Of a stretch of 64,000 nucleotides of DNA, positions 1 to 64,000 are shown piece after piece. A program made the position numbers and the translations under genes. The DNA comes from Microcoleus sp. FACHB-68 (lineage in GTDB: Bacteria; Cyanobacteriota; Cyanobacteriia; Cyanobacteriales; Oscillatoriaceae). Location: the NCBI RefSeq assembly GCF_014695715.1, contig NZ_JACJOT010000005.1, forward strand, positions 1-64,000. The letters are read 5' to 3'. Each line of letters opens with the position of its first letter. Within the stretch, counting starts at the first letter, position 1. Under the pieces are notes generated by a model that saw only the letters and a list, made by a program, of their open reading frames with translations, did not search any database and was not told the DNA's origin.

Positions 1-168
<168 letters not shown>

Positions 169-182
169 AATGCTGGATTTTG

Positions 183-218
183 GATTTTAGCGTTTGAATG
201 CATTTCAAAGCTAAAATC
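183..218 (+). repeat. Hairpin of GATTTTAG repeat family between psbD and psbC
   Basis: A strong inverted repeat: GATTTTAGC at 183-191 and TTTGAA at 193-198 pair with TTCAAA at 204-209 and GCTAAAATC at 210-218. There is one bulged G at 192 and a 5-base loop, giving 15 base pairs. Similar GATTTTAG(ATT) words occur upstream of murG and inside the coding region near 16130. No T-run follows, so it is not an obvious terminator. It may affect RNA stability or the balance of psbD and psbC mRNA. Confidence 0.75.
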
Positions 219-277
219 TGAAATCTAAATGTAAATTTGGTATCTTGTTTTGTTGATGACAAAAGAGGTTCTACGCC

Positions 278-1666
278 GTGGAAACGCCCTTTAATAGTTC
301 AATGGTGATGGGCGGTGGTCGTGACCAAGAATCCTCAGGCTTTGCCTGGTGGGCTGGGAACGCTCGTCTAATCAATCTTTCTGGTAAATTGCTGGGTGCT
401 CACGTTGCCCACTCTGGTCTGATCGTATTCTGGGCTGGAGCGATGACTTTGTTTGAAGTCGCTCACTTCATCCCTGAAAAGCCTATGTACGAGCAAGGCT
501 TGATCTTGTTGCCTCACCTCGCAACCCAAGGTTGGGGTGTTGGCCCTGGTGGTGAAGTAATTGACATCTTCCCCTACTTTGTGGTTGGGGTGCTTCACCT
601 GATCTCCTCTGCCGTTCTCGGTTTAGGCGGTATCTATCACGCTGTTCGCGGCCCAGAAACCCTAGAAGAGTATTCTTCTTTCTTTGGGTATGACTGGAAA
701 GATAAGAACAAGATGACCACCATTCTGGGTTTCCACCTAATTGTGTTAGGAATTGGTGCCCTGCTACTGGTGATTAAAGCGATGTTCTTTGGCGGTGTTT
801 ATGACACTTGGGCACCGGGCGGCGGTGATGTGCGTGTTATTACAAACCCGACTCTGAACCCGGCAGCTATCTTTGGTTATTTGATCAAGTCTCCGTTTGG
901 TGGGGACGGTTGGATCGTTAGCGTTAATAACCTGGAAGATGTGATCGGCGGCCACATTTGGGTTGGCTTTATTTGCATTGCCGGTGGGATCTATCACGTT
1001 TTAACCAAGCCTTTTGGTTGGGCACGTCGCGCTTTCATCTGGTCTGGAGAAGCTTATCTCTCCTACAGCTTGGGCGCTTTGTCCCTGATGGGCTTTGTTG
1101 CAGCTTGCTTTGTTTGGTTTAACAACACTGTCTATCCCAGCGAATTCTACGGGCCGACCGGCGCTGAAGCGTCTCAAGCTCAAGCGATGACCTTCCTGAT
1201 TCGTGACCAGCGCTTAGGTGCTAACGTGGGTTCCGCTCAAGGGCCGACTGGTTTGGGTAAATATTTGATGCGCTCTCCCACCGGCGAAATCATCTTCGGT
1301 GGTGAAACGATGCGCTTCTGGGACTTCCAAGGTCCTTGGTTGGAGCCGCTACGTGGCCCTAACGGTCTTGACTTGAACAAAATCAAGAATGACGTTCAGC
1401 CTTGGCAAGCACGTCGCGCCGCTGAATACATGACACACGCTCCTTTGGGTTCCATCAACTCTGTGGGTGGTGTCATTACGGAAGCGAACTCATTTAACTA
1501 TGTGTCTCCTCGTGCGTGGTTGGCTTCCTTCCACTTTGTGATGGGCTTCTTCTTCTTGATCGGTCACCTGTGGCACGCGGGTCGCGCTCGTGCGGCTGCT
1601 GCCGGCTTTGAAAAGGGTATCGACCGTGAAACCGAGCCAGTGCTGTCTATGAATCCTCTTGACTAA
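278..1666 (+). CDS. psbC: Photosystem II CP43 chlorophyll-binding protein
   Basis: The 462-residue product matches CP43, the inner antenna protein that binds chlorophyll a and helps hold the oxygen-evolving cluster. Visible marks are the [20 protein letters not shown] start, the [10 protein letters not shown] stretch with E343 and R346 (equivalent to the Glu354/Arg357 pair that touches the Mn cluster), and the VLSMNPLD end. The GTG start at 278 follows an AAAGAGG ribosome-binding site at 262-268. In this frame a TGA at 257-259 closes the ORF upstream, so psbC cannot start inside psbD as it usually does in cyanobacteria. The first residues ([14 protein letters not shown]) also differ from the common MVTLSNTSMV form. 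A terminator follows at 1721-1754. Confidence 0.98.
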
Positions 1667-1720
1667 TTTAAAGCGAGAAGGATGAATGAATTCTGACTTC
1701 TAAGTTTTGAATTGCGAGGT

Positions 1721-1754
1721 GCTCCTGTGTAAAAGCAGGAGCTTCTTTTTTTTG
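1721..1754 (+). terminator. Intrinsic terminator after psbC
   Basis: GCTCCTG (1721-1727) pairs perfectly with CAGGAGC (1736-1742) around an 8-base loop and is followed by a T-rich run at 1743-1753. It lies 55 bases past the psbC stop and should end the psbD-psbC transcript. Confidence 0.85.
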
Positions 1755-1854
1755 GGGGATGGTTAGGATGCCGGTACAAAACTTAAAGTTTAAACTTCAA
1801 AAATTAAAATTTAAACTTTTATAATATTGCTGAACATTGATCGCTATATTTGCA

Positions 1855-2040
1855 ATGTCTAATTCGGATTTGAATGATGAGTTGACCTGGACGCCTGAAG
1901 CAAAGGCGAAGTTAAAGAATATTCCCTATTTTGTGCGTTCCCAGGCTCGGCAGCGAATTGAGCAGCTAGCGCGTGAGGGAGAACTCGATATGGTGACGGC
2001 TGATATCGTTGAGCAGGCAAGAATTGAGTTTGGGCAGTAG
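1855..2040 (+). CDS. Standalone PCP_red-domain small protein
   Basis: The 61-residue product ([12 protein letters not shown]… to …EQARIEFGQ) resembles the small C-terminal PCP_red domain of the light-independent protochlorophyllide reductase subunit ChlB. The recognisable parts are [18 protein letters not shown] near residues 11-28 and the helical ending [13 protein letters not shown]. Here it stands alone without a catalytic domain. The ATG at 1855 fits the family; an in-frame TTG at 1837 would add six unlikely residues. It sits between the psbC terminator and a K+ channel gene on the other strand. Its function as a separate protein is not known; a role in chlorophyll synthesis is inference from the domain only. 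Confidence 0.8.
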
Positions 2041-2044
2041 AGGG

Positions 2045-2875
2045 TTAGTTGAGGTTTTTGTTTTCCTCGGATGTTTGTAGTTGAGTGCCGCAAATTTTGC
2101 AAAAACCGGCATCTTTATCGTGGAAGGATAAGCCACATCCCGAACATTGGGTGTTGATTTGGTTGGCGGTTTTAACAAATTGTTTGATTAGATCGCCGAG
2201 TTGCCAAGGAATTAAGGCGATGCCGGTTAATATCATCAGAACGGTCATTAAACGCCCCCCTGCGGAAATGGGGGTGACATCGCCAAACCCGACGGTTGTC
2301 ATGGTGACGACAGAGAAATAAACAGCATCTAAGAAAGTGGTGAACCCTTCAGAATTGACGGGATGCTCAAGTTGATAAATTAAGCCTGAGTAAACAAAGA
2401 TAATGGCAAATAAAGTGAAGAGAATGCGAGTGATAATGACACCATCTTGGGTGTTAATGTAACCAAATAATGTTTGGCGATCTAAGAATCGAATTAAACG
2501 TAAAACTCGAAACCAGCGGAAGATCCGAATAAAGCTAACATCAACCGCTCTCAAAAAAAATGGGAGAATAACAATTAAATCAATTAGGGCGTAGGGGCTA
2601 AAAAAATATTGTGTTTTGCGCTCAGCACACCAAAAGCGAAGTAAGTATTCAATCGCAAAAATGGTAAGGGTGCCGGTGTTGATAGCCTCTAAGATTTGTC
2701 GCCATTTCGCAGAAATTGGGTAAGTTTCTATGACGAAAATGACCGAGGAGAGTAAAACGATCGCTGTGATAAATAAATCAACTGCTCTCCCTGCCGGTGT
2801 TTCAATATCTTCAAGGTAAAAGGCTAATTTTTTTCTCAGTAAATGCAGTTGCAACAACTGCTGTTCAACATTCAT
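2045..2875 (-). CDS. Voltage-gated-type K+ channel with C-terminal zinc ribbon
   Basis: A 276-residue ion transport protein of the six-helix type. The S4-like segment has arginines at every third position (R117, R120, R123, R126, R129), the voltage-sensor pattern. The pore carries the K+ selectivity filter TVGFGD at 194-199, followed by a last membrane helix near 207-226. The C-terminus adds a zinc-ribbon: CxxC at 244/247 and CxxC at 259/262. The ATG at 2875 is clear. It lies tail-to-tail with the PCP_red gene, four bases apart. The channel assignment is firm; what the metal ribbon senses is unknown. Confidence 0.9.
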   Translation of the reverse strand: MNVEQQLLQLHLLRKKLAFYLEDIETPAGRAVDLFITAIVLLSSVIFVIETYPISAKWRQILEAINTGTLTIFAIEYLLRFWCAERKTQYFFSPYALIDLIVILPFFLRAVDVSFIRIFRWFRVLRLIRFLDRQTLFGYINTQDGVIITRILFTLFAIIFVYSGLIYQLEHPVNSEGFTTFLDAVYFSVVTMTTVGFGDVTPISAGGRLMTVLMILTGIALIPWQLGDLIKQFVKTANQINTQCSGCGLSFHDKDAGFCKICGTQLQTSEENKNLN

Positions 2876-3227
2876 GGTTTTTGATAGGCAGGGGATGAAA
2901 TGCTTTTGTCTGGCTCTCCGCCTCGTTATTGACTACTCCTAAAGTTGCAGATGCAGGCTAACCCAAGAGGAAAGCTTAGATTAAAATTGGTGCAAGAAAA
3001 AAGATTGATTGGCCGATCTAATTGTGTTTGCAATTCAACTAATAGCGGAATACCAATCATTTCTGGCAAGCGCTATTGTTTATCGATGGCCAATGCCAAT
3101 CAGGTTTCTTGTAAAAATTTAATGTGTTTAACAGTTTTTAAAATTAGCGCTGAGGCAATCGACAAGCGGTATATAAATGTTGTAGGGACACTTCAATTAG
3201 CAGAGATTTAAAACCAACAAACACCTA
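2876..3227. other. Intergenic region, no supported gene
   Basis: About 350 bases between the channel start and the terminator of the CBS/KAP operon. An 88-codon plus-strand frame (2945-3211) is open but has no ribosome-binding site and a composition unlike a folded protein, so it is not called. The channel promoter should lie at the left end. The GCCGG word frequent elsewhere is missing from here to about 6765. Confidence 0.5.
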
Positions 3228-3253
3228 ATGAGCAATCTAAGTAGATTGCTCAT
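3228..3253 (-). terminator. Terminator hairpin after the CBS gene
   Basis: Perfect 11-base-pair inverted repeat (ATGAGCAATCT at 3228-3238, AGATTGCTCAT at 3243-3253) with a 4-base loop. It lies just past the stop of the minus-strand CBS gene. On the minus strand it is followed by a T/G-rich stretch, so it probably ends the KAP-CBS-CBS transcript. Confidence 0.7.
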
Positions 3254-3257
3254 CGCT

Positions 3258-4337
3258 CTAGCTTTCTTTTGACCAGGCTAAAAACCGATTAAGCAAATCT
3301 ACATAGTTAACAATTCCATCCATTTCAAACTCCTTTGTTTTTTTATTATAATCACCCACTAGGATAGCTGTTGGCTTTGTAAGTCTATTTATGAATATTT
3401 CTATTAAGTCACCTATTTTTGTGTCTAATTTTACTATTTCCTTCGGTTGAATAGGCTTTGCAATATAGCTAATAGGCATTGCTGCTAAAGCTTGACTAAA
3501 TATGTTGTGTAGCAAAGTATAAATTAACGCTTCATCGACAATTCCGCTAACAGGAGTACGCCCTGTCGTCAAACCGCCTGCTGCTGTAATAGGTAAGTGT
3601 GTAGGAAAAAATGAAAGGTTTTCTATATTAATAAGCGCTTGAGATAATTGATCATCCTGTTTCAAAGTATACACGCTTCTAGTACATATAGTGGCTACTT
3701 TTTCTTGTAAAAAAGAATCAGTTCCTCTGTCTTTCATCTCTATGATTAGTTGGAGCGCATCAATATAAGACCACATCCTTCTAACTTCAAACCCACCATT
3801 GTCAGGATCATGTCTTACAATAGGCAGGGTGCGATATTTTATTTTTCCATCAGCTGCATCAATAAGGCTTTGAAATAAGTCGTTTAAGAAAAGGCTGTCT
3901 AGAATATGAACGGCATTGCCCGAAAAATTTTCTAGTTCTATGGAAAAAGCCTCTTCAATAGTTATAGATTGGTTTTTTAAAATAAAGGCATTAACTTCTT
4001 GTAGAAGAGCTATAAGTTGAGTCTGGTTATTGGCAAAATATTTTTTTGGTAGCTTGTCGCCAGGAGGAAGAAATTTCAGTAAATCCACAAGACTAATAAT
4101 ACCAATTAGTTCCTTATTCCTATCTTCCATAATTGGTATGCTTGGTATAGCTTTTAGTATACTGTCACAGCATTTTATAACAAGTGCTAATTCCGACAAT
4201 GTGTCTTTTGGCTTCTTAAATGTAAACTGTCTCATCGTGGGATCATCTAATTTTAACTCTTTAACACAGGCCATTATTTGTTGATCGTACAAGTCGGCAA
4301 AAAAACCTTTGTCTGATTTTTGATTAGTGTCAGGCAT
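3258..4337 (-). CDS. CBS-domain protein B of KAP operon
   Basis: A 359-residue protein built of CBS-type units. The clearest one ends GIISLVDLLKFLP near residues 78-92, and a final one ends GIVNYVDLLNRFL near 340-352. CBS pairs usually bind adenine nucleotides and act as switches. It is a paralogue of the upstream 357-residue gene: both have a Pro-rich linker after the first unit (LPPGDKLPKKYF here, FPPPDSSLPPEYK there) and a matching MPI..I..P segment before the last unit. No membrane helix or enzyme domain is visible. It starts 24 bases after its neighbour and is last in the operon before a terminator. AT-rich and free of the GCCGG word. Ligand and target unknown. Confidence 0.75.
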   Translation of the reverse strand: MPDTNQKSDKGFFADLYDQQIMACVKELKLDDPTMRQFTFKKPKDTLSELALVIKCCDSILKAIPSIPIMEDRNKELIGIISLVDLLKFLPPGDKLPKKYFANNQTQLIALLQEVNAFILKNQSITIEEAFSIELENFSGNAVHILDSLFLNDLFQSLIDAADGKIKYRTLPIVRHDPDNGGFEVRRMWSYIDALQLIIEMKDRGTDSFLQEKVATICTRSVYTLKQDDQLSQALINIENLSFFPTHLPITAAGGLTTGRTPVSGIVDEALIYTLLHNIFSQALAAMPISYIAKPIQPKEIVKLDTKIGDLIEIFINRLTKPTAILVGDYNKKTKEFEMDGIVNYVDLLNRFLAWSKES

Positions 4338-4361
4338 TTTGAATTACTCTCCCTAATTTAT

Positions 4362-5435
4362 TTACTGAAAATTGAAGTAAAAAAACTGTAAGACATCTTT
4401 TGGAGTTATAATTCCTAATGGAATTTCATGATTTTCTTTATTTTTAGTAACAATAACAACAGCTTCTCTACCCTTGTCTAGAAAAGCTTTGATAACTTCG
4501 CTTATTGCTTGTTTTGACTCTATTAAGTCTAATTTAGTAACAGGCTCCATTATTTCTTTTATGGGCATCTTTATCAAATGATGGTAGAGTGGATGAGCCA
4601 TAGGAGTAACTTTGCGTCTGTTTATCCACCCTAGTAAATTGTCTCGTTCATCACATATTAGTATGTATTCTCTTGGGATATATTCTATACATAAGTAAGC
4701 ACTAGCCAAAGTGGTTTCTGGAGGTAGGGTGAATAAATCTATAAATTTTTTTTTAAAGGCAACTTCTACAGATGTGTTGATTAAAAGTGGCTCATCTCTA
4801 ATAAATTTTAATATATCTTTATCTGAAACTACACCTACAAGATTCTGGTTTTCATTTAAAACGGGTATTATCTTTTCTTCAATATAATGCCCATAGGGTT
4901 TCACTAGCTCTTCCATTGCACCAAGAATTGTTGCTCGGTTCTTGTAAAAACAGCGAAAAAAAGGCATCACACCAAGTATATCTTCGATAGGTTGTTTTTT
5001 TGCATGATTTATATAATTTCTAACTTTTTTGTGAAAATTCCTATCGTTAATTTTGTACTCTGGTGGAAGGCTTGAATCTGGTGGTGGAAACTTACATAGA
5101 ATTAATGTATCATTCACAAATCCTAAAAATTTGTTATCTTGATCGACAACTATAATGTAATTGATATTTTGTAGCATTAAAAATGTTAAAGCATTGATTA
5201 AAGGTTCAGAAGCTTTCATTACACAAAAGTCATAACTGATAACTTTTTCTACGTCTTCTAGTAAATCATCATATTTCAGCATTGTTTTATTCTCAGAATT
5301 CAGATTACTTGACTGAGATTCTATGCTAACTTTCTCTTCAAGTTTATACATTGTAGTTGGAGAAAAATCCTTCGACGGCTTGCACCCAATCAAGTTAAAA
5401 ACTTTATTTAAGATACATTTAAGGTATATTATCAC
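4362..5435 (-). CDS. CBS-domain protein A of KAP operon
   Basis: A 357-residue protein with about four CBS units. Visible unit endings are FLGFVNDTLILCKF (near 108-121), LVGVVSDKDILKFI (near 200-213), LLGWINRRKV (near 270-279) and PLGIITPKDVLQFF (near 338-351). The N-terminus (MIIYLKCILNKVFNLIG) is hydrophobic and might be a membrane-touching helix. The GTG start overlaps the stop of the KAP NTPase gene as GTGA (5432-5435), which implies translational coupling. CBS pairs commonly sense ATP, ADP, AMP, SAM or cyclic dinucleotides, so it may report nucleotide state to the NTPase. That link is inference from gene order. Confidence 0.78.
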   Translation of the reverse strand: MIIYLKCILNKVFNLIGCKPSKDFSPTTMYKLEEKVSIESQSSNLNSENKTMLKYDDLLEDVEKVISYDFCVMKASEPLINALTFLMLQNINYIIVVDQDNKFLGFVNDTLILCKFPPPDSSLPPEYKINDRNFHKKVRNYINHAKKQPIEDILGVMPFFRCFYKNRATILGAMEELVKPYGHYIEEKIIPVLNENQNLVGVVSDKDILKFIRDEPLLINTSVEVAFKKKFIDLFTLPPETTLASAYLCIEYIPREYILICDERDNLLGWINRRKVTPMAHPLYHHLIKMPIKEIMEPVTKLDLIESKQAISEVIKAFLDKGREAVVIVTKNKENHEIPLGIITPKDVLQFFYFNFQ

Positions 5436-6661
5436 TGTACCCTTACCAATTTAAGTATAATTTCAAGTTGGTTTTGTTGGCTAATTTTTGTACTGTTCTC
5501 GGAAGTTACCTCTATAAATTTCATGAGTTCAGAATCATTTTGGAATTTACTATTTTCAGGAAAATTAATAAATTTTGTAAAAAAATCCTCATTATTATCA
5601 ATAATACGACTATCTTTACGGTTAAATTCCCTTTTGAATTCTACAAAGAAATCAGGGTAATTCATTTGAATTAATAAGACCCTGGCTAGCCTCGGATACA
5701 ATTCTTCTCTGACGCCAATAGGTTTTGCTATTCTTTCAATTAAATTAAAAGAATGTAAAAATCTCTTTGCTTTACGAATATTGTAGCTAGTACCTTCTAA
5801 GACCATATCCCACATTTCTTGATCGTCTCTCCACTTATTGCTTATCCTAGCTTTTAACAAATTCTTAAGTTCTTCTGGAGACTTGTCCGGGAGATAAAAA
5901 TCTAGTTGTATCATTTTTTCTATGTATTCTTTACCAGTTATTTTTAAACTTGCTAAATATCTTTTTCTCACTCCTTGTTCAATAATTTTTTTATCAACTC
6001 CTATAAAAAAGACACATTTTTCATAATCCAAATAAAGCTTTATAGCCTCAAGTACATTTAAAGCATTTTCTGGAAGACATCGATCTAAATCATCTATAAA
6101 TATTATTAACTTACCATCTAAATCAACATACTTATCTACCAACTTCTTGAAATCAATTTCAAATCGATTAACTAAATTATAGTGTTGTTTATCGATAAGG
6201 TATAAAGCTTCAAGTTCTTCAGTCTTTAATTCACCTAACTTAATACCTAAATTCTTCTCAAGCAAAACATTCAATAAAGCACTAGGAAGTTGCGTAAAAG
6301 CAGCATTTCCATACAAATTAAGTTTTTCTCGTAGCTCAATGCAACCATGTTTAAGTCTTAATTCTTCTTCTATTTCAATAAGAATTGTCTTAATTAAAGC
6401 ATTCCATACTGCCTCTTTACCTTCATACTTCCAGGGGTTGAACCAGATAGTTTTATACTTATTATGTTCAGATAATTCAGCAAATTTTTTCTCTATACAA
6501 CGCATCAATGTAGTTTTTCCACTCCCCCAAGAACCAAAAATCCCTATGGTAAATGCTCCTTCAGCTTTATCAATTGCTTCTCTAGCTATGCCGCATAGAT
6601 GAGTAGCATATGTCTCAAATTCTGCCCCCGGGGTTGGGTTAGGTCCATCACCAAACTTCAT
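5432..6661 (-). CDS. KAP-family P-loop NTPase
   Basis: A 409-residue NTPase of the KAP family. Walker A is GSWGSGKT at 43-50, the family-typical WFNPWKYE follows at 73-80, and Walker B is LIIFIDDLDRC at 185-195. Many KAP proteins carry membrane helices inserted between Walker A and B; none is seen here, so this looks like a soluble form. The ATG at 6661 is preceded by AAGGAG. The gene starts 86 bases after argH on the same strand and overlaps the next gene by four bases. KAP ATPases are poorly understood; some occur with defence or membrane-scaffold genes. The family call is firm and the function is unknown. Confidence 0.88.
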   Translation of the reverse strand: MKFGDGPNPTPGAEFETYATHLCGIAREAIDKAEGAFTIGIFGSWGSGKTTLMRCIEKKFAELSEHNKYKTIWFNPWKYEGKEAVWNALIKTILIEIEEELRLKHGCIELREKLNLYGNAAFTQLPSALLNVLLEKNLGIKLGELKTEELEALYLIDKQHYNLVNRFEIDFKKLVDKYVDLDGKLIIFIDDLDRCLPENALNVLEAIKLYLDYEKCVFFIGVDKKIIEQGVRKRYLASLKITGKEYIEKMIQLDFYLPDKSPEELKNLLKARISNKWRDDQEMWDMVLEGTSYNIRKAKRFLHSFNLIERIAKPIGVREELYPRLARVLLIQMNYPDFFVEFKREFNRKDSRIIDNNEDFFTKFINFPENSKFQNDSELMKFIEVTSENSTKISQQNQLEIILKLVRVQ

Positions 6662-6747
6662 ACGTCTGTCGCTCCTTTTAAGCGTAAATTTTTTGGAGTT
6701 GCCTGTTCAGCATTTCACCCTAAATCTGACAGTCAATAACTTGCTTG

Positions 6748-8139
6748 TCAAGCCTGAGAGTTCAGCCGGCATTTTGCCTCCTCAATTGCTTTCCTCACCG
6801 GCGCAAAACCTGTACCGCCATAACTATTTCGCGCAGCAACAACCTGCCTGGGTGTAATTGCCTCATAAATATCCCCCTCAAAAGCGGGATGCAATTCTTT
6901 CCACTCTTCCAAACTCAAATCCTTGAGCAATTTCCCGGCAGCTAAGCAAGTTTTTACCACCTTTCCCACAAGATTATAAGCTTCTCGGAAAGGCACGCCC
7001 TTTGTTGCTAAATAATCTGCCACATCTGTCGCATTCGAGAAGTCTTCCGCCACTGCTTCAGCCAGACGCTCACTGCGAAATTCTATGCCTTCCCGCAGCA
7101 AAATTGTCATCGCTTCTAAACAAGCTTTAACGGTTTTAACGGCATCAAATAGCGCTTCTTTATCTTCTTGCAAGTCTTTGTTATAGGCTAAGGGCAATCC
7201 CTTCATTAATACCAACATTGCTTGCAAATGCCCAAATACACGCCCTGTTTTTCCCCTCACTAATTCAGGAACGTCGGGGTTTTTCTTCTGGGGCATAATA
7301 CTAGAGCCGGTGGCGCAGCTATCTTTGAGGGTGACAAAGCCAAACTCATGAGATGCCCAAAAAATTACTTCCTCAGATAGCCGGCTGAGGTGAACCATAA
7401 TTAAGCTAGCCGCACAGAGAAATTCAATCGCAAAATCGCGATCACTGACGCCATCTAAACTGTTGGCATAAACATTGCTAAACCCCAGCAGCTCAGCCGT
7501 ATAATGCCGATCAATGGGGAAAGTGGTGCCGGCAAGTGCACCTGAACCTAGGGGACATACATCCACGCGCCGGCACACATCTCCTAGGCGTTCCCAGTCG
7601 CGCTGAGACATTTCAAAATAAGCCAGCAGGTGATGAGCCAAACTCACTGGCTGCGCTCGTTGCAGGTGCGTGTAACCGGGAATCAGCGTCTCAATGTTCT
7701 GTTGGGCTAAATTCAGCAAAACTTCCTGAAATTCACGCACTTGTTCTCGAATTTGACCGATTTGATCGCGCAAATACAGCCTAGTATCTGTGCCAACTTG
7801 ATCATTGCGAGAGCGTGCCGTGTGCAGCTTTTTACCGGCATCCCCAACAATTTCTGTCAGCCGGCGCTCAACGGCAAAGTGTACATCCTCAGCATCAACG
7901 CCTGGTTTAAAAAATCCCTGGCGATATTCTTGCCGGATCTTCTCTAAACCTGCCACCAGATTTTCGCCTTCCTCCGCTGAGATAATGCCGGTTTTTGCCA
8001 GCATCTTGGCATGAGCGACAGAGCCTGTGATGTCATATTCAATTAGTTCAATGTCAAAATCAATACTGGCATTGAACCGTGCAATGGCGGGATGCAACGC
8101 TGATTCAAATCGCTGGCTCCAAGTCTTTTGTTCTGTCAC
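6748..8139 (-). CDS. argH: Argininosuccinate lyase
   Basis: A 463-residue cytosolic enzyme that splits argininosuccinate into arginine and fumarate, the last step of arginine synthesis. Family marks are HTARSRNDQ at 106-114, YTHLQRAQP at 156-164 with the catalytic-region histidine, and the fumarase/lyase signature [12 protein letters not shown] at 278-289. The start is a GTG at 8139. Length is normal. The gene is rich in the GCCGG word, in sharp contrast to the KAP operon that begins 86 bases downstream, so argH is core sequence at the edge of the foreign-looking block. Confidence 0.97.
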
Positions 8140-8257
8140 GGCAGTTTCTCGCTTTGCCTTATTCTGAGGGGCTAGGGTTTATTGATTGTTAGGTAATACC
8201 TGTAAGGTTTAACTTTTTAGCTTATTAAAAACCTCACTGCTAACAATTAGCAAATTA

Positions 8258-8506
8258 TTAAGAAGCCGTGATATTCCGAATTGTGTAGCCAATCACAATT
8301 CCTGCCAACATTGCCCAAACTTGGCCGGTTTGGATAAAATTGTTAAAGGCTTTTTGCATATCTGTTAAAACGTTTGTCTCGCTGACTTGTTGAGCCAGTA
8401 CCGCTCCATTGAACAAGGACTTCCAAAGGAAAAGCTGCACAGAATCACTGCTGACTGTCATGCCGGCTAACCCTGCTGTCGCTTGGTGAATTAAGTTAAT
8501 GACCAT
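8258..8506 (-). CDS. Small membrane protein, unknown
   Basis: An 82-residue product with a good AAGGAGA site in front of ATG at 8506. The middle is Gln/Asn-rich and the C-terminus has one likely membrane helix (VWAMLAGIVIGYTIRNI, about residues 63-79). An N-terminal hydrophobic patch (INLIHQATAGLAGMTV) may be a second weak segment. No family is recognised. It lies alone between argH and a phosphatase gene, with 118 bases to the argH start. Confidence 0.65.
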   Translation of the reverse strand: MVINLIHQATAGLAGMTVSSDSVQLFLWKSLFNGAVLAQQVSETNVLTDMQKAFNNFIQTGQVWAMLAGIVIGYTIRNITAS

Positions 8507-8874
8507 TTTTTCTCCTTACACAAAATCTAAGCTGACTATTGAGGTTTGACGGTAAATACATGACTTTCCTCACGTCAAGGGAAAGCCACTGAAGTGAGAA
8601 CTACTAAAAGTTATACCATTTTTAATTTCGATTTTTGTATTAATAAAACCAATCACTTAATGAATTTCCAGCAGCCATAAATCATACAAGCCGATATAAC
8701 CCTTTGAATGCAGCTAGCTCATCATTAAATGTTGCATATTTTTGGCATTTGTAAAGGGGTTATCTGCCTGAATTTGGTTTCTGCTCACAGCGGCCAGTTT
8801 CTCACAGTAAAAAGCCGGCAAAATATGAGTGTTAGATGGGAGGTGAGCTTTACCGTCTCACCCTTCACCTTTGC
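8507..8874. other. Intergenic region
   Basis: About 370 bases between the small membrane protein and the end of the PP2C gene. It should hold the promoter of the former. No hairpin with a T-run and no small ORF with a ribosome-binding site was found. Confidence 0.5.
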
Positions 8875-10359
8875 CTACTCCCCTGTTACCGCAGTCTTTT
8901 GAACTGAAAGTCCTGCAGCAATCTCAGAAGATTGCACCTGCATGACCACAAGCGTCATATCATCACTATTGTGGTTATTTGGGCCAATGAACTGCTGCAC
9001 CCGCTCAAACAGATAATCTAAAATCGCTTGGGGATTCGGGCAATGCTGGCAAGCCCATTCAAAAGCGCCGATCAGATTTTCCTCATCGAAACGCTCACCA
9101 CTTTGGTTAGCCGCATCGGTAAACCCATCCGTGAAATAAATAATCGTATCTCCGGGGTGAAGTTGCACTTGAGCTTCTTGGTAGGCGGTATCTGCATCCA
9201 AACCAATCAGCATTCCCAGCGTATCTAAGCGTTTGATCGCGCCGGTGCCGGCCTGCCACAACAGTGGGGGGTGGTGAGCAGCATTACTGTAAGACAGGAT
9301 ACGCGTTTGTGGGTCGTACTCGGAATAAAATAGCGTTACAAATCGGTGGGAATTTTCTAAATCGGTATACATGACCCGATTTAAATGTTGCAGAATCCGA
9401 GCCGGCGAGTGGCCATTAAGAACTTCCGCCCGCAGCATTCCTCGCGTCATGGTCATAATCAGGCCGGCAGGCACTCCCTTACCCATGACATCCCCGATCA
9501 CCACACTCCAGGGACCGGCTGGGTTACCACCAGGCGTTTTAGAGCGCACCTGTTCACCTTGCGTGCGCCTCTCACAATCGTGGCTGGTGGGAATGAAATC
9601 GTAGTAATCTCCCCCCACGCGGTTCGCCGTTTGGCACTTTGCCGCTAGTTCAACGCCTTGTATTTTGGGACATTGGCGAGGCAGCAGGCGCAGCTGGATT
9701 TCTGCCCCAATTTCCAGTTCCCGATCTAGGCGTTCTTTCTGGCGCAGTTCAACCGTCAGTTCGTCATTTTCAATGGCCACTGCGGTTTGGTCAGCCACTA
9801 ACCGGACTAACTTCTGGCGCGTTTCCGTCCAGGTGTATTCGGGATCACGGCTAAAAACATACAGACGCCCTCGTTCAGCATTCTTAATCAAAATGGCAGT
9901 GCCAAACAATTGCACATCTGCGCCTAATGATCGGCTGACTTCACTATCGAGGGTGGCAGTGGAAGGCGTTAGGGGGGCAGCAGTTGAGGAAGAGGCTGCT
10001 ACTTGACGGGTTGCTGCCTCCAGCGCTTGGCGGATATCCTGACACTGCCGGCCCTCCTGGCAGTGCAACCGCTGTAGCCTCACTTGGCCATTTGGTTTAA
10101 ATAGCACCAGCGCCCCCCCATCTGCATCAGTCACACGACTGGCGACAAGGGGAATTAGCTCTAAAAACTGATTGAGATTGTTAAAGCTTCGCAGAGCGAA
10201 ACCGAGGGAACTGAGCAAATCCTGAATTTTGTGCTGTTCCCGCTGCAAACGTGCAACTAAGTCTTTGAGGGCAAAAACGGGTGTCATGTCCGCAGAGGCA
10301 CTACTGTCAGCAGGATTCACAGGTTGCGATGGCCGGCGAGGCAGAGGTACAGCAGTCAT
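8875..10359 (-). CDS. GAF-domain PP2C (SpoIIE/RsbU-type) phosphatase
   Basis: A 494-residue regulator: a coiled segment, a GAF-like domain (LELIPLVASRVTDADGGALV onward), a short linker helix, then a SpoIIE/RsbU-type phosphatase. Metal-binding motifs of PP2C are visible: VGGDYYDF, VIGDVMGKG, YFTDGFTDA and NSDDMTLVV. Such enzymes dephosphorylate anti-sigma-antagonist proteins in partner-switching pathways. The ATG at 10359 is chosen because the frame further upstream (to 10680) reads as unlikely, low-structure sequence; no strong ribosome-binding site settles it. An RsbW-like ATPase is encoded at 26279-26704 and could belong to the same pathway, but that is inference. Confidence 0.88.
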   Translation of the reverse strand: MTAVPLPRRPSQPVNPADSSASADMTPVFALKDLVARLQREQHKIQDLLSSLGFALRSFNNLNQFLELIPLVASRVTDADGGALVLFKPNGQVRLQRLHCQEGRQCQDIRQALEAATRQVAASSSTAAPLTPSTATLDSEVSRSLGADVQLFGTAILIKNAERGRLYVFSRDPEYTWTETRQKLVRLVADQTAVAIENDELTVELRQKERLDRELEIGAEIQLRLLPRQCPKIQGVELAAKCQTANRVGGDYYDFIPTSHDCERRTQGEQVRSKTPGGNPAGPWSVVIGDVMGKGVPAGLIMTMTRGMLRAEVLNGHSPARILQHLNRVMYTDLENSHRFVTLFYSEYDPQTRILSYSNAAHHPPLLWQAGTGAIKRLDTLGMLIGLDADTAYQEAQVQLHPGDTIIYFTDGFTDAANQSGERFDEENLIGAFEWACQHCPNPQAILDYLFERVQQFIGPNNHNSDDMTLVVMQVQSSEIAAGLSVQKTAVTGE

Positions 10360-11042
10360 CAATAATATGCCAGAGGCGAGTTTAAGGACGAGCGAAACGG
10401 TTGGGTAGTTAGGAACTGAGGAAGCTTGCAGAAGTTCCACACAAAGACCGCGAGAGCCGCAGTCTGGACTCAGTTCTGCTAAATATAGCTGCTTTTTGGT
10501 ATTTGGACACCTATAAGTTGTCCATGATATCCACTTAGGGCGATTCCCGGAAGAATACGCCGGTGATTTTTGTAAAAATTCTAACGAATGCGAAGCGGGA
10601 TCATCGAATACTGTTCTCCCAATTCCGAACGCTTGCATTTGAGATTGACCCAGAGGCCGGTGAGGGATGTGCGAAAGCAATGCCCGCGCACGCTCTTGGA
10701 CGCCGAACGCATTTCTAGGTCGCTCACATCTGAGGGCTGAACTGGTGAACGGTTACAAGTTGTTGCCGGTTCAAGTGTCAAAACGACAGTAACGGTCCTT
10801 ATTTGGAGTCCTGCTAATGGACAAACAGGATGCTCTTCAGGGAAGTTTTACCGGATCATTGTACTCCAGTCAATGCCATTAGCGGAGTCAAGTTGTTAAT
10901 TTTTCTAGTTATAGCAGTAAAAATTTAGTTCAGCAGCACTCAAAACACAGAACTTCTTCTCTTCGCCTCCAAACTCAAAACGGGGCATGGGGCATGGCGC
11001 ATGGGGGATTCAAAACTACCTCTGTCTCTCCCAACTCACAAC
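10360..11042. other. Intergenic region with short tandem repeat
   Basis: About 680 bases between the PP2C gene and the next gene. The phosphatase frame stays open to 10680, so its true start could lie in this stretch. A GGGGCATGGGGCATGGCGCA tandem repeat sits near 10982-11004; a related repeat with the opposite orientation is at about 42347-42383. No RNA gene or small ORF could be supported. Confidence 0.5.
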
Positions 11043-12059
11043 TCAATCGTCTTCCCACAAATCTCTCTCTACCTCAATATCTCTGATTGGAGATTTGCCG
11101 GCTGAATGTTCCACACCGGCATCTTCTGGGGGGTGGGCCACTGCTTTGAGCTTGGTGTAAAAATCAGAGACTTCAGGACTGGGAGAGAACTGAACAATCG
11201 GTTGTTTGCTAATATCACAGCGCGACCAATCAGCCTGATACTTACCCTGAGACGATGTTTGGGGCTTCGGACTTAAACCGGCTTCCCCCTCTATCTTTGC
11301 CTCCTCAACCGGCTCTTCTTGAGGCGCAGCCAACGCTTCTGGCTGCACTTTTGCCGACTCGCTATCAGCCGGCAACTGTTGGATTTTGACGGGCCAAGTT
11401 GCTTGCAGCAGTTGTTCGGCAGTCTTCTCCGTTTCTGCCGGTTCTGCTGCTTTGGGATTGGAACGAGCCGGCTTAGACTGTTCAGCTTGGTAGTATCGCG
11501 GTTCTGTTAGCGCTGCATTATCGGTAAACTCAAGGATTGCCTCAGCGTCTCCTACCACGTCGGTTTGCGGGAACGTACTTGCCTTGGTTTGCGCCTCATT
11601 AGGCGGGCTAACGGCTTCACCAGGCTTAGGTGCGGGCGTTTCTAAGGGGTTAGCCTCTTCTTGGCCGGCAACCACTGCCTCATCCTCTTCGCCTTCGCCG
11701 GGAAAATCGGCAGCAGAAATAGTTGCGCCTGAGACTGAAGAAAGTTCCGGATAAAAATCTAGCTGAGTGCTTAAGGTATTGGGAAACTTGCGGCACACTA
11801 AGCGCTCAAATTCATGGTTGAAATGGAAAATCGGCTGACCACGCCGACGCCAAAACGCTAAAATTTGGGCCACAGAAATCGCTTTGTAACGTCCTTGATA
11901 GAGCGCCTCAATCACGGCCAAACGCAACCAATGAGCCTGATAGTCGCCAAGCCACCGCTCGATCAGTTGCTCAGCAGTGTAGCCACCCAGGTCAAAACTG
12001 TAGTGAGTTAGTAGCGCAGTTGCAGCGGCAACCGCAAAATCTTTGGCCGATTCTATCAT
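11043..12059 (-). CDS. Conserved cyanobacterial protein of unknown function
   Basis: A 338-residue product. The first ~95 residues look folded and conserved, with YQAHWLRLAVIEALYQGRYK and FHFNHEFERLV, a pattern I associate with a cyanobacteria-specific family. The rest is a low-complexity tail rich in Ala, Glu, Pro and Gln with no recognisable domain until a short ending rich in acidic residues. The ATG at 12059 begins the conserved part. It lies 101 bases after the DUF3769 gene on the same strand; an AAAGGAC-type repeat lies between. The N-terminal module may be a small helical adaptor; no function is assigned. Confidence 0.75.
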   Translation of the reverse strand: MIESAKDFAVAAATALLTHYSFDLGGYTAEQLIERWLGDYQAHWLRLAVIEALYQGRYKAISVAQILAFWRRRGQPIFHFNHEFERLVCRKFPNTLSTQLDFYPELSSVSGATISAADFPGEGEEDEAVVAGQEEANPLETPAPKPGEAVSPPNEAQTKASTFPQTDVVGDAEAILEFTDNAALTEPRYYQAEQSKPARSNPKAAEPAETEKTAEQLLQATWPVKIQQLPADSESAKVQPEALAAPQEEPVEEAKIEGEAGLSPKPQTSSQGKYQADWSRCDISKQPIVQFSPSPEVSDFYTKLKAVAHPPEDAGVEHSAGKSPIRDIEVERDLWEDD

Positions 12060-12160
12060 CGCTGTTCTGAGAACAACTCAGGACTTAGGAGGTCATTTGT
12101 CATTTATTATTTGTCACCAGACAAAGTACAAAGGACAAAGGACGAATGTTCACCCATGCC

Positions 12161-14545
12161 TTAATCATAATCGCGGCGAACGCCTCCCTCTACTGAGCGG
12201 ATCTCATCTGAACCGGCAAAGGGTTGAGCGCCACCCGTCCAATTAAAGTCGCTAATTCGCAGAGTCAGGGTGCCAATTTCCCGCACTGGATTGTAGCGCA
12301 GGACGATGCCATAGGTGCGCCGGCTGTATTCCAGAATGTAGTCGGTATTGATTTCTTCTCCAGTATCCAAGTTGACAGCGGTTTGAAATCCTAGGCGAAA
12401 CGGGCCATAAATTTGCTGGACGATGCCCCCACCCAGGACTCTTACATCGGCAATGCGGTCGAAGTAAAAGGGAGATTCCCCGCTTTGCAAGACTTGGGTA
12501 TAAGTGAGATTAAAGCCGGTGTAGTCTAACCAAGGCCGGGAAAAATTACCGATTTGTCCGAGGATGCCAACGCTGCCGGTGAGGGAAGATTGGTTATCGC
12601 CGTTACTGTAGAAGCCGGTGACGCCCCGGAGTCCAAGAACGAGCTGGAGATAGGGTAACACCGGCACGGGTGTGTATTTTAAGCCTTCTGTGGCAGTGGC
12701 CGGCAGTGATTGACCCCGCCACAGGGGAATACCTCTGCTCAGCGCTGCGCTGGCTTGATAGCGACCCAGGCCGGCGCGATTGTTTTCCCGGATCGGGTCG
12801 AGTAATTCCAGGCGATCTGTGTCGGCGTTAACGTACTGCACTGCTGCCTGATAGCTGAGGTTAATCCGGCTGGTTCCTAATTGAGTCACCGGCGATGTGA
12901 GAACTGCACCCAGACTGCTTTGAACGGTTTGATAGCCCAAGGAACCATTAAACAAGCGATCACGGAATGAATATTCGCCGGTTAGGGCATGAGTGCCCAC
13001 TAATTGACGCAGTCGCAGACTTGCCCGTAAATTATCGTCTACTTCGTTCAAGTCCAGACTTGTAAATACTGCTGAACCTAGCAAACTGGTGCTTGGGGTG
13101 AGGGTGGCATTAAGTCTGGCTTTTAAACCAAACAAATCTGCAAAACTGCTGCCTTCCCCTTCTAAGGCTCGTTGAATGTAAAATTGCGGTCGCAAGCTTA
13201 GCCGCATCTGGGGTTGAGAAAGCGGATTAAACCGGCCTTCCACGAACACCCCGCCCCGATCCTCGCGGTCATAACCGAAGCTATATAAAGCTGGGTCACG
13301 CTCACGCCGGTCGATTAGCACGCGATTTCGCAACAACGGCAGGGAAAAACCGCCATCAAACACCAAGCGGGGGCGCTCTGCCCGAATTTCATCAACTAAA
13401 GGGGAAATGCGCGTAAATGTGGCGCGTTCTGCCCTCAGCTCTAATTCAGGGGGCGAAAACGGGTCGTTGGTGATGCGAATATTCCGGGCGAGTCCTCCCT
13501 CTGGGGTGAAGTCTAGCTGGTCGGCTTCGTAACGCACACGTCTGATCTGCCCGCTTTGGCCGAAACCGGAACCGACATTAATAGAAACGCCGCCAGGAGT
13601 CTCTGTGACGTTTTCCAAGGGTTGGCTGGAGAGGATGCGATCGCTTAATGCTCCCTCTTGCAAGGCGACTGCGCTGACATCGGTGGGTAAGGTTGATGCG
13701 GATGCCTCATTGCCGGTTGCCAGATACAGCTCACCGCCGGCAGGACTAACAGTTCCGACGTTTTGAATGAAGTTATATTCAAATCGATCACCGCGCAACA
13801 CCTGCTGTCCGCGTCTCCAAGCAACGTTTCCTTCGGCTGCCGCCATGCGAGTCTGCAAGTTGATTTGAATTCGGTCTGCATCCAGCACCGAGTCGCGAAC
13901 TCGCATGACAACATTGCCTTGTGCGGTGACGATTTGGCGTTCTGAGTCGTACTCTTGACGATCAGCGGTTAATTCCACCACATCTTCTGGCGCGATGGGG
14001 GGTAAGGGCACCGGCTCACCCGTTGGCGCATTTTGCCATTGGACTGACTTTTTTAAGACAGCGGCGGCAATCTCGACCGGCACAGGGTTCTGTGTCAAAG
14101 GTTCTGTGCCGGTGACTCTGTTGCTTAAGTGAAGCTGATAGTTAAATTGTTTGCCGTCGGGTCTTTCTAAGACGCGAATAAAAACTGACCGCGCCGGCAG
14201 CATCAAGGATTCTTCGGTCGCTGTTACCGGCGGCGGGGGAAATAACTCATTAGCGTTGCCCCCTTGCGGTTCTGGGGCCGGCTGTGACCATCCGATAGCC
14301 ACGGTTAGTGGCTTCAGCAGAGATGCCACCGAGAGCCTTTGAAGGGCCGGTAAGGGACTCGATTGCAAACGCTCCGGCTCTAGGGGCTTGGGTTGCGTTA
14401 TCAAAGAGGGGTTGCCCCCAGCCGCAGTCTGTGTGGGTGTTGGCGAAATCGCGATTGCATCAGAAACTGCGGAATGGGGGACTTCCTCAGGCTGTAAGTA
14501 TTTAACCACCGATGGCGGTTCAGGCGGTGGAACCGGATAGGGCAT
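12161..14545 (-). CDS. LptD/OstA-like outer-membrane protein (DUF3769)
   Basis: A 794-residue protein of the cyanobacterial DUF3769 type, considered the counterpart of LptD that inserts lipopolysaccharide into the outer membrane. The OstA-like repeat region is visible (VELTADRQEYDSERQIVTAQ, then AAEGNVAWRRGQQVL), followed by a long beta-strand-rich C-terminal half (about residues 400-780) typical of a barrel. The N-terminus is Pro-rich (MPYPVPPPEPPSVVKYLQ) and has no obvious signal peptide. The ATG at 14545 is preferred to a TTG three codons earlier. psbI starts 228 bases upstream on the same strand and ends 108 bases before it. Confidence 0.85.
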   Translation of the reverse strand: MPYPVPPPEPPSVVKYLQPEEVPHSAVSDAIAISPTPTQTAAGGNPSLITQPKPLEPERLQSSPLPALQRLSVASLLKPLTVAIGWSQPAPEPQGGNANELFPPPPVTATEESLMLPARSVFIRVLERPDGKQFNYQLHLSNRVTGTEPLTQNPVPVEIAAAVLKKSVQWQNAPTGEPVPLPPIAPEDVVELTADRQEYDSERQIVTAQGNVVMRVRDSVLDADRIQINLQTRMAAAEGNVAWRRGQQVLRGDRFEYNFIQNVGTVSPAGGELYLATGNEASASTLPTDVSAVALQEGALSDRILSSQPLENVTETPGGVSINVGSGFGQSGQIRRVRYEADQLDFTPEGGLARNIRITNDPFSPPELELRAERATFTRISPLVDEIRAERPRLVFDGGFSLPLLRNRVLIDRRERDPALYSFGYDREDRGGVFVEGRFNPLSQPQMRLSLRPQFYIQRALEGEGSSFADLFGLKARLNATLTPSTSLLGSAVFTSLDLNEVDDNLRASLRLRQLVGTHALTGEYSFRDRLFNGSLGYQTVQSSLGAVLTSPVTQLGTSRINLSYQAAVQYVNADTDRLELLDPIRENNRAGLGRYQASAALSRGIPLWRGQSLPATATEGLKYTPVPVLPYLQLVLGLRGVTGFYSNGDNQSSLTGSVGILGQIGNFSRPWLDYTGFNLTYTQVLQSGESPFYFDRIADVRVLGGGIVQQIYGPFRLGFQTAVNLDTGEEINTDYILEYSRRTYGIVLRYNPVREIGTLTLRISDFNWTGGAQPFAGSDEIRSVEGGVRRDYD

Positions 14546-14653
14546 AATCAGCAAAATGGGTCGAACGGATAGCCCAGACGGTTGACCTCAACCGCGCTAG
14601 ATGCATAAAGGTACACTGCACCTTTCCAACCTGAGGCATGGGTGAAGGGCTGT

Positions 14654-14773
14654 TTATTCCGACAAATCGCGCCGGTTGGGGTTCCGGGACGGGTCGTTGG
14701 ACAGGAAGCCAAACACGAATAAGCTAATGAAAAAGCCAACTACGATATAAACAGCGATTTTGAGGGTAACCAT
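14654..14773 (-). CDS. psbI: Photosystem II reaction centre protein I
   Basis: A 39-residue product beginning [19 protein letters not shown] and ending …[12 protein letters not shown]. This is the typical PsbI: one membrane helix (about residues 6-24) then a charged stromal tail. PsbI is a small photosystem II subunit next to D1 that helps early assembly. Start ATG is at 14771-14773 and stop TAA at 14654-14656. It was missed by ordinary ORF length cut-offs. A 63-codon frame over the same bases is a shadow. The DUF3769 gene follows on the same strand. Confidence 0.95.
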
Positions 14774-15179
14774 TCTGGGTTCTCCGACAGATTAGAACAG
14801 CTGGGGGTATTTGCCATGAAAATATGACAGTTTTCTTATCATATCTAAATATTTGACAACAAATTTCTAGGGTTTGGGTTTTTATAGTTAAGACTTTTAT
14901 TTTGCATATTTTTTTATAAGTTTTTAACCGCAGATGCACGCAGATGCACGCAGATGGGTTATCTGTTGGGGGCGAGGTTGGTTTTGATGTTTTTTGAGTT
15001 TTTGCTCTTGGGTTAATGGTTTTTTAGGGGATTTTTTTTTTACCACAGATGCACACAGATAAACACAGATGGGTTATCTGTTGGGGGCGAGGTTGGTTTT
15101 GATGTTTTTTGAGTGTTTGAGTTTTTTGCTTTGAGGTGGATTTTTGAAGTTAGATTTGTGCAATTTAATTGTGTGGCTA
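14774..15179. other. Intergenic region upstream of psbI, mostly repeats
   Basis: About 400 bases. The right half carries the psbI promoter region (AT-rich, 14790-14920) and the rest is CAGAT-type repeat and a 49-base direct repeat. No gene was seen. Confidence 0.6.
14926..15114. repeat. CAGAT-rich dispersed repeat with 49-bp direct repeat
   Basis: Starts with AACCGCAGATGCACGCAGAT. A 49-base sequence at 14951-14999 (CAGATGGGTTATCTGTTGGG onward) is repeated without mismatch at 15066-15114, offset 115 bases. A second CCACAGATGCACACAGAT cluster lies before the second copy. The same motif family recurs near 20265, 20985 and 24462. Confidence 0.8.
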
Positions 15180-17003
15180 TTAGTTTTGCCGGCGCTGTTG
15201 CCACCACTTCCAAATTTGGATCGCTAGTTCTTCTAGCCAGAGCATTGCACGATCAAGCCACTCTAGCAATAGTTCAAGGGGATGTTTGACGTACCCGACT
15301 GAGGTGGCGTGGGTTTCTATCCAGTCTGGGGTGTGTTGCATTGAGCGCCGGCTCGATTGTTGGGCTACTGTTGGGGTAGTTTCGCTGGTGGCAGCCGGCA
15401 AGGGTTGGTTTTGTTTTTTGATGGGTGGGGTTGCCGGCTTGGCATTTACCGGCGCAATTCCCTCGCCGGCAGTGGTTTGAGTGCTGGTAACTGATGAGGT
15501 ATCTTCAGGTTGGCTTACCAGTTCGGATTTGCGTTTTAGATAACGTTTGGCTAAGTTCCGAATGGATTTGCCCACCGGCACGTTTTTGGTGTGGGAGGAA
15601 GGTAATGCTAAGTTTGGTTGCTCATCTTCAGATTCGGGTAATTCATAGGTAGATGTGCCGGCTGTACTGTAGGTTGCCGACTTGCCAAATAAATCGCCGA
15701 GTGAAAGCCAGGGATCAGGTTCTGAGTTGAATTGTGCGGTTTGTGGGAGTTGCCGGCGAGTGTTACCGGCAGCTAATTGATTTTCGGGGATTTGTGCGCC
15801 GGCAGACAGTTGCCAATCTTCATCGGCTTCCCCTGTTAATTGTCCGCCACGAGGGCCAAAAAAGTAATCAACTGCTGCCTGAATCAGTGCTTGAACTTTG
15901 AGGGGATCGTTGTGAAGGGATGCCGGTGTTTCTGTTTCTGCCGGCAAAGGGTTGTCGAAGGAGTCGGTAACGAGGGCGATAAATGGCTTTTTCGCTTGTT
16001 CCAGCAGTCCATGAGAACGATTCTTAAAAGCAGTGGTTAGGGCGGATACAGACGGTAAACTGAGGGTTTCTACTGCCGCTACGGTGCGATCTACGACGAC
16101 TATCGCCCGATCTGGCAGCAATTCATGTATTTTGGATTTTAAATCTTGGATTTTAGATTGCGGAAGCGGTGTTAGCGGTAAATTAGCAGCCGACAGCCCT
16201 AATAAATTCTCCTTCTCTGCGACTTTCTCCCTCTCCTTGGGTTGCAAAACCAGCGCCGCTTCTTGAAATAAATTGACGGTAACTGCCACAGGGCCACTTT
16301 GCACCCACGCCATCACATCCACAAATACGCGCACCGGCAGGGCGAGATTTGCTCTTTCTTCGGGTGGCGGTAGTTGGGCGATATTTTTCTGGCGCTGAGT
16401 TGCAGCAAGCTTTCGGTAACGGCAGTAGTGGGCGACTTCCCAACTAATTCGCTGGCGCAGTTTTTCCTGCTGCGGCGGTGTCAAAATATCTAAAACTTCA
16501 TTTTTAACGGTTACGAGCACTAAGGATTTTGTTGCAATCAGGGAAGCAACGCCATGAATGATCGCATTGTCGCCTTTGCCGGCATTTCTCTGAATTTTTG
16601 CTGATTTTGTTGCATTCAGCTTGTCGGCAGGTTTGACTGCCAACTGTGAATTGCCTGCCGGTGGTGAAAACCGTTTTGCCACATCCTCTGGCAGCGAAAG
16701 CGTTTGCGTGGCTTCCAGCACTTTCTGCAGGGGTGTGTCTACGGTAGGAGGTTCTTGACGCTGTGAGCTGGTAGACTCCTGCAATAAGGGTTTTCCCTCA
16801 GTCACGGCTTGTTCTAGCTGTTTTCCTGTCAATCTCGCTGTTTGAAAGATGGCGTAGATCGGATACAGGAAGACTTGTGCACCCCAAACCGTTGCGACTT
16901 TGAGTTGTCGTACGGCGTGATCGCACGTCTCTGCTACGCGGCGGGATTTTTGGGAGAGGAAGTTAAAAAATCTACTTTGATAGCGACTAGAAGAACCGGA
17001 CAT
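15180..17003 (-). CDS. Conserved cyanobacterial protein of unknown function (large)
   Basis: About 607 residues from the ATG at 17003 (MSGSSSRYQSRFFNFLSQKS). The N-terminal ~120 residues look conserved, with VATVWGAQVFLYPIYAIFQT as a hydrophobic, possibly membrane-linked stretch. A middle domain near LRQRISWEVAHYCRYRKL follows. The long C-terminal part is Pro/Thr/Ser-rich and ends LLEWLDRAMLWLEELAIQIW, an amphipathic Trp-rich helix. The frame stays open to 17198, but that would run into the divergent mannosidase gene, so the inner ATG is preferred (17045 is also possible). An in-frame GATTTTAG-type repeat codes for SKIQDLKSKI near 16130-16165. No function is assigned. Confidence 0.72.
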   Translation of the reverse strand: MSGSSSRYQSRFFNFLSQKSRRVAETCDHAVRQLKVATVWGAQVFLYPIYAIFQTARLTGKQLEQAVTEGKPLLQESTSSQRQEPPTVDTPLQKVLEATQTLSLPEDVAKRFSPPAGNSQLAVKPADKLNATKSAKIQRNAGKGDNAIIHGVASLIATKSLVLVTVKNEVLDILTPPQQEKLRQRISWEVAHYCRYRKLAATQRQKNIAQLPPPEERANLALPVRVFVDVMAWVQSGPVAVTVNLFQEAALVLQPKEREKVAEKENLLGLSAANLPLTPLPQSKIQDLKSKIHELLPDRAIVVVDRTVAAVETLSLPSVSALTTAFKNRSHGLLEQAKKPFIALVTDSFDNPLPAETETPASLHNDPLKVQALIQAAVDYFFGPRGGQLTGEADEDWQLSAGAQIPENQLAAGNTRRQLPQTAQFNSEPDPWLSLGDLFGKSATYSTAGTSTYELPESEDEQPNLALPSSHTKNVPVGKSIRNLAKRYLKRKSELVSQPEDTSSVTSTQTTAGEGIAPVNAKPATPPIKKQNQPLPAATSETTPTVAQQSSRRSMQHTPDWIETHATSVGYVKHPLELLLEWLDRAMLWLEELAIQIWKWWQQRRQN

Positions 17004-17062
17004 AATTTTTAGAGGCGACAGGCTGCCATTTCTATTTTGTGGCATAGGAAGAGGATTAAACT

Positions 17063-20000
17063 GTGGATTGCGCTCAAATTTTTGAATCGATTGAAAAATT
17101 GCGCCGGCTGACTCATCTGAATGTGCAAACCGGCTGGCAATATTGCGAAACAGACTTGCCGGTTGCTGAGGTAGAAGCGTCTGCCGAAAATTGGCCAATT
17201 GCCCAGCTAAATGCCAAGGGACATATTGCTTGGAAAGGTGGGCGTCAGGTGGTGTGGCTTTTTCAGCGGTTGCGTGTGCCGATGGATTTGCACGGCTATC
17301 CTTTGGAAGGCTTAACGTTGCGTCTGTCGCTAAGTTGGTGGGCGGAAGATGCCCAGATTTTTGTGAATGGCAAGTTAGCGCAGCAGGGAGATTTATTTGA
17401 TTGTGCGGTGAGGGTGTTGCTGAGTCCCGCTGTGTTTGCCGGCGAGGAATTTACCGTTTTATTGCGGTTGGTGAGTCCCGCCCATGATAATGGTGCTTTG
17501 GTGCGTTCCCAATGTGTCTGGGAAATGATTGATGAAGATTGCATCGATCCGGGTTTTGTGGCAGATGAGTTAGCGGTTTTGCAACATTATTTAGAAACCT
17601 TTGAGCCGGCACAGTTAGATACTTTATCAGCGGCGATTACAGAAATTAATTGGGCGGCGTTACCCAATCGGCAAAAATTTGAAAGAACACTGTTTTCTTT
17701 GCGACAAACGCTTCAATCTCAACTTCAACCTATAAAATCTAAAATATATTTATTAGGTCACGCTCACCTCGATTTAGCATGGTTATGGCCGGTGAGTGAA
17801 ACGTGGGTTGCTGCTCAGCGAACCTTTGAATCGGTTTTAGCTTTACAATTAGATTTCCCAGATTTAATTTTTTGCCATTCTTCGCCGGCACTGTATGCCT
17901 GGATTGAAGAACATCGCCCCGATTTATTTGCAGCAATTCAGCAACAAGTGGCTGCCGGCAAATGGGAAATTGTGGGGGGAATGTGGGTAGAACCAGATTT
18001 AAATTTGATTGCCGGTGAATCAATTGTTCGGCAAATTTTATACGGACAGCGTTATATCCAAGAAAAGTTTGGTCAATTAATGCCAGTGGCATGGCTTCCC
18101 GATAGTTTTGGTTTTGGCTGGCAGTTACCCCAACTGTTAAAACAAGGTGGTGTGGAATACTTTGTTACCCAAAAATTACGCTGGAATGACACAACAAAGT
18201 TTCCTCACGGTGTTTTTTGGTGGCAGTCACCGGATGGCACGCAAATATGCAGTTATATGTCGGCTTTGATTGGGGAAAGTATTGAGCCGGTGAAAATGAC
18301 AAAATATGTTTGTGAGTGGGAAACTCAAACAAATTTAAAAGATTCTCTGTGGCTACCGGGAGTTGGTGATCACGGCGGCGGCCCAACTCGTGATATGTTA
18401 GAAATTGCCCAAAGATGGGAGCAATCTCCTTTCTTTCCACGCATGGAATTTACGAGTGCAGTTGATTATTTGTCTTTGATTAACAGCCTTCAAGGACAAA
18501 AAACGCTGCCGGTTTGGAAAGATGAATTATATCTAGAATTTCACCGAGGTTGTTACACCACCCACGCAGATCAAAAGCGCTGGAACCGGCAATGTGAGGG
18601 ATTATTATACCAAGCGGAACTGTTGGCTTCTCTGGCAACTATCACTGCCGGTGATATTTATCCAAAAATCGAATTAGAAGACGCTTGGAAAAAAGTATTA
18701 TTTAACCAGTTTCATGATATTTTGCCTGGTTCTGCAATTCCTGAAGTTTATATCGATGCAAACCAAGCTTGGATAGAAGTTGAGCAGGTTTGTCAATCAA
18801 TTTTAAACAAAGCAATCAGTTCACTTTCTTTACAAATTACCCTGCCAAACCCGCCGCAACCCAACGCCCAAGCAATTCTCGTTTTTAATCCCCTCAATTG
18901 GCAGCGATCTGAAGTGGTTGCAGTTTCCCTGCCGGCAGCTTCCAATCAAGAATGGCAAGTTTATGACTTAGCAGGAAAATTAGTAATTTCTCAGCTATCT
19001 GAAGCATCCACACTGCTGTTTTTGGCGACGGATATCCCCTCGGTTGGTTATCGGGTTTATTGGCTTTGTCCTTTGCCGGCAGAAAAGCTTAATCTTGATA
19101 TATTTTTGGAAGACAATCCCAAAAAAGGCAAACAAGTATCCCAGGATACAAATAGTTTATCAGATCCAAACCCAATTTCTGGAAAAAACACAGAAAATTG
19201 GGTTTTAGAAAATGAGTTACTCCGCGCAATTATCGATGCTGAATCGGGAAATTTGATCCGAGTTTGGGATAAAATAAATAAGCGGGAGATTATCAATCAA
19301 GCCGGAAATCAACTGCAAGCATTTCAAGATAGCGGACAGTATTGGGATGCTTGGAATATCGCTCCAAATTACGAACAGCATCCTTTGCCGGCACCCGTTT
19401 TAAAAGAAATTTATTGGGTAGATAAGGGAAAAGTACGGCAGCGGTTGCGTGTTGTTAAACAGTTTGGTGAGTCGCAATTTCAGCAGGATTATGTTTTAGA
19501 AGCCGATTCGCCGGTGTTGAAGATTGAAAATGAGGTAAATTGGCAAGAACGTCATGTTTTAGTTAAAGCCGCTTTTCCGCTTAATATAGAGGCAGATTTT
19601 GCCACTTATGAGATTGCTTGCGGTGCCATTCAACGCCCGACAAAACCCCAAACACCGGCAGAAAAAGCAAAATGGGAAGTGCCGGCACTTCGCTGGGCGG
19701 ATTTAAGTACAGATAATTATGGTGTAAGCTTATTAAATGATTGCAAATACGGCTATGATGCCCAAAGCAATCAATTGCGATTGACGCTGCTGCGAGGTTC
19801 AACTTGGCCGAATCCAGAAGCAGATAGAGGAATTCATCAATTTACTTACGCGATTTATCCTCATGCCGGCAGTTGGCAAAATGCTCATACAGTTCGACGC
19901 GGCTATGAATTGAATATACCGCTGCAAGTGAAAGTGATTGTGCCTGCCGGTGAAAATCAAAATGCCTCGCTGCCGGGATCGGGTAGCTTTTTAGAGTTAT

Positions 20001-20239
20001 CGGCTGAGAATTTCATTTTAATGGCATTCAAGCCGGCAGAGGATAATCCAAATGAGTGGATTTTGCGAGGCTATGAATGTCACGGAGAAGCTGGTGATTT
20101 AGAATTGAAAAGTGATGTAGGTTTGGCAATTAGTCAGAGTGTCGATTTATTAGAACGAACAGTTGACACAGTGAACGGTCAAAGTTTTAAAATTGAGCCG
20201 TGGAAAGTTGTTGGGTTTCAGTGTACTTCTAGCGTTTGA
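17063..20239 (+). CDS. Alpha-mannosidase, glycoside hydrolase family 38
   Basis: A 1058-residue GH38 enzyme. The zinc-site motif HAHLD is at 233-237 within LLGHAHLDLAWLWP, and the catalytic aspartate is D347 in AWLPDSFGFG. A further active-site stretch LPGVGDHGGGPTRD follows, then a helical domain and long beta-rich C-terminal domains (from about residue 600). GH38 enzymes cut alpha-mannose from glycans; the substrate here is unknown. The GTG start at 17063 has a strong AGGAAGAGGA site at 17046-17055. No signal peptide is visible, so it should be cytoplasmic. A divergent unknown gene shares the short promoter region. Full length for the family. Confidence 0.93.
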   Translation: MDCAQIFESIEKLRRLTHLNVQTGWQYCETDLPVAEVEASAENWPIAQLNAKGHIAWKGGRQVVWLFQRLRVPMDLHGYPLEGLTLRLSLSWWAEDAQIFVNGKLAQQGDLFDCAVRVLLSPAVFAGEEFTVLLRLVSPAHDNGALVRSQCVWEMIDEDCIDPGFVADELAVLQHYLETFEPAQLDTLSAAITEINWAALPNRQKFERTLFSLRQTLQSQLQPIKSKIYLLGHAHLDLAWLWPVSETWVAAQRTFESVLALQLDFPDLIFCHSSPALYAWIEEHRPDLFAAIQQQVAAGKWEIVGGMWVEPDLNLIAGESIVRQILYGQRYIQEKFGQLMPVAWLPDSFGFGWQLPQLLKQGGVEYFVTQKLRWNDTTKFPHGVFWWQSPDGTQICSYMSALIGESIEPVKMTKYVCEWETQTNLKDSLWLPGVGDHGGGPTRDMLEIAQRWEQSPFFPRMEFTSAVDYLSLINSLQGQKTLPVWKDELYLEFHRGCYTTHADQKRWNRQCEGLLYQAELLASLATITAGDIYPKIELEDAWKKVLFNQFHDILPGSAIPEVYIDANQAWIEVEQVCQSILNKAISSLSLQITLPNPPQPNAQAILVFNPLNWQRSEVVAVSLPAASNQEWQVYDLAGKLVISQLSEASTLLFLATDIPSVGYRVYWLCPLPAEKLNLDIFLEDNPKKGKQVSQDTNSLSDPNPISGKNTENWVLENELLRAIIDAESGNLIRVWDKINKREIINQAGNQLQAFQDSGQYWDAWNIAPNYEQHPLPAPVLKEIYWVDKGKVRQRLRVVKQFGESQFQQDYVLEADSPVLKIENEVNWQERHVLVKAAFPLNIEADFATYEIACGAIQRPTKPQTPAEKAKWEVPALRWADLSTDNYGVSLLNDCKYGYDAQSNQLRLTLLRGSTWPNPEADRGIHQFTYAIYPHAGSWQNAHTVRRGYELNIPLQVKVIVPAGENQNASLPGSGSFLELSAENFILMAFKPAEDNPNEWILRGYECHGEAGDLELKSDVGLAISQSVDLLERTVDTVNGQSFKIEPWKVVGFQCTSSV

Positions 20240-20264
20240 AGTTATAGCAAAGGTTTATTTTTAT

Positions 20265-20357
20265 AAACCACAGATGCACACAGATAAACACAGATAATAG
20301 CGCAGCGTGCCGTTAGGCATAGACAGATGATTCATCGGTGTTTATCTGCGGTTAAAA
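20265..20357. repeat. CAGAT-type dispersed repeat element
   Basis: Begins AAACCACAGATGCACACAGA and ends GTGTTTATCTGCGGTTAAAA, so the two ends are an imperfect inverted repeat. The core (about 20296-20323) contains AGCGCAGCGTGCCGTTAGGC, found inverted with one or two changes at 24481-24505. Lies between the alpha-mannosidase and the next gene. Confidence 0.75.
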
Positions 20358-20366
20358 ATCTTATCG

Positions 20367-20879
20367 TTAAAATCTTAAGCCTAAGCCGCCTTGCACAGAA
20401 ACGGCAGCGCCGCCTTCTTTACGGTAGGCATCAAATGCAATAATGGCATTGCCAAATACGACTAACCGGCTGTTAGGCAGGGAGTAGTCAATTCCGGGTT
20501 GAATGGCAAAGCTTGTTTTGTCGCCTACGGGTGTATCGCCGCCGGCAAAGGAAACGCCGGCACCAACATAAGCATCTGTCTGCCAATTCATGGGAATATC
20601 ATAGGAAACGGTAGGGACAATTGCTGTTCCGTCGCCATTAATGAAGGCTTGGGCGCGGAGGGAAACTGGAACTTCTAGCAGTTTATAGCGCACTGCAACG
20701 ACAGCAGCACCTTGGGTTCCGTCGCCGTCGCCGTTAACTCCAACTGAACCTCCGACGCCGACGTAGCTACCATAGGCAGCTTGAGCGAAAACCGGCTCGA
20801 TATTGCTATTTAATGTTGTAATGCTTCCGAGTGCTGCTGTTGTACTGACTGCCCACAATAAACGCTTAAGATGTTCCAT
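20367..20879 (-). CDS. Secreted or outer-membrane beta-rich protein
   Basis: A 170-residue protein with a signal peptide (MEHLKRLLWAVSTTAALGSI, cleavage likely after …PVFAQA). The mature part is Gly-rich with alternating beta-strand patterns (YGSYVGVGGSVGVNGDGDG, VYVGAGVSFAGG-like segments) and ends with a Phe (GLGLRF), a mark of outer-membrane barrel proteins. The ATG at 20879 has GAGGAATAA in front; the longer frame to 20948 would hide the signal peptide. Small porin-like or adhesin-like barrel is the best guess. Confidence 0.75.
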   Translation of the reverse strand: MEHLKRLLWAVSTTAALGSITTLNSNIEPVFAQAAYGSYVGVGGSVGVNGDGDGTQGAAVVAVRYKLLEVPVSLRAQAFINGDGTAIVPTVSYDIPMNWQTDAYVGAGVSFAGGDTPVGDKTSFAIQPGIDYSLPNSRLVVFGNAIIAFDAYRKEGGAAVSVQGGLGLRF

Positions 20880-20984
20880 GTCTTTATTCCTCACACTTAG
20901 AATTGAGCAGAAAATTCTATTTTTGCCGGCGGTTTTAGTTAGTAGCAAGGAACAATTGAGTTATTGCAAATGCTAACTTTTTTA

Positions 20985-21051
20985 AACCGCAGATAAACGC
21001 AGATGTGGGCGATAGTTTGCTATTTGGCGTACGCAGATAAGCGCAGATAAG
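20985..21051. repeat. CAGAT-type dispersed repeat element
   Basis: AACCGCAGATAAACGCAGAT at the left and ACGCAGATAAGCGCAGATAA at the right, with a different core (GGGCGATAGTTTGCTATTTG) that itself forms a small inverted repeat. Same family as the elements near 14926, 20265 and 24462. Confidence 0.7.
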
Positions 21052-21166
21052 GTTAAGGGTTGAATGCGTTCAATTTCTGGCTTTTACGATGTTTGCACAA
21101 GTTTAGATGACGCCAAAACTTTGTTATAGGGTTTTTCCTTTTTACTGGGTTCTCGATTTTCGGTTT

Positions 21167-23332
21167 TTAGCGGTTTGAGATGGCACATTTTGGATGCAGT
21201 CCTCCTTGGGCGCAGATATAAGTTAGTTGTTTGACATTTAAGTTTTTTACTAAGCTAAAATCAACGCCTTGAAGGTAGATGGAAGGGGAACCGGCAGGCA
21301 TGGCTTGCACAAATTGATCGGGTGTCGCAGGCACAATTGCGACAAAGGTTGCTCCTTGAAAATCTGCCCCGGCTAATTTTGCTTCCCGTAAATCTGCTTC
21401 ACTAAGATCGGCGTTGCGGAAATTGGCTGACTGCAATTGTGCGCCGGCTAAATTTGCCCCTACCAGTCGGGTTGACGACAAGTCAGCATTTTGAAGATTA
21501 CTTTGACGCAGATCTGCCCCTGATAAATCTGCCTGTTGCCACTCAGTTTGGGTTAAATTTGCCCATTGAAAGTTCGTCCCAACGGCTTTCACTTGGCTGA
21601 GTCGCGCCCCTTGTAGATTCGCACCGGCTAGGTTCGCTTCGCCTAAACTAGCCCCAGTTAAACTAGCATTTGTTAACACCGCTTGACCGAGATTTGCACC
21701 CGTCAGTTGAGCACTGCTAAGATTTGCATTCTTTAAGTGCGCCCTAGACAAATTCGCCTTGTTTAAATTAGCGCGAATTAAACTTGTGCCATTCATCAAA
21801 ACTTGGCTAAGTAAAGCGCCAGTGAAGTTGGCTTCTTTAAGATCAGCACCACTGAGATCCGCAATTTTATCGTCAAAGGTGCCAAATAGTCTATCCTCAC
21901 CGGCACCGTAAAACCGGCTTTCTTGAAAACTGGCATTTGTCAAAATCGCGCCTTTAAATTGAATGCGTGATAAATCAGTTTTATCTAGCACCAAAGTAAA
22001 CTGAGTTGAGCCAGAAGTTGTTTCCGCCAGATTTGTGCGGCTGAGATCCGCAGCGTGGATTTGCTCATTATACAGCGTGAGAATTCTAGCAATCGCCCGC
22101 TGAGTTGTCCGCAACCGCAACGCCACCTGCTGACGTTCCTGCCGGTTGCCGCCATAGCGCAGAGACTCTAAATCGTTTCTCACAGACTGATTCAAACGCT
22201 GTAAAAAAGGAAGCGCTTTAGGGCCGGTGGTGACTAATGCTTGCCCAATTGCATCCATCAATTGTGGCTCAGTTTCTAAGCTAAGTAAATCGGTTAATAG
22301 CTGAATCTGGGCGTCCGGCTGATTTAGCGTCCCCATCGCCAAGATCGCACCTCTTCTCTCATCCGGTGCGAACTTATTCACCAGTTGCAGAAACGTCTCC
22401 TTATCCTGCTGCCGGCCTTGACGCCAGTTCACCTGACTTTGTATATAAACTTGTGTACCGACAAAAGTTATTAAGACTGAACCTAACGTTGTAGCGGTAA
22501 CAATTAACAGCGTTACGCCCGGATTTTGACGAATCCAGTTTAAAATTCCTGCTCGCCGCCAACGGGTTTCAGGCGTTAAAACAAGGGCTGCAATAGTGGC
22601 ATCTTCATCTTCATCGTTGAAAGCAGAAGACGCCCCAGATTGCCCGAACCTTGGCGCATCGAACCGCTGGAACTTGGGCACACTGCCCTCAGCATCTAAA
22701 ATAAATGTTCCTGCCAAGCGGTCATGAAGCGTTTGACGCTGGGGATTAAACTTAGCGCTAACCGCGTCCGCCAGTAGCATTAAGCCGGCTAGTCCCGTTA
22801 AAATTCCCAAATCTGGCACTGCCCCACTACAGCGCCAAATCGTATAAGCGACGCCCAGCGGAATTCCCCACTTGCCCACCCCTTCGCGCAGTAAAGCTCG
22901 TTTAAAACCGGGCGGATCACCGGCAGCCGTGACAACCTGCAGTCCAAACCAACGCTTGGGAAGCGTCTTGCCGGTTTTAGCCAGTAAGTAAATTTGCCCA
23001 CCCGCGACGAGCAAAGGCGTCACAAGCGCCCCACTCCACAGTAAATTGGTTAAGGGAGATACCTGCCGGTAAGGCAACCGCATGGGAATGATCAGGGTTT
23101 TGGCAACCGCTTCTTCCGCAGTAGCTAGCACAGGATTGAGAGGAACTGGCTTAGCCGGCAGGTGAGACTGGGCGTACAACCCAACACTGAACGGAATCAG
23201 CGCACTCGCTACAATCAACGAAACTTCTGCCGCCCAAGCACCACAACGTCGGGCTAGCAGCGGCAGCGAGTTTGCCGGCATAGACACTTGCTTAGATCGA
23301 TAAATGCCTCTAGTTGCGCTTGAGCTAGCCAT
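21167..23332 (-). CDS. RDD-domain and pentapeptide-repeat protein
   Basis: A 721-residue protein. The N-terminal third is an RDD-type membrane domain: hydrophobic segments near 32-52, 92-116 and 165-190, with the RQTLHDRLAGTF motif near 197-208. A single helix (TLLIVTATTLGSVLITFVG) follows near 272-290, then a HEAT-like helical segment. The C-terminal part (about 455-690) is made of A(D/N)Lxx pentapeptides, e.g. ADLSGADLRQSNLQNADL, forming a right-handed quadrilateral helix. A final two-cysteine segment ends the protein. ATG at 23332. Function is unknown; the design suggests a membrane-anchored scaffold. Confidence 0.88.
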   Translation of the reverse strand: MASSSATRGIYRSKQVSMPANSLPLLARRCGAWAAEVSLIVASALIPFSVGLYAQSHLPAKPVPLNPVLATAEEAVAKTLIIPMRLPYRQVSPLTNLLWSGALVTPLLVAGGQIYLLAKTGKTLPKRWFGLQVVTAAGDPPGFKRALLREGVGKWGIPLGVAYTIWRCSGAVPDLGILTGLAGLMLLADAVSAKFNPQRQTLHDRLAGTFILDAEGSVPKFQRFDAPRFGQSGASSAFNDEDEDATIAALVLTPETRWRRAGILNWIRQNPGVTLLIVTATTLGSVLITFVGTQVYIQSQVNWRQGRQQDKETFLQLVNKFAPDERRGAILAMGTLNQPDAQIQLLTDLLSLETEPQLMDAIGQALVTTGPKALPFLQRLNQSVRNDLESLRYGGNRQERQQVALRLRTTQRAIARILTLYNEQIHAADLSRTNLAETTSGSTQFTLVLDKTDLSRIQFKGAILTNASFQESRFYGAGEDRLFGTFDDKIADLSGADLKEANFTGALLSQVLMNGTSLIRANLNKANLSRAHLKNANLSSAQLTGANLGQAVLTNASLTGASLGEANLAGANLQGARLSQVKAVGTNFQWANLTQTEWQQADLSGADLRQSNLQNADLSSTRLVGANLAGAQLQSANFRNADLSEADLREAKLAGADFQGATFVAIVPATPDQFVQAMPAGSPSIYLQGVDFSLVKNLNVKQLTYICAQGGLHPKCAISNR

Positions 23333-23347
23333 CAGTAGAATTCCCGG

Positions 23348-23680
23348 TTACGAATCTTTATCTTGTGACGATTGGGGAACCAAGAGAAACTTGTATCCCA
23401 AGTAAACTATCACCCCTAGCACTGCAAGACTAAAAGCTAGGCGAATGAGTTGAAAGACTATACTGAGCGCTGACAGCCCGATCAGTATGCCGCCGCCAAT
23501 CACTGCAATTTGGCCAATTTGAGGAAGTCTTTGATACCAACTCAGAAATTGACTGTAGAGGGATTGAATAGCAGGAGATGCTTCAAAATGGGTTTGTAGA
23601 GGTTGCTGCTGATTGACTTCAACCTCTAGTTTTTGCATTTGACGTTCTAGGCGTTGAGCCTCTTCAGATTCTGAATTCAT
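23348..23680 (-). CDS. Small membrane protein, unknown
   Basis: About 110 residues from the ATG at 23680 (MNSESEEAQRLERQMQKLEV). A charged coiled segment is followed by two likely membrane helices (QIAVIGGGILIGLSALSIVF and LAFSLAVLGVIVYLGYKFLL) and a short polar tail. It ends 16 bases before the RDD/pentapeptide gene begins on the same strand, so the two may be one transcript. The extra upstream residues of the open frame look non-coding. No family is recognised. Confidence 0.72.
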   Translation of the reverse strand: MNSESEEAQRLERQMQKLEVEVNQQQPLQTHFEASPAIQSLYSQFLSWYQRLPQIGQIAVIGGGILIGLSALSIVFQLIRLAFSLAVLGVIVYLGYKFLLVPQSSQDKDS

Positions 23681-23886
23681 AAAAATATGCCGGTAGTGTG
23701 AAAATAAGCGTGGCTTTAGCCCTAGAAAGAAACACGACGCCGCTTCATTACATGATTCTTGTGATTGTAGCGAATGTAGCATCTAATATAAAAGATAGCC
23801 TGTTGTGAGGGTCGGAACCTCCACAATCCCCACTCGTCCTGAAATATAGAGTATTTAATTGTGAGGAACCCCTTGCTCAAAGGGGA

Positions 23887-24312
23887 ATGACAAGAATGGA
23901 AAGATTCCGTCGCTGGATGGTTGTTCCCGCTGCCGCGCTCTTGATTTTAGCGGCTTTCAGTGGTGTTCCGGGTAACGCCCAAGTGGTGCCAATTTCTCCT
24001 AACTTCCAACCCGATCCTCAACCGCTTGGGGGTGGCACATCTGGAGGTACGAAAGACAGCGGTGACTGCGGATTTATCGCAGACGCCCCGAATCTCCAAA
24101 TTCAACTAAGTGAACCATTTACCTATCTACGTTTCAGTGTCCAAGGTGACGGTCAGCAAACTCTGTTAATTGAAGGGCCAGGAGGGCGTTTTTGCGGATT
24201 AGGGCAGCCTGAAATCTCTGGATTTTGGAAACCAGGAACCTACAATATTTACGTTGGAGAGCGCGAAAAAGGTAACAACCCCTTCACCTTATCTGTCACG
24301 GCAAAGCCTTAA
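23887..24312 (+). CDS. Secreted protein, unknown
   Basis: A 141-residue product with a signal peptide (MTRMERFRRWMVVPAAALLI, cleavage likely after …GNAQ). The mature part has two cysteines (DCGFIADAP, RFCGLGQPE), probably a disulfide, and an Ig- or jelly-roll-like beta pattern ending YVGEREKGNNPFTLSVTAKP. It resembles a C2/PPC-type beta domain of exported cyanobacterial proteins but no family is firm. Transcribed divergently from the neighbouring membrane protein. Confidence 0.75.
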   Translation: MTRMERFRRWMVVPAAALLILAAFSGVPGNAQVVPISPNFQPDPQPLGGGTSGGTKDSGDCGFIADAPNLQIQLSEPFTYLRFSVQGDGQQTLLIEGPGGRFCGLGQPEISGFWKPGTYNIYVGEREKGNNPFTLSVTAKP

Positions 24313-24696
24313 TCAAAGCCTTCAGTTGCCGGTTTCATTCCAACATAAATTAATCGTAAAACAGACATAGCGATTCTCAAACCCACTCATCCACGATAAA
24401 CGCTTCGCCTCAAATTGAGAATCGCTTTATCTCAGAACCCAACCCTTAACCCATCCGCATTCATTTGTATTTATCTGTATATGCCTAACGGCAAGCTGCG
24501 CTATCATCTGCGTTTATCTGCGTTTATCTGCGGTTAAAAAACATTAACTCCGCCTCCAAACGTCAATTTATCACCACAAAAACACCCTTAAAACACGCAA
24601 ATGCCGGCGCTAAAAAATCCCCCCGCTAATCACAACCACTGCATGAACAATTAGCGAATTTCCATCTAGCAGCCGGCACAGAAACACAGACGGTCA
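24313..24696. other. Intergenic region with repeat
   Basis: About 380 bases between two convergent genes. The centre (24462-24540) is a CAGAT-type repeat; no terminator hairpin with a T-run and no small ORF was seen in the rest. Confidence 0.55.
24462..24540. repeat. CAGAT-type dispersed repeat, inverted copy
   Basis: Read on the minus strand it begins TTTTTAACCGCAGATAAACG, continues with two more AAACGCAGAT units, then AGCGCAGCTTGCCGTTAGGC, the same core as the element at 20265-20357. It is the reverse orientation of that element. Confidence 0.75.
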
Positions 24697-25077
24697 CTAA
24701 TCTTCAAGCTGCTTAGCAGATACTTCAACAGCCTTAACATCAATCGTACCCGGAGGTGTTAAGCGCTCCAAATGACCTTGTTGAACTTGAAGTGGTTCAC
24801 CACAACTAGGACACTGCAGTTGAGTCTGATTCAAAGCCGTAATTTCATACTGACACACCGGACAAGGGTCTTGAATCAGATTTCGACTCAGCCACCAGCG
24901 TAAGCCAAAGTATCCAATCACCGGCACAATTAAAACCAAACCCATCAAGAATAATAGGGAATTGACCAGCCAGCCCAAGCCAAAAGTTGCCAGCAACCAA
25001 ACGATCAGTAAGATGGTTAGCCAATTGCCCACGCCAGACAGGTTAAATTGAAAGGTTTTGGGGCTGTTCTGGTTCAC
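24697..25077 (-). CDS. Membrane protein with zinc ribbon
   Basis: A 126-residue product with two likely membrane helices (about residues 18-38 and 40-62) followed by a zinc ribbon: CPVC near 73-76 and CPSC near 89-92. A Pro-rich stretch and acidic tail follow. The GTG start at 25077 is the best available. The arrangement (membrane anchor plus ribbon) recalls cyanobacterial proteins of unknown function. A glycosyltransferase gene lies 46 bases upstream on the same strand. Confidence 0.78.
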   Translation of the reverse strand: MNQNSPKTFQFNLSGVGNWLTILLIVWLLATFGLGWLVNSLLFLMGLVLIVPVIGYFGLRWWLSRNLIQDPCPVCQYEITALNQTQLQCPSCGEPLQVQQGHLERLTPPGTIDVKAVEVSAKQLED

Positions 25078-25123
25078 GGTCGTCTCCTATAGGGCACGAT
25101 GGTACGGACTATTTCCATACTAA

Positions 25124-26269
25124 TCACAAATCTAGGAGTTGTTTAAGGCGAAAAGTGAAGGTAGCCGTACTGAAATGCTCCAGCACTTGCTGCCGTAACC
25201 AAACTCCCTCACACCGGCTATCTTCGCCCTTGAGAATTTCCATACAGGCACCGGCTACGGCTTCTGGATCTCGATGGGGCACTCTCCAGCCCAGTTTACC
25301 ATCCAGCAAGGGTTCAGCGGAACCATCAGCCTCACCGGCAACCACCGGCACCCCACACGCCATTGCCTCTAAATACACGATGCCAAAGCCTTCTTGGGAA
25401 GGCATGATATAGGCATCTGCGAGGCGGTAATGCGCCGGCAAGTCTTCTGCCCTGACAAAGCCGGCAAACACCACCCGATCTGCTACGCCCAAGTCTTGCG
25501 CCAATTGAGCTAAACGGGGTTGATCGTCTCCCCGCCCGACAATTAAATACTTGACTTCCGGGTATTTTTGTAGTAAATGAGGCAAAGCACGAATCGTCAC
25601 ATCGACACCTTTATAAATATCCCCTGACCACAGACGCGCTACGGTCATGAATACCCCAGTGCCGGCAAGCCCGTATTTTTCAACGAAAGCTGGGTCTTTC
25701 TCTCCCGGTGTAAAAACGTCACCATCCACTGCACAGGGCAAAATCTGGAACGCTTGCCGGTCGAGGTTATTCGCTGCACAAGCACGCTCTCGGCTATACC
25801 GGCTAATTGTCCAAATGCTGTCGGCTTGCCGGAGTGCCTTTTGGTAATTGGCTGGCAGCGGTTCCCACACTTCTTTGCCGTAAGTCAGAACTGTATAAGG
25901 AATTCCTAAAGGCCGGCAGAGTAATTCAACTAGGGGTGCTAGCTTGATATGGCCGCAGAAAACTCGTCGGGGACGCTGTTGTAGGAGACAGCGCAGCAGT
26001 GTTATGGCTAGTCGCAGCCGGCCTAAAGAAGGGGGTAAGGTTTTTAAATAATGAAATTTAAGCTTAGGGGCAATTGTGGGGAGAGTACTTGCAAACGGAT
26101 TTTGACACTCTGGACTATCCCGCAGCAGGAAAACCTCAGCAGTGCCGGCACTTATAGAGACATAAGCTTTTAAAATATCCTTGACATAAGATTGAATGCC
26201 GCCCTCAGAAGAAAAGACTTCCAAGAAAACAAATATATCCGGTGCCGGTGCTTTCACGTTCTGGTTCAA
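25124..26269 (-). CDS. Glycosyltransferase family 4
   Basis: A 381-residue GT-B-fold transferase that adds a sugar from a nucleotide donor to an unknown acceptor. The N-terminal half begins IFVFLEVFSSEGGIQSYVKD, and the C-terminal donor site has SQEGFGIVYLEAMACGVPVV near 299-318, the EX7E-type motif of GT4. A TTG at 26269 starts the frame; a GTG four codons in is also possible. The stop of an RsbW-type gene lies nine bases upstream, so the two are likely co-transcribed. Likely role in exopolysaccharide or cell-envelope glycans, which is inference. Confidence 0.88.
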   Translation of the reverse strand: MNQNVKAPAPDIFVFLEVFSSEGGIQSYVKDILKAYVSISAGTAEVFLLRDSPECQNPFASTLPTIAPKLKFHYLKTLPPSLGRLRLAITLLRCLLQQRPRRVFCGHIKLAPLVELLCRPLGIPYTVLTYGKEVWEPLPANYQKALRQADSIWTISRYSRERACAANNLDRQAFQILPCAVDGDVFTPGEKDPAFVEKYGLAGTGVFMTVARLWSGDIYKGVDVTIRALPHLLQKYPEVKYLIVGRGDDQPRLAQLAQDLGVADRVVFAGFVRAEDLPAHYRLADAYIMPSQEGFGIVYLEAMACGVPVVAGEADGSAEPLLDGKLGWRVPHRDPEAVAGACMEILKGEDSRCEGVWLRQQVLEHFSTATFTFRLKQLLDL

Positions 26270-26278
26270 AGCTGTCAG

Positions 26279-26704
26279 TCATTTTGAATGATATTTGACA
26301 ATCAAAAGGCAATTCCTACGATCCTGATAGCGTTCATAAACAACTTTATTAGCCAAACGCCGAAGCAGAAACCAGCCATAGCCGCCTTCTTGGAGTGTGC
26401 CCGGAGATGGTTCTTCTACAACGTCAGGATTGAAAGGCTTTCCCCAATCCCAAATCCGAATTTCCATCCGATCATCCCAGAGGGTTACATCAATATCAAT
26501 CGGGGTGGCCGGGGGTAAGTCTTGATGGGCGTGGCGAACGGCGTTACTAAATCCTTCAGCGAGGGCTAAATTCAGGCAATAGCGCTGCTCTTCTGGCAAA
26601 GACAACTTGGAGGTATGTTGCAAGCAGAACCCCTCAAACCATTTTTGCACTTTATTTAGTAACGTTAAATCGCTCTGGACTGTCAGATGGTCTTGCTGCA
26701 ACAT
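26279..26704 (-). CDS. RsbW-type serine kinase / anti-sigma factor ATPase
   Basis: About 141 residues with a GHKL ATP-binding fold. The N-box is NLALAEGFSNAVRHAH near 44-59, and the later G-type box is GGYGWFLLRRLANKVVYE near 109-126. Such single-domain HATPase proteins act as anti-sigma kinases in partner switching. The ATG at 26704 is preferred to a TTG two codons upstream. It ends nine bases before a glycosyltransferase gene. The PP2C phosphatase at 8875-10359 is of the partner type, but the two are 16 kb apart. Confidence 0.85.
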   Translation of the reverse strand: MLQQDHLTVQSDLTLLNKVQKWFEGFCLQHTSKLSLPEEQRYCLNLALAEGFSNAVRHAHQDLPPATPIDIDVTLWDDRMEIRIWDWGKPFNPDVVEEPSPGTLQEGGYGWFLLRRLANKVVYERYQDRRNCLLIVKYHSK

Positions 26705-26923
26705 ATCCAAGCTTGACCAACCATTAATTCTAGGAAACTAAATGTTTTTATTTTGCCAATAATGTGGCTTGAGTAAGGAAAAATTGACCCTGAGTATCCT
26801 GTTATTTCTACTGAAGACAAAATCAGGCATTTATTAATGATTGACGCCTGCTCAGGTTTCTTAAAAGTACAGCCGCACTTCTAGAAAACTTGACAGGCGT
26901 CAAAGTTCAAACAATCTCGTCTT

Positions 26924-27406
26924 TTAGAACAGACCGAGGGTGAGAGATGTGTCAATTGGGAAAATTGCACCAATACCCAACCAGATCGTAACCAACGTCC
27001 CAAACATGAAGATGGTTGTGGCGAGGGGCCGGCGGAAGGGGTTTTGGAACTTGTTGACGTTCTCAATGAAGGGAACGAGCATCAATCCCAGAGGAATTGC
27101 ACCCATGCAAGCGATTCCCAACAATTTGTTAGGAAGGATACGCAAGATTTGGAAAACCGGCCACAAATACCATTCAGGCAGGATTTCCAGGGGGGTAGCG
27201 AACGGGTCTGCCGGCTCACCCACCATTGCTGGATCTAGCACAGCTAGACCCACGCACAGGGCGATCGTCCCTAAAATCACGACCGGGAAAATATAAAGTA
27301 AGTCATTGGGCCAAGCGGGTTCACCATAGTAGTTGTGACCCATGCCTTTGGCGAGTTTAGCGCGTAGTGTTGGATCGCTCAGATCCGGTTTTTTCAGGGT
27401 TGCCAT
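26924..27406 (-). CDS. petD: Cytochrome b6f complex subunit IV
   Basis: A 160-residue three-helix protein of the thylakoid cytochrome b6f complex, equivalent to the C-terminal half of cytochrome b. The conserved start [20 protein letters not shown] and the Qo-site PEWY motif ([15 protein letters not shown]) are clear. The ATG at 27406 follows petB by 121 bases. That gap holds a strong hairpin (27489-27517). Normal length. Confidence 0.97.
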
Positions 27407-27488
27407 AATAGCGCGAGTGTTCTCCTGTTAGTTGTTGGTCGTTGGCAAATTATGAATTTTGAATTTTGAATACTTAACTCAAAACCCT

Positions 27489-27517
27489 GTAAAGACGCGA
27501 ACACCTCGCGTCTTTAC
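27489..27517. repeat. Hairpin between petB and petD
   Basis: GTAAAGACGCG (27489-27499) pairs perfectly with CGCGTCTTTAC (27507-27517) around a 7-base loop, an 11-base-pair stem. It resembles the dispersed GTAGAGACGCG palindromes common in cyanobacterial genomes. It lies inside the petB-petD gap, with no T-run on the operon strand. Confidence 0.8.
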
Positions 27518-27527
27518 GCAAAATTCC

Positions 27528-28175
27528 TTACAACGGCCCAGAAATACCTTGCTTGCGAATCATCAAGAAGTGCAGCAGCATGAAGACTGCAATTAACCAA
27601 GGCAGCACAAATGTGTGCAGGCTGTAGTACCGGGTGAGGGTTCCTTGGCCAACACTGGTGCCACCGCGCAGCAGCTCAACGATCAGCGAACCGACGACGG
27701 GAATTGCTTCAGGCACGCCTGACACAATCTTGACGGCCCAGTAACCGACTTGATCCCAAGGCAGAGAGTAGCCGGTGACGCCGAATGAAACGGTGATTAC
27801 CGCTAAAATGACGCCAGTTACCCAGGTTAACTCACGGGGCTTTTTGAAACCGCCGGTGAGGTAAACCCGGAAAATGTGCAGAATCATCATCAGCACCATC
27901 ATACTGGCCGACCAGCGGTGGATGGAGCGGATGAGCCAGCCGAAGTTAACCTCTGTCATCAAATACTGAATTGATGAAAAAGCTTCGGTTACGGTCGGCT
28001 TGTAATAAAACGTCATGGCAAATCCAGTGGCAAACTGGATTAAGAAGCAAGTGAGGGTAATCCCACCCAAGCAGTAGAAAATATTGACATGAGGAGGGAC
28101 GTACTTACTCGTTACGTCTTCAGCGAGAGCCTGAATTTCTAGGCGCTCCTCAAACCAATCGTAGACATTAGCCAT
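27528..28175 (-). CDS. petB: Cytochrome b6
   Basis: A 215-residue protein, the heme-carrying core of the b6f complex. The ATG at 28175 begins [20 protein letters not shown]. Cys35 (the thioether link for heme ci) and the heme ligands His86 and His100 are in place in YCLGG and [17 protein letters not shown], with two more histidines near 187 and 202. Four membrane helices. An upstream frame extension of six residues is not used. petD follows. Divergent ctpA lies 618 bases upstream. Confidence 0.97.
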
Positions 28176-28793
28176 AAGGCAAGCGTTCCCCAAAAAATGT
28201 ATTGCTGTTCATCAAAAGTTTGACGATCCTCCCATCCCCCTTGGGATCAGGGCTTCTCTATCTCACGATAGAGATTTTATAGCTGTCTGACAAACCTTGC
28301 CTTAAGACAGTAGTCCTTTCAAGGTAGCAGGTCTCTCTCTCCAGTGCTAGCTACCTTCGTGCTTACGCCCTTGGCGTTTCCGAAGGGTAGGAGCGGGGTG
28401 GCACGCGCCCCACGGAACTCAACACTCAACAAATTAGCTTTCGCTTTATTCTCTGTCCTGAGACAGGTATCAACTTTAAAGCTTTTAGCCTTTTTTTGAG
28501 TTGACCAACCTGGAGTAGGTTGTTAAATTTTATCACGTTTATTAGTAACGTTTCATGAGTCGCAATGGGTGGGGCATTCTGGCCGGGTTTCTGTAACATA
28601 GTCTAAACAAGGGATTAAGGGAGCAAAGCTGTTTTTGCTTTAAAACTAAATGGTTATCTAGTTTTAAAGTGCCCGCACTAAAAGCTGCCGGTGGAAACTA
28701 GCCAAACCGGCATTTCTAGCGCAGCAACAGGATGACGGCTTTCTCAGCCTTGATAGCAGGTGGATTCTGAGTTGAAGCTTAAAAATCGGTGAT
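28176..28793. other. Divergent promoter region, petB and ctpA
   Basis: About 620 bases between two divergent genes. It contains CTCTATC/GATAGAG (near 28256-28272) and a perfect 11-base inverted repeat at 28638-28669. No small ORF was supported. A shadow frame at 28664-28921 is rejected. Confidence 0.55.
28638..28669. promoter_or_regulatory. Inverted repeat upstream of ctpA
   Basis: CTTTAAAACTA (28638-28648) and TAGTTTTAAAG (28659-28669) are perfect inverted arms separated by 10 bases, a spacing that suits a dimeric regulator. It lies 125 bases before the ctpA start. A role as operator is a guess. Confidence 0.45.
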
Positions 28794-30026
28794 ATGCACA
28801 AACGAGTTTTCTGGGTCGGACTTTTACTAACACTGCTGCTCATGTTGGGCTGGCCGGCATCCCCGGCATCTGCCTTAACAGAAGAACAGCAGCTATTCAA
28901 TGAAGCATGGCGAATTGTCAATCGCGCTTATGTGGATGACTCATTCAACAATCAAAACTGGTGGTTAGTGCGCCAAAAGGCAATGAAGTCCCCACTGAAA
29001 AATCGCGAGGCCACCTACACTGCCATCACGGAAATGCTGGCCGGCTTGGACGACCCATTCACACGATTATTAAAGCCCGATCAGTACCACAGTTTACAAG
29101 TCAATACATCCGGCGAACTTACCGGCGTTGGGCTGCAAATTGCTCTAGATGAGAACACCGGCAAAATTGAAGTCGTGGCACCGATAGAGGGATCACCGGC
29201 AGACGGGGCCGGTGTTCACCCCCGCGATCTCATCGTAGAAATCGATGGCGTCTCTACCATCGGTCTTTCCCTCGACGATGCAGCAACCCGGATGCGTGGC
29301 CCTATCGGCAGTAGCGTCACCCTAACCGTGGAACGAGAGGGAAGTGAGCAACCTTTAAAAATCGAGCTGGTGCGCGATCGCATCGCCCTCAACCCCGTAC
29401 ACGCCGAACTGCAAACCCCTGCCAACGGCATCCCCCTAGGCTACATTCGCCTTACCCAATTCAATGCAAATGCTACTGCTGAGGTCGCCCATGCCTTAGG
29501 GAAACTGGAACAACAAGGTGCACAAGCCTATATCCTCGATCTGCGAAATAATCCGGGTGGCCTTTTGCAGGCCGGCATTGAAATTGCCCGCCTCTGGCTG
29601 AACACCGGCACCATCGTTTATACAGTCAACCGGCAAGGCATCACCGGCAGCTTTGAAGCCACGGGCCAAGCACTCACGGATGATCCCTTAGTCGTCTTAG
29701 TCAATCAGGGAACCGCCAGCGCCAGTGAAATCCTTGCCGGTGCGCTTCAAGACAATGGACGCGCTGTGCTGCTGGGAGAGAAAACCTTTGGCAAAGGACT
29801 GATTCAATCTTTATTTGACTTATCTGATGGTTCTGGGTTAGCGGTAACAGTGGCTAAGTACGAAACGCCAAACCACCGAGATATCCACAAGTTAGGAATT
29901 ATGCCAGACCGAGTGGTGTCCCTAGACTTGATTAACCGCAATCAGGTGGCGACGGCGGCTGATCGGCAATATCAAGCTGCTGTGGATTTGCTGGTAAACG
30001 GTGCGGTGGTTGCCGGTGTTCCTTAA
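28794..30026 (+). CDS. ctpA: Carboxyl-terminal processing protease, S41 family
   Basis: A 410-residue secreted protease: signal peptide (about 1-27), helical domain, PDZ domain (near 105-190) and S41 catalytic domain. The Ser-Lys dyad is S309 in NQGTASASEI and K334 in EKTFGKGL, 25 residues apart as in the family. CtpA-type enzymes trim the D1 precursor C-terminus in the lumen, needed for the Mn cluster. Cyanobacteria have several paralogues (ctpA, B, C), so the letter is a best guess supported by the neighbouring petBD genes. ATG at 28794. Its end overlaps the convergent chrA stop by four bases. Confidence 0.9.
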   Translation: MHKRVFWVGLLLTLLLMLGWPASPASALTEEQQLFNEAWRIVNRAYVDDSFNNQNWWLVRQKAMKSPLKNREATYTAITEMLAGLDDPFTRLLKPDQYHSLQVNTSGELTGVGLQIALDENTGKIEVVAPIEGSPADGAGVHPRDLIVEIDGVSTIGLSLDDAATRMRGPIGSSVTLTVEREGSEQPLKIELVRDRIALNPVHAELQTPANGIPLGYIRLTQFNANATAEVAHALGKLEQQGAQAYILDLRNNPGGLLQAGIEIARLWLNTGTIVYTVNRQGITGSFEATGQALTDDPLVVLVNQGTASASEILAGALQDNGRAVLLGEKTFGKGLIQSLFDLSDGSGLAVTVAKYETPNHRDIHKLGIMPDRVVSLDLINRNQVATAADRQYQAAVDLLVNGAVVAGVP

Positions 30027-31222
30027 CTGGACTTGAGAACTAGCCCAATCACAGCAGCCGCTAATACAATTGCCGGTTCTGGCACTTTCTTCTTAAATTT
30101 GAACAAGATTGCCAGCGTCACAACTGCAATTAAAACAGTCGGGATATCGATCAGCGAACGCCGGCCCAGCACAATCACCGCCCCCGTAATCGCCCCAATT
30201 GCCGCACTCGTCACGCCATCAACAAAGGCGGCAATGTCGGGGCGCTTTCCGTATTTCTTGAAGTAGGGAGCGGGAATGATGGTAAACAAATAGCAGGGAA
30301 GAAAAGTGGCAAGGGCGGCTACACAAGCGCCTGGAAAGCCGGCAACTAAGTAACCAATAAAGCCGGTTGTAATCACCACCGGCCCAGGTGTAATCATGGC
30401 AACCGCGACAGCGTCTAGGAACTGCTGGGTGTTCAGCCATCCGAATTCTTTAACCACACCGCCATATAAAAAAGGCACAATTGCCAAACCGCTGCCGAAG
30501 ACAAAGGCACCTGCCTTGCTGAAGAAGATCATGATGTTCCACAGCGTTCCCGAACCGGCTGCCGGTGCGGCTGCAAAAAGCGGGATCAGGGGCAATACCG
30601 TAAAGCTACTCAGTTTCTTGCCTCGCCACCATTGCTTAGGTGGCGCTTTCACGAGCCAAACTAGGATGCCGGCGGCCAAAAACAGCAGCACTTCTTCCGA
30701 TTCAGTAATGATGGTGACAGCCGCTGCAACCAGATAAATCGCCCACAGCAACCAGTCCTTCCCGATGCTTTTTGTCGTGAGCCGGTAGGCGCTGTAAGCG
30801 ATAATCCCAATGACACTTGATCCCACTCCATAAAACACCGCCTGCATCCAGGGAATGCCCTCATAGCGCGTGTAAGCCCAGCCTAATGCCACAACCATCA
30901 GGAAAGACGGCACAACAAAGGCAATTCCCACCAAGGTAGCCCCAAGGATACGGTAATGCACATAGCCGAGGTAGATGGCTAACTGCGCTGCTAAAGGGCC
31001 GGGAGCGAGTTGAGACAGTGCCAGTCCCTCACTGTAGTCGCTTTCGGAGATCCACTGCTTGTCCTCAACGAGATCCCGGTGCATATATCCAACTAAGGCA
31101 ACCGGCCCACCAAAGCCAATTGCTCCCAGTTTGAGTGCGTACATAATCATTTGCCACAACGAATACTGGGGAGTTTCTGTCTCTGGCTGGGAATTTGTCT
31201 GATTTTCTAAAGGTTCAGTCAT
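30023..31222 (-). CDS. chrA: Chromate transporter
   Basis: A 399-residue membrane protein of the CHR family that exports chromate or takes part in sulfate/chromate exchange. It has the two-halved form: GAIGFGGPVALVGYMHRDLV near residues 33-52 in the first half and AGAFVFGSGLAIVPFLYGGV in the second, both family signatures. About ten membrane helices. ATG at 31222. The ChrB gene is 297 bases upstream on the same strand, which supports the substrate call. The stop overlaps convergent ctpA by four bases. Confidence 0.92.
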   Translation of the reverse strand: MTEPLENQTNSQPETETPQYSLWQMIMYALKLGAIGFGGPVALVGYMHRDLVEDKQWISESDYSEGLALSQLAPGPLAAQLAIYLGYVHYRILGATLVGIAFVVPSFLMVVALGWAYTRYEGIPWMQAVFYGVGSSVIGIIAYSAYRLTTKSIGKDWLLWAIYLVAAAVTIITESEEVLLFLAAGILVWLVKAPPKQWWRGKKLSSFTVLPLIPLFAAAPAAGSGTLWNIMIFFSKAGAFVFGSGLAIVPFLYGGVVKEFGWLNTQQFLDAVAVAMITPGPVVITTGFIGYLVAGFPGACVAALATFLPCYLFTIIPAPYFKKYGKRPDIAAFVDGVTSAAIGAITGAVIVLGRRSLIDIPTVLIAVVTLAILFKFKKKVPEPAIVLAAAVIGLVLKSS

Positions 31223-31518
31223 AGGGTTGAATGTTGTGCCTTGAGGGAGCTGCCACGAAGCTCCACTCTTTCGATGTCAGTAATAATGTAATATGTGTTT
31301 CTATCTTGAGCAACATCTTATACCCAAATAAGAAACGGCGGATAATATTTACAAATAATCCGCTTGAAAAGTGTTTTTAAGAATTTTTTTATTAAAGATT
31401 AAAATAAACTTGACAAGAGGGGAAAAACTTCATCGGGAGAAGTTTTCTTTTGATGGATTCGCTATAAATTGAATTTTCTTTTGAAGTTGTTATAATGAGT
31501 TATTAACCTGATTTTATA

Positions 31519-32457
31519 TTACTTATTTCTAGAAAGTACAGCGTCAAGTCCGTCAAAAAGTTCAAGTCCGCGCAACTCAAGTTCAGCGTCAGAAAGCCCC
31601 AAAAGTACCCAACCTCGGATAGCCGCTTCAATTCCTGCTGTCTCAGGATGTATATACAATCCATCACGCAAGTCAAGTTCGTGGACAATCTCTGCAAGCG
31701 TTTGCACACTTGGTTTTTTCAAGCCAAATCGTAATACCATTGTCTCGAAAGAGCAGAGGTTGCCGGTGTGACCAAACTCTGCACCTTGCATATCAAACGC
31801 CACCTCGTCTGGAGCCGGCTGCAATGAGTAGCGAATCACAGCCTTGGGGTTAATAAATCGCCGGATTAACCAAGCACAGGCAATGCGATCTACATAAGGA
31901 CGCGGACGAGTCACCCAGCATTTATCTTGATATTGGGCAATGGCAGCCGGCACAATTGCTTCAGCTAAAGAGTTGGTGGAAGAAAGTAGCCGCTCGATTT
32001 GTGTTAGTCGTGATGCTAATTGCGTGCTTTCTGGACAGTCGAAAAAGTCAATTCTCGTGATTTCTGCATAGCGCTTACGCAGCTTTGCCAGTGCGTCTTT
32101 CACCGGCTCTCGATTTTCCGAGTTTGTGTTGGCACTGAGAATCTTTTCCAATTCTTCAGCTTGCGCCTCAATTTCTGCATATTCTGGCCGGCGAACATCC
32201 CGAAAAAGTTCGATTAACTGCGAGTCAGTTAATCCGTCAAATCGCTCAACATGAATAACCAGAACTTCCCCGTTTGCTTGTTGCACCTCTTGAGCAAGCC
32301 ACTGAAAGGCTTCGATACATTCATCGCGTGCCGGTAAAACATAAACTCCACTCGTCAAAGAAATCGCACCCTGCCGGCGCAGACGACGCCACAGGGCAAC
32401 TCGTGGGCTAGAGTTTGACTTGGATGGCAGAGAGTAAGAAAAGACAACCCACTTCAT
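31519..32457 (-). CDS. chrB: ChrB-type chromate resistance protein
   Basis: A 312-residue soluble protein. The N-terminal half begins MKWVVFSYSLPSKSNSSPRV and has the GVYVLPARDECIEAFQWLA stretch; the C-terminal half contains TRPRPYVDRIACAWLIRRFI and GAEFGHTGNLCSFETMVLRF, with a Cys/His-rich site. ChrB proteins act as chromate-sensing regulators of chrA in bacteria. ATG at 32457. The 297-base gap to chrA is AT-rich and could hold a second promoter. Confidence 0.88.
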   Translation of the reverse strand: MKWVVFSYSLPSKSNSSPRVALWRRLRRQGAISLTSGVYVLPARDECIEAFQWLAQEVQQANGEVLVIHVERFDGLTDSQLIELFRDVRRPEYAEIEAQAEELEKILSANTNSENREPVKDALAKLRKRYAEITRIDFFDCPESTQLASRLTQIERLLSSTNSLAEAIVPAAIAQYQDKCWVTRPRPYVDRIACAWLIRRFINPKAVIRYSLQPAPDEVAFDMQGAEFGHTGNLCSFETMVLRFGLKKPSVQTLAEIVHELDLRDGLYIHPETAGIEAAIRGWVLLGLSDAELELRGLELFDGLDAVLSRNK

Positions 32458-32771
32458 GGGCGGATTTATTTAGGATGTGGGTGTAACAAGTGTTACTTAC
32501 ATTCCTATCATCCCACCGAGCGCCAGCGTGTGTGAGGTTGATCACTATGACACTTGCGCGGATGGTTGAAAAGATTGTTTTCGCTTCACCTAACGGATGC
32601 CGGCTCAAACCTAGAAACCGCAAGCTTTTTCGGTTAAGTGAAGCCCCTGAGTCAATACACCTTATCCAATTATTTGCCAGACGCCTTCGGAAGTGACACA
32701 TCGGCGATCCCGCCGGCACAGAGAACTTTATAAATTTATGTTTGAAGGCTACTAGGGACACGGATAACGCC
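32458..32771. other. Divergent intergenic region
   Basis: About 310 bases between chrB and the TPR gene, transcribed away from each other. It should hold both promoters. No hairpin or small ORF stands out. Confidence 0.5.
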
Positions 32772-33563
32772 ATGAACGCTCGCTCTTTTGCAGACCGCCA
32801 AAACAGAACTTACCCCCACTGCCGCACAACAGTTCAAGGGACGCAGGTGGGATCTAAGCAGGAGCACCAATTGGCTGAGAAACGTCAGCGAATGCAGCAG
32901 CCAAGCATTAATCCCCTAGAACCTACTACAGAGCCGATGCTTACCTCAAGCCAGCAAGAGCAAGAGTTACTCATTTGTCGCAGCCAAGCGAAAGAGGCAG
33001 CTCAACGAGGACAATATACTGAGGCGATTGAGATCCTGAGCCAACTGATTTCGCGCCATCCTGAAAGTGCAAGCGAATACAACAATCGCGGGTTAATTTA
33101 TTTCCAAAGTGGCCAGATGGACAAGGCTATTGCGGATTATAACAAGGCAATTCAACTCAATCCGGGATTAGCCAGCGCCTACAACAATCGAGCCAATTAC
33201 TACGCGGCGCAAAAGAAGTTGTCGGCAGCAATTGTTAACTATGGCAAGGCTATCGATCTCAACCCGGTTTATATTCGCGCCTGGATTAATCGAGGAATTA
33301 CCTTCAGGGACTTGGGATTGTATGAACAAGCCATTGAGAATTTTGACTGTGCTTTGCGCTTAGGAACGCTGAAACTCAATATCTGGGCTGAAAGAGGCCG
33401 GACGTATCACTTAATGGGTGATTGGAACTTAGCAATGGCCGATTACCGGCGTGCCTTAAGCCAACTGCACTCAGCGAATGTGGGACAGGTAGAAGGTGCA
33501 AGCCGGCTGCAGCAGCGTGTAGAAAGCTGGCTCGATCATCTCCTCAAACCCTTGAGCGCGTAA
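32772..33563 (+). CDS. TPR-repeat protein
   Basis: About 263 residues from the ATG at 32772. After a polar, variable N-terminus (to about residue 65) there are at least four tetratricopeptide repeats: AIEILSQLISRHP, SASEYNNRGLIYFQSGQMDKA, ASAYNNRANYYAAQKKLSAA, YIRAWINRGITFRDLGLYEQ and a last one near RTYHLMGDWNLAMADYRRAL. TPRs are protein-docking helices; the partner is unknown. A TTG ten codons upstream is possible but less likely. Confidence 0.85.
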   Translation: MNARSFADRQNRTYPHCRTTVQGTQVGSKQEHQLAEKRQRMQQPSINPLEPTTEPMLTSSQQEQELLICRSQAKEAAQRGQYTEAIEILSQLISRHPESASEYNNRGLIYFQSGQMDKAIADYNKAIQLNPGLASAYNNRANYYAAQKKLSAAIVNYGKAIDLNPVYIRAWINRGITFRDLGLYEQAIENFDCALRLGTLKLNIWAERGRTYHLMGDWNLAMADYRRALSQLHSANVGQVEGASRLQQRVESWLDHLLKPLSA

Positions 33564-33572
33564 CCGGCTCTT

Positions 33573-34004
33573 TTAGGGAGTGTCTAAATCCTGTGGAGGT
33601 TCGGTCAATTCTTGCGCCTCGCTAGGCCGGCTTTCCAACCAAACGATCCGCAACTGTGCGGGGTCCATTCGATAGCTTTGCTCTTGCATAATCGTTTTCA
33701 CTTGTTGTGGGCCGAAAGAGCGGCTAAAGTCTGCCCGCAATTGATTAACCCGTCCTTGAGCTGATTGAACTTCTGTTTGAACTTGCTGTAACTTCTCTTG
33801 CCCAGCTCGGTTATGGGGCAACAGTTGTACTAAAGCAGAAACAGCGACAAGAGACAGCACAACATTGACTGCTAACTTCACAGTCGTTTCAGTGGCCATC
33901 ATCAAGTGAGGATTTTGTCGCTGTTGCTTCCCAGCGCGACGCGCTACCCGACGGCGGGGTTCTACAGGTTGCAGAGTGGGTCTTGAGGGTTGAATGGCAT
34001 TCAT
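33573..34004 (-). CDS. Single-helix membrane protein with coiled coil, unknown
   Basis: A 143-residue product: basic, Pro/Arg-rich N-terminus (RRRVARRAGKQQRQ), one membrane helix (VKLAVNVVLSLVAVSALVQL, about residues 42-61), then a coiled coil (QEKLQQVQTEVQSAQGRVNQ) and a flexible tail. The build recalls FtsB/FtsL-like division proteins, but a relation is not established; I recognise it only as a cyanobacteria-type protein. ATG at 34004. Convergent with the TPR gene, nine bases apart. Confidence 0.72.
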   Translation of the reverse strand: MNAIQPSRPTLQPVEPRRRVARRAGKQQRQNPHLMMATETTVKLAVNVVLSLVAVSALVQLLPHNRAGQEKLQQVQTEVQSAQGRVNQLRADFSRSFGPQQVKTIMQEQSYRMDPAQLRIVWLESRPSEAQELTEPPQDLDTP

Positions 34005-34281
34005 GGTGTTGAAATTCAGCGCTAAGTAGGGATTGCAACTGAGTTTGAGGCAGACCTCACCAGATGCACACCTGTGTGGATTTGTTGAGGAAGTTAAACG
34101 ACGCTAGGTTAGAATACCTGCCATTTTACAGCCTTGTTAAGCTTTACACAGATCGCAAGGGGAGCCTCCCTTGAAAATTGACCGCCAGTAATCTTACCTG
34201 ACAATTTACCGTTAATGGTCGTTGTTGCCGGCAAGCGTGGGGGTCACTTCCCCAGACAGGCTCCCCATAGCGGGACTCTTG

Positions 34282-34303
34282 AGAACTTTATTTGTAAAGT
34301 TCT
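34282..34303 (-). other. Hairpin over the psaM stop codon
   Basis: AGAACTTTA (34282-34290) pairs perfectly with TAAAGTTCT (34295-34303) around a 4-base loop. It includes the psaM stop codon. No T-run follows, so it may protect the 3' end rather than terminate. Confidence 0.5.
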
Positions 34304-34383
34304 GTTGCCAGCCGGAAGGCTAGAATGCCTGGAATCAACGCAACGACAAGAGCGACTAAGACTTGTGTGTCTGATAGAGACAT
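34288..34383 (-). CDS. psaM: Photosystem I reaction centre subunit XII
   Basis: A 31-residue product (MSLSDTQVLVALVVALIPGI… to …ATELYK), the characteristic PsaM sequence with one membrane helix. PsaM helps stabilise the photosystem I trimer. ATG at 34381-34383, TAA at 34288-34290. A TAGGAG site lies nine bases upstream of the start. Too short for ordinary ORF calling. It sits alone between a coiled-coil membrane protein and TerC. Confidence 0.95.
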   Translation of the reverse strand: MSLSDTQVLVALVVALIPGILAFRLATELYK

Positions 34384-34810
34384 TGTTAAAAACTCCTAAT
34401 TTCACGGGTAGTCGTTCACCAATTTCGACCAAATTGCGGATTTCTGGAATACTCTTGTAACAAGATGAAACAAAAAGTGCGCTTTCGGCAAGCCCTCTGG
34501 GAGATAGTTGGGGCTGTTATATCAAATTTGTATCAGTAACTGCTTTTTTGAGTGAGGGTAGCGCTGCATCACAACTCACTCGGCACTCAGCATTGAATAA
34601 CTTCTGGTAGGGACAAGCGGACGAAAAGCCCACCATAGAGCAGTAAAGGGTAACTCAGGACTCTGTGACTCTGCGACTTAGTTACATGGGTTAGGCGGCA
34701 GAGTTCCCTAATTAAAGGTTAAGCTATGTAAATAGAGTCATACTCTTTGATAATTTAGGCAATTTGGTTGTTGCTCTTAATTTGCAACTGTCAAGCTCAA
34801 AAAATCGTTA
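34384..34810. other. Divergent intergenic region, psaM and terC
   Basis: About 430 bases carrying promoters in both directions. I looked for the Mn-sensing yybP-ykoY riboswitch often found before TerC genes and found no convincing match. No other gene was seen. Confidence 0.5.
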
Positions 34811-35539
34811 ATGCTGGATCAATTTCTAGACTTTTACCCCAATTTCGGGATAGACGCCTTTTTTCTACTGGTCATTTTGGTGGCCCTAGAGGCGGTGCTA
34901 TCCGCAGACAATGCCATCGCCCTGGCATCCATTTCCAAAGGCTTGGAAGATGCCAAGATGCAGACTCAGGCGCTGAATGTGGGTTTGGTGGTTGCCTTTG
35001 TGCTGCGAATGGCTTTGATTCTCACGGCTACTTGGGTGATCAAGTTCTGGCAGTTTGAACTGCTGGGTGCGCTCTATCTGCTGTGGCTAGTTTTCCAACA
35101 CTTTACGTCCGATGAGGGCGAGGAGGGAGAACACCGAGGGCCGCGTTTTACCACAGTCTGGCAGGCAATTCCAACGCTCGCTCTGACAGATTTGGCGTTT
35201 TCGCTCGATAGTGTCACAACTGCAATTGCGGTATCTGACCAAACTTGGCTGGTTCTCACCGGCGCAACAATCGGGATCGTGACGCTGCGGTTTATGGCCG
35301 GGTTATTTATCCGTTGGCTGGATGAATATGTCTACCTTGAGGATGCCGGCTATATGACGGTTGGCTTGGTAGGAGCACGGCTGCTGGTGAAAGTGTTCAG
35401 AGACGATTTCGCGCCACCACAGTGGTTGATGATTTCCGTGATCGCCGGATTATTCATCTGGGGATTTTCTAAACGCAAACCGGCGAGTGTGGCAGATGCC
35501 GGTGAGGCGAAAGAAAAGGAGCTAGAAACTAGCGACTAG
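34811..35539 (+). CDS. TerC-family membrane protein
   Basis: A 242-residue integral membrane protein of the TerC family. Family marks are VALEAVLSADNAIALA near residues 24-39 and TDLAFSLDSVTTAIAVS near 119-135, with the conserved acidic residues in membrane helices thought to bind a metal. About seven helices. Related proteins export Mn2+ or take part in tellurite resistance, and plant TerC helps insert thylakoid proteins. Which role applies here cannot be told. ATG at 34811. Confidence 0.9.
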   Translation: MLDQFLDFYPNFGIDAFFLLVILVALEAVLSADNAIALASISKGLEDAKMQTQALNVGLVVAFVLRMALILTATWVIKFWQFELLGALYLLWLVFQHFTSDEGEEGEHRGPRFTTVWQAIPTLALTDLAFSLDSVTTAIAVSDQTWLVLTGATIGIVTLRFMAGLFIRWLDEYVYLEDAGYMTVGLVGARLLVKVFRDDFAPPQWLMISVIAGLFIWGFSKRKPASVADAGEAKEKELETSD

Positions 35540-35619
35540 AGGCGGCACCAGTCAGAGGGGAAGAAACGCCTCTCATCCTTCATCCTTGGCCTAGGACTAG
35601 CGGCTAGGGTTAGATGTTT

Positions 35620-35645
35620 AAGGTGGGCACCGCCCACCTTTGTTT
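35620..35645. terminator. Two-way terminator between terC and ndk
   Basis: AAGGTGGGC (35620-35628) pairs perfectly with GCCCACCTT (35632-35640) around a 3-base loop. T-rich bases follow on the plus strand; on the minus strand TTAAAC follows. It lies between convergent genes and could serve both. Confidence 0.75.
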
Positions 35646-35653
35646 GTCAGTGG

Positions 35654-36103
35654 CTATTCGTAGATCCACTTGGTAAGGGTGGGTTCCCAACGGGCTAATT
35701 CCTCTTCTTTAAACCAGAGGCTAATTTCTCTTTGGGCGGTTTCTACGGCGTCAGAGCCATGAATGATATTGCGGCCAATATCAACCCCATAATCACCGCG
35801 TATGGTGCCCGGTTCTGAGTTGAGGGGGTTGGTAGCGCCGATAATTTTCCGCGCTGAGGCGACAACTCCCTTACCTTCCCAGACCATTGCGACAACTGGG
35901 CCGGAGGTAATAAAATCTACCAGCCCAGCGAAAAAAGGTTTTTCTTTATGCTCGCCATAGTGCTGTTCGGCCAGTTCGCGGCTTACCTTCATCAGCTTCA
36001 AGCCGACTAAGGTAAAGCCTTTTGCTTCATAACGACTGATGATCTCGCCGATCAGGCCGCGTTGAACGCCATCTGGCTTAATTGCTAAAAATGTTCTCTC
36101 CAC
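35654..36103 (-). CDS. ndk: Nucleoside diphosphate kinase
   Basis: A 149-residue enzyme that passes the gamma-phosphate of ATP to other nucleoside diphosphates through a phosphohistidine. The active site [10 protein letters not shown] is present, with the catalytic histidine near residue 115, and the N-terminus [20 protein letters not shown] is typical. GTG start at 36103. Normal length. Confidence 0.97.
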
Positions 36104-36181
36104 ACCGATCTCCTAGAACTGCTTCAACTAACACAAAAATCAGATTAGCTCAGAACGTCCCTTCTATGGCGATTCGGGATG

Positions 36182-36352
36182 CTAAGTGTCTTCTGTTTTG
36201 GCCTCACTCACAACTCCTGTGGCATACCCAACTGCGCCGCATTCGCAGTACCATTCATACTCGTCTTCTGGTTTGGCTTTGTTCGTCGGGCGATCACACC
36301 GGGGGCAAGGATAATCCCATGTTTGATCGCTGGGCGGTTGCATCTTTTCCAT
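36182..36352 (-). CDS. 56-residue zinc-ribbon protein
   Basis: A small product MEKMQPPSDQTWDYPCPRCD… to …VVSEAKTEDT with CPRC at 16-19 and CEC at 36-38, a likely zinc ribbon. Acidic ends. ATG at 36352 and TAG at 36182-36184. GAGAG lies just before the start. It is 78 bases before ndk on the same strand and may share its transcript. Too short for usual ORF lists; I do not recognise a named family. Longer open frames in this stretch are shadows. Confidence 0.7.
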   Translation of the reverse strand: MEKMQPPSDQTWDYPCPRCDRPTNKAKPEDEYEWYCECGAVGYATGVVSEAKTEDT

Positions 36353-36408
36353 ATTTTTCTCTCTATTGGCTTGGTTAATTGAATTTGATTGCTATCTAAA
36401 GGCAAAAT

Positions 36409-37437
36409 TTAACGAATTCTGACGAACCCTGCCTGGGAAATCAGTTCTTGTCCCTGGACGGTGAGCAACAAGTTTGCGTAAGCTTCACCGGCTTGCTGTT
36501 CGATTTGGCCATTTTGCTTGATGACTACAAATAAACTGCGGGTGATTGGATATCGACCTTGCTGAAATGCTTGAATGTTTAGCTGGTTTCGCTGGTTGGG
36601 ACACTGTTCAATCGGCACAAGCGGTTCTTGATAGGGTGGCACAAATTCACCGGCTTGCCGGCCAATTGGCAACGGCTTAATCGTACATTGTGGGACAACT
36701 TCTGGGGCGGAGGCAAAGTAAATTCCGCCTGGGTTGTCAGCCAACTGGCGTAGCGCTTGAGTGGTATTGGGGACAAATTTAACGTTTGGCCCGAAAGCTT
36801 GACCTCCTAGGATTTCTTGCACAAACAGTTCAACGGTGCCGCCGGTATCTGCTGGGCGTGTAAAGGGGATAATGTTGAGATTTGGCCCTCCCACTTGGCT
36901 CCAGTTGTCAATCTTGCCGATGTAAATATCTTTTAGTTGAGCGAGTGTTAAACCGCTGATGTTGAGGGAGGGGTTAACGGCAATTGCTAAGCCATCGATG
37001 GCTACGGGAACTTGTTTGAGGCTGAACCCTCGCTGCTGTGCCTGCTGAAACTCGGTGTCGCGGATCGGTCTGGAGGATTGGGAGAAGGCCATTTGGCCAT
37101 CAAGTAACATCCGAATGCCGGTGCTAGAACCGGGTGGCTCACCAATCGGATCGATGTAGCGCAGTTTAAACTCAGGTCTAGCCACTTGAACTGCGGGATC
37201 TGCTGTAAGTCGAATCGGTGCCCAAGAGGTGCTACCACCATAGCTAAACAGGCCGGCTGGGACATCTTGCAGTTGGGCAAAACTCTGACTGCTGGTTTGC
37301 GCCGGCTGATTGGATGGGGCACTACCCCCTAAATTTGTGCCAGAACGCTGGAGGAACCACCAAAGGCCGGCACCTACCAACCCAACGGTGATCAGCAGGG
37401 ACAAGATGAGAACAGCGGTTTCATTTTTTTGTGCCAT
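36409..37437 (-). CDS. PstS-like phosphate-type substrate-binding protein
   Basis: About 342 residues from the ATG at 37437 (MAQKNETAVLILSLLITVGL). One N-terminal membrane helix (about 8-30) anchors a periplasmic binding domain of the PBP/PstS type. Recognisable pieces are YGGSTSWAPIRL near the N-lobe, GIRMLLDGQMAFSQSSRPI, and PFTRPADTGGTVELFVQEIL. No ABC transporter genes are adjacent, so the protein stands alone; it may be a phosphate sensor or scavenger. The ligand is inferred from the family only. Confidence 0.82.
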   Translation of the reverse strand: MAQKNETAVLILSLLITVGLVGAGLWWFLQRSGTNLGGSAPSNQPAQTSSQSFAQLQDVPAGLFSYGGSTSWAPIRLTADPAVQVARPEFKLRYIDPIGEPPGSSTGIRMLLDGQMAFSQSSRPIRDTEFQQAQQRGFSLKQVPVAIDGLAIAVNPSLNISGLTLAQLKDIYIGKIDNWSQVGGPNLNIIPFTRPADTGGTVELFVQEILGGQAFGPNVKFVPNTTQALRQLADNPGGIYFASAPEVVPQCTIKPLPIGRQAGEFVPPYQEPLVPIEQCPNQRNQLNIQAFQQGRYPITRSLFVVIKQNGQIEQQAGEAYANLLLTVQGQELISQAGFVRIR

Positions 37438-37528
37438 GACCTGATTGTAGGGTCGCAGTTTCTCTTTTAATAGCTTAGACAAAACAGCCAAATCTCGCCT
37501 CTACATTTAATGACGAATTCCTGCCGGC

Positions 37529-38560
37529 TTAAAGGTCTTCCTGCTTGTCTTTTAAATAGAGATCTCTGCTGGGAAAAGGAATTTCTATTCTTTCTTGCTG
37601 ATATCGTTTATGCAATCTTTTAATAAATTCATGTCTAGCAATATTTTGATCAAAAAATTCATTAACTCTCAGAAAAACAGTTAAATTAATACTAAATTCT
37701 CCAAAACTTTGAAAGCGAATAAAAGGTTTAAAGTCTGGAACGCATTGTGAAACTTCTTGCATGACTTCTTGGGCAACTTCAAGAGTTACTTGTTCAACTT
37801 GCTCAAGATCGCTCTGGTAACTCACCCCTACTTGAACCTGAACTGTAATTTCCTTTGCCGGCAGGTGATAGTTGGTAAAGATGGCAGAAGCGAGTTTTGT
37901 ATTTGGCACAATGATGACATTATTGGGAAGTTCTTTAATGATAGTGTTGCGCCAGGTGATATCGATCACGTAACCTTCTTGTCCAGTTTCCAGTTTTACA
38001 TAATCGCCGGTTCTGACTTGTCTGGAGATAATTAGGTATAAACCAGAGAACAAGTTGGATAGCGTATCCTGAAAAGCTAAAGCTACGGCTAAACCTCCAA
38101 TTCCCAAGGTTGCTAGGATGGGGGTGATTGAAAATCCTAGTGTTTGGAGGATCGTCAGAATGCCAAAAACAAAAACGACAATTCGAGCGAGATTAGAAAG
38201 GAGGGAGGCGGAAACGCCTTCTGCTTTTTGACTCAATATCGTGACAAAACCGGCAGCGAGTCTAGCTGCGACGATTGTCACCGAATAAAGGAAAATGCTG
38301 GTGAGGATTTTTTGCAGGATTGCGAAAACGCTAGCAGAAATTAGTCCATTAACATGGAGGCTAATCACTGCGCCCGAAAAGCCGGCAACGACTAACCAAA
38401 TAAAAGTCATGCCGCGCAGTGATAGAATAAAAAGTTCATTTCCCGGCAACTTTGTTCTGGCAATAAATCCTTTTAATTTATTGAGAAGAACTCGCTCGGA
38501 AATTACGCCGGCAATCAAGCCAATTAAGATGAATGCTACAGGAACAATCCATTGTTTCAT
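37529..38560 (-). CDS. MscS-type mechanosensitive channel
   Basis: About 343 residues from the inner ATG at about 38560 (MKQWIVPVAFILIG). Three or four membrane helices, then the MscS pore-lining and beta domain: ATLGIGGLAVALAFQDTLSN near residues 136-155 is the pore-helix signature, followed by GDYVKLETGQEGYVIDITWR in the beta domain. The C-terminal alpha/beta domain ends with an acidic tail. Such channels relieve turgor pressure. The PstS-like gene lies 91 bases downstream on the same strand. Confidence 0.9.
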   Translation of the reverse strand: MKQWIVPVAFILIGLIAGVISERVLLNKLKGFIARTKLPGNELFILSLRGMTFIWLVVAGFSGAVISLHVNGLISASVFAILQKILTSIFLYSVTIVAARLAAGFVTILSQKAEGVSASLLSNLARIVVFVFGILTILQTLGFSITPILATLGIGGLAVALAFQDTLSNLFSGLYLIISRQVRTGDYVKLETGQEGYVIDITWRNTIIKELPNNVIIVPNTKLASAIFTNYHLPAKEITVQVQVGVSYQSDLEQVEQVTLEVAQEVMQEVSQCVPDFKPFIRFQSFGEFSINLTVFLRVNEFFDQNIARHEFIKRLHKRYQQERIEIPFPSRDLYLKDKQEDL

Positions 38561-38658
38561 TAAAAAATGCACCAAAAATTTGCCAAGATTTTAAATAAAT
38601 GCTCGGTCAGATTTTAGCTTTTGACTTCTGTCTAAAGAGGGATTTTTCTCAAAAATAG

Positions 38659-39177
38659 TTAAGAGGGCAAGTCTTGCTTTAATTGGGTAATTTTTTCTTT
38701 ATTAAGAGTAACTTTTATTTCTAGCTGTTGCAGGGTATCCCGTAGAGTAATAACGTATTTTTCAGCAGCTTGACTGTATTCGATTTCAGGATTGTTTAAT
38801 TTTATTTTCTGATAAACAATTTCAGGGAATCCCACCTGAATCACAAGATTTTTTTGAGATTGAGGATAAATATAAAACTGCTGGCGTCGCGTGTCTAATT
38901 CTATTTTATGCGGGGTTGTGCTGCGCTCATCTGGAGAATTCGGCTTGCGCCAATAAAGCGTGATGCCACGAATTTCGGGACTAGAAATAACGAACAGTTC
39001 ATCAAAACGCTGAGGTTCCCAGTCGAGTTCGCTTACATCGCCGCTTGGCGGGATAAGTCGTTGCCGCCAGCTAATTTCTTTGCCGGTAAGTGTGCGCCAC
39101 CACTGACGGATAGCATCTAAATTATTAGCATTGTCAGGGTTGCTGCTGCCTAGTTGCCAGATTATCTTGGGTTGCAT
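38659..39177 (-). CDS. Conserved unknown protein
   Basis: A 172-residue soluble product beginning MQPKIIWQLGSSNPDNANNL and ending with a coiled segment (RDTLQQLEIKVTLNKEKITQ). A beta-rich middle (FVISSPEIRGITLYWRKPNS, QQFYIYPQSQKNLVIQVGFP) suggests a small sandwich fold. No signal peptide or membrane helix. No family is recognised. ATG at 39177; the MscS gene lies about 100 bases downstream. Confidence 0.65.
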   Translation of the reverse strand: MQPKIIWQLGSSNPDNANNLDAIRQWWRTLTGKEISWRQRLIPPSGDVSELDWEPQRFDELFVISSPEIRGITLYWRKPNSPDERSTTPHKIELDTRRQQFYIYPQSQKNLVIQVGFPEIVYQKIKLNNPEIEYSQAAEKYVITLRDTLQQLEIKVTLNKEKITQLKQDLPS

Positions 39178-39410
39178 AATTGGTTTGGGGTGGCTTGTTT
39201 TTCCTTATCTTCAAATAGCATAAGGTGCAAGGACGGTAATTGTCTCAGAATCCGGCAGCATTTGTGGTGGGTTTGTGGCGAAACTCTGCACTCCGGCGCT
39301 AGTATTTTAGGGGTTAGAAAGCGGAAAACTCCAGCAGGTAAGTGTTTAAACCACTACTATTAGAGTTGCTGCTGTGAGCAAAAGTCAAGGCTTCAATCAA
39401 TAAATCAGTC

Positions 39411-40328
39411 ATGGATCTGCCAATCGTTTATCATCCAGATTACGTCGTAGCGCTGCCGGCAGGACATCGTTTTCCCATGCCGAAGTTTCGGCAACTTTAC
39501 GAAATGCTTTTGGCGGATGGGGTGGCGCGTTTGGAACAATTTCACGCGCCGGTGTTGCCTCCCCTAGAGTGGGTTCAACTGGTTCATCACCCTAGCTATG
39601 TTCAGGCATACTGTGAGGGAACGCTGGATGCCAAGGCGCAGCGGCGGATCGGGTTGCCTTGGAGTTCTGCGCTGGCAAATCGCACTTGCATTGCGGTGGG
39701 GGGTACAATTCTCACGGCAAAGTTGGCGCTAAGTGCCGGCTTGGCGTGCAACACTGCCGGTGGTACACATCATGCGTTTCCAAATTTTGGTTCAGGTTTT
39801 TGTATTTTTAATGATCTGGCAATTTCCGCCCGCGTTTTGCAAAAGTTAGGGCTAATTCGCAAAGTTTTAATTGTGGATTTAGATGTGCATCAGGGAGACG
39901 GAACTGCGGTTATTTTTCAAGAAGATTCTAGTGTTTTTACGTTTTCAATGCACTGTGAGATTAATTTTCCGGGAACGAAACAAAAAAGCGATTTAGATGT
40001 CCCGTTGCCAGTGGGGATGGAGGATGATGATTACTTACAAACGTTGGATAAATATTTACCAGATTTGCTGTCGGAGGTGAAGCCAGATTTGGTACTTTAT
40101 GATGCCGGCGTTGATACTCATGCCGGCGATCGTTTGGGCAAGTTAGCAATGACAGATACAGGTTTGTTTCGTCGAGATATGCAGGTTTTGACGACTTGTG
40201 TAGCCGCCGGCTGCCCGGTTGCTTGTGTAATTGGCGGCGGTTATGCTGAGGATATGAAGGGATTAGTTTACCGGCATTCTTTATTGCATCGGGCTGCCAG
40301 TCAAGTATATCGACAGTGCCGGCTTTGA
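39411..40328 (+). CDS. Histone-deacetylase-family amidohydrolase
   Basis: A 305-residue enzyme of the arginase/deacetylase fold. The zinc-binding DLDVHQGDGT (D158, H160) is clear, as are GGTHHAFPNFGSGFCIFND near 118-135 (catalytic histidines) and DAGVDTHAGDRLG near 231-243, which supplies another metal ligand. Bacterial members act on acetyl-polyamines or acetyl-lysine; the substrate here is unknown. ATG at 39411. Length normal. Confidence 0.92.
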   Translation: MDLPIVYHPDYVVALPAGHRFPMPKFRQLYEMLLADGVARLEQFHAPVLPPLEWVQLVHHPSYVQAYCEGTLDAKAQRRIGLPWSSALANRTCIAVGGTILTAKLALSAGLACNTAGGTHHAFPNFGSGFCIFNDLAISARVLQKLGLIRKVLIVDLDVHQGDGTAVIFQEDSSVFTFSMHCEINFPGTKQKSDLDVPLPVGMEDDDYLQTLDKYLPDLLSEVKPDLVLYDAGVDTHAGDRLGKLAMTDTGLFRRDMQVLTTCVAAGCPVACVIGGGYAEDMKGLVYRHSLLHRAASQVYRQCRL

Positions 40329-40388
40329 GGTAAATTCCGTTTTATATATCTCAAGAAACTAACGAACTGCAAGTAAACATAAAAGGTT

Positions 40389-41498
40389 TTAATTTAAAGG
40401 TTGAATACGGGCTGGAGGCCAATAAATTTTATAGACTTTGCCGATAATATTGGCTGCCGGCAAAAATCCCCAAGCGTGGGAGTCAAAACTATCATTACGA
40501 TTGTCTCCTAGAACCAAATAGTTGCCGGCAGGCACAGCTAGGGGACCCCATTGATAAGCAGCCGGTTGGGCAGTATAATCTTCTTTCAAAGGTTGGTTAT
40601 TAATATAAACAACCCCATTACTGATTTGAACAGTTTCCCCCGGTCTACCAATCACTCGCTTAACAAAGAATTCATTTTTGTTCACATCTGAAAATCGGTT
40701 TTTTGGAGGCGGATTAAAGACAACTAAATCCCCTTGCTGAGGAATATAATTCCTAGATTGATGCACAAATATTTTATCCCCAGGTTGCAGCGTCGGCAGC
40801 ATTGAATTGCTAGGAATTGTAAATTTTTCAACCTGCTGTTCAACCAAAATAGGCAGGAATGCCATTGTAAGTTTAAATATAATAATCGCAACGACAACTT
40901 GCCTAATTAACTGCCTTGATTTTCTAGATTTTTTGGAGGAAGCGAGATAGACGTGATAACAGGCAATTGCAGCAATAATTGCAGTAACTACGCGTAAGGG
41001 CCAGAAAAATACAGATAAATTTGAAAAAATAATGATAAAAATCAGGAAAACTCCACCCAAAAAGATTTTCTCTATGTATAGATGACCAATACCTGGCAAA
41101 ATTTGGGATAAAAAGACTGCTAGCCAAGGGTCTTTGATAGCGGATGAACGATGAAGGCTAAAGGATGAATAAGTGGGAGGTTGTTTTACAGAAACGTTGT
41201 TTATTTTCTGGGGCTTTGTTTTTTTTATACTATTGTGAGCGTCAAAAAGATTTAAAATATAAATAACGAGCATAAATGCTAAAAAGCTAATCCCGGCTAC
41301 TGTGTTACCAGTGGGACTAAAAATTGACCAGGCAGCAATTAGAATCAGAGTAACTTGACTAACTATCAAAATTACCCCTTTAAAAAGTTTGCCGGCATAG
41401 ATTTGTCCAATGCCAGGAAAAAATAAGGATAAATTAACAGCCAGCCAAGGTTCTTTATTCTCTCTTTTTGCCGGCTGATTTAACTTAGAAGGTTTCAT
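40389..41498 (-). CDS. lepB: Signal peptidase I with duplicated membrane N-terminus
   Basis: A 369-residue protein, about twice the usual cyanobacterial SPase I. Residues 215-369 are the peptidase: S232 in PSNSM and K280 in FFVKRVIGRPGE form the Ser-Lys dyad, and GDNRNDSFDSHAWG is the last family box. Residues 1-190 hold two related membrane modules, EPWLAVNLSLFFPGIGQIYA (16-35) and DPWLAVFLSQILPGIGHLYI (123-142), each followed by hydrophobic helices. They look like a tandem TM2/DUF5683-like repeat fused to the enzyme. The peptidase trims exported proteins at the membrane. ATG at 41498. The gene starts six bases after the SDR gene stop, on the same strand. Confidence 0.9.
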   Translation of the reverse strand: MKPSKLNQPAKRENKEPWLAVNLSLFFPGIGQIYAGKLFKGVILIVSQVTLILIAAWSIFSPTGNTVAGISFLAFMLVIYILNLFDAHNSIKKTKPQKINNVSVKQPPTYSSFSLHRSSAIKDPWLAVFLSQILPGIGHLYIEKIFLGGVFLIFIIIFSNLSVFFWPLRVVTAIIAAIACYHVYLASSKKSRKSRQLIRQVVVAIIIFKLTMAFLPILVEQQVEKFTIPSNSMLPTLQPGDKIFVHQSRNYIPQQGDLVVFNPPPKNRFSDVNKNEFFVKRVIGRPGETVQISNGVVYINNQPLKEDYTAQPAAYQWGPLAVPAGNYLVLGDNRNDSFDSHAWGFLPAANIIGKVYKIYWPPARIQPLN

Positions 41499-41504
41499 TC
41501 GCGT

Positions 41505-42278
41505 TCAACTTCGCCGGTGAACAAGCGTTGCACTTGCCTGATCTGTCGGCACAATCAGCAGTTCGCTGATATTAACATGAGCCGGTCTAGTGGCACAGAA
41601 AAACACCACATCAGCAATATCTTCAGCGGTGAGCGGAGTTAAATCTTGGTAAACTTTATTAGCGCGGTCGTTATCTCCATGAAACCGCACCATACTAAAT
41701 TCTGTTTCAACTAAACCCGGTTCAATTTCTGTTACTCGCACCGGCGTCCCCAACAAATCTTGTTTTAAACCTTCAGAAATTGCCCGGACAGCCGCCTTAG
41801 ACGCGCAGTAAACATTGCCCCCAGGATAAGCCTGACGACCGGCAATTGAGCCAATATTCACCACATGACCCCGACCCCGACTTACCATTCCCGGAACAAC
41901 CGTTCGCGTGACGTAGAGCAAGCCTTTAACATTCGTATCCAGCATTTCTTCCCAATCTTGAATGCTGCCCTCGTGAAGTTTGCTTAAACCGCGACTAAGT
42001 CCAGCATTATTAATCAAAATATCTATCGCTTCCCAAGAGGAAGGTAAACTGGAAAGCGCGGATTCAACTTGAGCGCGATCTCGCACATCTAGCTGTAATA
42101 AATGAGATTGAGTGCAAAATTTTTCATTTAATTCAGCCGCCAATTGTTCGAGCCGGTCTAAACGCCTTGCGCTTAAAATTAACTTGGCACCGGCTTGGGC
42201 AAACATTCTGGCACAAGCTGAGCCAATGCCACTACTCGCGCCGGTGATAAAAACAATTTTTTCTTGGATAGAAATCAT
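41505..42278 (-). CDS. Short-chain dehydrogenase/reductase
   Basis: A 257-residue Rossmann-fold enzyme. The cofactor site is TGASSGIGSACA near residues 12-23; NNAG at about 89-92 and YCASK near 158-162 hold the catalytic residues, with Ser in NIGSIAGRQ. It resembles the YdfG-type NADP-dependent serine/3-hydroxy acid dehydrogenases. ATG at 42278. It precedes the signal peptidase gene by six bases. Confidence 0.92.
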   Translation of the reverse strand: MISIQEKIVFITGASSGIGSACARMFAQAGAKLILSARRLDRLEQLAAELNEKFCTQSHLLQLDVRDRAQVESALSSLPSSWEAIDILINNAGLSRGLSKLHEGSIQDWEEMLDTNVKGLLYVTRTVVPGMVSRGRGHVVNIGSIAGRQAYPGGNVYCASKAAVRAISEGLKQDLLGTPVRVTEIEPGLVETEFSMVRFHGDNDRANKVYQDLTPLTAEDIADVVFFCATRPAHVNISELLIVPTDQASATLVHRRS

Positions 42279-42346
42279 TACTGTCTTTGCTTAATACTTA
42301 TTTCGTCTGAAAGAGAGAAGGAGAGGGGGAGAACGGGTGAAAATTC

Positions 42347-42383
42347 CCTATGCCCCATTCCCTATGCCCTATTCCCAATTCCC
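42347..42383. repeat. Short tandem repeat, CCCTATGCCC type
   Basis: TATGCCCCATTCCCTATGCC and onwards, a short tandem array in the gap between SDR and the NTF2-like gene. It is the reverse-strand form of the GGGGCATGGGG repeat near 10982-11004. Confidence 0.6.
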
Positions 42384-42388
42384 TTACT

Positions 42389-43234
42389 TCACTTTGTTAC
42401 GCCACCGGCACCAACAATTTTGAGGCGTTCGGTAATCAAAGTCATGCCATCTTTATGCACTAAAACAGCCGAAATCCAGCGAGGGTCAGATGCTGCCGGT
42501 GCGCGCCCCGTTTTGAAAAGTCCGCCCGCCGGCAGCGGTTCTAACTTCACTATTGAAGGATTAAAATAACTTTCTGCTTTGATAGATTCTTCTAAAGCAG
42601 TTCCGATCAGCAAACTACTACCCAAAGGTTCTTCAACAATGGCGTCAAAATTATACTCTTGGCCGGCACGAATCTGATCCGGTAACTGAACTTTCACCGT
42701 GGGTGGCTTCTCTCCAGAGGTGATCTGGGTGCGTTCTGCTAAAATTTCTTGCCGAACAATTTTTTGATTTTCATAGCGTTGCCGTGACCGTAAAGTGGCT
42801 TTGAGGCTCATTTCTCTGTCTTGCAATTTCTCGCTGCCGGCGATCACCGTCACCGTTTCCGCAACAATTCCATTGCCATCAATTTGCCAAGATTGCAGTT
42901 CCGTGCGGTAGTTCAACTGGGGATAGCGCTGCCAGAGATCGCTCAAAGCTTTTCTCATATTCTCGTAAGTTAAACCGTCGGCATGGCTGACATTCTTACT
43001 GTAAAACTGCATCACAGCTTCAATATCTTGACGGTTAGCCGCTTCATCAATGTTTGACAGAAGCGTTTTCAACTCTGGAGGGGCAGTATCGGGAGTTGCC
43101 GCCCGCACACCGATGGCATACACTCCTGCGGTGCACCAAACGGCTAAACCGGCTAAAAATGAGATGACTTGGGTTCGGGTGTGCCGGCGAGAAGTCCCAG
43201 ATATGCCTGACAGTAGAGTTAGCGGATTGTGCAT
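42389..43234 (-). CDS. Exported NTF2-like protein, unknown
   Basis: A 281-residue product with a hydrophobic N-terminal segment (VISFLAGLAVWCTAGVYAIG, about residues 23-42) acting as anchor or signal. An NTF2-like (SnoaL) domain follows: LLSNIDEAANRQDIEAVMQF near 58-77 and TYENMRKALSDLWQRYPQLN near 93-112. The C-terminal half has a beta pattern (VKVQLPDQIRAGQEYNFDAI). Role unknown. ATG at 43234, divergent from murG. Confidence 0.72.
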   Translation of the reverse strand: MHNPLTLLSGISGTSRRHTRTQVISFLAGLAVWCTAGVYAIGVRAATPDTAPPELKTLLSNIDEAANRQDIEAVMQFYSKNVSHADGLTYENMRKALSDLWQRYPQLNYRTELQSWQIDGNGIVAETVTVIAGSEKLQDREMSLKATLRSRQRYENQKIVRQEILAERTQITSGEKPPTVKVQLPDQIRAGQEYNFDAIVEEPLGSSLLIGTALEESIKAESYFNPSIVKLEPLPAGGLFKTGRAPAASDPRWISAVLVHKDGMTLITERLKIVGAGGVTK

Positions 43235-43286
43235 AGCGTGATAGTTTGAATAATTGGGTAGCTTCGGCTGCCAAATTTAGGTTTGA

Positions 43287-43315
43287 GATTTTAGATTAAC
43301 AATGAATCTAAAATC
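43287..43315. repeat. Hairpin of GATTTTAG family upstream of murG
   Basis: GATTTTAGATT (43287-43297) pairs perfectly with AATCTAAAATC (43305-43315) around a 7-base loop. It ends about 30 bases before the murG start. Same repeat family as the psbD-psbC hairpin. Confidence 0.75.
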
Positions 43316-43344
43316 CGCGCATTTTAAATTTAACAGAGGGATTG

Positions 43345-44403
43345 GTGAGTAAACCTGTACGACTGTTAATCGCTGCTAGTGGAACCGGAGGGCATTTATT
43401 TCCAGCGACGGCACTGGCAGAGCAATTGAGCGATTATGAAATTGAATGGTTAGGGGTTCCCAACCGGCTAGAAACTCAGCTGGTTCCTGAGCAATATCCA
43501 TTACATACAATTGGCGTAGAAGGATTTCAGCAGCGGGGACTTGGCAGTTTGCGTGTTTTAAGCAAATTGCTGGGTTCGGTTCGTCAAGTCAGGCGTTTGC
43601 TAGTAGAACGGAAATTTCAAGGTGTATTCACCACCGGCGGCTATATTGCAGCACCGGCAATTATTGCGGCGCGTTCCCTAGGGTTGCCGGTGATTTTGCA
43701 CGAATCGAATGGTTTGCCAGGGAAGGTGACACGCTGGTTTAGTCCCTGGTGTACGGCGGTGGCGATCGGGTTTGAATCTGCCGCGCAATATTTGCCAAAG
43801 GCGAAAACGGTTTATGTAGGGACGCCGGTGAGATTGCAGTTTCTTTCGCCGCAGCCCTTAGATTTAGCCATTCCGGAGGGGGTGCCGGTGATTGTCGTTG
43901 CCGGCGGTTCTCAGGGGGCGGTAGCGCTGAATAAATTGGTGCGTCAGTGCGCGAAGGCATGGTTTGACGCGGGGGCTTGGATTGTCCACCAGACGGGGGA
44001 AAACGATCCAGAGGCAGGAATTTTGCAGCATCCGCAATATTTCTCAATGCCGTTTTATAGCAACATGGCTGGATTATTTCAGCGGGCTAATTTAGCGATC
44101 TCTCGTGCCGGTGCCGGCACCCTGACAGAGTTGGCGGTGACACAGACGCCTTCAATTTTGGTTCCCTATCCCTTCGCGGCGGAAGATCACCAAGCCTATA
44201 ATGCGGCGGTGTTTGCAGGTGCCGGTGCGGCTGTGGTGTGCCGGCAAGGGGATTTAACGCCAGAGGTGTTGGAAGACAAGGTGTTGGATTTATTAAATTC
44301 GCCGGCACGCTTGCAAAAAATGGCTGAATGCGCCGGTTCTCTGGCAATTCCAGATAGTAGCGAACGTTTAGGAAAATTAGTGCGCCGGTTGCTGGAGGCT
44401 TAA
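43345..44403 (+). CDS. murG: UDP-GlcNAc transferase for lipid II synthesis
   Basis: About 352 residues from GTG at 43345; a TTG one codon earlier is also possible. MurG joins N-acetylglucosamine to lipid I at the inner face of the membrane. Family marks are LLIAASGTGGHLFPATALAE near the start, GGYIAAPAIIAA in the N-domain and HESNGLPGKVTRWF; in the C-domain VVAGGSQGAVALN and ISRAGAGTLTELAVTQTPSI (UDP-sugar site). An AGAGGG site lies close upstream. The Rpn-like gene starts 14 bases downstream. Confidence 0.96.
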   Translation: MSKPVRLLIAASGTGGHLFPATALAEQLSDYEIEWLGVPNRLETQLVPEQYPLHTIGVEGFQQRGLGSLRVLSKLLGSVRQVRRLLVERKFQGVFTTGGYIAAPAIIAARSLGLPVILHESNGLPGKVTRWFSPWCTAVAIGFESAAQYLPKAKTVYVGTPVRLQFLSPQPLDLAIPEGVPVIVVAGGSQGAVALNKLVRQCAKAWFDAGAWIVHQTGENDPEAGILQHPQYFSMPFYSNMAGLFQRANLAISRAGAGTLTELAVTQTPSILVPYPFAAEDHQAYNAAVFAGAGAAVVCRQGDLTPEVLEDKVLDLLNSPARLQKMAECAGSLAIPDSSERLGKLVRRLLEA

Positions 44404-44417
44404 TCGAGGTTTAATCG

Positions 44418-45326
44418 ATGACGCGAACCCCTTACGATCAATTCGCTAAACAATATCTAGCCGAATTGTTAGCGCCTCTGGGTGAAGTGGAAACCAGTCG
44501 GGAAGTTGCTGGAGAAGTGCGGCAAGTCGATGTCTGGTTTGCGCCGGCACCTGCTGGAGTTGAGCCGGCATCTGAACGGCAGATTTTAGGATTATTGGGG
44601 CAGATGGCATCAAGTGCCTGTCTGTTAGAGCCTTTTCGGAATCAGCCGGCGTGGGTAGAAATCCGCAGTTGTCTGCTGAAACTGTTCTCAATTCACGGTG
44701 AAATGCAGCGCAAAGCCCGACGCGAGGAAAATTCCCTCCCAGAAGCGGATCTGCCGCGCTTGTGGGTGTTGTCGCCTTCGTGTTCGCCTCGGCTGCTGGA
44801 AGCATTTGGGGCGACAGCCGATACGGCAGGAAATTGGCCAGAAGGAGTTTATTTTCTGCCGGCAGCCATGAGGACAGCGCTTGTGGCAATTAACCAGCTA
44901 CCTCGCACCGAAGAAACCCTCTGGCTGCGGCTTTTAGGAAACAGTTCAACTCAGCGACAGGCAGTGAATGAGGTGACGGAACTCCCACCGGCTCATCCGT
45001 TATTAAATAACATTTTGGAGTTGCTTTCTAACTGGCGCATTACTGTCGAAGCGAGTCAAAATTTAAGTGATGACGAGCGAGAGTTAATTATGAATTTATC
45101 ACCGGCTTATCTGAAATGGCGGGAAGATACTTTACTCGAAGGAATGCGCGAAGGAATGCGTGCCACGATAGACAATCTTATCAGAGTCCGATTTGGTGAG
45201 CTTGATGAGGAACTATCCGCGATCATTGAGCCTTTGCTGCAACTGCCGCCGCAGGAGTTTACCCGTCTCCTGTTGACTCTTTCCCGTGAAGAATTATTAG
45301 CTCAATTTGGGGCGCAAACCCTCTGA
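44418..45326 (+). CDS. PD-(D/E)XK nuclease-like (Rpn/DUF4351-type) protein
   Basis: A 302-residue protein of the type abundant in cyanobacteria. The N-terminal region TPYDQFAKQYLAELLAPLGE, then EVAGEVRQVDVWFAPAP near 28-44, fits a PD-(D/E)XK-like core. The C-terminal ~60 residues match the DUF4351 pattern (IRVRFGELDEELSAIIEPLL). A short Gly/Met/Arg tandem (EGMREGMRA) precedes it. Members relate to the Rpn family of recombination-promoting nucleases, but activity is unproven here. ATG at 44418, directly after murG. Confidence 0.78.
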   Translation: MTRTPYDQFAKQYLAELLAPLGEVETSREVAGEVRQVDVWFAPAPAGVEPASERQILGLLGQMASSACLLEPFRNQPAWVEIRSCLLKLFSIHGEMQRKARREENSLPEADLPRLWVLSPSCSPRLLEAFGATADTAGNWPEGVYFLPAAMRTALVAINQLPRTEETLWLRLLGNSSTQRQAVNEVTELPPAHPLLNNILELLSNWRITVEASQNLSDDERELIMNLSPAYLKWREDTLLEGMREGMRATIDNLIRVRFGELDEELSAIIEPLLQLPPQEFTRLLLTLSREELLAQFGAQTL

Positions 45327-45482
45327 AGAAGTTAGGGTACGAAAATGCCGGCATTTGGAAAGGCTTAAACGATAGAGAAAAGTCTGCCGGTGCCGGTTCA
45401 TCATTTTTATAATGGATAAAGCCCACTTGATAGAATGTGTTAACCTGCGAGCAATAATGTTCAGTTGAGCAATTCCTAAATT

Positions 45483-46244
45483 ATGTCGGAAATTCTCACG
45501 ACTGAGATGGCTCCATCCCCAGACATCAGTCATATTATCACCGAAGATAATACCCCTGTGGATAATTTTGGTTCGGAAAAACAACAGCGTTTACTAACTA
45601 GAGTTCTTTACAGTTCTTGGACTGGTCCTGATGACTCGCAGAAGTTTCTGGTTGCAGCGAATGTAGGCGTTTTTACTGCCATCGCTCAGCCGCCAATTGT
45701 GCCGGATGTTTTTCTCAGCTTGGATGTTGGAGTTGCTGAGAATTGGTGGGAGAAGAAAAACCGCTCTTATTTCGTTTGGGAGTTTGGTAAACCCCCGGAA
45801 GTTGTGATTGAAATTGTTTCTAATCGAGAGGGGAATGAGTTAGGAAGTAAGCTGAGAGATTATGAACGGATGCGGGTCAGTTATTATGTTGTCTTCGATC
45901 CGATCCAGCAGTTAGGAGGGCCGGTTTTACAAATTTACCAACTACAGGGAACGCGCTACCTTCCGATGACAGATACTTGGCTGGAACAAGTTGGACTTGG
46001 TTTGACGCTGTGGCGCGGCGTATTTGAGGATAAAGAGGATGTTTGGTTGCGTTGGTGCGACAAAGATGGGAATCTTATCCCCACCGGCACGGAACGAGCA
46101 GAGCTAGCAGAATCTCAACTACGGCAAACAGAGTCTCAATTGCAAGAAACAGAATCGCTCTTAGAGCAGGAACGCCGGCGCTCAGAACTATTAACAGAGC
46201 GGCTGCGAGCGTTAGGCATCGATCCTGAACAGTTAAATGGGTGA
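45483..46244 (+). CDS. Uma2-family (DUF820) nuclease-fold protein
   Basis: A 253-residue Uma2-type protein, a PD-(D/E)XK-like fold found in many copies per cyanobacterial genome. The core is seen in VPDVFLSLDVGVAENW, EVVIEIVSNREGNELGSKLR and YYVVFDPIQQ. The C-terminus (about residues 200-245) is a Glu/Gln-rich coiled coil (AESQLRQTESQLQETESLLE). ATG at 45483. Targets are unknown; the preceding gene encodes another nuclease-fold protein. Confidence 0.85.
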   Translation: MSEILTTEMAPSPDISHIITEDNTPVDNFGSEKQQRLLTRVLYSSWTGPDDSQKFLVAANVGVFTAIAQPPIVPDVFLSLDVGVAENWWEKKNRSYFVWEFGKPPEVVIEIVSNREGNELGSKLRDYERMRVSYYVVFDPIQQLGGPVLQIYQLQGTRYLPMTDTWLEQVGLGLTLWRGVFEDKEDVWLRWCDKDGNLIPTGTERAELAESQLRQTESQLQETESLLEQERRRSELLTERLRALGIDPEQLNG

Positions 46245-46320
46245 GCAACACCGGCTAATCAGTCGAATAGGTAGATCGAGCCATTCTGATTAACCTCCGC
46301 CTCATAAAGCGATCAACAAA

Positions 46321-46947
46321 TTAATTCGTTACCTGAGCGCCGTGACTACGCGGATCACCGGCATTTCCCTTTGCCGGCATTCTTGGCGCTTCAAAGGCAG
46401 ACACTTGACCGGCAGCCTTAGCATATGGGATTGCAGTGCCGGCAACTAAAGCCTCTAAATTCGCCTCTAAAACCGAACGCGGCAATTCTCCAATCGCACT
46501 GGCAATCGTCTCTCCATCTTTGCCCATAAACACAAAATGGGGAATGCCATCCACCCGATACTTCAAAATCTCCGGCAACCACTTGGTATTATCGACATTC
46601 AGCATCACAAAATTAACTTTGCCGGTATATTGCGTTTCTAATTCCTGAATCGTCGGTGCCATCGCCATACAGCTAGTGCACCAATTCGCATAAAATTCCA
46701 TCAGCGTTGGTTGCCCATTCCCAAGCGCCACTTCTAGGGGTGTAGAACCCTCTGCTAGCTCAGTTAAGTCCGTTGCAGTCGTTTCAGTCCGCAGTCCAAA
46801 GAAAAGGGCGACAGTCAGCACAATTGCCACCATTGCAATCAGAAAATTTCTGATGCGAGTTGCAGCGCCGGCATCAACCGCTTTGACAGCAGGTGATTCA
46901 GACTTCTGCTCAGACACAGTTTTTGGATCGGGTAAATTCGCAGACAT
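46321..46947 (-). CDS. txlA: Membrane-anchored thioredoxin-like protein (TxlA/HCF164-type)
   Basis: A 208-residue protein: one membrane helix (FLIAMVAIVLTVALFFGL, about residues 35-52), then a thioredoxin domain with WCTSC (C90, C93) in LMEFYANWCTSCMAMAPTIQ. This arrangement matches cyanobacterial TxlA and plant HCF164, which carry reducing power across the thylakoid membrane for cytochrome b6f assembly. The gene symbol is by family. ATG at 46947. Confidence 0.88.
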   Translation of the reverse strand: MSANLPDPKTVSEQKSESPAVKAVDAGAATRIRNFLIAMVAIVLTVALFFGLRTETTATDLTELAEGSTPLEVALGNGQPTLMEFYANWCTSCMAMAPTIQELETQYTGKVNFVMLNVDNTKWLPEILKYRVDGIPHFVFMGKDGETIASAIGELPRSVLEANLEALVAGTAIPYAKAAGQVSAFEAPRMPAKGNAGDPRSHGAQVTN

Positions 46948-47015
46948 CAGATATTTTTTAAACGATCTATGATTCAGTTATTAGTCTAACTGAAGTTGCT
47001 AAAAGCTCCCCAACC

Positions 47016-47420
47016 GTGAAAAAACGGGTCACGCTCACTTTTCCAAAACGCTCGATTCAAATGCCAGTCACCTACCGGCTGGCGAAAGATTTCAATGTCG
47101 CGGCAAATATCATCCGCGCTCAGGTTGCTCCCAATCAAATTGGCACCCTTGTTGTGGAACTCTTAGGCGATATTGATGAACTCGATGCCGCCATAGAGTG
47201 GATGCGCTCACAAGATATTACGGTTTCCCTCGCCAGTCGTGAGATATTAATAGATGAAGACATCTGTGTTCACTGTGGCTTATGCACCGGCGTTTGCCCG
47301 ACAGAAGCCCTGACTCTGGAACCCCAGACGTTTAAGCTGACATTTACGCGTTCTCGTTGTATTGTCTGCGAGCAGTGCATTCCCACCTGTCCCGTAGAAG
47401 CAATTTCTACCAATCTTTAG
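47016..47420 (+). CDS. NIL-domain 4Fe-4S ferredoxin
   Basis: A 134-residue protein: NIL domain (about residues 1-75; a ligand-binding ACT-like fold) followed by two 4Fe-4S clusters. The cysteine motifs are CVHCGLCTGVCPTEA near 85-99 and CIVCEQCIPTCPVEA near 115-129. Such fusions may join small-molecule sensing to electron transfer; a link to sulfur/methionine metabolism is suggested for the NIL family. GTG start at 47016. Divergent from the TxlA-like gene, 68 bases apart. Confidence 0.88.
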   Translation: MKKRVTLTFPKRSIQMPVTYRLAKDFNVAANIIRAQVAPNQIGTLVVELLGDIDELDAAIEWMRSQDITVSLASREILIDEDICVHCGLCTGVCPTEALTLEPQTFKLTFTRSRCIVCEQCIPTCPVEAISTNL

Positions 47421-47478
47421 ACAAAATGGCACGACGGGTCAATCTTGTCATCTTGTCTCTCAAGCAAACACCAGCCAG

Positions 47479-47946
47479 ATGACCTCAAATTCTTTTGTGA
47501 AAAAACTTCCTTGGGTCTCCATTTTACTGCTCGTCATCACTTATTTCAACTTTGGCTGGTTGTTATTAAGCTTGGCAGTTCATTGGTGGGTTTGGCTGTT
47601 AGTCATTGTTTTTAGCCTGAGCATTGCAGAAGCTTTGGCTGCTCCTTTTTCATTCATCAGAAATGTGTCGAGACGCTTGCTCGGCTCTGATACAACAGCG
47701 TTTCTCTCGGCTATTGTCTCGTCTTTTTTAGGGGTTGTTATCCTCGCATATTTTGATGTTTCCGCCCATGCTTTGCTTTTAGTTGCGGTAGCCGCCTTTG
47801 CTAGACTCGACCTTCAAGCGAGAGCTGTAGGCGAAGCCAAAAGCTTTTTTATTTTAAGTGGTATTTCTCTTACCAGCTTAGGTTTAGGGGCTGCGGTCTA
47901 TTGGGGCGTCAACCACATAAGTTTAATCGTTAATTTTTTTGATTAA
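47479..47946 (+). CDS. Polytopic membrane protein, unknown
   Basis: A 155-residue product with about four membrane helices (WVSILLLVITYFNFGWLLLS, WVWLLVIVFSLSIAEALAAP, FLSAIVSSFLGVVILAYFDV and SLTSLGLGAAVYWGVNHISL). It follows the NIL-ferredoxin gene by 58 bases on the same strand. No family recognised. Confidence 0.7.
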   Translation: MTSNSFVKKLPWVSILLLVITYFNFGWLLLSLAVHWWVWLLVIVFSLSIAEALAAPFSFIRNVSRRLLGSDTTAFLSAIVSSFLGVVILAYFDVSAHALLLVAVAAFARLDLQARAVGEAKSFFILSGISLTSLGLGAAVYWGVNHISLIVNFFD

Positions 47947-47949
47947 CGA

Positions 47950-47986
47950 TTAAAACAAAAAAAAGCAGCCAAATTCGGGGCTGCTT
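47950..47986 (-). terminator. Intrinsic terminator on the minus strand
   Basis: AAGCAGCC (47963-47970) pairs with GGCTGCTT (47979-47986) with an 8-base loop. On the minus strand a run of eight T follows; on the plus strand there is none. It implies a minus-strand transcript coming from about 48000-48200. Confidence 0.75.
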
Positions 47987-48007
47987 GTGGAATTCATGAG
48001 GATTTAT

Positions 48008-48142
48008 CTATAAAGTAGGGCAAGATTTGTTCAGGATAGCTTGGGTTACATTTTTTGATACAGCCGCTTGGTAGACTTCCCTGCCGGCGTGCCAACCCAC
48101 AGCTCCTCCATAGACAATATAAAAATTGTCACAATGTCTCAA
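48008..48142 (-). CDS. Possible small ORF (44 residues)
   Basis: An open frame reads …NFYIVYGGAVGWHAGREVYQ… and ends KSCPTL, ordinary-looking protein composition. A TTG at 48142 could start it; the frame opens after a stop a few codons upstream. An alternative GTG further in has a GGAGGA just ahead. No ATG. It is followed by a terminator 20 bases on. It might also be a small RNA or a remnant of a longer gene. Not recognised. Confidence 0.35.
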   Translation of the reverse strand: MRHCDNFYIVYGGAVGWHAGREVYQAAVSKNVTQAILNKSCPTL

Positions 48143-48311
48143 CCAATTTAGGGCTGAATCTTAGAACAATGTAAAACAAGCGTTTATCTGTCCTTATGCT
48201 CCGCAGCTTACCCGGCTGTGGGGCAATTTTGTTTTTCGGGATGATGGTACAACGGTTGCCGGCTCGTCTGCTTATAATTAATCGTTCTTAATCTACGCTT
48301 TAGTGCCCCCC

Positions 48312-49319
48312 ATGAAAGTTATCTTCTTTGGCACCCCCCAGTTTGCAGTCCCCACCCTGGAACAATTGCTGGCTCATCCAGAATTTGAAGTCTTGGCTGT
48401 GGTTTCCCAACCGGATAAACGTCGAGGACGTGGCAACGAGTTAACGCCTTCGCCGGTGAAGGCAGTTGCCAGCGCTCACAACCTGCCGGTGTGGCAGCCG
48501 GCACGCGTGAAAAAAGACGCGGAAACGCTCAGTCAGTTAAAATCGGCAGGCGCAGACGTTTTTGTGGTGGTGGCGTATGGCCAGATTCTGTCTCAGGAGA
48601 TTCTGGATATGCCGGCATTGGGTTGCATCAATGTGCATGGCTCAATTTTGCCTCAATACCGGGGTGCAGCGCCGGTGCAGTGGTGTATTTACAACGGTGA
48701 ACCCCAAACCGGCATTACGACGATGCTGATGGATGCCGGCATGGATACCGGCCCAATGCTGCTGAAAGCTTCAACGCCGGTGGGGTTACTTGATAACGCT
48801 CACCAGTTGGCACAAACGCTTGCAGATGCCGGCGCTAAGTTATTGGTGGAAACCCTGTTAAAGCTGGAACGCCAGGAAATTCAACCAATTCCTCAAGATT
48901 CTTCGGTTGCAACTTATGCGCCACTGATTAAAAAAGAAAATTACTGGCTCGATTGGTCACGCTCTGCTATTAATTTGCATAATCAAGTCAGAGGTTTTTT
49001 CCCAAATTGTGCGGCTGTATTTCGGGGCGGACAGCTAAAAATCGTCGCCACAGCACCCCTCGGCCCGGAATACTGGACTCAGCTACCTCCAGAGTTGAAT
49101 GGGCTGGAAGCTGATCTGCCGGCTCAGTCTGGGCGTCCGGGAGAAGTGGTGAGCATCGCTAAGGGACTAGGGCCGATCATTCAAACCGGCGATGGTTTAT
49201 TGCTATTACGGGAAGTTCAGCTTGCCGGTAAACGCGCCCAGTCAGGAACCGACTTTGCCAATGGCACTCGTCTGGCTGTGGGAGAGGTTTTGGAAAATGG
49301 GGGAACTGGGGAAGGCTAA
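48312..49319 (+). CDS. fmt: Methionyl-tRNA formyltransferase
   Basis: About 335 residues from the ATG at 48312 ([20 protein letters not shown]). Fmt formylates initiator methionyl-tRNA with 10-formyl-THF. The catalytic region [20 protein letters not shown] (near 101-120) and [18 protein letters not shown] are diagnostic, and the C-terminal tRNA-binding domain is present. A GTG three codons upstream opens the frame but the ATG matches the family start. Confidence 0.97.
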
Positions 49320-49413
49320 GCTAAGACGATGAACCCACAAAGAAGTCATTGTTTCTTCAAAAGTGGGAGGATGCCAAGTTTATTTAAACTTTATGCAGTT
49401 TAAATGTAAGTAG

Positions 49414-50355
49414 TTAAGCGAGAACCGGCTCTGAATACAAACTTGGTAGCCACTCGGTTCGCAGCTTATCGATAGCCTGTTCTTTAAGTTTCGCTTCCAC
49501 CTCAATCCAAGGAGCAGCAGAGTAGCAACTAGGCATTACGGTAATAAAATCGCTGTGGTGCCGGTCTAAGAAAGACTCACAACCGTTGGAGATATGCACC
49601 AGTTGCCATTCAGGATTGGGCCAAGTGGTGCGAGCGGCTGCTAGCATTTGGGCAACGCTGGGGTCTTCGTAAGTGTCCAAACTTTCGTGAATGACGTGAT
49701 GGTGGGCGTCAAAAACCATCGGCACACCGGCAGCGCGGCAAATCTCTAGAATTTCGGAAGCGCCGTAAGCGTATTCGTCATTTTCTAGTGCGAGGCGAGT
49801 GCGAATATTTTGTGGCAACGCTTTAATCACACTGACTAAGGCTTCGGATCTTTTCGATTTGCCGCCGTGGATTTCCATGATCGCCCAAGGCGAGTGAGGC
49901 AGCCCCAGTTTATCCATAATTCGGGCGTGCGTTTCCAGAATTTTGATGCTGTTTTCTACAACATCCGGCTTTTCTGAACTAAGCACAACAAATTGATCGG
50001 GATGGATGACAAGTCGGATGCCGGCGGCTATGGCGCGTTTGCCGGTACTCAATAATTCTTCTGTAAACTCATCGAGTACGGCTTCACCCAGCGGGGTATC
50101 AGCAAAGGGGAAAAGCGCAGAACTGAGCCGGTAAAGGTTGATGTTATGGGCTGTACAAAAATCCCATGCGCCATTTAACCGCTGCAGGTTGCTGCGATAC
50201 AACTCGCGCAGAATTGTAGCTTGCTCATCCTCAGTGAGTTGCAAGAGTCGCTTGCGTGTGACGGTGCGGAAACGCACGTGATCAGATGTTGTGATGCATA
50301 CCAACCCCAGCTTGGGTGGCACCTTATTCTCGGATAAACTGGGTATCTTACTCAT
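49414..50355 (-). CDS. uvsE: UV damage endonuclease UvsE/UvdE
   Basis: A 313-residue TIM-barrel endonuclease that nicks DNA next to UV photoproducts, an alternative to UvrABC. The start KLGLVCITTSDHVRFRTVTR is typical. Metal-site residues lie in RLVIHPDQFVVLSS, IMEIHGGKSKR, LENDEYAYGASEIL and VFDAHHHVIHES. ATG at 50355. Confidence 0.93.
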   Translation of the reverse strand: MSKIPSLSENKVPPKLGLVCITTSDHVRFRTVTRKRLLQLTEDEQATILRELYRSNLQRLNGAWDFCTAHNINLYRLSSALFPFADTPLGEAVLDEFTEELLSTGKRAIAAGIRLVIHPDQFVVLSSEKPDVVENSIKILETHARIMDKLGLPHSPWAIMEIHGGKSKRSEALVSVIKALPQNIRTRLALENDEYAYGASEILEICRAAGVPMVFDAHHHVIHESLDTYEDPSVAQMLAAARTTWPNPEWQLVHISNGCESFLDRHHSDFITVMPSCYSAAPWIEVEAKLKEQAIDKLRTEWLPSLYSEPVLA

Positions 50356-50443
50356 GCTTCACAAGATACCTTTTCAGCTTTTTCAAGGGCATCTGCAAAT
50401 AGATATAAAAACATTGGCTGTAATACTTGCTTTTACAACATCG

Positions 50444-50800
50444 CTATAAAGATTTTTCATAAAACCGGCAACCCTCGCATGGCCCTTGAGGATTAACGGC
50501 ACAGCGAATGATTTCTGAGTGAGCATTAAACTGGCAGGTGGCATCTCCAACTACCCAGTGTCCATTAACGAGACTTGTTTCGCTCGGTCGTTGTGCAGAC
50601 TGGACGTAAAGGGCAATTTTTTGTAAGCGATACTTACCCGATTTCAGTTGATAGCGATGCCGGCGTTCTAAGACTGCATAGGTTTGACCTTCTAGATCGA
50701 GGTAATGACCCGGTTGAGGACTCCAGTCAAGTTGAACGCTGCCCAAGGATTGAGAGGGTTGGGTCAGAATGACCTCTGTTGGTAGAGAATCTGGCTCCAT
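50444..50800 (-). CDS. DUF6464-type conserved protein
   Basis: A 118-residue cyanobacterial protein. The N-terminal half has PGHYLDLEGQTYAVLERRHR and YQLKSGKYRLQKIALYVQ, the C-terminal half WVVGDATCQFNAHSEIIRCA and NPQGPCEGCRFYE, with four cysteines (one CxxC) that may bind metal. It sits upstream of uvsE on the same strand. Role unknown. ATG at 50800. Confidence 0.78.
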   Translation of the reverse strand: MEPDSLPTEVILTQPSQSLGSVQLDWSPQPGHYLDLEGQTYAVLERRHRYQLKSGKYRLQKIALYVQSAQRPSETSLVNGHWVVGDATCQFNAHSEIIRCAVNPQGPCEGCRFYEKSL

Positions 50801-50854
50801 AGTTCCTATGTAATGTGGCTTACCTATTCACTTTAAAGTAATAAGCCTGTGATG

Positions 50855-50892
50855 AAAAATGCCCCAGCCAACAGGAGTAAATGGTTGGGGCT
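50855..50892 (-). terminator. Terminator after the Pro-rich repeat gene
   Basis: GCCCCAGCCA (50861-50870) pairs with TGGTTGGGGC (50882-50891) with one mismatch and an 11-base loop. On the minus strand ATTTTTCATC follows. It lies just beyond the stop of the minus-strand repeat gene. Confidence 0.65.
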
Positions 50893-50914
50893 AGATTCGT
50901 AGGAATTTAGTTTA

Positions 50915-51970
50915 CTAGGGTGTTGGCTGTGCGGGGTTGGGAATGATAATTGGTTGACCAGTGCTGGGGATTATTATCGTTGGCTGTGCAGCGTTGGGAA
51001 GGGTACTTGGTTGGCCGGTGTTGGGCTGTGTGGTGTTAGGAACGGTGCTTGGTTGGCCGGTGTTGGGAACGGTGTTGGGCTGCGTGGTGTTGGGCTGTGT
51101 GGTGTTGGGAACGGTGTTAGGTTGTGTGATGTTGGGCTGCGTGGTGTTGGGCTGTGTGGTGTTGGGCTGTGTCGTGTTAGGTTGGCCTATGTTGGGTTGG
51201 CCGGTGTTGGGAAGATTTGTGGGTTGGCCGGTGTTGGGAAGATTTGTGGGTTGGCCAGTGCTGGGAAGATTTGTGGGTTGGCCGGTGTTGGGTACTGCCG
51301 CCGGCTGCCCTGGCGTGGGTATTGCCGCCGGCTGTCCGGGTTGGGGTGTTGCCGCCGGCTGCCCTGGCGTGGGTACTGCCGCCGGCTGTCCTGGCGTGGG
51401 TGTTGCCGCCGGCTGTCCGGGTGTGGGTGTTACTGCCGGCTGTCCTGGTGTGGGTGTTACTGCCGGCTGTCCTGGTGTGGGTGTTGCCGCCGGCTGTCCT
51501 GGTTGGGGTGTTGCCACCGGCTGTCCGGGTGCAGGTTCTGGCGCTTCAAATCCCAGTAAAATTTTTGAACTGGGAAAGTAGGTTGCCCATTGTTCGAGAT
51601 CAGGCTGGCTTTGCCATTGATCGCGACTCACTTGTACAGACAAAATCGGTGCGATTAAGCCTTGGTTCTGACCTACCACACTTAGTGTGATTTCGCTAAC
51701 CGAACTATTATTAAATCTTCGCTGGATGAGTACGCTTGCGGCTGTTTTGGCTCTATCGATTAAAGATTCGTAGCTTTCTTCAGGCTGAGAGTTCAGGGAA
51801 AGGTCTATGCGGTTGGGATCGGCTTGTGCGATCTCGGAGGCAATGGCACTTTGAAGTGAGCAGACGCCGCCGACTAATCCTAAAATAACGGCTAAACTCA
51901 TCGGCATTATTTGCCGGCACGCCAACTGTGCTATCCGCAAATGAGATTGATGATCCTTGAACTCCCGCAT
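50915..51970 (-). CDS. Exported protein with Pro/Thr/Gln tandem repeats
   Basis: A 351-residue product. The N-terminus has a signal or anchor (MPMSLAVILGLVGGVCSLQS, about 23-42). A folded domain follows (about 50-145; SEITLSVVGQNQGLIAPILS, VSRDQWQSQPDLEQWATYFP). The rest (about 146-351) is low complexity in two blocks: TPTPGQPAA-type decapeptides, then NTGQPTNLP/NTTQPNTTQP units. The repeats read as long frames on the other strand; these are shadows. Pro/Thr-rich stalks suggest a cell-surface protein. The array length probably varies between strains. Confidence 0.75.
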   Translation of the reverse strand: MREFKDHQSHLRIAQLACRQIMPMSLAVILGLVGGVCSLQSAIASEIAQADPNRIDLSLNSQPEESYESLIDRAKTAASVLIQRRFNNSSVSEITLSVVGQNQGLIAPILSVQVSRDQWQSQPDLEQWATYFPSSKILLGFEAPEPAPGQPVATPQPGQPAATPTPGQPAVTPTPGQPAVTPTPGQPAATPTPGQPAAVPTPGQPAATPQPGQPAAIPTPGQPAAVPNTGQPTNLPSTGQPTNLPNTGQPTNLPNTGQPNIGQPNTTQPNTTQPNTTQPNITQPNTVPNTTQPNTTQPNTVPNTGQPSTVPNTTQPNTGQPSTLPNAAQPTIIIPSTGQPIIIPNPAQPTP

Positions 51971-52028
51971 AGTTTGTCCTCTCCTGACTCGAAAAAAGCG
52001 TCATTTTCAACGTTTGAGCCGGCTAGAC

Positions 52029-54578
52029 TTAGCTTATTTGGCTGGGTTTATGAGTGGGTAAATCCACTGTAAAGCAAGTTTGACCGGGTTCACTCTTGAC
52101 TTGGATTGTACCTCCCATGCGTTCAGTCAGTTTCTGCACCACTGCAAGTCCTAAGCCAGTCCCGCCTTGCTGCCACCGATCGGCTTTGGGAATTCGGTAA
52201 AACTTCTTAAAAATGTTGTTTAATTCTTCTGGCGGAATTTCAGCACCTGAATTGGTGACGCTGAACTGCACTCGTTCGCCCACTGTCGCCACTTCTACAG
52301 TAATTTTCTCACCTGCCGGCGTGTACTTGCAGGCATTGGTCAGCAACTCTGCTAAAACTCGCTTCAGAATCGATGGATCGCCGAATAAATCTGGCAGATC
52401 GGGTGCCATTTTCAGTTGCAGAACTTGCTGACAGTTGCGAGTTTGATCTTCAAAAGGCTCAACGATTTGCGGGATCAGCCGTTGTAGCTGGATGATTGCC
52501 GGTGCCCAAGTTTGAGAACCGGCATCAAGTTGCTGTAACTCCAGCAAGTCATTGATCAAGTGAATTTCTCGCTCACATTCATTCCGCACAATTTGGAAGT
52601 AGCGGGCGAGTTTGCTGCGTTCTGCTTCCGGCTTGGTCAATTCTGCAAAAAAGCCTGTTTCCTGATTCAGCGAGATCGCGAGCATTTGAATCGCCATTTT
52701 CATATTCGATAAAGGCGTCCGCAATTCGTGAGAAACTGTACTCAAAAAGTCATCTTTCAGTTCATTAAGTTTAGCGAGTTCCGTTACTTGACTTTGTGCG
52801 GATTGATAAAGTCGAGCTTGTCGAAGTGCAATCGCGCAATGATGGGTCACGAGTTGCACTAAGCGAATTTCTAGATCGTTAAAATTATCCTCTGGCTGTT
52901 TGAATAACCACAAATCGCCGAGGACTTCATCGCCATGAGAAATGGGGCAGGCTAAGATGGCTGCGTTTTCTTGACTGTTATTGCTGCCGGCCTGACAAAA
53001 CTGAAATTCCTTGCCTTGAAGCAGCTGGCAGTAAACTTCGGGAAAGTCTGCCATTGGTCGGCTGCGTGGCGAAGACGGCGACGAAGTTGAGTGTTCGTGA
53101 CAAAGGGTAACCGTTGTTCTGTCGGCACTGTACACTGCACTGCTACACTCTTCAATGCCTAGCACCTCAGCCAGTTCTTGAACTGCTGTTTGCAAAATCT
53201 GAGTTTCATCAAGACTGTCGCAGGCTTTATCGGTGATGCGTTGCAGCATTGCTTCAAACTCCAGAACTTGTTGCAGCTTTTCGTTGAAGTCTTCAACTTG
53301 ACGTACTAAATCTGCATTGAGCTGCCGCACCTTCTCACACAGTCGCGATTGCTGGATCGCAATTTCTAATTGTGCCGTAACTGACGTCAGTAAATCAATT
53401 TCAAACGGTTGCCACTGCCGGCTGTTTTCGCACTGATGGGCAATTAGCAATCCCCACAATTTTGAAGGGGAAGTTGACGGTTGAGAATCTAGAGTTTTTT
53501 GTGCGTGGATTCCCAATTCTTCACCCACAAGCAGGGGGACAATTAACTGAGATTTGATCCCAAAGAATTCTAGAAGCTCAAGATGAGCCGGCTCCAAATT
53601 GACAGTGTTGGTATCGTCAATCGCTTGAAAGCGACCTCGCTGATACCGCCTCAGATACTGAGGACTAGAAAGGCAGGGTTCGCGGAGCGAAAATCCCAGC
53701 ATCGGTATCCAGCCCGACGCTAAAGATTCTACAACAATTGAACCGCTCCAGTCTTCCGCAAATCGGTAGATTAGCACGCGATCGGCTTGCAGCGCTTCTC
53801 TCACTTCTGAGGCAGCTGTGTTGAGCGTTTCCCAAAGGTTGGAAGAGTGCCGGATCTGCTGAGATATTGTCGCGCTCAGCCGTTCTTTTTGGGCTTGCCG
53901 GCGCACCACGGCTTCTAGCTGCTGGCGTTCCTTGGCTTTCTGTTGCAGCTGTTCCTCCGTCGCCTGCACAGACGAGATCAATTCGGTTTCTACCGCCTTA
54001 CGTTCAGCCAGCCGGTGTTCTAGCTCATTGACTTGATGCTGCGCCTGTTGGCATAAAACGGCTTGCCCGATGGCAACTGCCACCATGCTAGCTACTTCAC
54101 ACGCCCAGTGAATGTGTTCGGGAGTAAAGGCATCTGCAGTGTCTGCCCCGATGTTGAGGCAACCTAGGATCGGCGCTTTAGCGGGGCGAGAGCCTTCTGG
54201 ATGCCCAAGGATTGGTACGCTGAGATAGCAGCGCACGCCCTCTGCTTGCAAGGCTTGAAACGCTCTTGAAGGTTTGGAGAGGTTGAGGAGGTTTCCTGTC
54301 AGGTGAACTTCGCCTTGCCAAATCTCTGGGGTGAGTGCCAGGACTTCTAGTGGCAGGCGGGTTGCTTTTTCTCTGGGGGGTTCGCCGAGGGTGTAGGTGG
54401 CTAGGATGGTTGCTGCACCGGCTTCTCTATCGAACTTGACAAGACTGGCTTGCCGGCAGGGTAGGAGTTGCTGCAACTGGCTAAGCGCTAAACGCGCCAT
54501 GATTTGTAGGGAACGCGCCGGCTGCATCGATTGAGCAGTTTCTTGCTGGCTTTCTAAGTATTCTGCAGTGTACTGCAT
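52029..54578 (-). CDS. Multi-GAF sensor histidine kinase
   Basis: An 849-residue cytoplasmic kinase: GAF1 (about 22-175), coiled coil (about 180-235), GAF2 (about 245-410), coiled coil, GAF3 (about 440-590), HisKA with H617 in FLSTVSHELRTPLSNM, and a HATPase domain (ELLTNACKYTPAGEKI, GGTGLGLAVVQKL near 815). GAF2 is of the cyanobacteriochrome type by its YLRRYQRGRFQAI and LWGLLIAHQCENSRQW motifs, but the usual bilin-binding Cys-His is Ala331-His332. It retains a Cys in REPCL near residue 302. So it may not bind bilin. ATG at 54578. A CheY-like gene lies 1.1 kb upstream on the same strand. Confidence 0.9.
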   Translation of the reverse strand: MQYTAEYLESQQETAQSMQPARSLQIMARLALSQLQQLLPCRQASLVKFDREAGAATILATYTLGEPPREKATRLPLEVLALTPEIWQGEVHLTGNLLNLSKPSRAFQALQAEGVRCYLSVPILGHPEGSRPAKAPILGCLNIGADTADAFTPEHIHWACEVASMVAVAIGQAVLCQQAQHQVNELEHRLAERKAVETELISSVQATEEQLQQKAKERQQLEAVVRRQAQKERLSATISQQIRHSSNLWETLNTAASEVREALQADRVLIYRFAEDWSGSIVVESLASGWIPMLGFSLREPCLSSPQYLRRYQRGRFQAIDDTNTVNLEPAHLELLEFFGIKSQLIVPLLVGEELGIHAQKTLDSQPSTSPSKLWGLLIAHQCENSRQWQPFEIDLLTSVTAQLEIAIQQSRLCEKVRQLNADLVRQVEDFNEKLQQVLEFEAMLQRITDKACDSLDETQILQTAVQELAEVLGIEECSSAVYSADRTTVTLCHEHSTSSPSSPRSRPMADFPEVYCQLLQGKEFQFCQAGSNNSQENAAILACPISHGDEVLGDLWLFKQPEDNFNDLEIRLVQLVTHHCAIALRQARLYQSAQSQVTELAKLNELKDDFLSTVSHELRTPLSNMKMAIQMLAISLNQETGFFAELTKPEAERSKLARYFQIVRNECEREIHLINDLLELQQLDAGSQTWAPAIIQLQRLIPQIVEPFEDQTRNCQQVLQLKMAPDLPDLFGDPSILKRVLAELLTNACKYTPAGEKITVEVATVGERVQFSVTNSGAEIPPEELNNIFKKFYRIPKADRWQQGGTGLGLAVVQKLTERMGGTIQVKSEPGQTCFTVDLPTHKPSQIS

Positions 54579-54897
54579 TGATCTCTCCTTGATTATGTTT
54601 GTGCCGGTTTTTTCACGGCTTGCTCAGCCTCAACTGCCTATCTTTTTCCCCTACTTTTATCCTGAATTTTCTTGCCTTATATTAAAATTTCAGCCCATTC
54701 AATTCAGTCGCTTTTTTGATGTTTATTTTTCAGGGTGACCACGAGGTTGAGCGATTTTTTTCTAAAAAATTGTCTGTCTCGCTCGAATATGTATATTCCA
54801 GCAAGATTCATGACTATTTTTTTTAGTATTCCCCTTTTGCAATTCGATCTATCTAGTGGCTGTTTATTTTATTTATTTATTTATTTATTTAATAGAG
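54579..54897. other. AT-rich intergenic region with TTTA tandem repeat
   Basis: About 320 bases between the kinase start and the 51-residue gene. A run of ATTT/TTTA repeats (about 54867-54891) is just past the small gene's stop. A 72-codon plus-strand frame here is AT-driven and is not called. Confidence 0.55.
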
Positions 54898-55053
54898 TCA
54901 GGGCAAATGGCTCAGGACATACGCTGTTAACTCCTGGTGCCAGTGAGACGTGATAAAATCTTTTTGATAAACACAGTTCGTATAACTTTCCAACACTTTT
55001 TCCGCGTCTTCAGTCACGACGGGAGCTAGTAAACTTATCACTTCTTTGTTCAT
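54898..55053 (-). CDS. 51-residue protein, unknown
   Basis: A product MNKEVISLLAPVVTEDAEKV… to …ELTAYVLSHLP, all helical in appearance, with a well-placed TAGGAG site seven bases before the ATG at 55053. Stop TGA at 54898-54900. Too short for usual ORF lists, and composition and start signals look genuine. No family recognised. It precedes the kinase gene on the same strand. Confidence 0.65.
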   Translation of the reverse strand: MNKEVISLLAPVVTEDAEKVLESYTNCVYQKDFITSHWHQELTAYVLSHLP

Positions 55054-55656
55054 TCCTCAACTCCTAATCTATAAAAAACTCGTCACTATTACTAAGTTGC
55101 TTAAAGTTAATCAATTTTTCATTGATGTGTTGCAGCTTCGCTTACATTTCTTAAAAATTTTGAGAGTGAAACTTGATTTCAGGTTTCTACAGTGAATCCG
55201 TTAAACCAAGCGGATAATGAGAACGGATAAATCAATGTTTGCTAAGGGTTTCTTAACTTTAAGTAACCCTTAACAAGCTTATCCGAGGTTAAACTGTGAT
55301 AAATGTTTGGTGGTAAACTTTAATCTCACAGATACACATGAAACCTGTAGGCAGTCATTTGTTGAAACGTGAGAGCGACTGAGAGCCGGTTTCTCACCTC
55401 CGAATTAGTGGGTTCATGCTCAGAAGAGACTTTACCTACTCTCTTGAGCGTAGCTAGCAAATGTGAAGAAGTCGTGAAGAGAGAGCCGGTTTTTGCAAAG
55501 AATTCGTTTCCATGCCCCAAGTGGGGCAAATAAAGCACGGAAAAACAACCGCTTTACTTGACATTTGCGCGGTAATATGTTTGTAAAATTATGCGAAGGA
55601 GCCGGTGTTTATCCCTGCCGGCGAAAACACAAATCAACGGAAGTCAGTGCAGCCTC
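55054..55656. other. Intergenic region
   Basis: About 600 bases. It has TAAGGGTT/AACCCTTA inverted arms near 55243-55272 and AT-rich promoter-like DNA. A 70-codon minus-strand frame (55326-55538) lacks start signals and is not called. Confidence 0.5.
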
Positions 55657-56037
55657 TTAAAAACTCCAGTGCAATACTTGAGCCACTTGATTCGCGAGGT
55701 TCATCGGATCGAACGGCTTGGCAATGACTCCCGCAACGCCTAATTCAGCAAATCGCCGCTGATCGGTTGCCTGTACCTTGGCAGTTAACAGAATCACAGG
55801 AATTTGCTGGATTGCCTTGCTCAGCTGCATTTTAGCAAAGGTAGCAGGGCCATCCATATCAGGCATCATGACATCGAGAAGGATGGCATCAGGCTGTTCA
55901 GTTTCAGCCTTAGCAATTCCCTCACTGCCTGAACCGGCTGTGATAACTTCCCACCCGCCTACCATCTCCAAACTGAGTTGAGCGACTTCGCGAATATCTT
56001 CCTCATCATCAATGACCAAGATGCGCTTGGCTGCCAC
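55657..56037 (-). CDS. Single-domain CheY-like response regulator
   Basis: A 126-residue receiver with no output domain. D55 in ILLDVMMPD is the phosphate acceptor, with acidic pair D10-D11/E12, T85 in VILLTAKV and K107 in VIAKPFDP. GTG start at 56037. It is likely phosphorylated by a partner kinase; the multi-GAF kinase is the nearest candidate, which is inference. Confidence 0.92.
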   Translation of the reverse strand: MAAKRILVIDDEEDIREVAQLSLEMVGGWEVITAGSGSEGIAKAETEQPDAILLDVMMPDMDGPATFAKMQLSKAIQQIPVILLTAKVQATDQRRFAELGVAGVIAKPFDPMNLANQVAQVLHWSF

Positions 56038-56486
56038 GATTTTCGTCTTCCTCCATACGTTGAACGCTCAGCCTAGGCTGCGTCTTGAAATTACCAGTCA
56101 AATTTTACCGGCGATTTGGGGCAATCGCTCACGAATAGGCTGCGTTTTTTTCCTGAGTGCTTGTGCCCAAACTTGTTTGTGTTTTGACGACTATACAGTG
56201 GTAGAGTGCTCACTGGCTGATCTGTAGAAACACAGTTGCCACAATTAGTGCTGCTTGAACTCTATTAACAAGGGTACGATATTTCAGGATAACGCTTTTT
56301 CAATGCACAACTTACTACAGCATCACCTTGTTTAAGTTATCGTTGCCATAAAAAATTATCATTAAACACAACGCTAGCTTTTAACAGATTCTAAAGCTGG
56401 ATTGGCTTACGGCTCTGGTTTAAGTCAGGAAATAACGGTTAGCAGCTATTTAAAATGTGCGTTAGCTCATAAAAAAATTATCTAGC
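56038..56486. other. Divergent intergenic region
   Basis: About 450 bases between the divergent receiver and flippase-like genes. Both promoters should be here. No hairpin or gene stood out. Confidence 0.5.
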
Positions 56487-57527
56487 ATGGGGCAACAACC
56501 TTTTCGTCAAATTCTCAAGCGAGTGCAGTTAATTAAATCGCAACTGAAGCCCTATTTGCGCTGGGTGATTTTGGGCGGAACGCTGTTTTTCTTGGCGAAA
56601 ACGCTTAAGGACAACTGGCAGGAAGTTGCCGCTATTGAGATTGCCGGCCCGCAATTAGCCGGTTTGGCAACTGCATTAGGCATCACTCTCCTTGCTCACA
56701 TTTGGTCTGGATGGGTTTGGACTGCGATTCTGCGGGAGTTCAAGCAGCCGGTGCCGATACTGTGGGGTGTTCGAGTTTACCTGAAAACAAACATCGCTAA
56801 GTATTTACCCGGAAATGTTTGGCACTTTTACGGTCGTATTTTAGCCGTCACCGGCATGGGAATCTCCCCAGATGTCGCAACCTTAAGCGTGCTAATCGAG
56901 CCGGTGTTGATGGCTGCAGCCGCCTTAGCGATCGCCTTAACCGGCAGTTTCTTCACAGAGCGCGGCGGACTGTGGCAATATGCCTGGATTACCTTGCCGT
57001 TTGTACTGATAGTGATTCACCCCCGGATTTTAAATCCCGTGATGCAATCGCTGAGACGTTTGAAGCAAAAAGCGCTGGGTAGCCAGTCACAGTCAGATGG
57101 GGATGTATTCAAAATTGAGCGATACCCCTTCTGGTTGCTGATGGGAGAGATGGGGTTTCTTGGACTGCGTGGCGCGGGATTCTTCTTAACCCTGCTAGCG
57201 ATCGCGCCGGCAGAAGTTCAAGATTTGGCATTTGTGCGTCTGCCAATGCTATTGGGAGCTTTTAGTTTGGCGTGGCTATTGGGACTGGTTGTGCCGGGAG
57301 CACCGGGGGGAATAGGCGTGTTTGAAGCGACTGTGACGGTGCTTTTAAAAGGTCAATTTTCTGCCGGCCTAATTTTAAGTGCTGTTGCATTTTACCGGCT
57401 GATCAGTGTTTTAGCAGAAGTTGCCGGTGCTTTTCTAGGTTGGGTGGATTTCGCTCAAGCCTGCCGGTGGGTTAATCGTTATCTACACCCAAAAAATCTA
57501 TCAAATCAGCATAAATCGAAAAAATAA
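56487..57527 (+). CDS. Flippase-like (LPG synthase TM / UPF0104) membrane protein
   Basis: A 346-residue polytopic protein with about seven to eight helices. The region YLKTNIAKYLPGNVWHFYGR near 98-117 and the late VVPGAPGGIGVFEATVTVLL near 268-287 are typical of the lysylphosphatidylglycerol-synthase transmembrane family. Members move lipids or lipid-linked sugars; the substrate is unknown. ATG at 56487. Confidence 0.88.
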   Translation: MGQQPFRQILKRVQLIKSQLKPYLRWVILGGTLFFLAKTLKDNWQEVAAIEIAGPQLAGLATALGITLLAHIWSGWVWTAILREFKQPVPILWGVRVYLKTNIAKYLPGNVWHFYGRILAVTGMGISPDVATLSVLIEPVLMAAAALAIALTGSFFTERGGLWQYAWITLPFVLIVIHPRILNPVMQSLRRLKQKALGSQSQSDGDVFKIERYPFWLLMGEMGFLGLRGAGFFLTLLAIAPAEVQDLAFVRLPMLLGAFSLAWLLGLVVPGAPGGIGVFEATVTVLLKGQFSAGLILSAVAFYRLISVLAEVAGAFLGWVDFAQACRWVNRYLHPKNLSNQHKSKK

Positions 57528-57568
57528 TCCGTAAAACAGGCAAATTATCTAACAATCAACCTCTTATT

Positions 57569-59032
57569 TTACTGGGCAAAAATTTCTTCTACTTCCACCG
57601 CAAACGGATTGAAATCCATGTCTGAATTGCTGCCGGTGGTGTCAAAAGGATTTACATACCCACCTGAGTTGCCGGTAAGAGGTACAGCCGTATTTGAATC
57701 AGCTTCTACATGACTTTCCTTTTTCGCCATTAGCTGTGAAAACACGCGATAAGCATCTAGATTAATGGCCGAACTATCTCCTTTGATGCCATTCTTCATC
57801 TTAAGCAAGTTGTACTGCACGTTATCATCATAAATTACAAAAGTAATCTTCAAAATTTCCAGAAAATTCACCACCCACTGACATTCTTCTTCTGGGTAAT
57901 TCAAATAATATTGAATCAGATCCGCTAGACACCCTTCCAGGTAAGTCCGAACCGGCTTGCAAATTAAGACAACCTTGAGCAAAATAATTACTAAGGTAAT
58001 TGGATGACCTTGAGAGAGTAGTAAAACAAACAGTGAGGACGGATTCTTATGGTTTTCTGTCGTCAAAAATTCCACAACTCGCTTACAGGTTCTGAGCATA
58101 ATTGCATCATTGAGGGGTTCCTCGTTATGCTCTTCATAGATCGGCTTGAGCTTTTTAGATAATTTAATATTAAGCGCTTCCACACAATCTTTATTGTCTA
58201 CGGAGTAAATTAAATATTTTTGCAGACTTTGCTTAAAATCTTCAAACCTCAATTCTTTCGTTTGCTCTAGAAAAATATTCGCAAGGTTTCCATAGCTAAA
58301 TTGCCCACGTTTAGCCACAATTAGCTTAATCAGCTTTAAAACTTCATCTCCTAAGCCGGTTGGGTTCTTAGGGTTCTCATTTCGATAAAGTGGGGAATTA
58401 GAACGCGCGGTATACATAGCCAAATCGAACTTAAACCGCTCTTTTATCTGTTGCGCTCGAATTCTGGCAGCTTCTCTCTGTTCGGGTGAATTTTTTATGT
58501 TGATGTATTGATGTACCAACAGATACGAAGTATAGCGGTCACTCCAATGCTTTTCTTCAGCTTCTTCATACCGAGAGGCAAATAGCTTTAACTCATCATA
58601 ATCTTTGCTTCTGATGAAATTTTCTAGCCACTCTCTCAGCCGATTTAAAGTCATGGATGAAGTATGTTCCTGAATGGCGGAATCAGAAAACACCTCCATC
58701 ACTAACTGCTGAATTGCCTGATGGTTCCTCTCGGCAGCCCAATTGTTGATCAGAATATAACAAGACCGTTTTATGGTATTGACAAACTCTTCTTCATCGT
58801 TAGTAATAATAATTTCATAAAAAGCTTGGATGACCTCTGGATTAGACGCAGCTAAAAGATGAATAAATAATTTTTTAAACTCTAATAAAACCTGATCAGA
58901 TGATTCTTGTCTGACAAGATCCAGCCAAAATCGGTAGACTTTATCCTGAGCCTTTTGAATAAGTTTTCTTTGTTCTGTCACTTGTAAAGATGTCTCATTC
59001 TGAATTGCAGTGCTGACAAAATTTCTGACCAT
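57569..59032 (-). CDS. Conserved cyanobacterial protein, helical, unknown
   Basis: A 487-residue soluble, all-helical looking protein from ATG at 59032 (MVRNFVSTAIQNETSLQVTE). Repeated Trp/Tyr/Leu-rich helices such as VYRFWLDLVRQESSDQVLLE and WVVNFLEILKITFVIYD resemble a helical-repeat scaffold. The last 50 residues are acidic and Gly/Asn-rich. No catalytic motif. It lies 42 bases from the convergent flippase-like gene. I do not recognise a named family. Confidence 0.72.
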   Translation of the reverse strand: MVRNFVSTAIQNETSLQVTEQRKLIQKAQDKVYRFWLDLVRQESSDQVLLEFKKLFIHLLAASNPEVIQAFYEIIITNDEEEFVNTIKRSCYILINNWAAERNHQAIQQLVMEVFSDSAIQEHTSSMTLNRLREWLENFIRSKDYDELKLFASRYEEAEEKHWSDRYTSYLLVHQYINIKNSPEQREAARIRAQQIKERFKFDLAMYTARSNSPLYRNENPKNPTGLGDEVLKLIKLIVAKRGQFSYGNLANIFLEQTKELRFEDFKQSLQKYLIYSVDNKDCVEALNIKLSKKLKPIYEEHNEEPLNDAIMLRTCKRVVEFLTTENHKNPSSLFVLLLSQGHPITLVIILLKVVLICKPVRTYLEGCLADLIQYYLNYPEEECQWVVNFLEILKITFVIYDDNVQYNLLKMKNGIKGDSSAINLDAYRVFSQLMAKKESHVEADSNTAVPLTGNSGGYVNPFDTTGSNSDMDFNPFAVEVEEIFAQ

Positions 59033-59795
59033 TGGTAGACTCTCCCTGAAATTTAAACATGAACCCTAATTTAAAAAAAAGTTTACTTCTTACAAATCTC
59101 GTAAAAAAGAATAATTGCCTTATGACAACAATTTTAAACTTGATGAGCGTTTTGCAATTATTGTGTGCGGCTTAGGCATTTCTATTTTTACATTCATCGT
59201 TGCCTAATAAAACCTGTCTTCAGAAGGAACTGACAATATCTGGAAAAATTCACTTTTGAGGATGAATTATTTCGTTAATTGCGAATTGGGTTAAAAAAAA
59301 TGCACCAGATAATTTTTAAAAGGAGGTGTCATGATAGAAAAACGTGGCTGTTTGCGATGAAAATCTTTCCAGTCTGTGAAACTTATCAACTGCGGCTGGA
59401 AAACGCCGGCAACAGAAGGCGGGATGATGCTGGAAGCACCCTTAAGGTTCCTTGTAGTTAGCTTGAGAACAACTTGTGTGGGCATCTGAACTTTAAGAAC
59501 AGTTTGTTCATCCATAGTATGCGTTATTTTACAGTCAAGCTGGGTGATTGAAGCTGAAAGAAAATGTGACAATTTTTACCGCGATAAGTGACTTCAATCA
59601 CTCTGCGGATCGCTTCTGCCTTGGCCCCTGAATGTGTGCAGACAGGGGTATATGGCCCATGCTTGCCACAACCGGCAGGTGGGAGACATCCAATGCCGGC
59701 ACCCACCCTTACACAGTTACAACCAGTTAATTAGCACCCCTGACATCCATTAACTCTCACCGGCACTCCCTATTCACGGGAACCGACAAAAGTTT
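59033..59795. other. Intergenic region with candidate coupled peptides
   Basis: About 760 bases. The only gene-like signal is a strong ribosome-binding site at 59319-59328 with two overlapping short ORFs (59331-59461). The rest is AT-rich on the left and GCCGG-containing on the right. A 93-codon minus-strand frame (59291-59572) lacks start signals and lies antisense to it. Confidence 0.5.
59331..59461 (+). CDS. Two coupled short ORFs behind an ideal ribosome-binding site
   Basis: AAAGGAGGTG at 59319-59328 is nearly fully complementary to the 16S anti-SD, rare in this window. Behind it ATG at 59331 opens nine codons (MIEKRGCLR, stop 59358-59360). Its stop overlaps a second ATG (ATGA at 59357-59360) opening 34 codons to 59461 (MKIFPVCETYQLRLENAGNR…). 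This looks like a leader peptide with coupled reading, or chance. No family is recognised. Confidence 0.35.
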
Positions 59796-60536
59796 TTACC
59801 AAAAACTCATCAAGTCTCGCTGACCCCACACCATCAACGCACCAGAAATTGCCATTGTAGCAAGAACGACCTGCCGAAACTGTTGCTCGCTCATTTTGCT
59901 AAGAACGTACTGACCGAGGTAGTTTGCCGGCGCTGCTGCTAACCCAATCACCAAACCATATCCAAGATACTCTGGAGTCAAAGCGCCTAAAGCTGCATAA
60001 GTTACCATTTTGGCAATATGAACAACCACCACATTGGTCGATTTTGTGGCGATCATCTCTTCTTTGACCAAGCCATAGTTCAGGTAAAGCGGATTCATCA
60101 CCGGCCCGCTACTTCCAATAATTCCAGAAACAAACGCATATACTAAGCCGGCGGGTAAGAAATGCCACGATCTGACGGTAAAAATACGTTCTTTTTTGCC
60201 AAAACCGAAGCTAAAAACCGTAATCACCAAAAACAGGCCGATTAACAGTTGCAGCCAATCGAGATGGATTTTGGTAAAAGCATACGCGCCGGCAACCGCC
60301 CCAACAATCGCACCCGGTAAATACCAAAACGTCACAACCCAGTTGATATGCCGCCAAAACAGAAAAATCCGTTGGGAGTTTCCCAGCAGCATTCCCGTTG
60401 TGAGGGTTGGCGCTAAGGCTTGGGAACCCAAGAGAAAATTAACCAGCGGAATCAGCACCAAAGGACTGCCACCACCAGCCAAGGTGCTGATGAACCAAGA
60501 AGCGAAACTGACTAAAGCCAGGAAAAGAACGGGCAT
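59796..60536 (-). CDS. TauE/SafE-family anion exporter
   Basis: About 246 residues from the inner ATG at 60536 (MPVLFLALVSFASWFISTLA). The sulfite-exporter family marks are AGGGSPLVLIPLVNFLLG near residues 20-37 and a GSSGPVMNPLYLNYGLV near 145-161. Eight or so membrane helices. The longer frame to 60713 is not used since the extra residues are polar and unlike the family. Exported ion unknown. Confidence 0.87.
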   Translation of the reverse strand: MPVLFLALVSFASWFISTLAGGGSPLVLIPLVNFLLGSQALAPTLTTGMLLGNSQRIFLFWRHINWVVTFWYLPGAIVGAVAGAYAFTKIHLDWLQLLIGLFLVITVFSFGFGKKERIFTVRSWHFLPAGLVYAFVSGIIGSSGPVMNPLYLNYGLVKEEMIATKSTNVVVVHIAKMVTYAALGALTPEYLGYGLVIGLAAAPANYLGQYVLSKMSEQQFRQVVLATMAISGALMVWGQRDLMSFW

Positions 60537-60768
60537 GGGCGCGTTAGCAGGAAAGGTTAAATATTGGTTAATTGTCGCACTTTTACCTATTTTGGGAAGG
60601 GTGGCAGTGGCGTTCCGGATTTGCCGGAAATGGGGCTGAATCAACAGGGAATTGTGCTGTACCTGTTGATTGCAGGCGATCCTACACTTGAGTGCTCGCC
60701 TTGTAGGCTGCACTCTTTAGACGGTGTCTGAGATAATCACAAGAAATAAAACCTTGTGGTGTAAGCGA

Positions 60769-61920
60769 GTGAATAACATTCCCCCTCTTGACCTAGCCCA
60801 ACAGTACGAAACCATCAGTGAAGAAGTCAGTAAAGCTGTCTTAGGGGTACTCGCCTCTGGCCGTTACATTGGCGGACCGTTGGTGGAAGGTTTTGAGCAG
60901 CAGTTTGCCGCCTATGTGGGTGTGTCTGAATGTGTGGCGTGCAACTCTGGTACAGATGCCCTCTATCTGGCCCTGAAAGCTCTAAAAATCGGCCCTGGGG
61001 ATGAGGTGATTACAACGCCTTTCACATTTTTTGCCACGGCTGAGGTCATCAGTGACGCCGGCGCGACGCCGGTGTTTGTGGATATTGACCCGCAAACTTA
61101 CAACCTTGATCTCAATCAGCTTTCAGCCGCGATCACCGGCAAGACGCGGGCGATTGTGCCGGTACACTTGTTTGGGCAGCCGGTGAATATGACTGAATTG
61201 ATGGAAATTGCCCAGCATCACGGGTTGGCAGTGATTGAAGACTGTGCTCAAGCCACCGGCGCTGAATGGGCAGGCCAAAAAGTTGGTAGCATTGGTCATA
61301 TTGGTTGCTTCAGTTTCTTTCCCACCAAAAATCTGGGTGCTTGTGGCGATGGTGGCGCACTGACAACCAACGATCCTCAAATCGCCGCTGAAGTTCGGGC
61401 GCTGAAGGAACACGGCCAGAAAAGGCGCTACTATTACGAAGAAATTGGCATGAACAGCCGGCTTGATACTATACAAGCTGCAATTCTTCAAATTAAGCTG
61501 CGCTATCTTGATAATTGGAATAACCAGCGTCGAGCGGTTGCGGCGCTTTATGACCAACTGTTGAGTCCGATTCCCAGCATCATTCGCCCTCTAGAACTGT
61601 CTGAGGGGCGCGGAGTTTGGAATCAGTACACCATTCGCATCCCTCAAGCGTCGCCAACGGGTGCCGGTCGCGACCACGTGCGAGAGCGACTACAGCAGTT
61701 GGGCGTTAGTTCAATGGTCTATTATCCCCTGCCTTTGCATCTGCAACCAGTTTACAAAGAATTGGGTTATCAGGCCGGCCAGCTGCCGGTGAGCGAACAG
61801 GTTGCGACAGAGGTCTTATCCTTGCCGATGTTCCCAGAACTTTCACCGGCACAGCAAACTCAGGTCGTCTACAGCCTTAAAGATTGCTTGACACCGCCGG
61901 CAGAAAGTGCAGGCGCGTGA
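60769..61920 (+). CDS. DegT/DnrJ/EryC1/StrS sugar aminotransferase
   Basis: About 383 residues from GTG at 60769 (MNNIPPLDLAQQYETISEEV); the frame opens at 60724. It is a PLP enzyme that aminates keto-sugars in polysaccharide or antibiotic pathways. PLP motifs: VACNSGTDALYLAL near 50-63, VIEDCAQATGAEW near 158-170, and the Lys in SFFPTKNLGACGDGG near 185-199. C-terminal RDHVRERLQQLGVSSMVYYP is typical. The sugar is unknown. Confidence 0.93.
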   Translation: MNNIPPLDLAQQYETISEEVSKAVLGVLASGRYIGGPLVEGFEQQFAAYVGVSECVACNSGTDALYLALKALKIGPGDEVITTPFTFFATAEVISDAGATPVFVDIDPQTYNLDLNQLSAAITGKTRAIVPVHLFGQPVNMTELMEIAQHHGLAVIEDCAQATGAEWAGQKVGSIGHIGCFSFFPTKNLGACGDGGALTTNDPQIAAEVRALKEHGQKRRYYYEEIGMNSRLDTIQAAILQIKLRYLDNWNNQRRAVAALYDQLLSPIPSIIRPLELSEGRGVWNQYTIRIPQASPTGAGRDHVRERLQQLGVSSMVYYPLPLHLQPVYKELGYQAGQLPVSEQVATEVLSLPMFPELSPAQQTQVVYSLKDCLTPPAESAGA

Positions 61921-62259
61921 AAAATTGAGTGAGAAGATACAAGTACAAAGTGAAATGTGATAAACTAAACTAGCAGAAACTTCACACTAGATAATGGCAA
62001 CTCAGTATTATCACGCTTCACTTTTCACTCTTCACTCTCTACGATAAATGTGAGGATCAGCCGGTTAGAAACCCTCTGGCAATTAGGCGAAAGAGCCGGC
62101 TGAGGTATTATATACCTTACACCCCCCTACAAAATCTCAATCGTAGTAATCTCGATATGAGTTTTATCGGGCTGTCCGCAACCGCCACGAAGAGAGGCCA
62201 GCACTCCTCTTTCAGCCGCCATCAATTGTTTGCTGGGCATTCTATAGGAGAAAAAACCC
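61921..62259. other. Intergenic region with short inverted repeat
   Basis: About 340 bases. GTGAAATGTGATA (61950-61962) and TATCACGCTTCAC (62009-62021) are inverted arms with two mismatches and a long spacer. Short CACTTTTCACTC repeats follow. The promoter of the next gene should be here. Confidence 0.5.
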
Positions 62260-63408
62260 GTGGAAACGATACAACTTGTAGATGACGTTGTCAAAGATTT
62301 AGAACGTATTGAAAATTTAACCAAAGTCAAAAAACTCCTGTTATGCGCTAGTAAAAATACATGGGAGAATGACCAAAAAAAGCTCGAAGCCATTCAATTA
62401 TCCACTTTAGTTAAAGACGTTCACGAAATTGCCCCAACTTATGGCCAGCTTAAATCGGTTCTAATTCAAGTTGTCAAAAAGCTGAATAAAAAAGTTCAGT
62501 ATTTCATGCTGGCTAATACGCTGATTCAAAAATTAAATAAACTGTATCCAGAAAATTTGGCGTCAAGAAAACGGATACGCACGCAATTAAAACAACTCAA
62601 AAAAGGAGTCAAATATCCCTACGATTTGTACGATTTAAAATTTAAAGTTGCCAGAAATTCAACCCTAAGACGCGCAAAAGTTCTGGTATTTTCCGCCCTG
62701 AATTATAAATTTGCCTACAGCACCCAAGACTGGGCAACGCTTGATTCACTGGAATTTGATGAGATCGTCAGAGCCTTGTTTTATTCTTGTGAAACTCCAG
62801 AAGATTTAGAATTTAGATTGTATGGGACAGCAGCCTGCTTGGATGAACCAGACAAGCAGATCGGCACGGCGGGAATCATCGTTGACTGTCTGCTGCCTTA
62901 CTATCAATATCTGCAAAAAGGACGGGATATTACTGACGATGCGGATGAGGATGAACCTACCGCAATAGATTTAAAAGCTCAGGACAACCGTTCCTCAGAA
63001 AACTACCTGGCGCTGCCACTAAACAGCAAAGATGCTTATGAGGATGATGATGAGGATGACAGTTGTAACTACGGCTTCTTAAATATTCCAGAATTTCCCT
63101 TGGGGACTGAGGATGCAGAAGGGAGAATTAGTGACACCATTAAAAAGCAACTCGAACTGGAAGCGGCTGTTAAGGGATTGGTAGAACAGCGAGTGAGTGA
63201 GGTGATGGCTGTCATTGAAAACAGCGTCCGGGACTTAGAAACTTATTTGGAGCAAAACTTAGAAGAAGGCAATTTTCAAGGCTCTGTCCCGCTAAAATAT
63301 CATAGCCTGAAGAGTTTTGTAAAAACCGTTCAATTCCAGTCCTCAAAATATCTGGAAATCTTACAAACTCTAGAAGAAAATGAAAGAAGAGCTGGAAAAA
63401 GCGTGTAA
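62260..63408 (+). CDS. Conserved unknown protein, Lys/Leu-rich with acidic middle
   Basis: A 382-residue soluble product from GTG at 62260 with TAGGAG nine bases ahead. The first ~215 residues are Lys-rich helices (KKLEAIQLSTLVKDVHEIAP, KRIRTQLKQLKKGVKYPYDL), then an acidic linker (DITDDADEDEPTAIDLKAQD and DAYEDDDEDDSC), then a helical end (KQLELEAAVKGLVEQRVSEV, coiled coil). No catalytic motif, no membrane helix. Like the KAP operon it lacks the GCCGG word. A terminator follows at 63425-63463. Not recognised. Confidence 0.72.
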   Translation: METIQLVDDVVKDLERIENLTKVKKLLLCASKNTWENDQKKLEAIQLSTLVKDVHEIAPTYGQLKSVLIQVVKKLNKKVQYFMLANTLIQKLNKLYPENLASRKRIRTQLKQLKKGVKYPYDLYDLKFKVARNSTLRRAKVLVFSALNYKFAYSTQDWATLDSLEFDEIVRALFYSCETPEDLEFRLYGTAACLDEPDKQIGTAGIIVDCLLPYYQYLQKGRDITDDADEDEPTAIDLKAQDNRSSENYLALPLNSKDAYEDDDEDDSCNYGFLNIPEFPLGTEDAEGRISDTIKKQLELEAAVKGLVEQRVSEVMAVIENSVRDLETYLEQNLEEGNFQGSVPLKYHSLKSFVKTVQFQSSKYLEILQTLEENERRAGKSV

Positions 63409-63424
63409 ATAAAGCTGTTCTCAC

Positions 63425-63463
63425 AAGCATTCATCCTGTCCATCGCGGATGAATGCTTTGTGT
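63425..63463 (+). terminator. Intrinsic terminator
   Basis: AAGCATTCATCC (63425-63436) pairs perfectly with GGATGAATGCTT (63447-63458) around a 10-base loop; a T-rich stretch follows. It ends the unknown gene at 62260-63408. Confidence 0.8.
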
Positions 63464-63585
63464 TTGAAAAGATGTATCGCCATGCAGGAATTTTGAAGTG
63501 AAGAAATTCATTGAAAATTCCCGCATTTTGTCATTTTTCCAAAAAAAATGCAGTTTTTGCCGCAGTCCCTGAATTAGGTAGATTC

Positions 63586-64000
63586 ATGCCAGATTTTGAT
63601 GTGATTGTCATTGGCACCGGCATTGGCGGCTTAGTGGCTGGGGCGATGCTAGCTCGCTATGGTAAAACTGTGGTGGTCTGCGAAAGCCACACAGTCGCGG
63701 GTGGCGCAGCACATGGCTTTCACCGGCAGGGATTTCACTTTGACACCGGCCCATCATTTTACTGCGGCTTGTCAGGCCGGCAAAGTCTGAACCCGCTGCG
63801 GCAAGTGCTAGAAGTTTTGGGAGAATCCCTGGAAACCGTTCCTTACGAACCGCTGGGTCATTACCACTTTCCAAATTTCACGCTGCCGGTGTATTCTGAT
63901 TCAGAACGTTACCGGCAAGCAGTCGCCCAGATTACTCCCCAAGGTGCGCGGGAATTAGAGCGCTTTGAGAAGCGTCTCTTAACTCTCTACGATGCGCTGA
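63586..64000 (+). CDS. FAD-dependent oxidoreductase, CrtI/CrtISO/RetSat-type, N-terminal part
   Basis: Starts ATG at 63586 and stays open to the edge, 138 residues seen. The N-terminus DFDVIVIGTGIGGLVAGAML is an FAD-binding Rossmann motif (GxGxxG), followed by VAGGAAHGFHRQGFHFDTGP and SFYCGLSGRQSLNPLRQVLE, patterns of the carotenoid isomerase / desaturase superfamily. It could be a CrtISO (crtH-like) or a paralogue; the rest of the protein is outside, so the symbol is left open. Confidence 0.85.
   Translation, partial: MPDFDVIVIGTGIGGLVAGAMLARYGKTVVVCESHTVAGGAAHGFHRQGFHFDTGPSFYCGLSGRQSLNPLRQVLEVLGESLETVPYEPLGHYHFPNFTLPVYSDSERYRQAVAQITPQGARELERFEKRLLTLYDAL

What the first reader, a model, noticed from the sequence alone, without database searches (positions are those of the whole stretch)
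3258..6661. KAP NTPase with two paralogous CBS proteins: a possible undescribed nucleotide-sensing operon
Three minus-strand genes are tightly packed: a soluble KAP P-loop NTPase (Walker A GSWGSGKT, Walker B LIIFIDDLDRC), then two CBS-type proteins of 357 and 359 residues that are paralogues of each other. KAP and the first CBS gene overlap by GTGA; the second CBS gene follows after 24 bases; a terminator closes the unit. KAP ATPases have no settled role and some occur in defence contexts. CBS units bind adenine nucleotides. A set in which paired nucleotide sensors could control a KAP NTPase is not a system I know by name. Function (defence, membrane, stress) is inference.
Basis: partly seen in the sequence, partly recalled or inferred. 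Interest (0 to 1): 0.75.

Follow-up and report, generated by a model that had tools for sequence, protein, structure and literature searches.

The report
Mobile adenylate-kinase–KAP ATPase–CBS sensor cassette
A horizontally moving cyanobacterial gene set pairs a KAP-type ATPase with two CBS proteins that look like adenine-nucleotide sensors and, in every relative whose upstream DNA could be seen, an extra adenylate kinase; it is probably an undescribed energy-status-controlled switch, but what it does is not yet known.

Summary
Window 3258-6661 (-) holds a soluble KAP NTPase and two anciently paralogous quadruple-CBS proteins. They are not a chance trio: seven other cyanobacterial genomes carry KAP-CBS1-CBS2 in the same order and strand, at five further unrelated chromosomal sites. 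In an order-wide search every genome with CBS1 also had the KAP. New here: in all six relatives whose upstream DNA is readable, the cassette is led by an adenylate kinase (adk) gene. That adk is an extra copy beside the housekeeping ones and forms one clade. Four of the six also share a divergent small HTH-like gene. The window copy lacks adk. It sits as a 32% GC island in a 47% GC region, and a sister genome (about 94% identical flanks) has a slot without the cassette there.

CBS2 keeps the nucleotide-ribose motif (S/T-x-x-D) in three of four CBS units; CBS1 has mostly lost it. Most likely this is a mobile adenylate-status switch: Adk sets AMP/ADP/ATP locally, CBS2 senses, CBS1 couples, KAP acts. 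Defence is plausible (relatives QatA, PifA, a KAP-TIR protein) but untested. No matching paper was found in the open-licence library searched. Both structure predictions failed (pLDDT about 36).

The parts
5432..6661 (-). KAP family P-loop NTPase, soluble, 409 aa (Walker A GSWGSGKT, Walker B LIIFIDDLDRC)
   Evidence: Pfam PF07693 E=1.8e-38; 39-44% identical to the KAP of the six other full-length cassette copies
4362..5435 (-). CBS1: protein with four CBS units, 357 aa, GTG start overlapping the KAP stop; ribose-binding Asp mostly lost across the family
   Evidence: PF00571 E=3.8e-18, 4 stretches; orthologues in A5; motif count
3258..4337 (-). CBS2: divergent paralogue of CBS1, 359 aa; S/T-x-x-D kept in units 1, 2 and 4; probable adenylate binder and the fastest-evolving member
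   Evidence: PF00571 E=2e-8; A6; hhalign to the CBS1 profile E=5.8e-25; motif count
3227..3254 (-). terminator-like hairpin (12 bp stem, 4 nt loop, weak T tail) right after the CBS2 stop
   Evidence: two sites found against 2.0 expected in shuffles, so position rather than count is the argument
2883..6727 (.). segment absent from sister genome G430, whose flanks are collinear at about 94% identity; G430 has 0.86 kb there with an ISL3-transposase remnant and a ParD-like fragment
   Evidence: GC of the cassette 0.322 against 0.473 in flanks

Best explanation
The genes are one mobile functional module, in its fuller form adk-KAP-CBS1-CBS2, here without its adk. Most likely it is an adenylate-status-gated NTPase switch. 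The dedicated adenylate kinase interconverts ATP+AMP and 2 ADP near the complex. CBS2, with three intact ribose-binding S/T-x-x-D motifs, binds an adenylate. The degenerate CBS1, translationally coupled to KAP in several copies, bridges sensor and KAP. The KAP NTPase then switches state and carries out the output, which is probably an accessory stress or conflict response rather than housekeeping. In the window strain a resident adenylate kinase would have to serve. SHOWN here: the linkage, its recurrence, the extra adk copies, paralogy, purifying selection, mobility, motif retention. INFERRED: complex formation, ligand, direction of control, output.
For: KAP-CBS1-CBS2 in 8 genomes, same order and strand, at six sites whose flanks do not align except for the divergent HTH-like gene. 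Of 346 order genomes, the 6 with CBS1 (E<=1e-12) are all KAP-cassette genomes; none has CBS1 without KAP. adk directly upstream on the same strand in 6 of 6 readable relatives, 26-126 bp before KAP. Those genomes have three ADK matches (one partial in G462), while the window genome and its sisters have two. Cassette adks form one group, support 85/97 and 80% of bootstrap trees, with standard Adk motifs. dN/dS: adk 0.10, KAP 0.28-0.39, CBS1 0.26-0.34, CBS2 0.35-0.50. Ribose Asp per CBS unit: CBS2 8/8, 6/8, 0/8, 8/8; CBS1 0/8, 1/8, 0/8, 4/8.
Against: The window copy has no adk, so adk is either dispensable or replaceable, or this copy is incomplete. No binding, interaction or expression data. 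AlphaFold models failed (mean pLDDT 35-36, two-sequence alignments). CBS units can bind SAM, c-di-AMP or metals, or bind nothing, and CBS2 unit 3 is degenerate. The sample is small: 8 genomes, three of them near copies, from few families. The operon is inferred from spacing only, and 121-126 bp gaps before KAP in two genomes leave room for separate promoters.
Confidence: 0.5

Rival explanations
1. Anti-phage or anti-plasmid defence: KAP is the effector or its loader, CBS2 detects an infection-induced change in adenylates (or a nucleotide signal), and Adk restores the pool and keeps the system off. This is a more specific version of the best explanation.
For: KAP matches candidate and known defence families: PADLOC QatA, PDC-S20, PifA. 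The nearest non-cassette KAP in the class-wide sample is a KAP-TIR fusion, L110. Patchy, horizontally moved, low-GC cassette. Neighbours include VapC, a HigA-like antitoxin, and ParD at the slot without the cassette. CBS2 protein evolves fast: dN 0.18 against 0.04 in guaA of the same genome pair. A CBS-HEPN protein, DS-11, was validated as anti-phage (PMC13092281).
Against: Not QatA by its curated cut-off (147 against 600 bits). Window flanks are housekeeping genes (psbC, argH), not a defence island. Toxin-antitoxin genes are common in cyanobacteria. No nuclease, TIR or other toxic domain in the core genes. Not found in viral or plasmid collections.
Confidence: 0.33
2. Metabolic energy-charge regulator: the module adjusts carbon or energy metabolism to AMP/ATP in the light-dark cycle, like CBS-CP12 or AMPK, with no role in conflict.
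For: Dedicated Adk plus CBS. A Nodularia plasmid separately clusters an Adk-like kinase, thioredoxin and two CBS-CP12 proteins.
Against: Very patchy distribution, mobile low-GC cassettes at unrelated sites, and a fast-evolving CBS2 are unusual for core metabolic regulation. KAP is not a metabolic enzyme. The Nodularia CBS proteins barely align with CBS1 (3% probability).
Confidence: 0.2
3. The CBS proteins do not sense nucleotides: they are structural partners or adaptors for KAP (or bind another ligand), and adk is in the cassette for another reason such as general NTP supply.
For: CBS1 has lost most ribose-binding Asp residues; CBS2 unit 3 is degenerate in all eight sequences; no reliable structure.
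Against: CBS2 keeps the Asp in three of four units despite fast sequence change, and the linked gene is specifically an adenylate kinase.
Confidence: 0.15
4. Chance neighbours in one genome with no joint function.
For: In the window genome alone the set is unique; sister genomes lack it.
Against: Same three genes at six unrelated sites, strict co-occurrence, adk in 6 of 6.
Confidence: 0.01

Closest known systems
Qat anti-phage system (KAP ATPase QatA with QatBCD)
   Same: KAP-family NTPase in a small operon; QatA is the best NCBIfam match of the window KAP (E=5.6e-43)
   Different: 147.5 bits against a cut-off of 600; 409 aa against a 628-position model; partners are CBS proteins and Adk, none matching a Qat model
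PADLOC candidate PDC-S20 and PifA (KAP-related)
   Same: Long alignment to one PDC-S20 model (E=2e-30, residues 28-386); PifA E=1e-29 over the NTPase core
   Different: Those models are for the KAP-like protein alone; no CBS or Adk partner is part of them as far as these tools show
DS-11 (CBS-HEPN anti-phage protein, PMC13092281)
   Same: CBS domains proposed to gate an effector through an adenine derivative; NCBIfam NF053863 touches one CBS unit of CBS1 weakly
   Different: One protein with a HEPN nuclease; here separate quadruple-CBS proteins with a KAP NTPase and no HEPN; match 16.9 against a cut-off of 260 bits
AMPK (gamma subunit with four CBS units) together with adenylate kinase
   Same: Works-like analogy: a quadruple-CBS adenylate sensor controlling an ATP-using enzyme, with Adk setting AMP (established knowledge)
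   Different: KAP NTPase instead of a protein kinase; two CBS proteins instead of one gamma; no orthology claimed
Cyanobacterial CBS-CP12 proteins
   Same: CBS proteins; on a Nodularia plasmid they lie near an Adk-like kinase
   Different: Two CBS units plus CP12, no KAP; near-zero profile similarity to CBS1 beyond the fold

Membership tests
KAP family P-loop NTPases (PF07693) | KAP domain above the curated cut-off with Walker A and Walker B | tested here: met
   132.9 bits against a cut-off of 20; GSWGSGKT and FIDDLDRC invariant in all seven aligned copies
KAP family P-loop NTPases (PF07693) | NTP hydrolysis | not testable with these tools
   needs a biochemical assay
CBS domain proteins (PF00571) | CBS repeats above the cut-off | tested here: met
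   66.0 and 34.9 bits against 24; family profiles hit solved CBS proteins
CBS domain proteins (PF00571) | adenine-nucleotide binding residues (S/T-x-x-D) | tested here: inconclusive
   CBS2 Asp 8/8, 6/8, 0/8, 8/8 per unit; CBS1 0/8, 1/8, 0/8, 4/8; a motif is not binding
Qat anti-phage system | QatA above its equivalog cut-off | tested here: not met
   147.5 against 600 bits
Qat anti-phage system | QatB, QatC, QatD neighbours | tested here: not met
   neighbours are CBS1, CBS2 and, in relatives, adk
PDC-S20 (PADLOC candidate) | profile match over most of the model | tested here: inconclusive
   E=2.2e-30 over model 32-400 of 464, but no cut-off is given here and other KAP models match as well
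DS-11 (CBS-HEPN) | HEPN nuclease fused to CBS | tested here: not met
   no HEPN match in any of the three window proteins; NF053863 16.9 against 260 bits
Adenylate kinase (cassette gene of relatives) | ADK domain above the cut-off with P-loop, AMP and LID motifs | tested here: met
   TIGR01351 190.8, 199.2, 188.2, 192.7 bits against 168; alignment to Adk 1p4s through the active-site motifs
Full adk-KAP-CBS1-CBS2 cassette (defined here) | adk upstream of KAP on the same strand | tested here: not met
   argH lies 86 bp upstream in the window and no adk is near; 6 of 6 readable relatives have it

The most novel reading that the evidence does not exclude
A previously undescribed class of mobile bacterial conflict system that reads adenylate energy charge: a dedicated adenylate kinase and a degenerate/active pair of quadruple-CBS proteins hold a KAP NTPase in check and release it when infection or another invader disturbs AMP/ADP/ATP. 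In outline, an AMPK-like sensor wired to a KAP effector.
Probability: 0.27. Interest if true: 0.87.

Novelty: new variant of a known kind. Interest (0 to 1): 0.66.

Why it matters
KAP NTPases are widespread and their inputs are mostly unknown. A conserved, mobile set that joins one KAP subfamily to adenylate sensors and its own adenylate kinase gives a concrete, testable input for it. If the output is defence, it would be a system that senses energy charge through stand-alone CBS sensors; the 2026 DefensePredictor paper states that, before DS-11, no characterised defence system had CBS domains (PMC13092281). If it is not defence, it would still be an accessory, transferable energy sensor in cyanobacteria.

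Tried and rejected
Structure prediction of CBS1 and CBS2 from two-sequence alignments: pLDDT 35-36, discarded, no fold search made. Viral-contig and plasmid searches with CBS1, CBS2 and KAP: no cassette. Qat membership: rejected on score and neighbours. Rfam: nothing in the locus. Terminal repeats marking a transposon around the cassette: only weak chance-level repeats. Solved structures for KAP: none by sequence. Literature: no paper held both 'KAP NTPase' and 'CBS domain'; none joined adenylate kinase, KAP and anti-phage; only open-licence papers are held. The CBS2 divergence figure for G695/G675 was out of frame and is replaced. Searches failed through a scripting error. 'CBS2 has an elevated synonymous rate' was weakened by the control: in G695/G675 flanking genes have dS 0.20 (rpsD), 0.46 (g381) and 0.52 (guaA), so there it is the divergent gene-adk-KAP-CBS1 block that looks recently exchanged; only CBS2's high protein change remains clear.

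Full report
OBSERVATION. Pfam confirms KAP_NTPase (E=1.8e-38) and CBS (E=3.8e-18 and 2e-8). The two CBS families are ancient full-length paralogues: 20% identity as a pair, but profile to profile E=5.8e-25 over 281 columns. The terminator is only a candidate hairpin.

CONTEXT. The window is cyanobacterial (a psbC-like photosystem gene at 278-1666, an argH-like gene at 6748-8139; family names from established knowledge). The cassette is 32.2% GC against 47.3% in its flanks. A sister genome in the same genus (G430) is collinear at about 94% identity with window 1-2882 and 6728-10938 but lacks the segment between. In its place are 0.86 kb with an ISL3 transposase remnant and a ParD-like antitoxin fragment. 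Neither sampled genus sister nor the other sampled family members carry the KAP or CBS1. The cassette was therefore gained, or lost from the others, in a variable slot; the low GC favours gain.

RELATIVES. A scan of 84,980 genomes with the KAP found one close match, in a Microcoleus MAG (39% identity, full length), and it is followed by CBS1 and CBS2. A profile search of 391 genomes of the same order found ten KAP matches; eight (with the window) are KAP-CBS1-CBS2 cassettes and two are not. The family of that Microcoleus has six in 62 genomes; a class-wide sample of 380 added none. Searching with CBS1 instead gave six of 346 genomes, all of them cassette carriers. Flank comparison shows six unrelated chromosomal sites: window; G565/G548; G557; G462; G575; G695/G675.

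ADENYLATE KINASE. In all six relatives with readable upstream DNA, an adk lies directly before KAP on the same strand, 26-126 bp away. Those genomes have three ADK matches (the third in G462 is partial), while the window genome and two sisters have two. Cassette adks form one group in the tree (85/97; 80% of bootstrap trees). They pass the adenylate kinase subfamily model and align with a solved adenylate kinase (1p4s) through the P-loop, AMP-site and LID motifs. The window copy lacks this gene. In G565, G462, G695 and G675 a divergent small HTH-like gene upstream of adk is also homologous, the only flank shared between unrelated sites; G557 and G575 have a different HTH-like gene there.

SELECTION AND MOTIFS. 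In close pairs adk has dN/dS 0.10, KAP 0.28-0.39, CBS1 0.26-0.34 and CBS2 0.35-0.50. CBS2 changes fastest at the protein level: in G695/G675 dN 0.18 and dS 0.38, against guaA dN 0.04 and dS 0.52, whereas the divergent gene, adk, KAP and CBS1 have dS 0.06-0.15. That part of the cassette seems to have been exchanged recently between the lineages while CBS2 was not. Despite this, CBS2 keeps the Asp of S/T-x-x-D in 8/8, 6/8, 0/8 and 8/8 sequences over its four units; CBS1 in 0/8, 1/8, 0/8 and 4/8. From established knowledge of Bateman modules this Asp contacts the ribose of AMP or ATP, so CBS2 is the likelier sensor and CBS1 the likelier scaffold.

MECHANISM. Shown: a recurrent, mobile, selected gene set joining adenylate kinase, KAP NTPase and two CBS proteins. 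Inferred: CBS2 reads adenylates whose ratio Adk sets, CBS1 transmits to KAP, and KAP is the output. The nature of the output is open. KAP relatives include defence proteins: QatA, PifA and PDC-S20 profile matches and a KAP-TIR fusion. Together with mobility and patchiness this makes conflict the leading specific hypothesis, at about one in three.

NOVELTY. It is not Qat (147 against 600 bits; no QatBCD) and not DS-11 (no HEPN). No paper in the searched library combines KAP NTPase with CBS domains or joins adenylate kinase, KAP and anti-phage. The parts are known families and the assembly appears undescribed, so it is filed as a new variant of a known kind (sensor-gated P-loop NTPase modules), with a categorically new system as the most novel reading not excluded.

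LIMITS.

Noticed in passing
L125:8001-10768 (Nodularia spumigena plasmid NZ_CP020115.1 12258-15025): An Adk-like nucleoside monophosphate kinase, thioredoxin, a small protein and two CBS-CP12 proteins lie together on a mobilizable plasmid: a second, unrelated Adk plus CBS gathering in cyanobacteria.
   Followed up: partly
L110:766-2475 (-): KAP-TIR fusion protein, the nearest KAP relative outside the cassette in the class sample; the DNA beside it translates into a short repeated peptide pattern that looks like a CRISPR-type array (not tested).
   Followed up: partly
L061:10873-11691 (+): Divergent gene beside the G557 cassette: HTH-like N-terminus, pentapeptide repeat, and a C-terminus with EPDFLIFHQGKLGILEI that resembles a PD-(D/E)XK nuclease core (by eye only).
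   Followed up: partly
L064/L065 cassette: Sharp change of divergence inside the cassette of G695/G675: the divergent gene, adk, KAP and CBS1 about 95-97% identical, CBS2 about 82%; looks like recent exchange of all but CBS2.
   Followed up: partly
L099:3724-4581: The argH/ion-channel slot in sister genome G430 carries an ISL3 transposase remnant and a ParD antitoxin fragment, suggesting a variable insertion site.
   Followed up: yes
L067:923-5497 (-): A KAP relative without CBS partners lies next to a second KAP-like/BrxC-like NTPase and an SMC/AAA-like protein, possibly another multi-NTPase conflict locus.
   Followed up: no
L041:10634-11068 (-): HigA-like protein matching PADLOC PD-Lambda-2_B (E=5e-22), 1.2 kb beyond the G565 cassette.
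   Followed up: no
window:2045-2875 (-): Voltage-gated-type ion channel with a C-terminal zinc-ribbon-like tail, just beyond the inserted segment; 96% identical in G430 but not found in G416.
   Followed up: no
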